In this document: positions 1 to 33,139 of the stretch, in pieces
How positions within the stretch are numbered: position 1 is the first letter of the stretch
Layout: the number at the start of each line of letters is the position of its first letter
Assembly (NCBI GenBank): GCA_900315875.1
Contig: ONAX01000011.1
Coordinates: forward strand, 1-33,139
Source of the DNA: an uncultured Eubacteriales bacterium
GTDB taxonomy: Bacteria; Bacillota; Clostridia; Oscillospirales; Acutalibacteraceae
DNA length: 33,139 nt
Direction: 5' to 3'
Translations under genes and position numbers: made by a program
The notes under the pieces: generated by a model
Seen by the model: the letters and a program-made list of their open reading frames with translations, nothing else
What the model was told of the DNA's origin: nothing
Databases searched by the model: none

Positions 1-2
1 GC

Positions 3-1615
3 TCCAAGATTTTGAACGACTATGACGGTGTTCTCCACGACTTCACCCGCAAGCGAGGGCTTGTGTGGGAGCATATCTTTTTACCCGAAAATGCTCCGCG
101 GAGTGGCAGGATCGAAGTGAATTATGGAACGCCGTTGAACGTACCGAAAAGACAAAGGACAGCCGACTTGCCCGTGAGTTAGTGGTCGCTCTGCCTGTTG
201 AACTCAACAAAGAACAATGGATCAATCTGCTAGCAGATTATATACAAAGCAGCTTCGTTGCAGAAGGAATGTGCGCCGACGTTGCCATCCACGACACTGA
301 CGGACACAATCCTCACGCTCATATTATGCTGACCGTCAGACCGTTGGACGACAAAGGCAAGTGGCAATACAAAACCGAAAAGGAATATCTTTGCAAACGC
401 AACGGAGAAGAAAAGGGCTTCACAGCCGCCGAGTTTTTGCAGGCTAAATCACAGGGCTGGGAGAAGCAATATCAATATTATGTCGGCAAAAAGAAGGTGT
501 ATATGCCACCGTCAGAAGCGGAGCGACACGGCTACGAGCGAGCCAACAAATATCCAAAAAGCACGAAATTCGGACGGCAGAATCCGATTACCGCCCGTTG
601 GAACAGCGACGAGCAGCTTGTCGTTTGGCGTGAGAATTGGGCGCAAATCACGAACAAACATCTTGATGAAGCCAATCGCTCCGACGCTCACATCGACCAC
701 CGCAATAACGCCGCCAGAGGTATCGACGAGCAGCCGACGATCCATGAAGGTTATGTTGCACAGGCGATGGAACGCCGCGGCTTGATTGCCGACCGCTGTG
801 AGCTTAACCGTCAAATCAAAGCAGATAACGCTGTGCTCCTTGAACTGAAAGCGGCGTTTACCAAAATCTCGCAGGCAGTCAAGAATACCGTCCCCACTCT
901 CGCCGAAGCGATGGAATCTTTGCGGGAGAAAGCGATCATCATCAACTATCATATCCGGCATACCCAGATCGGCAAGCGAATTGTTTCCGATTTTCTTAAG
1001 GGATTGAAAGCAGCTTACGAAAGCTACAAGGGTATTGTCAAGCAAATCTCGACAAAGAAAAAAGAACGTAAGGAACTTCAAAAGCAAAAGACGTCCACTC
1101 CCGTTCTTAAGGTGATAACACACCGTAACTTTGACCGCCGTTTTGCCGAGCTGACCGAGGAAATAGAAGAACTCAAATTTGAAAAAGCTCGCTTGTTAAA
1201 AACTATGGAGCGTACCGATGATAAGGATGTTGCAACGATAAACGACAGCTTCGACAGACTGGAATCTGCTTTAGCTGAGTTGGACGAGCGAGAGAAGCGA
1301 TACACCGCCGAGCTGAACGAAGTTTTACGGCAGTATGACGAGTACAAGGAGCAAGCCAAAGAATTTAACGAGGGTGAATTTGGAAAGGCTCGTTTGGATA
1401 TCCGATCCGACAAAGAGCACAACGCACTTAGCCAAATTTCTGACGCATACGGCGAACACTTTTCTCGCAGCACATTTTTCAGCAGCAGGAGCGAGATCGA
1501 CGGCAAGCTCGATGACGAAATCAATATGCCCGCCGTCCGTGAATGTGTTTATCAACAGCGCAAACAAGCACATCAACAGCAGAAAAACAGAAAATCTCAC
1601 GAACAGGAACGATAA
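3..1615 (+). pseudogene. MobA/MobL-family (MOBQ) relaxase, 5'-partial and frameshifted
   Basis: This is the DNA-nicking relaxase of a mobilizable element; it would cut and lead transfer at oriT. The reading frame from base 3 encodes NDYDGVLHDFTRK...HIFLPENAPR, which is the expected relaxase N-terminal region. From about base 101 homology continues in the next frame as EWQDRSELWNAVERTEKTKDS. One base is therefore missing around 99-101 (CCGCGGAG). The ATG at 65 only opens an artefactual ORF. Seen downstream are the histidine metal-binding motif HNPHAHIML (about bases 305-331), IDHRNNAARGID and PTIHEGYVAQAMERRG, all typical of MobA/MobL. The C-terminal 270 residues are a charged, coiled-coil-like tail. 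The true start lies before the window. It may be a real pseudogene or a one-base sequencing error. Confidence 0.85.
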
Positions 1616-1669
1616 ACTCGCACTATTGTCAAGAGAAATAATTTGATTTAAGGATTATTTAATAATTTC

Positions 1670-1712
1670 TCCGCTATACTTGATCTGCAAGCTTCACAAA
1701 AGCGGATTTTTT
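1670..1712 (+). terminator. Rho-independent terminator after relaxase
   Basis: TCCGCT at 1670-1675 pairs with AGCGGA at 1701-1706. The loop contains a smaller CTTG/CAAG stem, and six T follow. It separates the relaxase from the ABC operon, so the cargo genes probably have their own promoter. A TACAAT at 1715-1720 is a possible -10, but no good -35 is visible. Confidence 0.6.
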
Positions 1713-1744
1713 GATACAATAATAGGCAGAAAAGGAGAAGGCGT

Positions 1745-4114
1745 ATGTTTTTTGATATTTTGAAGCGCGACCTGAAACGCAAAAAGACAATGAACGTGAT
1801 CATACTGTTGTTTGTAGTTTTGTCGGTAATGTTCATTTCTTCAAGCGTGATGAATCTAACGGCGATGACGGGCTCGCTCGACAGCTTTTTTGATAAGGCA
1901 GGAGTAGGCGACTATGTCGTTTTTGAGCGCAGCGGAGGAACCGTAAAGGTTGCCGACGCGGTCAAAAACGCCGATGGAGTGACCGACTTTAAGCAGGAGG
2001 AATGTATTTTCCTCTCGGAGCACAAGTTCGTCGGACACGTAAAGGAAAATGACAGCCAGAACGCGAACACCAGTCTGGTGTGCTGTCTGTCTCATCAGAT
2101 ACAAAGGTACTTTGACGGCAGCGATAACGAGATCACCGCGGTCGCCGACGGTGAGGTATATGTCCGTCAGTCCCTTCTTGACAACAGCAACGCCAAGGTC
2201 GGCGACAAGGTCGAGCTTACCGTAGCGGACGTCACCCGCACCTTTACGGTCAAGGACACGCTCAAGGATGCGATGCTCGGATCGAGAATGATGGGCAACG
2301 CTAGGTTCTTGATTTCCGAAAACGATTACAAGGCGTTTGAAAAAGCCGAACCGCTCGAACCGTATCTGTTTTATCTCAGCTTCATGGAAACCGATGACAT
2401 TCCCGTGCTTGAAAAAGCATTGAACGATTGCGACGCGATAGCTTTCAGTTTAGACCGATCTCTGTTAAAGTTTACTTACATTATGGAAATGATCGTCGTC
2501 GGGATATTGCTTGTGGTCAGCATCGCACTGATTTTGATCGCCGTCGTGATCCTGCGCTTTACCATCAGCTTCACGCTCAGCGAGGAATTCCGACAAATCG
2601 GCATAATGAAGGCGATCGGTATTCCCGACGGAAAGATCCGCTCGTTGTATCTGGTGAAATATCTGGCGATTTCCGTTTTAGGCGCAACCATCGGTTTGAC
2701 ACTGTCATTCCCGTTCGGCAGTATGCTTCTCAAATCGGTGTCACAGAGCATCGTGATGGAGAACGGCAACAGCCTTTTGTTGGGAATTATTTGCGCGGCT
2801 GCTGTTGTGGGAATCATTCTGCTCTTTTGTTATCTCAGCACCCGCAAGGTCAAAAAATTCACACCCGTTGACGCGATCCGCAGCGGCACAACAGGCGAGC
2901 GCTATAATAAAAAGGGAATCATCAAGCTCGGCAAAAAGCCCATGCGCCCCGTATTCTTTATGGCGGTCAACGATATTCTCAGCAGTCCCAAGCGGTTCTT
3001 GATAATGCTGTTCACTTTCTTCGTCGGAATCTCTATGCTGATGGTCGGTCTGAATATTTCCTCAACGATGACGAGCGGCAAGATGCTCGGCTGGATCAAT
3101 ATGGCGGAGTGTGATTTGGCGGTTGTTGAATCCGGCGCGATCGAGAAATATATGGTTGCGGACGGCAGAGATAAGATGAACAAAAGAATAACCGAGGTGG
3201 AGTCCAATCTGGCAGAAAAGGGCTGGGATGCGGATTGCTTTGTGGAAGTCATTACAACCGTTGTCGTATCCAAAGGCGATACAGAGTTGAAAACTAACGG
3301 CGTAGAGGGAATCAATATGACCCCCGACGAGTATATGTATCTGGAAGGAACCGCGCCGCAGAACAAAAATGAGATAGCCATGTCCTACGTTGTCGCCGAC
3401 AAATTAAATGTCGCGATAGGCGATATCGTCACGGTCAAAACGCCTGACGGCGAATCGGAATGTATGATCACGGCTATTTACCAAACGATGATGTCCTTGG
3501 GCAATAATATCCGCCTGTATCCGGGGCAGACCTATAGCTTTCAAAATCTTGTCGGCTTAAACGATTTTCAGATTCGATTTCACGACGCTCCGAGCTCCGC
3601 CGAGATCGAGAAAAGAATTAAAACGATAAAGGAGATGTACCCTGATAGCAATGTGATGACCGCGGGCGATTATGTTGATTACTGCGTCGGCGGAGTCGGC
3701 GGTATGATGGACGGAGTAACAGGGCTGCTGTTTCCGGTCATCATTCTGATCGATATTTTAGTCGCGGTGCTGATGGAAAAATCCTTCCTCACCAAGGAGC
3801 GCGGCGAGATCGCTATGCTCAAGGCGATTGGCTTCAAGAACCGCTCTATCATCCTTTGGCAGACCTTGAGAATCGCAATCGTAATGATCGCCGCCGTGCT
3901 GCTCTCAATAGCGCTCGCCGACCCTATAGGCAAGCTGACGACAGGCGGCATCTTCCAAATGATGGGCGCCAAAAATATTGTTTTTGATATGGATATATTT
4001 AAAACCTTCGTTATCTATCCGGCGATAATCCTTGCCGCAACCGTGTTCAGCGTGTTTATTACCGCGCTTTCGATACGCAAGGTCAATTCAAACGAAATTA
4101 ATTCTGTAGAATAG
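1745..4114 (+). CDS. FtsX-type ABC transporter permease
   Basis: Membrane subunit of an ABC3/MacB-type transporter of 789 aa. There is one membrane segment near residues 17-40 followed by an extracellular domain. A first FtsX block (about residues 245-370) carries the IGIMKAIGIPDGKI coupling motif. A further segment follows near 415-440, then a second large extracellular domain. The last FtsX block (about 660-785) has the matching motif IAMLKAIGFKNRSI. The two-fold repeat indicates a duplicated, single-polypeptide permease. The start has AGGAGAAGG just upstream. The partner ATPase begins 10 bases downstream and a two-component system follows, the usual layout of systems that detect or resist antimicrobial peptides. 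The substrate cannot be read from sequence. Confidence 0.88.
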   Translation: MFFDILKRDLKRKKTMNVIILLFVVLSVMFISSSVMNLTAMTGSLDSFFDKAGVGDYVVFERSGGTVKVADAVKNADGVTDFKQEECIFLSEHKFVGHVKENDSQNANTSLVCCLSHQIQRYFDGSDNEITAVADGEVYVRQSLLDNSNAKVGDKVELTVADVTRTFTVKDTLKDAMLGSRMMGNARFLISENDYKAFEKAEPLEPYLFYLSFMETDDIPVLEKALNDCDAIAFSLDRSLLKFTYIMEMIVVGILLVVSIALILIAVVILRFTISFTLSEEFRQIGIMKAIGIPDGKIRSLYLVKYLAISVLGATIGLTLSFPFGSMLLKSVSQSIVMENGNSLLLGIICAAAVVGIILLFCYLSTRKVKKFTPVDAIRSGTTGERYNKKGIIKLGKKPMRPVFFMAVNDILSSPKRFLIMLFTFFVGISMLMVGLNISSTMTSGKMLGWINMAECDLAVVESGAIEKYMVADGRDKMNKRITEVESNLAEKGWDADCFVEVITTVVVSKGDTELKTNGVEGINMTPDEYMYLEGTAPQNKNEIAMSYVVADKLNVAIGDIVTVKTPDGESECMITAIYQTMMSLGNNIRLYPGQTYSFQNLVGLNDFQIRFHDAPSSAEIEKRIKTIKEMYPDSNVMTAGDYVDYCVGGVGGMMDGVTGLLFPVIILIDILVAVLMEKSFLTKERGEIAMLKAIGFKNRSIILWQTLRIAIVMIAAVLLSIALADPIGKLTTGGIFQMMGAKNIVFDMDIFKTFVIYPAIILAATVFSVFITALSIRKVNSNEINSVE

Positions 4115-4124
4115 GAGCATCATC

Positions 4125-4880
4125 ATGGCTAAAACTTTAGAAGTAACCGACCTTTGTAAAACATATATCACCAACAAAAGACAAAACAATGTGCTGCGCA
4201 ATGTCAACTTTTCGGTTGACAAGGGCGATATGGTAGCGGTAATGGGACCGTCCGGCTCCGGCAAATCCACACTGCTGTACACCGTTTCGGGTATGGACAG
4301 CATGACGGCAGGAACGGTTCTGTTCGGAGGCAAGGATATTTCTGCACTGAAGCCAAACGAGCTTGCGGCGCTGCGGCTTGACGAGATGGGATTTATCTTC
4401 CAGCAGATGTATATGCTCAAAAATCTGAGCGTGCTCGATAATATCATTCTCCCGGCACGACAGTCAAAGTCAAACACGCTTTCCGCAAAGGAAAAGCTTG
4501 AGCGCGGCAAGGAGCTGATGCGCAGGCTGGGCATCATTGAGATCGCCGACAACGACATCAACGAGGTATCGGGCGGTCAGCTGCAAAGGGCGTGTATCTG
4601 TCGCAGTATGATCAACGAGCCAAAGATGATTTTTGCCGATGAGCCGACAGGCGCGCTCAACCGCCAAAGCTCCAACGAGGTAATGGAGGAGCTGTGCAAG
4701 ATAAACGCGGACGGCACGACGATCATGCTCGTCACCCACGACGCAAAAGTAGCCGCAAAATGCTCAAGAGTGCTTTATATAGTTGACGGAAACATTCAGG
4801 GCGAGTATAATTTAAGCGGAAAAGACGAAAGAACAAGAGAACGCGCCCTGAACAACTGGCTTATGGAGCAGGGTTGGTAG
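4125..4880 (+). CDS. ABC transporter ATP-binding protein
   Basis: ATPase partner of the preceding FtsX permease; 251 aa, the normal length for the MacB/LolD/BceA group. Visible motifs are Walker A GPSGSGKST (about residues 39-47), Q-loop FIFQQMYML, signature VSGGQLQRA, Walker B MIFADEPTGALN and switch LVTHD. The acidic ADEPTGALN form is characteristic of the peptide-exporter and lipoprotein-release branch. The start has TAGGAGCATCATC upstream. The C-terminus has a short charged tail after the H-loop. It is the second gene of a four-gene operon and would energise permease movement at the membrane. Confidence 0.92.
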   Translation: MAKTLEVTDLCKTYITNKRQNNVLRNVNFSVDKGDMVAVMGPSGSGKSTLLYTVSGMDSMTAGTVLFGGKDISALKPNELAALRLDEMGFIFQQMYMLKNLSVLDNIILPARQSKSNTLSAKEKLERGKELMRRLGIIEIADNDINEVSGGQLQRACICRSMINEPKMIFADEPTGALNRQSSNEVMEELCKINADGTTIMLVTHDAKVAAKCSRVLYIVDGNIQGEYNLSGKDERTRERALNNWLMEQGW

Positions 4881-4902
4881 TCTGGTTTTGGAGTGAGAAA
4901 TA

Positions 4903-5568
4903 ATGATCGACATTCTTGTAGTTGAGGATAATCTTGAAATGGCAACGCTTTTATGCGATTTTCTAAAAGCGGAGGGCTATTCCGCAAAGCACTGCGCAGA
5001 CGGAGAAAGCGCCTTGTGTGCCTTTGATAAAGACGGCGCAAGACTTGTCATTCTTGATATCATGCTTCCGGGGCTTGACGGCTTCGGCGTGTGCCGAAAA
5101 ATACGCGAGACCGCCAATACGCCGATCATCATTGTCAGCGCCAAAACCGAGAAGGACGACAAGCTCAACGGCTTGATCCTCGGCGCGGATGATTACATCG
5201 AAAAGCCCTACGATATCGACATTCTGCTTGCCAAAATCAAAGGAATATTCACGCGGCGTTATCAAAGCGATATAATCTCCGACGGCTTTTTGAAAATCGA
5301 CAAGAGCAAGCGGACAGCGTTCAAAGAAAACATACCCCTCGACCTGACGCAAAAGGAGTTTGATTTGCTGCTGCTCTTAGCGGAAAACAGCGGAAAGACA
5401 CTTAGCAAGGACTATCTGTTCAATCAGATCTGGGGCTTTGACAGCTTTTCCGAGCCGCAAACGCTGACGGTACACATCAAATGGCTACGTCAGAAAATCG
5501 AATCCGACCCCAAAAAGCCGAAGCATATTGTGACGGTCTGGGGCGTGGGCTACCGCTACGAGAGGTAA
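4903..5568 (+). CDS. OmpR/PhoB-family response regulator
   Basis: Transcription factor of 221 aa. The receiver domain (1-115) has acidic residues E8/D9, phosphoacceptor D52 in VILDIML, S/T in IIIVSAKT and K in EKPY. The C-terminal winged helix (about 125-220) has LTQKEFDLLLLLAENSGKTLSKDYLF and VTVWGVGYRYER. It is preceded by GGAGTGAG and followed after three bases by the histidine kinase, so the two are co-translated. By analogy with peptide-resistance modules it probably controls this same ABC operon, but no binding-site repeat was found upstream of the permease. Confidence 0.93.
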   Translation: MIDILVVEDNLEMATLLCDFLKAEGYSAKHCADGESALCAFDKDGARLVILDIMLPGLDGFGVCRKIRETANTPIIIVSAKTEKDDKLNGLILGADDYIEKPYDIDILLAKIKGIFTRRYQSDIISDGFLKIDKSKRTAFKENIPLDLTQKEFDLLLLLAENSGKTLSKDYLFNQIWGFDSFSEPQTLTVHIKWLRQKIESDPKKPKHIVTVWGVGYRYER

Positions 5569-5571
5569 ATC

Positions 5572-6792
5572 ATGAAAAGCTTTATCAGATTGGCAGTTGC
5601 GATCATCGCTGTCCTTGCAGTGATTTTTACGGGTGCAAATATCATTTTACATAACGAGAATAAGGGCGACGCTGGTCGCCCTTATCGTGTTGAAGCGGAA
5701 AGGATCGCCGCAAGAATCGAAAACAGAGAGCCATACTCTCTCAACGATTACAGTTATATCAAAAACGTGGAGATTCAGGAAAATGGCTTTCAAGGCGGCG
5801 ACAGCGACTATCTTGTCAAGGAGATCGGCGGAAAGCTCTACCGCTTTGATTATTCCTACCAAGCCGACAATACCTCGGCGATAACGTCCTTTAACATCTG
5901 CTTTGGCGTGACTGCGGCATTTGTCCTGCTGCTGCTTTTGTTTCTGTTCATCAGGATCATCCGTCCGTTTGAGAAAATCAGCGCTTATCCTACGGAGCTT
6001 GCAAAGGGAAATCTGACAGCGCCGCTAAAGGACAGCAAAAGCAAATATTTCGGCAAATTCCTATGGGGGCTCGATCTGCTGCGTGAGAAGCTGGAAAGTC
6101 AAAGATCCGCCGAACTTGCCCTGCAAAAGCAGAACAAAACGATGGTGCTCTCGCTCTCGCACGATATCAAAACGCCTCTCGGTGTAATCGAGTTGTACGC
6201 AAAGGCGCTTGAAAAGGGCTTGTACAAGGACGAACAAAAGAAGAAAGAGGTTGCCGTGGGCATTACGGAAAAATGTGAGGATATCCGCGGCTATGTAGAC
6301 GGCATTGTAAAAACTTCAAGCGAGGATTTTTTAAATTTAGAGGTAAACAACGGCGAGTTTTATCTGTCGGCGCTGATTGACAAAATCAAGGCGTTTTATA
6401 CCGATAAGCTCAGCCTGCTGAAAATCGACTTCGCTGTAGACGCTTTTTCCGACCATATTCTCTCCGGCGATTTGGAGAGAAGCATTGAAGTGCTGCAAAA
6501 CATCATCGAAAATGCCGTCAAGTACGGCGATGGCAGGAAAATAAGCATTGCGTTTTCAAGGGAGGATGATTGTCAGCTGATCCATATCCGCAACAGCGGC
6601 TGCACACTCAGCAAAAACGAGCTGCCGCACATCTTCGACAGCTTTTGGCGCGGCTCCAATACGGGTAGTAACAGCGGCAGCGGCTTGGGACTGTACATCT
6701 GCCGCACCCTGATGCGCAAAATGAACGGTGATATTTTTGCAGAGATTCAAGACAGCTATATGATTGTCACAACCGTTTTTTCAATAACTTAA
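5572..6792 (+). CDS. Sensor histidine kinase
   Basis: Membrane kinase of 406 aa paired with the response regulator just upstream. TM1 spans about residues 7-27. An extracytoplasmic loop of about 90 residues follows, then TM2 around 108-128 and a HAMP-like linker. The H-box is LSLSHDIKTPLG, the N-box QNIIENAVKYGDG, and the ATP lid ends in GSGLGLYICRTLM. All catalytic motifs look intact. The loop is larger than in BceS-type intramembrane kinases (only a few residues), so it may sense its ligand directly. The start follows GAGAGG. A weak AT-rich inverted repeat (CGAAAAA near 6918 and TTTTTCG near 6957) may terminate the operon. Confidence 0.92.
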   Translation: MKSFIRLAVAIIAVLAVIFTGANIILHNENKGDAGRPYRVEAERIAARIENREPYSLNDYSYIKNVEIQENGFQGGDSDYLVKEIGGKLYRFDYSYQADNTSAITSFNICFGVTAAFVLLLLLFLFIRIIRPFEKISAYPTELAKGNLTAPLKDSKSKYFGKFLWGLDLLREKLESQRSAELALQKQNKTMVLSLSHDIKTPLGVIELYAKALEKGLYKDEQKKKEVAVGITEKCEDIRGYVDGIVKTSSEDFLNLEVNNGEFYLSALIDKIKAFYTDKLSLLKIDFAVDAFSDHILSGDLERSIEVLQNIIENAVKYGDGRKISIAFSREDDCQLIHIRNSGCTLSKNELPHIFDSFWRGSNTGSNSGSGLGLYICRTLMRKMNGDIFAEIQDSYMIVTTVFSIT

Positions 6793-7022
6793 GCTCCGGT
6801 CTGGCAGCATTTTCTGTTATATTTTTATATTAAAGTTATATTGCTAAATGTGTTTTACGAGGACTGGCATTGTTAATGTGACAGTACATAAATGGGTTGA
6901 GTTATACTAAATGACAGTCGAAAAAACATATGATCGCTGACAGAGCAAATCTACAGCTTTTTCGGCGGTTTTGTTTTTTTTGAACGAAAGAAAATTACAA
7001 CTTTGGCAGAAAATACCCTTGA

Positions 7023-8645
7023 CAAATCTCATCTCAAAGGATGATCTTACAAAAGCACGCAGAAGATTTAGGGCTACGAAACATCAGATTCTACATTGAT
7101 GACGGTTTCAGCGGAACTGATCTGACCAGACCTGCATACGTTCAAATGATAAAAGACATGGAAGATGGAAAAATCGGAACGATCATAGTCAAAGATCAGT
7201 CCCGACTCGGGAGAGATCACCTTGAAACTGACAGGCTGATGGAGATTACATTTCCGTCCTACGATGTTAGGTTTATCGCTGTAAATGACGGTGTTGACAG
7301 CATCAACGGGATAAATGAGATGTCTGGGATACGCAACTACTTCAACGATTTTTATGCCCGTGACACATCGAAAAAAATCAGGGCTGTGCAGAGAGCTAAG
7401 GGTGAAAGAGGAGAGCATGTCGGGTCAACGATTCCTTATGGATATATGAAAAATCCTGAATACAACGGCGACCACAAACAGCATCCGCTGATGATAATTG
7501 ATCCCGAAGCAGTAGAGGTGGTCAGAAGGATATTCAAAATGGCTGCTGACGGCATGGGTGTGAGAAAGATTGGCGATACCTTGACTGCAGAAAAGATACT
7601 TTCACCAAGCGTCTATCTGTTCAAAAAGAACGGCAGCCGATCAGGAAATCCTAACCTTGATCGCCCCTATCGTTGGTCAAAAACAACGGTGCGTCACATA
7701 CTTTCAAACCAAACCTACTGCGGAGATACGGTTAATTTCAAGACTTACTCAAAGTCAAACAAGCTGAAAAAGCGGCTCAAAAATGATCCGAGTAAGGTGC
7801 TTGTGTTCGAGAATACTCATGAGCCTATAGTCAGCAGAGAGATGTTTGAGCTTGTTCAAAAGCATTTTGAGGGAAGAAAACGCCCCGACAAGCTGGGCTA
7901 CACGGACAAATTTGCCGGATTGTTATACTGTGGCGATTGCGGAAAAAGGCTTCATCTTCATCGGTCTTTTGCTGCTGCACCGGAAAAAACCGTATTCCAA
8001 TGCGGTGGATTCCGCAGCAGAGTAACGGATTGCTCGGCACATTATATCAGAGAAAGTGTGCTTGAGCAGATCGTACTGCAAAACCTCAGACAGGTTACTT
8101 CTCTTGCAAGAAATGACCCCGATGAATTTTACGGTGCGGCTATGAAAAGAGGCAGAGCCGAAGCCAAAAAGCAGCAAGCACAGCTTGATAAACGCAAAAA
8201 CTCTGTTACAGAAAGAATTGCAAAGCTGGACAGCATCCTGCGTTGTCTCTACGAAGATCGTGTGGTAGGCAGGATAACGCCTGAGCGATATGATGAAATG
8301 GCTGCCGGATATGAGCAGGAGCTTACCGAAAAGAAACGAGAGCTTACGATACTCAACGAACAGCAACAGTCGGAAAATGAGCAAGAAAGAATCGTTACAG
8401 AGTTTATGGAGAAGGCAAAGCAGTATGCAGAAATGACTGAGCTTACATACGAGATACTCCATACCTTCATCAAGCGAATTGAAGTTTTTGAAAAGCCTGT
8501 GAAGTACTCAAGGAAGTACGGGAATCCAATCACGATATACTACACATTTGAACTGACAAAACTCGAAAAGATCGCAGTTGCACTCGGAGAAAGAAATGAC
8601 GAAAGTAACGAGGAAATAAGAATGCTGCTGCAGTTGGCGTTTTAA
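7023..8645 (+). pseudogene. Large serine recombinase (TnpX/TndX-like), N-terminally truncated
   Basis: Site-specific recombinase of the large serine family, which excises and integrates conjugative or mobilizable elements. Homology begins abruptly at SSQRMILQKHAEDLG, just after an in-frame TGA at 7020-7022. The preceding 55-65 residues normally present, with the Tyr-x-Arg-x-Ser catalytic motif, are absent from all three upstream frames. The rest of the resolvase domain is present (YIDDGFSGTDLTRP, IIVKDQSRLGRDHLETDRLME), as is the recombinase domain (PYGYMKNPE, WSKTTVRHILSNQTYCGD). Also present are a zinc ribbon with CGDCGKRLHLH...CGGFRSRVTDCSAHYI and a long C-terminal coiled coil. Without the serine it cannot cleave DNA. 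Its place at the end of the mobile segment fits an element terminus near 8.65-8.8 kb. Confidence 0.85.
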
Positions 8646-8688
8646 TTGGAAGCCGACATATTGGCATAAACAACGAATAAAAGGCGAA

Positions 8689-8715
8689 TTCCCGAAAGGC
8701 TGAACCTTTCGGGAA
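8689..8715. terminator. Perfect 11-bp stem-loop after recombinase
   Basis: TTCCCGAAAGG at 8689-8699 pairs exactly with CCTTTCGGGAA at 8705-8715, with a five-base loop. No T-run follows on either strand, so it is terminator-like rather than a textbook terminator. It could equally be part of the element end. Confidence 0.45.
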
Positions 8716-8861
8716 GGATGGATGATTTAATTGTCCGTTAAGGATAACTGGCTAAAGAGGGCGTCCCCTTTTTGCGGTTGTCAATACCTGAACGCCGCCC
8801 CATTACCTTAATACACCCATATAGCGTGGTCACACCACAGAAATAGCCGCACGCGAAGAAT

Positions 8862-8894
8862 AAAAAAGAGACTGCGAATCATTTCACAATCCCC
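8862..8894 (-). terminator. Terminator of the nadA-side minus-strand operon
   Basis: On the minus strand GGGATTG pairs with CAGTCTC (two G-U pairs) across a loop containing TGAAATGATT, followed by six T. It lies 15 bases beyond the stop of the CinA-like membrane protein gene. A similar hairpin occurs near 28131-28162. Confidence 0.65.
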
Positions 8895-8908
8895 TTTGAA
8901 AAAATTGA

Positions 8909-9526
8909 TTATGTGTTATTCAGAAAAATATACGAAGCCACCGCAAGCTGTGCCGCTGCAAGCACAAGCAAAACCGCGATTGCAGCTTTAATTGCATCCA
9001 GCTGTCTGCGGCTGCGCTTTTCCGCAGTCATTCCGACAGCCGCTACCCTTTCGCGCTTTGACTTTGAAAGCTCATTATCAAGCTCATCCGCTACCTTTTC
9101 GATTTCGGGCGGTTCAACAGTTTCGTCGCTCAGCTTGTATATCTCACCCAGCTTTTCCTTTAGCTCGGGCATAAGCTTTCCGATTTCCTCCGAGGAATCA
9201 GGCAGAAGAATGATTGTCTGATCCGAGCTGCGCAGCATCCTGCCGTCATTGCCGACTGGTTTTGCCGCAGGCTTTTTCCCGTTTTTATCTGTCAGAACAT
9301 CCGAAAGAACAGAATCAGTACTCTGAATTCCTCCGTCCATTCCGCCTATAATAAAAATAAGCTTTCTTTTTTTCAGCACACCGGAGAGTGTATCGAACAG
9401 CTCCACAGGGTCTGCCGCCGCTTCTGCTCCTCGCTGCTGCAGCCCCATCCCCTCAAGCGCCATTGACAGAACCCGTTCAAGCTCCGCGGTCTTTCCGGAA
9501 TGGTAAAAAATAATATCGTAATTCAT
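8909..9526 (-). CDS. Membrane-anchored protein with degenerate CinA/MoaB-like domain
   Basis: A 205-residue protein with no recognised name. The start is the ATG of MNYDIIFYHSG, preceded by AAGGA eight bases away; a longer frame would overlap the upstream gene. Residues 1-125 follow the order of motifs seen in molybdopterin-binding/CinA folds: KLIFIIGGMDGGIQSTDSVLSDVL (compare the CinA GG-threonine-aspartate stretch), then TIILLPDSSEEIGKLM (compare LPG-x-P-x-E-M). A charged stretch follows (about 130-170), and one C-terminal membrane helix (about 177-200) leaves only a few residues outside. The bulk is thus cytoplasmic. It is translated 16 bases after the VanY-like gene, so the two probably work together. 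A similar domain begins the sortase at 15.2 kb. Function unknown; the fold assignment is inference. Confidence 0.7.
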   Translation of the reverse strand: MNYDIIFYHSGKTAELERVLSMALEGMGLQQRGAEAAADPVELFDTLSGVLKKRKLIFIIGGMDGGIQSTDSVLSDVLTDKNGKKPAAKPVGNDGRMLRSSDQTIILLPDSSEEIGKLMPELKEKLGEIYKLSDETVEPPEIEKVADELDNELSKSKRERVAAVGMTAEKRSRRQLDAIKAAIAVLLVLAAAQLAVASYIFLNNT

Positions 9527-9542
9527 TTTATTATTCCTTATA

Positions 9543-10364
9543 TTATCTTGAATTGAGGTATCTGACATATTCGTCAAGACACATATCCATGCTCCTCATG
9601 TGTGAAGCATTCTGCATACCGACATAGCGGAACAGCGAATCATCCTCGCCAAAGCCCGTTGAGCTTTCCTTGCCCTCAGGATAACGCAGGATAAAGCCGT
9701 ATCTTATGCTGTTAGACATAAGCCAGTAATATTCCTCGCTACCCTTGAAGCTTCCGCTTCTGAGCGATGAAAAACGCACGCAAAGCCCCGTCTGAAGCTC
9801 GCTGTGATTTTCCGCAGGAACAGTGTTTTCGGCTTCCTCAAGCGCCCTGGAATTGCTGTATCCATTCTGCGCGATAAGCCTCTGCACCTCATCCATATAT
9901 ACCTCGTGCTGCTGTTCGGGAGAGATATATCCGACGTCGCAGCTCAGCGCCATCCCCTCTTTTTTTGCAGCGTCAAGCATTGCCTGCAAATCGGGAATTA
10001 TCATCTTATCGACCTGAATGCCGCCGAAGCTGTCAAGATTCAGGGCATAGTCGCCCGGCAGGGGACTGTCCGGAGATACTATCAGCAGCAGCTTGGAATC
10101 GTCATACACCTCAGCATCACTCTGGACGCTGCTTTGCGTCTGCGCAGGCGCAAACAATCCGGAAAACTGATTCAGTCCTATAATAAGCCCGGTTATAGCG
10201 AGCAGTATCATAATTATGGGCAGTATTATCAGCGCGGTTTTTAGTTTTTTTGCCGCGCTGTCGTCATCCATTGTAAATTCATTTTTCTGGCGCTTGCTGC
10301 GCTGTGGCTTTTTCTTGCCCTTGCCGAGGGTAGATTTAACCGAGATGATCTCATCTCTTCTCAA
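9543..10364 (-). CDS. VanY-like (peptidase M15B) membrane protein lacking zinc ligands
   Basis: About 273 aa. A basic N-terminus and one membrane helix (about residues 42-64) put the C-terminal domain outside the cell. That domain aligns by eye with D,D-carboxypeptidases of the VanY/DacB type: LLLIVSPDSPLPGDY, a substrate-binding stretch GYISPEQQ, SELQTGLCVRF, IRYGFILRYPEGKESSTGFG and FRYVG. The catalytic positions are changed. The SxHxxGxAxD motif reads SELQTGLCVR, so His becomes Leu and Asp becomes Arg. The ExWH motif is replaced by DDSLF. The Arg of the GYR motif is Ile. It should therefore be an inactive, possibly peptidoglycan-binding, relative. The start chosen is a TTG six bases after GGGGGTG; a GTG three codons earlier is possible. 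It sits 31 bases after nadA. Confidence 0.78.
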   Translation of the reverse strand: MRRDEIISVKSTLGKGKKKPQRSKRQKNEFTMDDDSAAKKLKTALIILPIIMILLAITGLIIGLNQFSGLFAPAQTQSSVQSDAEVYDDSKLLLIVSPDSPLPGDYALNLDSFGGIQVDKMIIPDLQAMLDAAKKEGMALSCDVGYISPEQQHEVYMDEVQRLIAQNGYSNSRALEEAENTVPAENHSELQTGLCVRFSSLRSGSFKGSEEYYWLMSNSIRYGFILRYPEGKESSTGFGEDDSLFRYVGMQNASHMRSMDMCLDEYVRYLNSR

Positions 10365-10395
10365 AAGTAGCACCCCCAGAATAGCGGCGCATATA

Positions 10396-11313
10396 TCAGC
10401 CGCCCATTTCTATCATTTTATCTATACATTTTCTTGCCTGTTCAATAAGCTCTGCGTCCATCTTGATTTCCTCGCCGCCGTCAAAGCGAACACAGTTCAG
10501 AACATCGACGAGTGTGGTCGATTTCATATTTTCGCAGATAAGGCTCTTTGTCAGCGGATAGAATTTCTTATCGGGACATTCATACTGCAGGTGCTCGGAA
10601 ATGCTGTTTTCCGTACCAATGATAAATTCCTTTGCATCGGACTTTCTTGCAAAATCCATTATTCCCGATGTTGAACCCACGTAATCAGCCTGCGAGGAAA
10701 CCTCCGGCACGCACTCCGGGTGAACAAGGAACAGCGCATCCGGGTGCAGCTTCTTTGCAAGCGTTACTGCCTCCGGTCTAACGGCGGCATGCACCGGACA
10801 GCCGCCGCGCAGGAGCTTGAAGGTTTTCTCCGGCAGCATGCTCTGCACATATGCTCCGAGATTGCAGTCGGGGATAAAAAGAATCTTATCGTTTTCTATT
10901 GCCTTACATATCTTGAGAGCCGAGCTTGATGTAACGCAAACGTCGCACACGGTCTTGAGTGATGCAGTAGTGTTGATGTAAGCAACAACCGTATAATCAG
11001 GATACTGCTCCTTGACATCAGAAATGAATTCCCTGCTCATCTGCTCAGCCATAGGACAGCCTGCAAGAGGATTTGAAAGATACACCCTCTTCTCCGGAGA
11101 GAGCATCTTCACTGTTTCAGCCATAAAGCGAACTCCGCACATAAGCACATTGCGGTTTTTCACCGTTGCTGCAGCCTTACTCAGTGCATAGCTGTCACCT
11201 GAAAAATCAGCAACCTCCAGAATGTCATGTGTCTGGTAGCTGTGCGCCAGTATGCAGAAATCATTTTCCTTTTTAAGTCTGATTATTTCGTCCTGTACTT
11301 CTCTAACAGTCAT
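10396..11313 (-). CDS. nadA: Quinolinate synthase NadA
   Basis: Condenses iminoaspartate with dihydroxyacetone phosphate to quinolinate for de novo NAD synthesis, using a 4Fe-4S cluster. At 305 aa it has the compact Thermotoga-like size. The three cluster cysteines expected for this form are present: C86 (NPLAGCPMAEQ), C172 (RGGCPVH) and C260 (SLICENMK). Substrate motifs AHSYQTHDILEVADFSGDSY, MCGVRFMAETVK, VHPECVPEV and YVGSTSGIM are visible. GGAG lies nine bases before the ATG. No nadB or nadC is in the window, so the other NAD genes would be elsewhere. It heads a three-gene minus-strand group with the VanY-like and CinA-like genes. Confidence 0.93.
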   Translation of the reverse strand: MTVREVQDEIIRLKKENDFCILAHSYQTHDILEVADFSGDSYALSKAAATVKNRNVLMCGVRFMAETVKMLSPEKRVYLSNPLAGCPMAEQMSREFISDVKEQYPDYTVVAYINTTASLKTVCDVCVTSSSALKICKAIENDKILFIPDCNLGAYVQSMLPEKTFKLLRGGCPVHAAVRPEAVTLAKKLHPDALFLVHPECVPEVSSQADYVGSTSGIMDFARKSDAKEFIIGTENSISEHLQYECPDKKFYPLTKSLICENMKSTTLVDVLNCVRFDGGEEIKMDAELIEQARKCIDKMIEMGG

Positions 11314-11414
11314 ATCTATTACTCCAAACGCTATGTATTATCCTGCCATCGGGCGCAGCTCTGCATGCAAGAACCGGTCTGAGGCAGGGAATTTGTCAAG
11401 TATTAGCTGAAATT

Positions 11415-11455
11415 TGTCAAGTTTGCTTGACATTTTGTATCTGCTATGCTACAAT
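11415..11455 (+). promoter_or_regulatory. Near-consensus sigma-A promoter with palindrome over -35
   Basis: TTGACA at 11427-11432, a 17-base spacer, an extended TG, and TACAAT at 11450-11455 on the plus strand. A 7-bp palindrome TGTCAAG-TTTG-CTTGACA (11415-11432) covers the -35. A second TTTGTCAAG half-site lies at 11392-11400. No plus-strand gene follows; transcription would run antisense into the rubredoxin gene that ends at 11469. Confidence 0.65.
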
Positions 11456-11468
11456 AATAGTCACAAAC

Positions 11469-12113
11469 CTATTCTTTTTTGAACACCGATTTCGGTGCGC
11501 CGCATATGGGACATACCCAGTCATCCGGAAGCTCATCGAACGGGATCAGCGGATCGCTGTATTCGTATTTACAGATCGTGCAGATATATTTATCGACTTC
11601 TTCTTCCTTTTCGGGAACAAAGGTCGGCGCATATTTCGGAGATTTGCCCTTGATAACATTGCGGTAGAAATCATAGGTCATAGGCGTGCCCTTTATAGAT
11701 TCGCTGCCGGCCTTCGGCTCAGCGATGAATATCGTATGGGTCACGGTTTCGATCGTATGGACAACCTTGCACAGGAACCAGCAGCATATATCCTCGCGGA
11801 TAACGGGACATCCCTCGCGGAGCATTTTATATCGGACGTTTGTCAGCTTATTGGTATCCCTGCCCGAGGTATAGCCGAGAGCGCCTATAGCCGTTCCCGA
11901 TGTATTTTCGGAAAGAACGCTTACGGTGAATTCGCCGTACTTCTTGATACATTCGTTAGTGTAGTTATTATGATTCACGCTTACTGCAATTGTCATCGGC
12001 AATGAAGATATCTGCATTACCGTATTGACGATGCACGCATTGGGGAAATTATCCCCCTTAACGCCTATGGCAAACATGCCATAGGAAAGCGAAGTAAGTA
12101 TTTTGTCATACAT
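11469..12113 (-). CDS. Flavin reductase-rubredoxin fusion (Hrb-like, high-molecular-weight rubredoxin)
   Basis: Redox protein of 214 aa. Residues 1-150 are a flavin reductase-like FMN-binding domain ([49 protein letters not shown]). The C-terminus is a complete rubredoxin with two CxxC iron sites ([12 protein letters not shown] and [15 protein letters not shown]). The same architecture occurs in Moorella Hrb, which passes electrons to flavodiiron proteins to reduce oxygen or nitric oxide; that role here is inference. The ATG chosen follows GAAGGGAG; an upstream TTG would add nine unlikely residues. It has its own promoter at 12179-12207. No flavodiiron protein lies next to it. Confidence 0.88.
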
Positions 12114-12178
12114 AGGCCCGGCACTCCCTTCGGATGGCAAGCATTCTGGTGCTTATCCTCGATTTTTATATTACACTA

Positions 12179-12207
12179 ATAATACCATATCAGACACCAT
12201 TTTACAA
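12179..12207 (-). promoter_or_regulatory. Sigma-A promoter for Hrb-like gene
   Basis: On the minus strand TTGTAA (12207-12202), a 17-base spacer, then TATTAT (12184-12179), about 65 bases before the flavin reductase-rubredoxin ATG. Confidence 0.55.
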
Positions 12208-12259
12208 GAAAAATTTTTCCATTCGCCAACGTAATGCCGGACCCGATAATTTACTCTTT

Positions 12260-12703
12260 TCAAAATCCCTGCATCAAAAAGTACACTGCGCCGTATATTA
12301 CGGAAGCCACTGTACCGTAAACGATAACGGGTCCTGCGATAATAAACATTTTCGCACCGACACCCGGAACAAAGCCTTCGCTTTTAAATTCCATCGCAGG
12401 GGATGCCACAGCATTGGAAAAACCCGTTATCGGGACAAGAGTTCCTGCTCCGGCATATTTTGCGATATTATCATAAAGACCGAGAGCGGTAAAAAACGCT
12501 CCGAGAAAAACAAGAGTAACGCTTGCAAGGCAGCGCGAATCCTGCAGTTCCATGCCAAAGCCGGTAAACAGTTCGGTAATAATCTGTCCGATAAAGCATA
12601 TTAATCCACCGACAAAAAAGGCACGCATGCAGTTTTTGAGCACCGGACTTTTCGGAACGCTGCATTCCACAAGCTTTGCGTATTCTTTACTTGTTATATC
12701 CAT
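12260..12703 (-). CDS. spoVAC: Stage V sporulation protein AC (SpoVAC)
   Basis: Polytopic membrane protein of 147 aa, the usual SpoVAC length. The family signature PKSPVLKNCMRAFFVGGLICFIGQ is followed by hydrophobic segments, GAGTLVPITGFSNAVASPAMEFKSEGFVPGVGAKMF and a last helix. In spore formers SpoVAC is a mechanosensitive channel component for dipicolinate movement with SpoVAD and SpoVAE(B). Neither partner is next to it here: the downstream gene is the rubredoxin fusion and the upstream neighbour is divergent. The ATG follows GGGAGATG at eight bases. The promoter region shared with the cysteine desulfurase is only 67 bases and holds an inverted repeat. Confidence 0.9.
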   Translation of the reverse strand: MDITSKEYAKLVECSVPKSPVLKNCMRAFFVGGLICFIGQIITELFTGFGMELQDSRCLASVTLVFLGAFFTALGLYDNIAKYAGAGTLVPITGFSNAVASPAMEFKSEGFVPGVGAKMFIIAGPVIVYGTVASVIYGAVYFLMQGF

Positions 12704-12715
12704 CAAATCATCTCC

Positions 12716-12733
12716 CGGTAATATTTTTTACCG
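12716..12733. promoter_or_regulatory. Inverted repeat between divergent spoVAC and desulfurase genes
   Basis: CGGTAA at 12716-12721 mirrors TTACCG at 12728-12733 around an AT core. Its central position between two divergent starts would suit an operator, but no regulator is identifiable. Confidence 0.35.
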
Positions 12734-12770
12734 CGCAGCAATAAAATATTCAGATAAAAGGAAGACATAA

Positions 12771-13907
12771 ATGAACGAAATCTATCTTGACAACAGTGCC
12801 ACAACACGAACAAGCGATTCAGCCGCAGCAAAGGCAGTGCAGATAATGACGCAGCTGTACGGCAATCCGTCGTCGCTGCACTCAAAGGGACTGGAAGCTG
12901 AACACGAGCTGAAAAAAGCCCGGGAGATTGTGGCTTCATCCATCGGCGCTGCGCCCGGAGAAATATATTTCACCTCCGGCGGCACGGAGGCAAACAATAC
13001 CGCTGTGTTCGGTGCAGCAAAAGCTCTGTGCCGCAGAGGAAAGCGAATAGTCACTACAGCTATAGAGCATTCATCGGTCATCGAAAGCATGCAGCAGCTT
13101 GAGCGTGAGGGCTTCGAGGTCATTTACCTTACTCCCGACAAAAGCGGCAGGATTAACCCTGATGACATAAAAGCCGCTGTTAATTCAGATACGATTCTTG
13201 TAAGCATAATGCTTGTCAATAACGAAACCGGAGCCGTGCAGCCCGTCGAAACTGCAGCCTCGGCAATAAAGCGCAGCTCTTCCCCTGCCCTGCTGCACGT
13301 TGACGCCGTTCAGGCATATCTGAAAATGCCGTTTACGACAAAAAAGCTGAAAGCTGACCTTATCAGCGTCAGCGGACACAAAATACACGGTCCGAAGGGC
13401 GTAGGTGCACTATACGTAAGGCGCGGCGTACGTATACTTCCGTTACACTACGGCGGCGAGCAGCAGGAAAAGCTTCGTCCCGGCACAGAGCCGCTGCCGC
13501 TTATCTGCGCAATGGCTCAGGCTGTAAGCGAATACCCCACCGGCAGCGCAGACAATAATTATATTCATACACTGAATGCTCACTGCCGTCGACTGTTATC
13601 GGAAACGGACGGAATAGTAATCAATTCAGACGAAAGCTGTTCAGACTACATCATCAATTTTTCCGCACCCGGACTGCGCTCGGAAACGCTCCTCCATTAC
13701 CTTGAGCAGTACGGTATATATGTTTCAAGCGGTTCAGCATGTGCAAAGGGTCACAAAAGTCATGTCCTTTCCGCAATGGGACTTGACTCTGCTCTGATAG
13801 ATTCCGCTGTAAGAGTAAGCTTTTCTCACGAAAATACTATGGAAAACATTGATTATTTTATAAATAAACTGGAAACAGGGCTTCACACTCTTGCAAGAAG
13901 CAAATAA
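12771..13907 (+). CDS. nifS: Cysteine desulfurase, NifS/IscS family
   Basis: PLP enzyme of 378 aa that takes sulfur from cysteine as a persulfide. Visible residues are the N-terminal YLDNSATT, SGGTEANN, H100 in AIEHSS stacking on PLP, D178 in HVDAVQ, the Schiff-base lysine K204 in SGHKIHGPKG, RPGTEPLPL, and the catalytic C324 in VSSGSACAKG. The start follows AAGGAAG at six bases. ThiI begins 106 bases downstream in the same direction, so the main task is probably to supply persulfide sulfur to ThiI for 4-thiouridine in tRNA, as for NifZ-ThiI in Bacillus. It can be compared with iscS, but no Fe-S assembly genes are adjacent. Confidence 0.93.
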   Translation: MNEIYLDNSATTRTSDSAAAKAVQIMTQLYGNPSSLHSKGLEAEHELKKAREIVASSIGAAPGEIYFTSGGTEANNTAVFGAAKALCRRGKRIVTTAIEHSSVIESMQQLEREGFEVIYLTPDKSGRINPDDIKAAVNSDTILVSIMLVNNETGAVQPVETAASAIKRSSSPALLHVDAVQAYLKMPFTTKKLKADLISVSGHKIHGPKGVGALYVRRGVRILPLHYGGEQQEKLRPGTEPLPLICAMAQAVSEYPTGSADNNYIHTLNAHCRRLLSETDGIVINSDESCSDYIINFSAPGLRSETLLHYLEQYGIYVSSGSACAKGHKSHVLSAMGLDSALIDSAVRVSFSHENTMENIDYFINKLETGLHTLARSK

Positions 13908-14013
13908 AAATGGTAAAATGATATTTGTGCGCCCTGTGGCTGCACTGCATGATACAGGGAAGATAAGCCGGAGTTATTATTCTGCGCCGGCAATTCAACA
14001 AGGGAGTAATCGG

Positions 14014-15180
14014 ATGAAGGAAGTCATTTTGATAAAACTCGGTGAGATCGTTCTTAAAGGTCTTAACCGTAAAAATTTTGAGGACAGGCTGATAAAAAGC
14101 CTCCGCCGCCGTCTGCACAAGCTCGGCTCCTATCAGGTAAGGGCTTCACAGTCCACAATTACCGTTACGCCGATGGACGACGATGCGGATATGGACGAAG
14201 CAGCCGACTGCGTATCAAAGGTTTTCGGCATTGCAGCGTTTTCACGCGCATGTGTTGCTGAAAAAGATATCGAAAGCATAAAGCAGGCTGCCGGTATTTA
14301 CCTGCGCGAGCGCTTTGAAGAGGCAAAGAGCTTCAAGGTTGAAAGCAAACGCTCCGACAAGAAATTCCCCCTCACCTCTCCGGAGATATCAAGAGAGGTC
14401 GGAACATATCTTGCGGACATGTACCCGGATGTTGCTGTGGATGTTCATAACCCTGATGCCGTTGTCACTGTAGAAATACGCGATACCGCAGCGTACATTC
14501 ACTGCGGAGTTATCCGCGGAGCAGGCGGTATTCCCGTCGGAACAGGCGGCAAGGCTGCAATTCTTATTTCCGGCGGAATCGACAGTCCTGTTGCTGCGTA
14601 TATGATGGCAAAACGAGGCGTTGAGCTGACGGCTATTCATTTTGCAAGTCCGCCTTATACGAGCGTACGCGCTGAGGAAAAGGTTGCGGAGCTGCTCAGA
14701 CGGGTTTCTGCATACAGCGGAAGGCTCAACATGTACACCGTTCCGTTCACAAAGCTGCAGGAAGAAATACGTGACAAGTGCCACGAGGAATACTTTACAA
14801 TAATAATGCGCCGTTTCATGATGATGATAGCGCAGCAGATCGCAGCACAGAACGAATGTCAGGCACTGATAACCGGCGAAAGCCTCGGTCAGGTAGCAAG
14901 CCAGACTATCGGCGCTATTGCCTGCACAGACGAGGTGTGCACGATGCCGGTATTCCGTCCCCTTATCGGAATGGACAAGGAAGAGATAATCGAGATTTCC
15001 AGAAAGATCGATACCTTCGAGGTTTCCATCCAGCCGTATGAGGACTGCTGCACGGTATTTACACCGAAGCATCCGAGAACAAGACCGGTGCTGAAAAACG
15101 TAATTGCAGAACAGAAAAAAATAGATTATCTGCCGCTTATTGAAGAGGCAGTCAAAAACGCAAGGCTCACTGAGCTTTGA
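14014..15180 (+). CDS. thiI: tRNA 4-thiouridine synthase ThiI
   Basis: Adenylates U8 of tRNA and transfers sulfur from a desulfurase persulfide. The protein is 388 aa: a ferredoxin-like plus THUMP region (about 1-165), then a PP-loop ATPase domain with ISGGIDSPVAAYMM at 184-197, ALITGESLGQVASQT and YEDCCTVFTPKHP near the end. The C-terminal rhodanese domain of enterobacterial ThiI is absent, as usual in Firmicutes. The ATG chosen begins MKEVILIKLGEIVLKG, the universal ThiI start, and follows AGGGAG. A longer frame from 13891 would add 41 residues overlapping the desulfurase end and is rejected. Confidence 0.95.
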   Translation: MKEVILIKLGEIVLKGLNRKNFEDRLIKSLRRRLHKLGSYQVRASQSTITVTPMDDDADMDEAADCVSKVFGIAAFSRACVAEKDIESIKQAAGIYLRERFEEAKSFKVESKRSDKKFPLTSPEISREVGTYLADMYPDVAVDVHNPDAVVTVEIRDTAAYIHCGVIRGAGGIPVGTGGKAAILISGGIDSPVAAYMMAKRGVELTAIHFASPPYTSVRAEEKVAELLRRVSAYSGRLNMYTVPFTKLQEEIRDKCHEEYFTIIMRRFMMMIAQQIAAQNECQALITGESLGQVASQTIGAIACTDEVCTMPVFRPLIGMDKEEIIEISRKIDTFEVSIQPYEDCCTVFTPKHPRTRPVLKNVIAEQKKIDYLPLIEEAVKNARLTEL

Positions 15181-15233
15181 TTGTATAAATATTTGCGCCG
15201 CAGGCGACAGATCATCCAGGGAGTGACAGAGAA

Positions 15234-17801
15234 ATGAATACCGAGCTGTATTTTCCGAGAGAGGGCAAATCATTCGCCCAGACGTCGGAAAAGGCATTTG
15301 AAAAAACTGTAAAAGAGCTTTCCGAAATCGATGTCAGCATCCTTTTCAAAACAGAGGTAAACCTGAGCCGGGAAAGCATTCAGCAGGCACTGAAGGAAAC
15401 AACCACCGGAAGTGAAAAGATTGATCTTATCTTTATTGCTGACGCTCTGAAAAGCTCAGATAAAAAGGAAGCAAATGAAATTGCTGCAAGCCTTGGCATT
15501 GAAGGCAAGCTGACGCCATTTGAAGCATCGCTGAAAAAGAGCGAGGAAACCAAAAAGGAAGCTAAAAAAGAAGAAGAGAAAAAATCAGCTTCCTCAGGCG
15601 CTCTGAAGCTTGAAAGCACTGAGGAAGAAAAAGAAGAGGAAAACGAAAACACTGCTCCGGTTCAGGATCAGGCAGAAGCCGATGAAGCATCATCAGTTGA
15701 AGCTGAAACAGAAAAGACCGAAAACAAGGGTCCCGAAAGCTTTACGGCATACTGCACTGAATACAAGAACACACTGATTGTACTCCTTCCGACAGAAGAA
15801 GCAACCGGAATGGATTTCAGCACGATGCTTTTTGCTGCTGCAAGTTCAACGATTAATCCAAAACAGAAAAATTCCTTCTGGAAGCGCTTTATCCCCTGTT
15901 CCGGCGACAGTGCATTCGATGTTGTAAGAAAGGTTATCCTGCTGCTTGCAATTTGTACCTTCATAGTATCCTCGTGCATGCTCGTAAATATTCTTGTTCT
16001 CGAGCCGACGCAGAACGACAGCACTAACAACAGTATACGTGACCTGCTTGTATCCACCGATGAAGAGGAAAGCGGAGCTGTTGTCAAAAAACCCGTTGAC
16101 GGTTCAGAGGGCACACTTGTGGACTTCACAAACCTTCTTGCTGAAAACTCAGATACAATAGGCTGGGTAACGGTGCCGAATACGCTTATAGATTACGTTG
16201 TTGTTGCTCCGCCGGAAAGCGATCCTGAATATTACCTGTACAGGGATTTCTACGGCAACGGCAGCAAATACGGTACTGTATTCCTCGACTACCGCAGCAG
16301 AGTTGATTCGAAAAATATGATCCTGCACGGACACCACATGCAGGACGGCAGAATGTTCGCTAATCTGAAATATTACGAGGATATCGATTTCTACAAAAAG
16401 ACGCCGATATTCACCTACAACACCATATATGAAAAGGCAAAATGGGAAATCATTTCTATCTTCAAGACAAATACACTCGATTATCAGGGAGATTTCTTCA
16501 ACTACCTCAGAGGAGATTTCCAGAATGATTACGATTTCCTCAATTTCATTTATCAGGTCCGTGAGCGTTCTATCATCGACACTCCCGTCAAGGTAAACGA
16601 ATACGATACCATCGTTACACTTTCAACCTGTGCTTACGACTTTGAATCCTTCCGCTTCGTTGTCGTTGCAAGAAAGGTCCGTGACGGCGAAAAAGCTGAA
16701 GTTGATGTTTCCAAGGCAGCACACAACCCTGATCCGCTCTATCCGGATATCTGGTACAACACCTACGGCGGAACCAAGCCGGAGGTAACATCCTTCCAGG
16801 ATGCGTTCAACCATAAGAAGATCGACTGGTATGACGGTAAGCGCGATGACTGGTCCGAAAAGGATGACAAGGAACTGAACAAAACCCTTGACGAGGGCAA
16901 AGAAAAAGCTCTTGAAGAACTGACCAAGTTTGTTGAAGGACGCACATATTCTGATTCAAACAAAGAAAAGGTTGACGAAATACTCAAGCAGTATACCGAA
17001 ATGATCAATAAGGCTACAAGCGGATCTGAAGTTAACGAAATCTACCGCAACGCACTTGTGTCTATCCGAGCTGTGCAGACTATTTCCGAGGCAGAGGCTT
17101 CCGATCTTGAGAAGTCAAGACTTGAAAGCGAAACACTACTTGAAAACAAAAAGGCAAGCGCTAAGGTCGAACTGCACAATTCCATTGCAGGTAATACCTA
17201 TCGCACGACGCAGATGGATGCCGTAGAAAAAATCTTCAAGGGATACAACAGCAAGATTGACAAAGCAAAAACCGTTGAAGAAGTCGAAAGCCTTAAAAAG
17301 GAAGGTATAAGCCTTCTCGCAAAAATCAAAACGGCTGATGAAATGACTAAAGAAGAGTCCGAAAGAAAAGAAGAAGAGGCTTCAAAGAAGGCAAAGGAAG
17401 CATCTGACAAGAAAGCGGCAGAAGAAGCTTCCAAGGCTGAGGCATCAAAGGCTGCAGCAGAACTGAAGGAACACAGAAATCAAGCAGTCAACGAAATTCA
17501 GAATTACGGTAATCTCGACAATTATGATTCTGCCGGTCGGGCAAAGGTCAACGGTATAAGAACTGTATACTCCGGCAAGATCAAATCTGCTAAGAGTATC
17601 AGCGAGATTGACACCCTGTTAGCAGAGGGAAAACAGGAAATAGACGCTGTTCCGCATAAAAAGGATGAACCTTCTGTTGAACCGCAGTCCTCAGAGGAGC
17701 CACAGTCCTCCGAAGAGCCGCAGTCTTCAGAACCGGAATCCTCGACTGAGGAATCCAGTGAGGAGAAATCCTCCACAGAACCCGAAGTTCCCGGCGACTG
17801 A
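15234..17801 (+). CDS. Class B sortase with long N-terminal cytoplasmic domain and C-terminal coiled-coil/Ser-Glu tail
   Basis: Transpeptidase of 855 aa, over three times the usual SrtB length. Residues 1-100 and 168-210 form a cytoplasmic domain split by an acidic Lys/Glu linker. It resembles the CinA-like protein at 8909-9526 (DLIFIADALKSSD; TLIVLLPTEEATGMD). One membrane helix lies at about 231-255. The sortase domain (about 295-485) has WVTVPNTLIDYVVV, H367 in LHGHHMQDGRMF, C466 in TLSTCAYDF and R474, the full His-Cys-Arg triad. After it come two or three FIVAR-like helical repeats (about 555-790) and a low-complexity PQSSEEPQSSEEP tail. It follows thiI by 53 bases and has its own terminator. 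It may anchor or polymerise surface proteins; substrates are unknown. Confidence 0.87.
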   Translation: MNTELYFPREGKSFAQTSEKAFEKTVKELSEIDVSILFKTEVNLSRESIQQALKETTTGSEKIDLIFIADALKSSDKKEANEIAASLGIEGKLTPFEASLKKSEETKKEAKKEEEKKSASSGALKLESTEEEKEEENENTAPVQDQAEADEASSVEAETEKTENKGPESFTAYCTEYKNTLIVLLPTEEATGMDFSTMLFAAASSTINPKQKNSFWKRFIPCSGDSAFDVVRKVILLLAICTFIVSSCMLVNILVLEPTQNDSTNNSIRDLLVSTDEEESGAVVKKPVDGSEGTLVDFTNLLAENSDTIGWVTVPNTLIDYVVVAPPESDPEYYLYRDFYGNGSKYGTVFLDYRSRVDSKNMILHGHHMQDGRMFANLKYYEDIDFYKKTPIFTYNTIYEKAKWEIISIFKTNTLDYQGDFFNYLRGDFQNDYDFLNFIYQVRERSIIDTPVKVNEYDTIVTLSTCAYDFESFRFVVVARKVRDGEKAEVDVSKAAHNPDPLYPDIWYNTYGGTKPEVTSFQDAFNHKKIDWYDGKRDDWSEKDDKELNKTLDEGKEKALEELTKFVEGRTYSDSNKEKVDEILKQYTEMINKATSGSEVNEIYRNALVSIRAVQTISEAEASDLEKSRLESETLLENKKASAKVELHNSIAGNTYRTTQMDAVEKIFKGYNSKIDKAKTVEEVESLKKEGISLLAKIKTADEMTKEESERKEEEASKKAKEASDKKAAEEASKAEASKAAAELKEHRNQAVNEIQNYGNLDNYDSAGRAKVNGIRTVYSGKIKSAKSISEIDTLLAEGKQEIDAVPHKKDEPSVEPQSSEEPQSSEEPQSSEPESSTEESSEEKSSTEPEVPGD

Positions 17802-17829
17802 TACGGCAGCAACCACAGCTAAACTCCAG

Positions 17830-17864
17830 GCTCCCGCCAGAACAATGGCGGGAGCTTTGTTTTA
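17830..17864 (+). terminator. Rho-independent terminator after sortase
   Basis: GCTCCCGCCA (17830-17839) pairs perfectly with TGGCGGGAGC (17846-17855), loop GAACAA, followed by TTTGTTTTA. Confidence 0.9.
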
Positions 17865-17979
17865 ATCTATTACATCATAAATAATTAACTAAGGCACAAT
17901 GTCAAAGAGGAATGAATAACCGCAGAACTAACGGACTAAACTCACTTTTATACAACCATCAAAAAATGTCTGATTTTTC

Positions 17980-18008
17980 TTGAAATAGCCTGTCGTCTGT
18001 GGTAAAAT
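17980..18008 (+). promoter_or_regulatory. Sigma-A promoter for lipoprotein gene
   Basis: TTGAAA (17980-17985), a 17-base spacer, TAAAAT (18003-18008), about 33 bases before the ATG at 18042. Confidence 0.7.
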
Positions 18009-18041
18009 CTATATAACACTTTAAGGAAAGAGGTTGTCAGT

Positions 18042-18941
18042 ATGAAAAAGATATTTGCCGTACTTCTTGCAGGTACACTTGCAGTGTCCCTTGCAGCATG
18101 CAGCGGCTCAAACGAATCATCCGAAGCCGACTCATCAGCCGCATCTACAGTTTCCTCAAGCTCAGAAACAGAAAGCTCGACTGAAAGCTCCGCAAAGGAA
18201 TCCTCATCAGAAACTACCGAAAAGTCTGACGAGGAAAGCGGCAGTCTGAACGATGTAGTAGAGAAACTGCAGAAGTCAGTCGGAGAAAAATCCTCCGCTG
18301 CTCTTGAAAAGCTGAAGGGTGACCAGCTTACGCTCAACGTAGCTATCAAAGCAACATCAAACGATGAAGAAACAGGCAAACCCCAAACCCAGGAAATCGC
18401 ACTACAGCTCATTAAAAACGGTGAAAATGAAAGCCGTTTCACTATCGGTCTGGGTCTTATGTCAATCGACATTCTGAAAAACGAAGAAGGCACCTTTATG
18501 ATAAACAATAACACCAAAAAGGCTGCCAAAATGTCTTCAGATCAGTCCTCCGGCATGAGTACAGATTCAATTATGGACAGCATGTCCGGCATGCTCGGCG
18601 GAGATTCCGGCATAAATACCGAAAGCGCAATCGACGACCTTAAAAACGGTGATGTCAGCGAGAACATAAAGTTCGAGGGCAGCGCTGAAGAGGATTACGA
18701 AGGCGAAAAGCTTACTGCCGAAACCTACACCCTTATCGGCAAGGATACCGACGGTAAAGATACCACTGCAACGCTGAAGGTATGGTTCGACGGCGATGAT
18801 ATCAAATACATCACTGCATCATCAGAAGATAAATCCATCACCGCAGAATTCACAAAGCTTACAAATGAAGTTGACGAATCGCTGCTGGTTGTTCCCGAGA
18901 ACTACGAGATAACCGAAACCAGCACCGTCACCAGTGAATGA
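18042..18941 (+). CDS. Predicted lipoprotein, unknown function
   Basis: A 299-residue protein I do not recognise beyond its export class. The signal peptide MKKIFAVLLAGTLAVSLAAC ends in a lipobox (LAAC, Cys20), so it should be lipid-anchored outside the cell. A Ser/Glu-rich linker (21-70) is followed by a folded domain: KLKGDQLTLNVAIKAT, LQLIKNGENESRFTIGL, FMINNNTKKAAKM, YEGEKLTAETYTLIGKDTDGKDTTATLKVWFDGDDIKYI, SLLVVPENYEI. The alternating beta-strand pattern resembles LolA/LppX-like lipoprotein carriers, but this is only a guess. AAGAGG lies before the ATG. The TSCPD gene begins 10 bases after its stop. Confidence 0.8.
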   Translation: MKKIFAVLLAGTLAVSLAACSGSNESSEADSSAASTVSSSSETESSTESSAKESSSETTEKSDEESGSLNDVVEKLQKSVGEKSSAALEKLKGDQLTLNVAIKATSNDEETGKPQTQEIALQLIKNGENESRFTIGLGLMSIDILKNEEGTFMINNNTKKAAKMSSDQSSGMSTDSIMDSMSGMLGGDSGINTESAIDDLKNGDVSENIKFEGSAEEDYEGEKLTAETYTLIGKDTDGKDTTATLKVWFDGDDIKYITASSEDKSITAEFTKLTNEVDESLLVVPENYEITETSTVTSE

Positions 18942-18951
18942 GAGGTTCAGC

Positions 18952-19200
18952 ATGAAGATGAAGTATAAGACCTCGCGCACCTGTTCAAGAGCAATTGAAC
19001 TGGAAGTCGAGGACGGAATTGTTAAAAGCGTCCGTTTCGACGGCGGCTGTATGGGAAACACAAACGGCATTGCATCTCTTGTTGAGGGCATGCCCGCGGA
19101 AGAGGTAATCAAGCGCCTTAAGGGTATTGACTGCAACGGCAGAGGCACCTCCTGCCCCGACCAGCTTGCAAAAGCACTGGAAAAAGCACTGCAGGAATAA
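18952..19200 (+). CDS. TSCPD-domain protein (TIGR03905-like)
   Basis: Small cytosolic protein of 82 aa. Seen are TCSRAIELEVEDGIVKSVRFDGGCMGNTNGI, LVEGMPAEEVIKRLKGIDC and GRGTSCPDQLAKAL. The four-cysteine layout and the TSCPD motif match the family that also forms the C-terminal domain of some ribonucleotide reductases and stands alone in many Clostridia; the cysteines may bind a metal or an Fe-S cluster. The start chosen (MKMKYK) is preceded by GAGAGG; a longer frame from 18934 would overlap the lipoprotein. Its function is not established. Confidence 0.85.
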   Translation: MKMKYKTSRTCSRAIELEVEDGIVKSVRFDGGCMGNTNGIASLVEGMPAEEVIKRLKGIDCNGRGTSCPDQLAKALEKALQE

Positions 19201-19237
19201 CTCTTCCCCGTTTTCCAAAAGTATAATCAAATAGTTC

Positions 19238-19275
19238 AAGCCGATGAATTATACGTTCATCGGCTTATTTATTTC
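19238..19275 (+). terminator. Terminator after TSCPD gene
   Basis: AAGCCGATGA (19238-19247) pairs perfectly with TCATCGGCTT (19257-19266), followed by ATTTATTT. Confidence 0.75.
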
Positions 19276-19280
19276 AAAGC

Positions 19281-20140
19281 AAAAAACAGCCCCGACGGGA
19301 AACCCGTCGGGGTAGTGGGATTCAAAGGAGTTAATTAATAGAAACTATCCGGATAAATCTAATGTCTTCCCATCGGAATCATTCCTTAAATTTAGTAAAA
19401 CCTGAGCGACACGGTAAAAACCGAAAGCTCTGAAAATCTGGTATTACATTGGATTCATTCCCATCTATAGGATTTATTTATAAGCAAAACATGCACTAAA
19501 CCATTCATCCTCGAAATGCATTGGGTGGCAGATGCATTACCAGACCACCATCGCCGTACCATCGCGGCTTAATGCTTGATTCTAATGACCGGGCCGTGCG
19601 CCCGCCCCCGGGAGCCTAACCGGTACATCAAACGCTCCGGGAACTTCCGACAGACAAACGGGGCAAAAAATCTGTTCAGCCTACAGCAGAATTCCCGATC
19701 CCACGGGCAACCCCCGCCTGCTGAGCGGTTGTGACACCGCAGTAGCCGCAACAAAAAGGACTCTCAGCCGGTGCCGATATTCAATTGTAAGTTCTCAGCC
19801 GAAGCTGCCAATGCTCCAATCAATCTCAAACCATAACGCAGGAGCATCCGGCACTTCTCACAGGTCAAAAACCTATCGGAGGAACCTACGCAAAAGATGC
19901 ATTTCACTGAAGCCGCCACATACGCCGGAGCCGCCGTCGAAACGGACGCCGCAGGGCTGACGCTCGAAAAAATCCGTCCTCACCTTGTCTTTTCCCTGTG
20001 GAAGACCTCGCACCAAGAGGCGCTAAGGTCAATTGAAAAAGCCGGTTCTGATTCGCCCATCGGAGCTTGCCTCCCTTCGTGGATTAGATAAAGCCGAAGC
20101 GGACTCTGCAGTCAAGAGATACTGCACTTCGTTTATCTTG
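19281..20140 (-). ncRNA. Candidate large structured ncRNA (about 860 nt), unidentified
   Basis: No credible ORF occurs on either strand in this stretch; the longest are about 60 codons without good ribosome sites. On the minus strand it starts just after an extended -10 promoter (20146-20173) and ends in an intrinsic terminator: CCCCGACGGG/CCCGTCGGGG at 19290-19312 followed by CTGTTTTTT. Internal helices are numerous. Examples are AATGCAT/ATGCATT around 19515-19538, a bulged CCCGGGAGC/GCTCCGGG near 19604-19641, ATGCTCC/GGAGCAT near 19811-19850, GCGGT/ACCGC near 19722-19740, and a 5' TGCAG/CTGCA hairpin near 20106-20125. A possible long-range closing pair joins 19357-19363 with 20083-20089. 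Size and layout resemble giant ornate RNAs (ROOL, GOLLD, OLE); I cannot assign it to any of them. It is not recognisable as RNase P RNA, tmRNA or SRP RNA. Confidence 0.65.
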
Positions 20141-20145
20141 ACTAT

Positions 20146-20173
20146 ATTATAGCACCTTTTTAGTAAAAGTCAA
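20146..20173 (-). promoter_or_regulatory. Strong extended -10 promoter driving the large ncRNA
   Basis: Minus strand: TTGACT (20173-20168), a 16-base spacer ending in TGC, TATAAT (20151-20146). No minus-strand gene follows for over 900 bases, so its product should be non-coding. Confidence 0.75.
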
Positions 20174-20229
20174 TAGTTTTTCTGAACTTTTAGGATAATT
20201 TTTATTTTTTATTTGTGTTGCATTTGCTC

Positions 20230-20258
20230 TTGACTTATTATCTAAAAAGTAATAAAAT
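20230..20258 (+). promoter_or_regulatory. Sigma-A promoter for DUF1292 gene
   Basis: TTGACT (20230-20235), 17-base spacer, TAAAAT (20253-20258), 50 bases before the ATG at 20309. It is divergent from the ncRNA promoter, 56 bases away. Confidence 0.7.
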
Positions 20259-20308
20259 GGTTATATAGTGCTGTTACTGCACTAATTTACTGAAAAGGAG
20301 ATGCTGAC

Positions 20309-20626
20309 ATGAGCATGGACGAAAAGGATATGATGAATGAGGAAGAATATAACGAAGCTGACCTCATTTCCCTTCTCGACGACGAAGGAAACGAATACGA
20401 ATTTGAAGTAATCGATGAGATCGACTATAAGGACGGACATTACTATGCGCTGATGCCGCTGTTTGACCTGCCGGATCAGGACATTGAGCAGGGCAGCACA
20501 TACATGATTTTTGAAGCTGTAGAGGACGAAAACGGCGATCCCCAGCTTGCAGAGATCGAGGATGACGACCTTCTCGACGAAATCGCAGAGATCTTTGAAG
20601 CAGGCTTCGCTGCTGAAGAGGAATAA
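20309..20626 (+). CDS. DUF1292 domain protein (YrzB-like)
   Basis: Very acidic cytosolic protein of 105 aa. The DUF1292 core is visible: ISLLDDEGNEYEFEVIDEIDYKDGHYYALMPL followed by YMIFEAVEDENGDPQLAEIEDDDLLDEIAEIF. The family is widespread in Firmicutes, in Bacillus encoded beside yrrK and yrzL, with unknown function. Here those neighbours are missing and it stands alone between two RNA transcription units. The start has AAGGAG eight bases upstream. Acidity and size are normal for the family. Confidence 0.88.
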   Translation: MSMDEKDMMNEEEYNEADLISLLDDEGNEYEFEVIDEIDYKDGHYYALMPLFDLPDQDIEQGSTYMIFEAVEDENGDPQLAEIEDDDLLDEIAEIFEAGFAAEEE

Positions 20627-20653
20627 TTTTCACAGAATTTTAGTATTTTCCTC

Positions 20654-20682
20654 TTGATTTCTGTATACGTTTGTTATATAAT
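20654..20682 (+). promoter_or_regulatory. Sigma-A promoter for the 258-nt ncRNA
   Basis: TTGATT (20654-20659), 17-base spacer, TATAAT (20677-20682). Confidence 0.75.
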
Positions 20683-20688
20683 AAGCTT

Positions 20689-20946
20689 AACAAACGAAGT
20701 CAAATTTGTTTATATTGTCTGCCCGATGCGTATTTTCGTCTCATATAACCCTACAACCTTTAAATCGGGAATCCGGCTCCGTCGGTGGACTTCAGACCTC
20801 CCGCTTCAAGCGGACGAAGGGAGTATGAAGCCGAAGGGAGGATACCCACCTGCTTATTCCGTAGGCAGGTTATTGATTGACGGGGTACGGTTGGGCGGAC
20901 TTTATTATGCCTTTGTGCGATACGGTTGTTGCCGTATCGTTTTTTT
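20689..20946 (+). ncRNA. Candidate small structured ncRNA (258 nt), family unassigned
   Basis: Bounded by the promoter at 20654-20682 and a terminator: CGATACGG (20918-20925) with CCGTATCG (20932-20939) and seven T. A closing helix pairs GTCTGCCC (about 20718-20725) with GGGCGGAC (about 20893-20900). Inside are CCCGAT/ATCGGG, CTCCGTC/GACGGGG (one G-U), GGTGG/CCACC, CCGCT/AGCGG and ACCTGC/GCAGGT helices. The short ORFs across it (for example 20654-20962) lack ribosome sites. The size and rod-like closing helix would suit 6S RNA or the Clostridia raiA-type RNA, but I cannot confirm either; the SRP GGAA-tetraloop domain is not seen. Confidence 0.65.
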
Positions 20947-21030
20947 GGTTACAATATTGTAGTTGCAATATATTCAAAGTCATTATATAATTACTGTGGT
21001 AGTACCATCCGCAAAAAAGAGGTGACAGTT

Positions 21031-21573
21031 GTGGCGGAGGAAGTCAAAAAGAAGCAAAGCAATATTGCACTGACAGCACTTATAGTAGGTGCAATACTTC
21101 TCGGCGCTGCCGCAATGTCCGCTGCAACGCTCGCACTGATAAACAGTCAGAACAGCAACAAAAAGGTATATACCGCCTCGTACCTGGCATCCGAGGTAGT
21201 TAAAAAGATGAACTACGAAAACCTGTCAGAGATTTCCCCTTCGGATATTTCCAATTATTATGATATTCCGGAAGGAGTTGTAACAGACAGTGCGATGTTC
21301 GTTTCAACGAGGTCGGATTCGTATACTGAGATAGCTTGCTTCAAGCTTAAGAGTAACGAAAGCGAAAAGAAGCTGACCAAAAGCATAGATAATTACATCA
21401 GCGCCAAAAAGAAGACCTATCAGAACGTTGATGACAAGGCATACGCCGTCGTCAGTGCCGCAAAAACCGACGTTCATTACCCGTATGTAATCGTGGTTAT
21501 CTCACCGGACAGCGATGCCGCCGTCAGTACATTCGAGTCGATTGTATCCAATACAGGTCAGGCAAGCGCATAA
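21031..21573 (+). CDS. DUF4358 domain protein, membrane-anchored
   Basis: A 180-residue protein with one N-terminal membrane helix (about residues 13-38) and an extracytoplasmic DUF4358-type domain: YLASEVVKKMNYENLSEISPSDISNYYDIPEGVV, MFVSTRSDSYTEIACFKLK, then IDNYISAKKKTYQ and YPYVIVVISPDSDAA. The family is common in gut Clostridia and of unknown role. The start is GTG (VAEEVKKKQSN), chosen because AGAGGTGA precedes it closely. An upstream ATG would run back through the ncRNA terminator. Confidence 0.8.
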   Translation: MAEEVKKKQSNIALTALIVGAILLGAAAMSAATLALINSQNSNKKVYTASYLASEVVKKMNYENLSEISPSDISNYYDIPEGVVTDSAMFVSTRSDSYTEIACFKLKSNESEKKLTKSIDNYISAKKKTYQNVDDKAYAVVSAAKTDVHYPYVIVVISPDSDAAVSTFESIVSNTGQASA

Positions 21574-21611
21574 AACGCTATAGCCGCCTATAGAATATTT
21601 TTATATACACC

Positions 21612-21660
21612 AAAAACCGCAGACATAAGCTTTTTGCTTTGTGCCTGCGGTATTTTTTAT
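21612..21660. terminator. Bidirectional terminator between DUF4358 gene and gpmI
   Basis: ACCGCAG (21616-21622) pairs with CTGCGGT (21645-21651), with an inner partial helix. T-rich tracts occur on both strands (ATTTTTTAT downstream; TTTTTGG on the minus strand), so it can end both convergent units. Confidence 0.8.
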
Positions 21661-21893
21661 TCAGAACTGTTTATCTTTGGTTTCTATGATTTTAATCGTA
21701 TTATTATCGTCATCAGACATAACTTCTGAAGCACCAAAAATCGAAACACTGTATCGACATACAGGTTGCAGTATTACGTAATATTTTTATTACTCAGACT
21801 ATCATAAAGAAGTCGATTATCGTTAGATTCTACTATAAAATTATAGAATTTTAGCCGTCAATATTCATTCAGCATAACGGCGCAAAACCAGCA
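21661..21893. other. AT-rich gap, nothing recognisable
   Basis: AT-rich sequence between convergent genes. No ORF, promoter pair or strong hairpin was seen apart from a weak CTATAA/TTATAG dyad near 21834-21849. Confidence 0.5.
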
Positions 21894-23405
21894 TTATTTT
21901 ATAATGCTCTCTCCATCCATTTCCTCAGGCTGGGGAAGTCCGAGAAGCTTCAGCATTGTCGGAGCAATATCAGCAAGTCTGCCGCCGTCGCGCAGCTCGC
22001 AGGGATGATTAACAACAACAAACGGTACAAGGTTCGTTGTATGAGCTGTAAAAGGCTCACCGCTTTCGTCGATCATACGGTCTGCGTTACCGTGGTCTGC
22101 AGTGATGAGAACTACGCCGTCCATCTTTTCAACCTCACGTACAACCTGACCTACGCAGTCGTCAACAGCTTCAACAGCCTTTACTGCTGCTTCAAATACA
22201 CCAGTATGGCCTACCATATCGCAGTTAGCGAAGTTGAGAATGATAACATCATACTTGCCGCTGCGCAGTCTTTCGAGAACATTCTCGGTTACGGTGTATG
22301 CGCTCATCTCCGGCTGCAGGTCATATGTTGCAACCTTCGGTGACGGGATAAGACATCTGTCCTCTCCCTCACTTACAGCCTCAACGCCGCCGTTAAAGAA
22401 GAATGTTACATGCGCATACTTCTCTGTTTCTGCAATTCTGAGCTGGGTCAGACCCTTCTGGGAAATATATTCACCGAACATATTGGTAAGCTTCTGCGGC
22501 TTGAATGCAATGTCAACATTCGGCATAGTAGCGTCGTACTGAGTCATGCAGACATATGTAAGCGGGAAGAAGCCGTTTCTTCTCTCGAAGCCGGCAAAAT
22601 CCGGATCAACAAATGTACGGGTAATCTCTCTTGCTCTGTCCGGACGGAAGTTGAAGAATACAACAGAGTCGCCGCTTTTAATAGTAGCATTTTCAACGCA
22701 CACGGTGGGGATAACAAATTCATCCGTAACGCCCTCTGCATAGGAATTGCTGATAGCCTCCACTGCGTCGGCAGCCTTGTTGCCCTTGCCGTAAACAAGA
22801 GCACTGTATGCCTTTTCTACGCGATCCCAGTTGTTATCTCTGTCCATTGCGTAATAGCGTCCGGAGATGGTCGCTATCTTTCCGAGACCTATCTCATCAA
22901 GCTTTGCAGCGCACTGCTCGATATATTCCTTTGCGCTTGACGGCGGAACGTCACGTCCGTCGAGGAAGGCATGGATATATACTTCCTTGCAGCCGAGCTG
23001 CTTAGCCATCTCAACAAGGCCGTAGAGGTGTGTATTATGGCTGTGAACGCCGCCGGGAGAAAGAAGACCCATGAAATGCAAAGCCTTACCGTCCTCTGCA
23101 GCATTTTTCATAGCCTTTACAAGAGCCTCGTTTTTCATGATAGAACCGTCTTTAATGGACTTGGTTATCCTTGTCAGCTCCTGATAAACAACACGGCCTG
23201 CACCGATATTGGTGTGTCCTACCTCGCTGTTGCCCATCTGACCGTCCGGCAGACCTACATCCATACCGGAGGCCGCAATAAGACCCCAGGGATTAGTTGA
23301 AAAAATATGCTCCATATTCGGCTTTTTGGCGCTGCGGATAGCATTGCCGTAGTTAGTTCCGATACCAAAGCCGTCAAGTATCATAAGTACTAAAGGTTTT
23401 TTCAT
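21894..23405 (-). CDS. gpmI: 2,3-bisphosphoglycerate-independent phosphoglycerate mutase
   Basis: Interconverts 3- and 2-phosphoglycerate with two manganese ions. The protein is 503 aa, the family's normal length. Motifs are LMILDGFGIG (metal), GQMGNSEVGHTNIGAGRVVYQELTRI with the phosphoserine Ser, HFMGLLSPGGVHSH, HAFLDGRDVPP, ISGRYYAMDRDNNWDR, FFNFRPDRAREITR, YAHVTFFFNGG, NFANCDMVGHTG and ITADHGNADRM. The start chosen is MKKPLVLMILDGFG with AAGGAG seven bases upstream; an ATG eight codons earlier overlaps the previous stop in an ATGA arrangement and is less likely. It is the last gene of the pgk-tpiA-lipoprotein-gpmI cluster. Confidence 0.96.
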   Translation of the reverse strand: MKKPLVLMILDGFGIGTNYGNAIRSAKKPNMEHIFSTNPWGLIAASGMDVGLPDGQMGNSEVGHTNIGAGRVVYQELTRITKSIKDGSIMKNEALVKAMKNAAEDGKALHFMGLLSPGGVHSHNTHLYGLVEMAKQLGCKEVYIHAFLDGRDVPPSSAKEYIEQCAAKLDEIGLGKIATISGRYYAMDRDNNWDRVEKAYSALVYGKGNKAADAVEAISNSYAEGVTDEFVIPTVCVENATIKSGDSVVFFNFRPDRAREITRTFVDPDFAGFERRNGFFPLTYVCMTQYDATMPNVDIAFKPQKLTNMFGEYISQKGLTQLRIAETEKYAHVTFFFNGGVEAVSEGEDRCLIPSPKVATYDLQPEMSAYTVTENVLERLRSGKYDVIILNFANCDMVGHTGVFEAAVKAVEAVDDCVGQVVREVEKMDGVVLITADHGNADRMIDESGEPFTAHTTNLVPFVVVNHPCELRDGGRLADIAPTMLKLLGLPQPEEMDGESIIK

Positions 23406-23425
23406 TTCTTTTGCTCCTTCAATAA

Positions 23426-24910
23426 TCATATATAAACTGTCAGACCGTCCTCTACGGGAGAATCTTCATATTTCACCCATTCAACGACCAGAGATCCCAT
23501 CTCTACCACTGTCTTAACGCCTAAAAAACCTTCTTCATATTTTACAGGGCAGTAGCTGCGCAGATATTCCATCTCCCCTGTTTTCAGATTGTAGCGCTGT
23601 CCGGCAGGACGAATACCGTCATACTCGCTCACATCTTCGATCATCCTTATCGTGATATAATTGTCTATATCTGAAATATACAGGTAATCTCCGGATGTTG
23701 AAAAGCTCATTGAATAGGAGTCAGTACGGCGCTTTCTGAACAAAGCCTTGGATTCACCGCCGGACAGAGGCATGGAATACAGTATTTTTCCGTCCGCAGG
23801 CGAAACGTTCATTACACCGTCAAAGTAAAATATGGTATCTGCCTTCGTGTCTATCCAGTAATCCGAAACAGAATCCTCAACGACCTTAACAGGGTCTCCG
23901 CCGCCGAGTGAAAGCCTGTAAAGATAAGTTTCCTCGCCGCCGTCCTGTGCGATATAATACAGATCATCCCCGATTATTTCAAGGCGTGCGGCAGAGTTAT
24001 CCAGTACATATTTGTCTTCCTCGCCCCAGGCTTTGACGGAAACAAGCTTTTCCTTATCAGTGCCGTCAGTCTTTACCTTGTAAATGCCTGTTCTGTCCTT
24101 ATCGACGGTGATATTCTGTCCGTCAAAGACATAGCCTGTGTCGGCATAATATATGTATCCGTCCTTGACGGCGATCCCATTGGCTCTGATATCATCGTCC
24201 ATAAGCTCGACGCCGCCCTTGCCGTCCTTGGCAAAGCGTCCGACAATATAGTTTACAGAGGACCAACTGAAATAATATTCCCGAGTATTTACATAATAGA
24301 AATATACATATCTGTCACCGCCGTCTGTCCAGCCTTTGCTTTGCAGCATCACCATATCTGAAACATATTCTGCATCTTCGTCCGACACAGAAGCACCAAG
24401 CTTCTTTCTGAGTTCAGATGTCCATGCGCCGTTTTCATACAATACTTCCTTGACAACGGCCTGCTGGTCAGTCATATCATAATGATAGAGCTTTCCTGCT
24501 TCGTCACGATATGTAGAAATAGCCTCATTTCCGTAGAGCACGCTTTTGTATTGTTCAAGAGCGACCGGAGATGGAAGCGGCTCAGCAGGCGTAACTGCAT
24601 TACTCTTGCTGGATTCTTCCGCAATCTCCTGCTTGACATTCAGAAAAACAGGCTTATCGGGGTCTGAAACGTCGATCAGGGCGTTTCCGTTATTATAGAT
24701 CGTTTTCCCGTCAAGCGTAAAAATAGTACTGAACTGTGTATCAGATACTGCCGCTGTATCGCCGCTGTCAGTTACGTCAGAATTATTTTCCGTTGGGGAA
24801 GTATTCCCTGCATCTGACGTATCACCCTGACTGCTGCATCCTGTCGCAGATGATGTCAGCGCCGCAGCAGCAAGAAGCAGCGCAAACACCCTCTTTTTCA
24901 ATATCCGCAC
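23426..24910 (-). CDS. Lipoprotein with DUF5050-like beta-propeller repeats
   Basis: Exported protein of 494 aa. The signal peptide ends in a lipobox near SATGC (Cys25). A Ser/Asp/Thr linker follows. The body is made of repeated beta-strand units such as LYYIAQDGGEETYLYRLSLGGGDPVKVVED, GYIYYADTGYVFDGQNI, GIYKVKTDGTDKEKLV and TIFYFDGVMNVSPADGKILYSMPLSGGE. This Y-Y-x-N/D-G...I-Y-x-x-x-x-G-G pattern is that of DUF5050/TolB-like propellers in Clostridia surface lipoproteins. It lies between tpiA and gpmI in the same direction and ends 20 bases before the gpmI start, so it should be co-transcribed with glycolysis genes. No enzymatic motif was seen and its role is unknown. Confidence 0.8.
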   Translation of the reverse strand: MRILKKRVFALLLAAAALTSSATGCSSQGDTSDAGNTSPTENNSDVTDSGDTAAVSDTQFSTIFTLDGKTIYNNGNALIDVSDPDKPVFLNVKQEIAEESSKSNAVTPAEPLPSPVALEQYKSVLYGNEAISTYRDEAGKLYHYDMTDQQAVVKEVLYENGAWTSELRKKLGASVSDEDAEYVSDMVMLQSKGWTDGGDRYVYFYYVNTREYYFSWSSVNYIVGRFAKDGKGGVELMDDDIRANGIAVKDGYIYYADTGYVFDGQNITVDKDRTGIYKVKTDGTDKEKLVSVKAWGEEDKYVLDNSAARLEIIGDDLYYIAQDGGEETYLYRLSLGGGDPVKVVEDSVSDYWIDTKADTIFYFDGVMNVSPADGKILYSMPLSGGESKALFRKRRTDSYSMSFSTSGDYLYISDIDNYITIRMIEDVSEYDGIRPAGQRYNLKTGEMEYLRSYCPVKYEEGFLGVKTVVEMGSLVVEWVKYEDSPVEDGLTVYI

Positions 24911-24981
24911 CTCCTTGAATATAACTAAAATATCGGGTGAATAGTTCGCCCTATATTTTGTCGTTATATCAGCCTGCGTTA

Positions 24982-25752
24982 TCAGCCGTTTGTAGCAGCG
25001 TCAAGGAGTACGCCGAAATCAGCAGCCTTCAGAGATGCGCCGCCGATAAGTCCGCCGTCAACATCGGGCTGAGCAAGAAGCTCTTCTGCATTCTTCGGGT
25101 TCATGGAGCCGCCGTACTGGATTGTTACTGCATTAGCGGTATCCTGATCGTAAAGCTTAGCAAGAGTTGCACGGATGAATGCGCAAACCTCCTGAGCCTG
25201 CTCGGATGTAGCGGTCTTGCCTGTGCCGATAGCCCATACAGGCTCGTAAGCGATAACTGACTTCTTCAGATCCTCAGCAGAAACGCCGAAGAAATCAAGC
25301 TTGATCTGTCTTGCGATTACCTCTTCGGTAATGTCGCATTCTCTTTCCCAGAGAAGCTCGCCAACGCATACGATAGGCTTAAGACCAGCTGCAAGAGCTG
25401 CCTTTGTTCTCTTGTTTACGGTTTCGTCAGTTTCGCCGAAATACTGTCTTCTTTCGCTGTGACCGATGATTACATATTCAACGCCGATCTCTGTGAGCAT
25501 ATCTGCGGAAATTTCGCCTGTGAAAGCGCCGCTCTTCTCAAAATGAACGTTCTCTGCGCCAACCTTGATGTTTGTGCCCTCTGTCAGTGCAACAGCGGTT
25601 TCAAGGTTTGTGAAGGGTACGCAGATAACAACCTCGCAGGTTGCATTAGCTGCAACGGGCTTAAGGTCCTCAATAAGAGCCTTAGCCTCGGGACGGGTCT
25701 TGTTCATTTTCCAGTTGCCTGCGATAATAGCCTTTCTGAGCTGCTTGTTCAT
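24982..25752 (-). CDS. tpiA: Triosephosphate isomerase
   Basis: Interconverts dihydroxyacetone phosphate and glyceraldehyde 3-phosphate. A TIM barrel of 256 aa with all active-site motifs: GNWKMNK (Asn/Lys), VIIGHSERRQYFGETDE (His), VIAYEPVWAIGTGKTAT (Glu and flexible loop 6) and IQYGGSMNPKNAEELL. The ATG has AGGAGA eight bases before it. It lies downstream of pgk across an intercistronic hairpin (25779-25817) that could lower readthrough into tpiA and the genes after it. Confidence 0.97.
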   Translation of the reverse strand: MNKQLRKAIIAGNWKMNKTRPEAKALIEDLKPVAANATCEVVICVPFTNLETAVALTEGTNIKVGAENVHFEKSGAFTGEISADMLTEIGVEYVIIGHSERRQYFGETDETVNKRTKAALAAGLKPIVCVGELLWERECDITEEVIARQIKLDFFGVSAEDLKKSVIAYEPVWAIGTGKTATSEQAQEVCAFIRATLAKLYDQDTANAVTIQYGGSMNPKNAEELLAQPDVDGGLIGGASLKAADFGVLLDAATNG

Positions 25753-25778
25753 AATAATTTCTCCTGTTCTGTAAAAAT

Positions 25779-25817
25779 ATTAAAAACGGGGACTGAGCAC
25801 CGCCCAACCCCCGTCTG
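25779..25817 (-). terminator. Intercistronic terminator/attenuator between pgk and tpiA
   Basis: On the minus strand ACGGGG (25814-25809) pairs with CCCCGT (25791-25786), followed by TTTTAA. It lies inside the glycolytic cluster, so either partial termination sets pgk above tpiA or it protects the pgk mRNA 3' end. Confidence 0.65.
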
Positions 25818-25842
25818 TAAGCTGTTTTATTGTCTGACAAAA

Positions 25843-27036
25843 TTATTTGTCGTTGAGGCATGCGATACCCGGGAGAACCTTGCCCTCGAGGAATTCGAGA
25901 GATGCGCCGCCGCCGGTAGAAATGTGGGTCATTCTGTCTGCATAGCCGAGCTTTTCAACAGCTGCTGCGGAGTCGCCGCCGCCGATGATGGAGATTGCGC
26001 CGCTTTCTGCAACTGCCTTAGCAACAGAAATTGTACCTGCTGCGAAGTTCTCCCACTCAGAAACGCCCATCGGGCCGTTCCATACTACTGTACCGGCACC
26101 AACGAGAGCATTTGCAAACTTCTCTCTGGTCTTCGGACCGATATCCAGACCCATCCAGTCTGCCTCGATCTTATCGGAATCAACGGTCTTGAACTCTGTA
26201 TCCGGCTTATACTCTCTGCCGACAACTGTATCCTCAGGAATGAGGAAGTTTACGTTCTTAGCCTTAGCCTGAGCCATGATATCCTTAGCAAGCTCTACCT
26301 TATCAAGCTCGCAGATGGATGTACCTGTGCTGTAGCCCAGAGCCTTCATGAAGGTGTAAGCCATGCCGCCGCCGATGATGAGCGTATCAACCTTATCGAG
26401 AAGGTTTGTGATAACGCCGATCTTATCGGAAACCTTTGCACCGCCGAGGATAGCAACGAAGGGTCTCTTCGGATCTTCGAGAGCGCCGCCCATAACGGTG
26501 ATTTCCTTCTGGATGAGGTAGCCGCATACTGCCGGCAGATAATCAGCAACACCAGCTGTAGAAGCGTGTGCTCTGTGAGCTGTGCCGAATGCATCGTTTA
26601 CATAGATCTCTGCAAGAGAAGCCAGTGCCTTTGCAAATTCGGGATCGTTCTTTTCCTCTTCCTTATGGAAACGAACGTTTTCGATAAGCTCAACCTCGCC
26701 GTCCTGAAGAGAAGCAGCGATGCTCTGAGCGCTTTCGCCTACTACGTCGGAAGCCATCTTAACTTCGAAGCCGAGAGCCTTTGAAAGATAAGCAGCAACA
26801 GGAGCCAGCGAATACTTCATATTGAATTCGCCCTTCGGACGACCGAGGTGCGAGCAGAGGATAACCTTTGCCTTATGATCGATCAGATACTTGATAGTCT
26901 TGAGAGCCTCGTCGATTCTCTTCGGGTCAGAGATATTGCCCTCGCCGTCGAACGGTACGTTGAAGTCGCAGCGAACAAGAACCTTCTTGCCGGCTACATC
27001 AATATCTTCAACGGTTTTCTTGTTAAGATAGTTCAT
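25843..27036 (-). CDS. pgk: Phosphoglycerate kinase
   Basis: Transfers phosphate from 1,3-bisphosphoglycerate to ADP. The protein is 397 aa, the normal monomer length. Motifs are [101 protein letters not shown] and [16 protein letters not shown]. It is first in the cluster with a promoter at 27117-27145. The usual upstream partner gapA is not in the window. Confidence 0.97.
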
Positions 27037-27116
27037 GTTGTTTACATCCTTTCAGATATTCTAAGCCGGGTCACCGGCTCATTGACAGATTTAGCGGCAT
27101 ACAGCCGTCGTTATCT

Positions 27117-27145
27117 ATTTTATAACATTTTGTCAGATTTTTCAA
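27117..27145 (-). promoter_or_regulatory. Sigma-A promoter for the pgk cluster
   Basis: Minus strand TTGAAA (27145-27140), 17-base spacer, TAAAAT (27122-27117), about 80 bases upstream of the pgk ATG. Confidence 0.6.
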
Positions 27146-27260
27146 TAGGAAAAGCAAATTTAATATACATAATTATATTCAGGGAACGTAATATTTCTCC
27201 CCCTTCACTTTGGGAAGGAGCCGGGGAATGGGAAAAAGAATCCCAGAAATTCAGAAAATA

Positions 27261-27289
27261 TTAATATAATCATCTGTTTATGCTACAAT
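27261..27289 (+). promoter_or_regulatory. Extended -10 promoter before structured leader
   Basis: TTAATA (27261-27266, weak -35), 17-base spacer ending in TATGC, TACAAT (27284-27289). Transcription would begin about four bases before the 13-bp leader helix. Confidence 0.55.
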
Positions 27290-27295
27290 TAAATT

Positions 27296-27468
27296 GCCAA
27301 ACAAATTTCATTATTCCGCAGATCATAGCATGTGTTTTTACCTTTGGTAAAAATGCAGGCTCTCTTTTCACATGCTTATGTATGCGGATAGAAAATTTGT
27401 TTGGCGACAATGGAGCTTTGTGTTTTTCGGGCGCACGGCTTCGGTTGTGTGCCTTTTTATTTTGCCCG
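27296..27468 (+). promoter_or_regulatory. Riboswitch-like structured leader with terminator, class unknown
   Basis: A 13-bp perfect outer helix (GCCAAACAAATTT 27296-27308 with 27393-27405) encloses three stacked helices. These are TCCGCA 27315-27320 with TGCGGA 27383-27388, AGCATGTG 27327-27334 with CACATGCT 27369-27376, and TTTTTACC 27335-27342 with GGTAAAAA 27346-27353. A single-stranded TGCAGGCTCTC segment lies within. It is followed by a terminator (GGCGCAC 27430-27436 with GTGTGCC 27447-27453, then TTTTTATTTT). The first arm (CGGGC 27428-27432) can instead pair with GCCCG 27464-27468, a possible antiterminator. It lies ahead of the lipoprotein at 27494. I cannot match it to a named riboswitch or T-box; it could also be a free sRNA. 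Confidence 0.6.
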
Positions 27469-27493
27469 GAAATAACATCAGGAGGACAAATAT

Positions 27494-28045
27494 ATGAAAA
27501 AGACAGTTAAATTCAGAAGCATTTTTGCCGTAATGGCAGCGGCGGCATTTGCGAGCTGTGTGTTTGCAGGGTGTACGGGTTCGGAAAACAAATCAGGAGA
27601 AAGCTCGGCTTTATCATCTGCTGTGTCAAGTGCTGCGGATGTTGATTCAGAAACAGTATCAAGCAAGACGAATGACGAATCTATGGAAGAATCAGATGTT
27701 GATTCAGAAGATATTACATTTGAAGTCAAGTCTGATGATAATCCTTCTAAGAATACATCTTTAGAAGAATCATCAGAAAAATTAACACCTTTTCAAGCTT
27801 TTAGATTTGGTCGAACATTATCACATGTTTTTACAAATGAAACAGACAAATATGACTCTCATCACATTTCTCCAAATATAAACATTTGTATCTTAAATAT
27901 AAACGATGATAATACATATGATATTTATGCGTTTGGTTATTCACTTCCCGTTAATACAGATGATATAGAGCTTTATCCGGAAGATTATGTACCTGATTTC
28001 AAAAATGATTTATGGTTCGGTATAGAGAGTGAATATCGTATTTAA
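27494..28045 (+). CDS. Small predicted lipoprotein
   Basis: 183 aa. The basic start MKKTVKFR, hydrophobic core and lipobox (VFAGC, Cys27) give a lipid-anchored export signal. Residues 28-95 are Ser/Asp/Glu-rich linker. The C-terminal 80 residues (TPFQAFRFGRTLSHVF...YDIYAFGYSLPVNTDDIELYPEDYVPDF) are more AT-rich than the first half and end abruptly, so the gene may be a truncated or horizontally mixed remnant. AGGAGG precedes the ATG. Expression may be gated by the structured leader upstream. Function unknown. Confidence 0.7.
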   Translation: MKKTVKFRSIFAVMAAAAFASCVFAGCTGSENKSGESSALSSAVSSAADVDSETVSSKTNDESMEESDVDSEDITFEVKSDDNPSKNTSLEESSEKLTPFQAFRFGRTLSHVFTNETDKYDSHHISPNINICILNINDDNTYDIYAFGYSLPVNTDDIELYPEDYVPDFKNDLWFGIESEYRI

Positions 28046-28335
28046 TAACAAAAATACAGTCACATCATGTGCTATCCACCCTATCCGCCCGACCACACCC
28101 TTCGGTGCGACCGGGCTATATTATTACGCAGAAAAGGGACTGGAAGTTATTTCACAGTCCCCAATTCTAAAGAAAACCGCCCCGGTTTCCCGAAGAGGTC
28201 AAAGAATAGCTGTCCGGCAGGCGTCGCATCTCCTGCATCTCTCGGAGTTTCCTCCTGTCATACCATCGGCGTGTGGTCGCAACGAATTTTACCACCCCAA
28301 ACAGCTACTTCTATTCTATGTATATTATACCATAT
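28046..28335. other. Intergenic region with minus-strand terminator
   Basis: No gene seen. It holds CCCGACCACACCC-TTCG-type GC-rich dyads near 28087-28115 and a hairpin GGGACTG/CAGTCCC at 28136-28161. On the minus strand this hairpin is followed by four T, so it may end the unit coming from 28336. The hairpin resembles the one at 8862-8894. Confidence 0.5.
28131..28162 (-). terminator. Minus-strand terminator hairpin
   Basis: Minus strand: GGGACTG, loop with TGAAATAACTT, CAGTCCC, TTTT. It lies about 175 bases past the stop of the PBECR-like gene. Confidence 0.5.
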
Positions 28336-28713
28336 TTATTCAGCTTTGTAAAGCAGTTGCTTATTTTTTAAATAGTTTTTCCAGCGTGTCTCACTTATTT
28401 TCCAAGCAGAGATAATAGAATTTTTATATTCAGGATCATCCGATGAAGTATGAATACGAATAACCAACTGCATTCTTATGCCGTTTTCTTCTATATGCTT
28501 CAATATCAATCCCGTATTTTTCCCTGAATCCTTCAGAATATAATCGGGAGAAAAAATGGCTTTTTCAAAATACGAAAATAATTCTTCAAAATGTCCCGGA
28601 TGATGCTTTTTTATGTGTTCTATCAGTTCATCGGTCAAAACAACCTCATCGGTGGTGATGTCCTCTGTTATACATTTGAAAATATCCGTATTAATTTTAC
28701 CCACCATACGCAT
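28336..28713 (-). CDS. PBECR-type nuclease-like protein (barnase/EndoU/ColicinE5/RelE-like)
   Basis: 125 aa, stand-alone. The pattern VVLTDELIEHIKKHHPGHFEELFSYFEKAIFSPDYILKD, NTGLILKHI, MQLVIRIHTSSDDPEYKNSIISAWKISETRWKNYL and LLYKAE matches, from memory, the small PBECR (phage barnase-EndoU-ColicinE5/D-RelE-like) nuclease family abundant in Firmicutes and prophages. The conserved His-His and the Lys-Asn-Ser-Ile stretch are present. The ATG has GGAG 11 bases upstream. No antitoxin-like partner is adjacent: the next gene is an ABC ATPase 70 bases upstream on the same strand. Activity and target are unknown. Confidence 0.65.
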   Translation of the reverse strand: MRMVGKINTDIFKCITEDITTDEVVLTDELIEHIKKHHPGHFEELFSYFEKAIFSPDYILKDSGKNTGLILKHIEENGIRMQLVIRIHTSSDDPEYKNSIISAWKISETRWKNYLKNKQLLYKAE

Positions 28714-28783
28714 ATATAATTTCGCTCCAATTCTTTATAAACCAATATTGTGTCCTGTCACGGGGCGAATCATAATAAACTGT

Positions 28784-29536
28784 TCACTTCGCAAATTCGG
28801 GATATTTTTCGAGTGTCTCCTGCATGGTGCCGTCGTAGATCACCTTGCCCTTTTGCAGATAGATGCAGCGCTCGCATATCTCCTGAATATCCTTGCTGTG
28901 GCTTACATACAGCACGGTGATATCCTTTTTTATCATTTCCTTGATCTTCGCCTTGCATTTTTTCTTGAAATTAGCGTCGCCTACGCTGAGGGCTTCGTCG
29001 ATAACAAGAATGTCCGGATTTGTGTTGATATTGATAGCAAAGCCAAGGCGCATTTTCATACCTGACGAATAAGTACGCACCGGCTGATCGATATAATCTC
29101 CAAGGTCAGCAAAATCAATAACCTTATGCTCTATTTCCTTGATCTCGCTGTCGTCAAGGCCGAGGACATAGCACTTGAAGCTGATATTCTCGCGTCCGGT
29201 CATATCCGGTGAGAAGCCTGCAGTAAGCTCCAGAAGAGCTGCAACTCGTCCGCGGACATTGACCTCTCCCGTCGTCGGGAATGCAACGCCGGTTATCATC
29301 TTGAGCACAGTTGATTTTCCTGCGCCGTTACGTCCGATTATTGCGACGGATTCGCCCTTTCTGATGGTGAAATTCACCCCGTCGAGTGCCTTATGGCGCT
29401 TATATTTCTTTGACTTTATAAACAGTGCCTGGAACTGCTCCCTGCTGCTGCGGTAAAGAGTATATATCTTGGTAACGTTTTTGAATTCGATAATAGGCTC
29501 GCCGAGTGCTGTTTCGGTTTTTACTTCATTAGCCAT
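28784..29536 (-). CDS. Polysaccharide/teichoic acid export ABC ATPase (TagH/Wzt family)
   Basis: 250 aa. An N-terminal KVTKIYTLYRSSREQFQALF stretch typical of surface-polymer exporters is followed by Walker A GRNGAGKST, ALLELTAGFSPDMTGRENI, signature YSSGMKMRLGF, Walker B ILVIDEALSVGD and the H-loop VSHS. The family works with a TagG/Wzm permease to export teichoic acid, capsule or O-antigen, but no permease gene adjoins it on either side. It has its own consensus promoter (29566-29594), and the ATG follows AAGGATC; a longer frame adding six residues is unlikely. It may be orphaned by rearrangement or may serve a permease encoded elsewhere. Confidence 0.9.
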   Translation of the reverse strand: MANEVKTETALGEPIIEFKNVTKIYTLYRSSREQFQALFIKSKKYKRHKALDGVNFTIRKGESVAIIGRNGAGKSTVLKMITGVAFPTTGEVNVRGRVAALLELTAGFSPDMTGRENISFKCYVLGLDDSEIKEIEHKVIDFADLGDYIDQPVRTYSSGMKMRLGFAININTNPDILVIDEALSVGDANFKKKCKAKIKEMIKKDITVLYVSHSKDIQEICERCIYLQKGKVIYDGTMQETLEKYPEFAK

Positions 29537-29565
29537 AACACACGATCCTTTCATTTGATATTTCT

Positions 29566-29594
29566 ATTTTACCCTCAAATCCCCCATTTGTCAA
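29566..29594 (-). promoter_or_regulatory. Consensus sigma-A promoter for ABC ATPase
   Basis: Minus strand TTGACA (29594-29589), 17-base spacer, TAAAAT (29571-29566), 30 bases before the ATG. Confidence 0.8.
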
Positions 29595-29765
29595 TACAGA
29601 CAGCTCCGGAAGCGGCGCAGAGCCTGCGCACCATGTTCGCGGAAGTTAATATCGGTTCTATTTTCACAAAAACTTTAACGACCTGCAGCGTGCGCCCGAA
29701 TGAAATGTTTTTGGGGTAACGCTGCACCATTCCACAGAAGTCAAAAACTGACGGTCATACATATC

Positions 29766-29803
29766 AAAAAAGCAGAGGACGACGCGTCACCCTCTGCTTT
29801 TAT
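29766..29803. terminator. Bidirectional terminator
   Basis: AAAAAAGCAGAGG / CCTCTGCTTTTA with 29771-29778 paired to 29791-29798 and A/T tracts on both flanks. It ends the 5'-nucleotidase remnant on the minus strand. The rest of 29600-29840 holds no gene. Confidence 0.85.
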
Positions 29804-29839
29804 TATCACATATACTTTCCCCGGAATAAATAACTTACT

Positions 29840-30523
29840 TTATTTCTTCTTTCTTGCAAAAACGGCAACAGCCATTGCAGAAATCACTACTGTCGCAAAT
29901 GCTGCCTGTGCAGCTGTTGTCTGCGCGCCCGTTTGCGGCACCTGTGTGCTGCCGGAAGCTGAGCTTTCTGTACCTGTATTGTCTGCACCGTCCTTTGCAG
30001 GCTCGGATTTACTGTTTTCAGAGCTTTCAGACCCGGAGCTTTCGGGATCTGTTTTTTCGGGAACGTCAGGCTGACTGGTTCCGTCGGTTATTCTGATCCT
30101 TCCCTCTCCCTCAGGATTCCTGTATTTTTCGGGAATAACACCGCCGAATGTATTCTTGATATAATCTTGTACAACATCAATATCAACAGCAAGCCTGTCG
30201 TCGATTATCTCACACTTGCCGCTCAGGATAAAGCCGTCGCCGCCATCCCGGAGAAGATAGTTTATGCTTGCAACGGTATATGTCTTATTAACATCAAGCG
30301 GCTGAGATCCGATAAGTACATTTTTCACTCTGTATTCGCCTGTAACGCCGGTAAATTCGCCCATTTCATTTATGGTCACCGTGCTCCTGACGCTTGTATC
30401 CATCGTGTATTCCATTCCTGATACGCTGAGGAAGTATCCGGATTCATCAAGATATTCCGCCGATGATAATTCAAGGAAATCCAGTATCTGCTGACCTGTT
30501 ACCTCAGCAGCACAGATTGTATT
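29840..30523 (-). pseudogene. Surface 5'-nucleotidase (UshA-type), C-terminal fragment with sorting signal
   Basis: Only the end of a large extracellular nucleotidase remains. The frame reads back from the stop to about 30521 as NTICAAEVTGQQILDFLELSSAEYLDESGYFLSVSGMEYTMD, the conserved 5'-nucleotidase C domain, then ASINYLLRDGGDGF. After a Ser/Glu/Asp linker comes a cell-wall sorting signal: VPQTG, a hydrophobic span and RKKK. Homology stops at 30523, where Asn of the FGNT motif is followed by unrelated sequence, and an in-frame stop lies 10 bases further on. The metallophosphatase domain is missing. It is joined head-to-head with a GGDEF fragment. The ATG at 30415 is only an internal methionine. 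Confidence 0.82.
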
Positions 30524-30837
30524 GCTGCAAGATTATCTGCACGATCTACAAGCATTCTCCGGTATTCCGTCTTGGCGGAGATGAATTTGCCGCTATTCTG
30601 ATAGACACAGATTACGAAAACCGGGAAAAGCTTATTAAGCAGCTGAGTGCAGATTGCGAAGCCACTTATAACCGCGAAGACTGCGAACCATGGGAGCGGT
30701 ATTCCATCGCAGCAGGAATGTCAGACTGCGCAGACGGAGAAACAACACTCGCGCCAGCTCTCTCACGCGCAGACAAAGCAATGTATATTGCTAAGCGTGA
30801 ATTCAAACAATCGCACGAAATTGATTCGCAAAATTAA
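30524..30837 (+). pseudogene. GGDEF (diguanylate cyclase) C-terminal fragment
   Basis: The second half of a GGDEF domain: ICTIYKHSPVFRLGGDEFAAILID with an intact active-site loop, then WERYSIAAGMSDCADGE and SRADKAMYIAKREFK to the stop. The first half, which carries part of the GTP site, and any sensor domain are missing. Sequence before about 30524 belongs to the opposite-strand nucleotidase. It therefore cannot make cyclic di-GMP unless it has been misjoined in assembly. It has no credible start. A good terminator (30851-30889) follows. Its last 13 codons recur at 33007-33043. Confidence 0.82.
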
Positions 30838-30844
30838 AGCTTAA
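30808..30844 (+). repeat. Direct repeat copy A (GGDEF gene tail)
   Basis: 37 bases matching 33007-33043 at 34 positions, in the same orientation. Both copies end in the same stop and GCTTAA. Confidence 0.85.
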
Positions 30845-30850
30845 CAAAAA

Positions 30851-30889
30851 CAGGACTTCCATTTTACTGCGGAAGTCCTGCTCTTTTTT
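30851..30889 (+). terminator. Rho-independent terminator after GGDEF fragment
   Basis: CAGGACTTCC (30851-30860) pairs perfectly with GGAAGTCCTG (30871-30880), followed by CTCTTTTTTA. Between here and 31337 no gene is supported; only the promoter at 31087-31115 stands out. Confidence 0.92.
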
Positions 30890-31086
30890 ATTCGTTTCAG
30901 CGTAAGCGATAAGTTTCTCTTTATCGCGATTAATAAAGCTTTGCACCAGCAGAAATGCGGGGATCGATCATCAGCAGATGGAGCTTTTCCTCGTGATGCC
31001 AAATACACAGTTAAAAGCAAAATGCATTTTTGTGCTATATTTACAGAATCTTGTCATTCATATTCTATATTTTATGGATTATGTAA

Positions 31087-31115
31087 TAGACATAATCAAG
31101 TCTTTATGTTATAAT
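31087..31115 (+). promoter_or_regulatory. Sigma-A promoter for cystatin-like surface protein
   Basis: TAGACA (31087-31092), 17-base spacer, TATAAT (31110-31115). It implies an unusually long leader of about 215 nt before the ATG at 31337, whose content I cannot assign. Confidence 0.7.
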
Positions 31116-31336
31116 GAGATCATGAAATATTCGGGTTTGCCAAACGATCAAGGACAAATCATTCCCGGATTTCACAGGGATACATCTTCAGCGGTAATAC
31201 CAGTTTACAATAGTGAATTGCTGATACCGTATGCCCCTCTGCCGGAATCATTTCCGGTGAATAGTTAAGCATATTTTATCATTTTCCGAAATTGTAGGCT
31301 GTTGTGTTATATTTCAAAAAAAATGGAGGTATTAGT

Positions 31337-32911
31337 ATGAAGATCAAGAAGGTATTGTCTGTTGCATTGACAATGTGTATCGGTGCTTCTGTTTTTGGCA
31401 CCGGAGCAATTACTGCGTCAGCTGAATCTATTTCAGGCGGATGGATCTTTTCCGATGTTGCCGCAGTGAATGTTAATGAAACGGAAAAAACTGCTCTCGC
31501 ACAAGCTATAGAAAACAGCTACGATGGTCTGAGCAAGTTTGAAGCAACAGATGTCATCGCTCACCAGGTAGTTGAAGGCTCGAATTCTGCATATCTTTGC
31601 AAGGAAACACCCGCAGAGCATGAAACCCCGTCAAACTGGAGCATAGTTACGATTTACACCGATTTAGAAGGCAATTCCTCAGTAAAGAGGATTGAGACAA
31701 TTGATCCGACAGATATAAAAACCCTCGAAACTGTTACTGAAACAGAGAGCGGAGCCTGGTATACCATTGGCAAGAAAACAGGACCAGAATTATCTTCCGG
31801 AGTGCAGACCGCATTAAGTAATAACACGGGTCTGGCTCTTGTTCCTACAGCAGTTATTGCCGAGCAAATTGTATCAGGCAAGAATTATCGTATGCTCGCA
31901 TACGGCACTCTTGTTACTGCAGAGCCCAGAACCAATCTTTATGTTGTAGATGTTTATGAAAACAATGAAGGTACTGCTGAAATCACTAATATAGCTGCAT
32001 TTGACATTCTGTCATATTGCTCTGCCAGTCAGAATGATCCAACTGATCCCGAGCAGTCAACCTCAGGCGGCTGGCAGTTCTCTGACGTAGCTGCCAACAA
32101 TGCACCGGAAGATGCACAGGCAACTCTTGATAAGGTTCTCAAAAGCAGCTACAATGGTCTGAGCAAGTTTGAAGTAACAGATATCATTGCTTCCCGTGTT
32201 GTTGCCGGCACAAACTACGCTTATCTGTGCAAGGAAACCCCAGCAGACAAAGACGCTCCGACAAACTGGAGCATTGTAACGCTGTATTCTGATCTCTCAG
32301 GAAATACATCACTCGTTCATATTGAAACAATTGATCCCACAGCTATCAAAACTCTCGAAAACATCCCCGATGCTCCTGTTTCCGGCGGATGGGTTGCTGA
32401 AGGCAAAGAAAACGGCGCTGATCTTCCCGATACCGTACAGGCTGCTATCAACTCCAACATGGGTCTGAAGCTTATACCGACGGCAGTTATTGGAGAGCAG
32501 GTTGTTGCAGGTATTAATTATCGCATTCTTTCATACGGCACTCTTGTTACAGAAAATCCCAGAACCGATCTCTATATCGTTGATGTTAATGCAGGTCCTG
32601 ACGGCACTGCACAGATCAAAGAAATCTCTGCTTTCGACATCACAGCTTATTGCTCTGCACCTGCAGAACAGCCCAACGAGCCGTCTGACAAACCATCTGA
32701 CGAGCCGTCTGACAAGCCGTCCGATAAGCCGTCTGATAAGCCGTCTGATAAGCCGTCTGATAAACCGAGTCAGCCAAGCTCAACATCGGGCAGTACTTCT
32801 CCCGCAACAGGCGACAGCAACTTTACAGTAGTACTTTTACTGCTCTCTGTTCTTGCAACCGGAGCTGTAATTTCAGCAACAGTTCGCACCAAAAAAGAGG
32901 ATCGTTCATAA
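31337..32911 (+). CDS. Cell-wall-anchored protein with four cystatin-like domains
   Basis: 524 aa, exported (signal peptide 1-29, cleavage near ASA-E) and surface-anchored. Two tandem units of about 200 residues each hold two related halves beginning SGGW/SGAW. Each half carries a cystatin-type hairpin QxVxG: QVVEG (77-81), QIVSG (177-181), RVVAG (287-291) and QVVAG (388-392), followed by aromatic-rich strands such as NYRMLAYG. A Pro-Ser-Asp-Lys spacer (about 447-479) leads to SPATG, a hydrophobic span and RTKKEDRS, a variant sortase signal. GGAGG lies six bases before the ATG; a longer frame from 31304 is rejected. Cystatins inhibit papain-type proteases, so a protective or inhibitory surface role is possible but inferred. 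Confidence 0.8.
   Translation: MKIKKVLSVALTMCIGASVFGTGAITASAESISGGWIFSDVAAVNVNETEKTALAQAIENSYDGLSKFEATDVIAHQVVEGSNSAYLCKETPAEHETPSNWSIVTIYTDLEGNSSVKRIETIDPTDIKTLETVTETESGAWYTIGKKTGPELSSGVQTALSNNTGLALVPTAVIAEQIVSGKNYRMLAYGTLVTAEPRTNLYVVDVYENNEGTAEITNIAAFDILSYCSASQNDPTDPEQSTSGGWQFSDVAANNAPEDAQATLDKVLKSSYNGLSKFEVTDIIASRVVAGTNYAYLCKETPADKDAPTNWSIVTLYSDLSGNTSLVHIETIDPTAIKTLENIPDAPVSGGWVAEGKENGADLPDTVQAAINSNMGLKLIPTAVIGEQVVAGINYRILSYGTLVTENPRTDLYIVDVNAGPDGTAQIKEISAFDITAYCSAPAEQPNEPSDKPSDEPSDKPSDKPSDKPSDKPSDKPSQPSSTSGSTSPATGDSNFTVVLLLLSVLATGAVISATVRTKKEDRS
32687..32770 (+). repeat. Tandem 12-base coding repeat (PSDK)
   Basis: Seven units of about 12 bases (GACAAGCCGTCT-like) encode the Pro-Ser-Asp-Lys wall-spanning spacer before the sorting signal. 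Nearly identical units make copy-number change likely. Confidence 0.85.
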
Positions 32912-32959
32912 CCAGTTCTTTCGCCAGTAAGTCATCCTGCTTATTTATCAAGTCAGAAA

Positions 32960-32985
32960 GGATATTCAGCATTCTCTGAATATCC
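32960..32985 (+). terminator. Stem-loop after cystatin-like gene
   Basis: GGATATTCAG (32960-32969) pairs perfectly with CTGAATATCC (32976-32985), loop CATTCT. No T-run follows, so termination strength is uncertain. Confidence 0.5.
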
Positions 32986-33006
32986 CGATCAATTCGCAAA
33001 TCCAGG

Positions 33007-33043
33007 CAATTGCACAAAATTGATCCGCAAAATTAAAGCTTAA
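33007..33043 (+). repeat. Direct repeat copy B (second GGDEF gene tail)
   Basis: Matches 30808-30844 at 34 of 37 positions and keeps the same reading frame and stop (HKIDPQN versus HEIDSQN). It abuts the group II intron end immediately. Similarity fades upstream after a few more codons. Confidence 0.85.
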
Positions 33044-33139
33044 ATCGAGTAGGAGGCTACCCATTAATTGAGCAGCCGACCTCTCACACCACCGTGCGTA
33101 CCGTTCGGTACACGGCGGTTCAATAGTTTGAGTGCAGTA
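33044..33139 (-). mobile_element. Group II intron, 3' end (domains V and VI), partial
   Basis: On the minus strand 33121-33088 form a 34-nt domain V hairpin: GAACCGCCGTGTACC, GAAC loop, GGTACGCACGGTGGT, with a CGC triad. It is followed by GTGAGAGGTCGG and a domain VI-like hairpin (GGCTGCT / GGTAGCC) ending CCTACTCGAT at 33044. This is the conserved tail of bacterial group II retrointrons. The remaining RNA and any reverse transcriptase lie beyond the window. The CGC triad hints at a class C-type intron, which usually lands next to terminators; this is tentative. Confidence 0.88.

What the first reader, a model, noticed from the sequence alone, without database searches (positions are those of the whole stretch)
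19281..20173. About 860-nt promoter-to-terminator unit with no ORF: a giant structured ncRNA
A near-consensus extended -10 promoter fires on the minus strand into a stretch with no usable ORF and stops at a strong intrinsic terminator. In between are many local helices and one possible 5'-3' long-range pair. Known bacterial RNAs of this size are few (OLE, GOLLD, ROOL), and none of their usual neighbours (oapA, prophage genes, tRNAs) is present. It may be a new family or an unrecognised member of one of these.
Basis: partly seen in the sequence, partly recalled or inferred. Interest (0 to 1): 0.88.

Follow-up and report, generated by a model that had tools for sequence, protein, structure and literature searches.

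The report
Giant RNA with start-stop ribosome sites
A large structured bacterial RNA that we could not match to any known family begins with a tiny gene whose ribosome-landing site looks folded shut, and carries further copies of that landing site that each start and stop translation almost at once; relatives occur in other genera of the same bacterial group.

Summary
The unit is real. An extended -10 promoter (20173-20146, minus) and an intrinsic terminator (19312-19281) bound an ~860-nt RNA. 58 promoter-anchored copies (own included) were extracted from 64 congeneric genomes, with cross-validated covariation. No Rfam family matches; RNase P and tmRNA lie elsewhere. The locus, divergent from DUF1292 with 6S RNA beyond, recurs in other genera and one other family.

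"No ORF" is wrong: a 26-codon sORF (20060-19980) has Shine-Dalgarno and start codon in 58 of 58 copies. Its ribosome site pairs with a segment in or just behind the sORF; own partner beats foreign in 21 of 23 RNAs.

The ribosome-site motif (GGNNUGANUCC-N-AUG) recurs downstream. Those copies meet an in-frame stop within 4 codons in 100 of 117 (genus) and 42 of 45 (other genera), against 18% and 24% of other AUGs in the same RNAs, and show no sequestration.

Best reading: a ribosome-engaging dual-function RNA, locked sORF plus open start-stop minigenes. Anatomy shown, function inferred. Against it: 34 of 79 motif cores in other genera lack the AUG, and the sORF's second half is frameshifted in 10 of 58. 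Not ROOL, GOLLD or OLE.

The parts
20146..20173 (-). promoter: -35 TTGACT (20173-20168), 16-nt spacer, TG-extended -10 TATAAT (20151-20146)
   Evidence: the -10 followed by CAAGAT or a near variant in 58 of 58 copies
19281..20140 (-). the giant RNA, about 860 nt, predicted start near 20140 (CAAGAT)
   Evidence: homologues; covariation; no transcript data
20058..20077 (-). 5' ribosome-binding module AAGGGAGGCAAGCTCCGATG of the short ORF
   Evidence: present in 58 of 58 copies
19980..20060 (-). short ORF, 26 codons plus stop: MGESEPAFSIDLSASWCEVFHREKTR
   Evidence: coding-like pattern in codons 2-8 by amino-acid score
20000..20021 (-). approximate anti-RBS segment inside the short ORF (GCCTCTTGGTGCGAGGTCTTCC) predicted to pair with the ribosome-binding module
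   Evidence: helices 1-3 (only 2 of their 12 pairs have changes on both sides within the genus); own-versus-foreign test across genera
19777..19794 (-). conserved element GAACTTACAATTGAATAT
   Evidence: ACAAYUKAAUA form in 45 of 58 congeners (reverse strand 1, shuffles 0.15), 3 of 3 of the second genus, 8 of 32 family regions with the motif against 2 of 55 without
19444..19463 (-). start-stop module 1: TGGGAATGAATCCA-ATG-TAA
19359..19387 (-). start-stop module 2: AAGGAATGATTCCG-ATG-GGA-AGA-CAT-TAG
19281..19312 (-). intrinsic terminator, 10-bp GC-rich stem and T-run
   Evidence: stem pairs covary in both clades
20309..20626 (+). DUF1292 gene, divergent neighbour
   Evidence: Pfam PF06949; found upstream in 44 of 58 congeneric loci; other genera
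20713..20905 (+). 6S RNA, beyond the DUF1292 gene
   Evidence: RF00013 58.6 bits; in 20 of 20 loci that I chose, mostly for having the motif

Best explanation
A dual-function, ribosome-engaging structured RNA. SHOWN by sequence: one promoter-to-terminator unit (about 0.8-1.1 kb in the window's genus); a short ORF of about 15-30 codons near the 5' end; the ORF's Shine-Dalgarno and start codon complementary to a segment in or just behind the ORF, with the two changing together across genera; 1-6 further copies of the same ribosome-binding motif downstream, without such a partner, nearly all followed by AUG and a stop within a few codons when AUG is present. INFERRED: ribosomes initiate on the exposed downstream modules and terminate at once (minigenes), so the 3' part captures or recycles ribosomes without making protein, while the locked 5' module is opened only in some condition (ribosome abundance, a factor or temperature) to make the micropeptide or refold the RNA. 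The physiological target is not identified.
For: 5' ORF in 58 of 58 copies. Mean BLOSUM score of changed codons 2-8 is +1.69 in frame against -2.06 and -2.52 in the other frames, 0 of 150 column permutations as high (40 sequences drawn from 61). Other genera: first copies with an ORF of 15 or more codons 33 of 44, against 143 of 366 other AUGs. RBS sequestration: downstream complement p<0.05 in 18 of 34 5' modules of other genera against 1 of 34 upstream; genus 16 of 58 against 0 of 55; 3' modules 0 of 55 and 5 of 115. Own partner better than foreign in 21 of 23 RNAs, p 7e-6 (the 23 include two of the window's genus and three of a second genus, so they are not fully independent). Start-stop: ORF of 4 codons or less in 100 of 117 later copies (genus) and 42 of 45 (other genera) against 168 of 953 and 88 of 366 control AUGs; all three stop codons are used. 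Motif strand bias 65 forward, 3 reverse, 1.75 in shuffles, over 91 regions upstream of DUF1292. In its UGAGUCC form it is nearly confined to this RNA: 17 of 19 matches in 40 genomes lie in it, reversed control 1 (the window's own copies have GAAUCC and GAUUCC and are not counted there).
Against: No transcript, ribosome-footprint or phenotype data. 34 of 79 copies of the motif core in other genera are not followed by AUG (AAG 15, AAA 11, others 8), and 12 of 15 AAG copies still have an in-frame stop within 4 codons, so part of the motif and of the 'stops' may be an RNA-level signal. In the genus the +1 frame also closes within 5 codons in 52 of 117 (frame 0: 102; +2: 19). The synonymous fraction of codons 2-8 is not above the column-permutation null (P 0.27), and the second half of the ORF shows no significant signal (BLOSUM P 0.06, synonymous P 0.67); 10 of 58 copies shift frame there. 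11 of 44 first copies in other genera open fewer than 15 codons. 3' copies do not coevolve with the 5' partner (13 of 23, p 0.23). In the window's own genus the sequestration signal is weak one sequence at a time (16 of 58) and few lock pairs show changes on both sides.
Confidence: 0.42

Rival explanations
1. The repeated GGNNUGANUCC-N-AWG motif is a binding site for an RNA-binding protein or another RNA, and the giant RNA is a multivalent sponge or scaffold. The stops after the AUGs are only a safeguard against unwanted translation.
For: Copies with AAG or AAA in place of AUG keep the motif, and AAG copies often keep a nearby stop; tandem arrays at about 50-nt spacing in some congeners; motif strongly strand-specific.
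Against: The 5' copy looks like a genuine initiation site of a conserved ORF and its sequence changes together with a pairing partner. The UGAGUCC form is rare elsewhere in 40 genomes, so no shared mRNA targets are evident, at least for this exact form.
Confidence: 0.25
2. It is the mRNA of a 15-30 residue micropeptide. The long structured 3' region and its ribosome-binding modules mainly protect the RNA from nucleases through bound ribosomes.
For: Coding-like amino-acid pattern; recurrent acidic start of the peptides such as MGELEP, MNSEEP, MYSEEP, MDSEQ. Ribosome binding at a strong SD of a mini-ORF is reported to stabilise an RNA (passages of PMC8708949).
Against: The peptide's second half is poorly supported and frameshifted in 10 of 58 copies. 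Extensive covariation lies far from the ORF.
Confidence: 0.2
3. A classical ornate RNA (catalyst or multimeric scaffold like OLE, ROOL or GOLLD); the ORF and start-stop modules are incidental.
For: Size, many covarying helices, near-invariant stretches.
Against: Start-stop and RBS-pairing statistics far from chance; no Rfam match.
Confidence: 0.1
4. A decayed gene or chance promoter-terminator pair without function.
For: None found beyond absence of a long ORF.
Against: 58 congeneric copies and, with the same neighbours, copies in other genera; covariation.
Confidence: 0.02

Closest known systems
RNAIII of Staphylococcus aureus (recalled, not read here)
   Same: Long structured regulatory RNA with a short 26-codon ORF near the 5' end.
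   Different: No Rfam match here; the ORF's ribosome site is complementary to the ORF itself or its edge, and the same site recurs as start-stop copies.
Minigenes (lambda bar, recalled; axe-txe mg2 ATGactTAA and LEE leaders, passages of PMC8708949)
   Same: Shine-Dalgarno, AUG, one or few codons, stop; two-codon forms such as ATG ACT TAG and ATG ACT TGA occur here too.
   Different: Those described in the passages sit in leaders of protein genes; here 1-6 copies of one shared module lie in a free-standing structured RNA.
OLE, ROOL and GOLLD RNAs (start of the abstract of PMC12286853 in a search listing)
   Same: Rare class of large structured bacterial RNAs.
   Different: No Rfam match; different neighbours; this RNA was not found in viral, phage or plasmid collections.
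CsrB/RsmZ-type sponge RNAs (recalled)
   Same: Many copies of a short motif resembling a ribosome-binding site.
   Different: Many copies outside the window's genus lack GGA; the UGAGUCC form is nearly absent from other genes.
6S RNA (RF00013)
   Same: Neighbouring gene, and itself a mimic: 6S copies a promoter (recalled), this RNA copies a ribosome-binding site.
   Different: Separate gene on the opposite strand, beyond DUF1292.

Membership tests
ROOL / GOLLD / OLE | match to the family's Rfam covariance model | tested here: not met
   no match at gathering score and none of the three among the 9 matches up to E=10 on 19180-20310; none in 32 further loci
ROOL / GOLLD / OLE | usual neighbours (prophage genes, tRNAs, oapA; recalled) | tested here: not met
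   no tRNA in window; none among ten neighbouring proteins scanned against Pfam; the RNA is absent from the viral contigs pattern scan and phages
RNase P RNA | covariance match | tested here: not met
   class A gene at G000 C10, no class B match, none on this stretch
tmRNA | covariance match | tested here: not met
   tmRNA at G000 C27, 148.5 bits; none on this stretch
dual-function RNA (RNAIII-like in working) | translated short ORF in a structured regulatory RNA | tested here: inconclusive
   amino-acid pattern of codons 2-8 and structure support it, synonymous fraction does not (P 0.27); translation and regulation not testable here
minigene | Shine-Dalgarno, AUG, stop within a few codons, beyond chance | tested here: met
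   100 of 117 and 42 of 45 against 18% and 24% of control AUGs
minigene | ribosome initiation, peptidyl-tRNA drop-off or reinitiation | not testable with these tools
   needs ribosome profiling or toeprinting
CsrA-type sponge | repeated GGA in hairpin loops (recalled) | tested here: not met
   many copies in other genera lack GGA (AAAGGGUGAGUCC); no consistent enclosing hairpin seen by eye in folds of the copies. In the window's genus the copies do contain GGA

The most novel reading that the evidence does not exclude
A ribosome-side counterpart of 6S RNA: encoded next to 6S RNA, this RNA presents an array of open ribosome-binding sites that start and stop translation at once, parking or recycling ribosomes, while a ribosome-sensing locked short ORF reports or adjusts the state. 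The pair would tune RNA polymerase and ribosome activity from one locus.
Probability: 0.13. Interest if true: 0.97.

Novelty: categorically new. Interest (0 to 1): 0.82.

Why it matters
Large structured bacterial RNAs are few and mostly unexplained. This one is chromosomal, mostly syntenic, and found in several genera; record titles suggest rumen and gut sources. Its anatomy (locked short ORF plus repeated start-stop modules) gives direct, testable predictions about ribosomes. One carrier, Pseudoruminococcus massiliensis, is a named strain in the collection (family Acutalibacteraceae). If the ribosome reading holds, it would be a new way for a cell to control translation with RNA alone.

Tried and rejected
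Rejected: RNase P, tmRNA; any Rfam family; CsrA sponge; phage or plasmid origin, as far as the collections reach. Tried and weak: an all-against-all covariation test with a tree-based null gave only 2 significant pairs; I report it beside the cross-validated test. The R1 model search of the family found 10 of 398 genomes, probably because the model is narrow; synteny and motif found more. The idea that the motif is complementary to the 16S 3' end including UCC could not be tested well: the chosen 16S end pattern was found in 1 of 60 genomes; UCC in the 5' module is explained by its pairing partner, UCC in the 3' copies is not. Local folds of motif copies showed no consistent enclosing hairpin (by eye). 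A 21-nt identity with the TSCPD gene was not followed up.

Rows dropped before counts: L002 and L064-L067 (partial matches, the G034 match among them) from the homologue set; 2 of 58 loci too short for the full alignment; L143, L144, L145 and L083 as duplicates, and L239 as near-copy of L238, (still contains the first four). Alignment A2 was given 42 of 56 sequences and was only looked at. Later modules are defined by order, not by ORF length. In one search the 5' and 3' modules of other genera were split by ORF length (10-35 codons). One search counts one congener with a 1-codon first copy because its pattern missed that 5' site; one search found it.

Full report
OBSERVATION. On the minus strand, TTGACT-16 nt-TATAAT with a TG before the -10 (20173-20146, 11 of 12 matches) faces a strong terminator (stem 19312-19290 and T-run). 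The transcript would run from about 20140 to 19281, 860 nt. Rfam finds only 6S (20713-20905, plus) and skipping-rope (28305-28209, minus) in the window. With relaxed thresholds the stretch gives 9 weak matches to unrelated families, all below gathering scores. RNase P class A and tmRNA are elsewhere in the genome.

CONSERVATION. Blastn with the unit gives a match in 59 of 64 genomes of the genus, own included; the five without are G005, G016, G018, G019 and G040, four of them 81% complete or less, G040 91%. One of the 59 (G034) had only a promoter-like fragment and was dropped. The other 58 have the -10 followed by CAAGAT or a near variant; 56 are long enough to align. Mean identity to the window copy is 56%, minimum 49%. 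A terminator-like hairpin starting 840-1110 from the first query base was found in 40 of 58; the simple finder gave nothing in 17.

STRUCTURE. RNAalifold on 56 sequences gives many helices with compensatory changes. Because that structure was derived from the same data, I split the tree into clades of 31 and 25, derived the structure from one and tested the other against column pairs matched for rate and gaps. 50 of 93 and 51 of 97 variable pairs reach p<0.05, about 5 expected each. A stricter all-pairs test with a tree-based null gave only 2 significant pairs, one in the terminator and one inside. For the 5' region, 96.9% of cells pair, against 93.2% in shuffles and 37-54% when partners are slid; 10 of 21 pairs have changes on both sides, 8 of them in two helices outside the lock.

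SHORT ORF. Contrary to the finding, all 58 copies have a purine-rich Shine-Dalgarno and ATG at RNA position 74-203, opening 23-31 codons (45 in three). In the window it is 20060-19980, MGESEPAFSIDLSASWCEVFHREKTR. In a sample of 40 of 61 sequences, changed codons in codons 2-8 are conservative in frame 0 (+1.69) and not in the other frames (-2.06, -2.52); none of 150 column permutations reached it. The synonymous fraction is higher in frame 0 (0.23) than in the other frames (0.05) but not above the permutation null (P 0.27). The second half gives P 0.06 and 0.67. Ten of 58 copies are shifted in frame there, although the nucleotides are kept.

WIDER RANGE. A model of the 5' region found 10 of 398 genomes of the family: six of the genus, three of one other genus, and one weak match in a third whose site reads much like the others. 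A pattern scan of named genomes gave 59 stretches: most are Ruminococcus- or Clostridia-type MAGs, one is Pseudoruminococcus massiliensis; three (Methylobacterium, Terriglobia, Salinivenus) look like chance by their taxonomy. Viral contigs, phages and plasmids gave nothing. DUF1292 was found upstream on the opposite strand in 44 of 58 congeneric loci and 3 of 3 of the second genus; of the 14 without, ten have over 1 kb of upstream sequence, so the link is common, not universal. Upstream of DUF1292 some other genera carry a promoter and the motif described next. 6S RNA was in 20 of 20 loci that I chose, mostly for having the motif. A tandem-motif pattern over the order matched 8 of 394 genomes in three families; the reversed control matched 2 genomes. 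All four loci of one other family carry 6S, and tblastn found DUF1292 in two of them; the locus of the third family (L236) and one of the own family (L235) showed neither.

THE REPEATED MODULE. The 5' ribosome site has relatives downstream: GGNNUGANUCC-N-AUG, 1-4 copies in 57 of 58 congeneric loci (L031 is cut off by its contig end) and 2 by the strict pattern in each of the 3 of the second genus. In 91 regions upstream of DUF1292 (four duplicate other rows) the core appears 65 times on the RNA strand and 3 times on the other, 1.75 expected from shuffles; 34 of 91 regions have at least one, so 57 have none by this pattern. Its UGAGUCC form is nearly confined to this RNA: of 19 matches in 40 genomes, 17 are in it, and the reversed control gave 1; the window's own copies have other letters there and are not counted.

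START-STOP. Copies after the first are followed by a stop within 4 codons in 100 of 117 (genus) and 42 of 45 (other genera), whereas other ATGs in the same RNAs do so in 168 of 953 and 88 of 366; Fisher p 2e-49 and 3e-20, not corrected for relatedness. In the genus the commonest form is ATG-TAA; elsewhere ATG-NNN-stop, with TAA, TAG and TGA all used and different codons. As a frame control, 102 of 117 genus copies close within 5 codons in frame 0, 52 in +1, 19 in +2. First copies instead open 15 or more codons in 33 of 44 other-genus RNAs, against 143 of 366 control ATGs. Against a purely translational reading: 34 of 79 motif cores in other genera have AAG, AAA or another triplet for ATG, and 12 of 15 AAG copies still have a stop within 4 codons.

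LOCKED 5' SITE. In the genus, the Shine-Dalgarno and start region is predicted to pair with conserved bases inside the ORF, which would explain why these bases stay when the frame shifts; only 2 of the 12 lock pairs show changes on both sides within the genus. In other genera, a downstream segment (AUG+12 to +100) pairs with the 5' module better than shuffles (p<0.05) in 18 of 34, an upstream one in 1 of 34; in the genus 16 of 58 against 0 of 55. The 3' copies show nothing (0 of 55; 5 of 115). The 5' module pairs better with its own partner than, on average, do those of the other RNAs in 21 of 23 (Wilcoxon p 7e-6; two of the 23 are from the window's genus, some others are related); the 3' copies do not (13 of 23, p 0.23). 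Two segments that change together across genera support the lock.

MECHANISM. Shown: the anatomy. Inferred: ribosomes use the open modules as minigenes and the locked one conditionally. For minigenes, a paper (passages seen, PMC8708949) states that toxicity depends on RBS strength, length and last codon, and that ribosome binding at a strong SD can stabilise an RNA. Both effects are possible here. Which one is used is not known.

LITERATURE. Ten searches and term look-ups in two ncRNA surveys (PMC11109978, one passage seen; PMC8040213, none of six terms present) did not show this RNA. One large survey (doi 10.1093/nar/gkx699) is not held, and no supplementary files were read, so an earlier listing under another name is possible.

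VERDICT. A real RNA family, outside every Rfam family tested, whose anatomy I know of in no described system. Interest 0.82.

Noticed in passing
window 28209-28305 (-): skipping-rope RNA, RF02924, 39.1 bits (gathering 36.7).
   Followed up: no
window 20713-20905 (+): 6S RNA lies beyond the DUF1292 gene; the block 6S, DUF1292, giant RNA recurs in other genera.
   Followed up: partly
window 19028-19048 (+) and 19929-19949 (-): 21-nt identical sequence in the TSCPD gene and in the giant RNA; it contains a small hairpin and may be chance.
   Followed up: no
L182 1268-1613 (-): In one other genus an RNase P class A gene lies on the opposite strand in the stretch upstream of DUF1292, just beyond the motif copies.
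   Followed up: no
L237, downstream of the RNA: Tandem repeats of about 70 nt (ATAACCCTGGGCTGTTACCGAAATC...) follow the terminator in the printed sequence.
   Followed up: no
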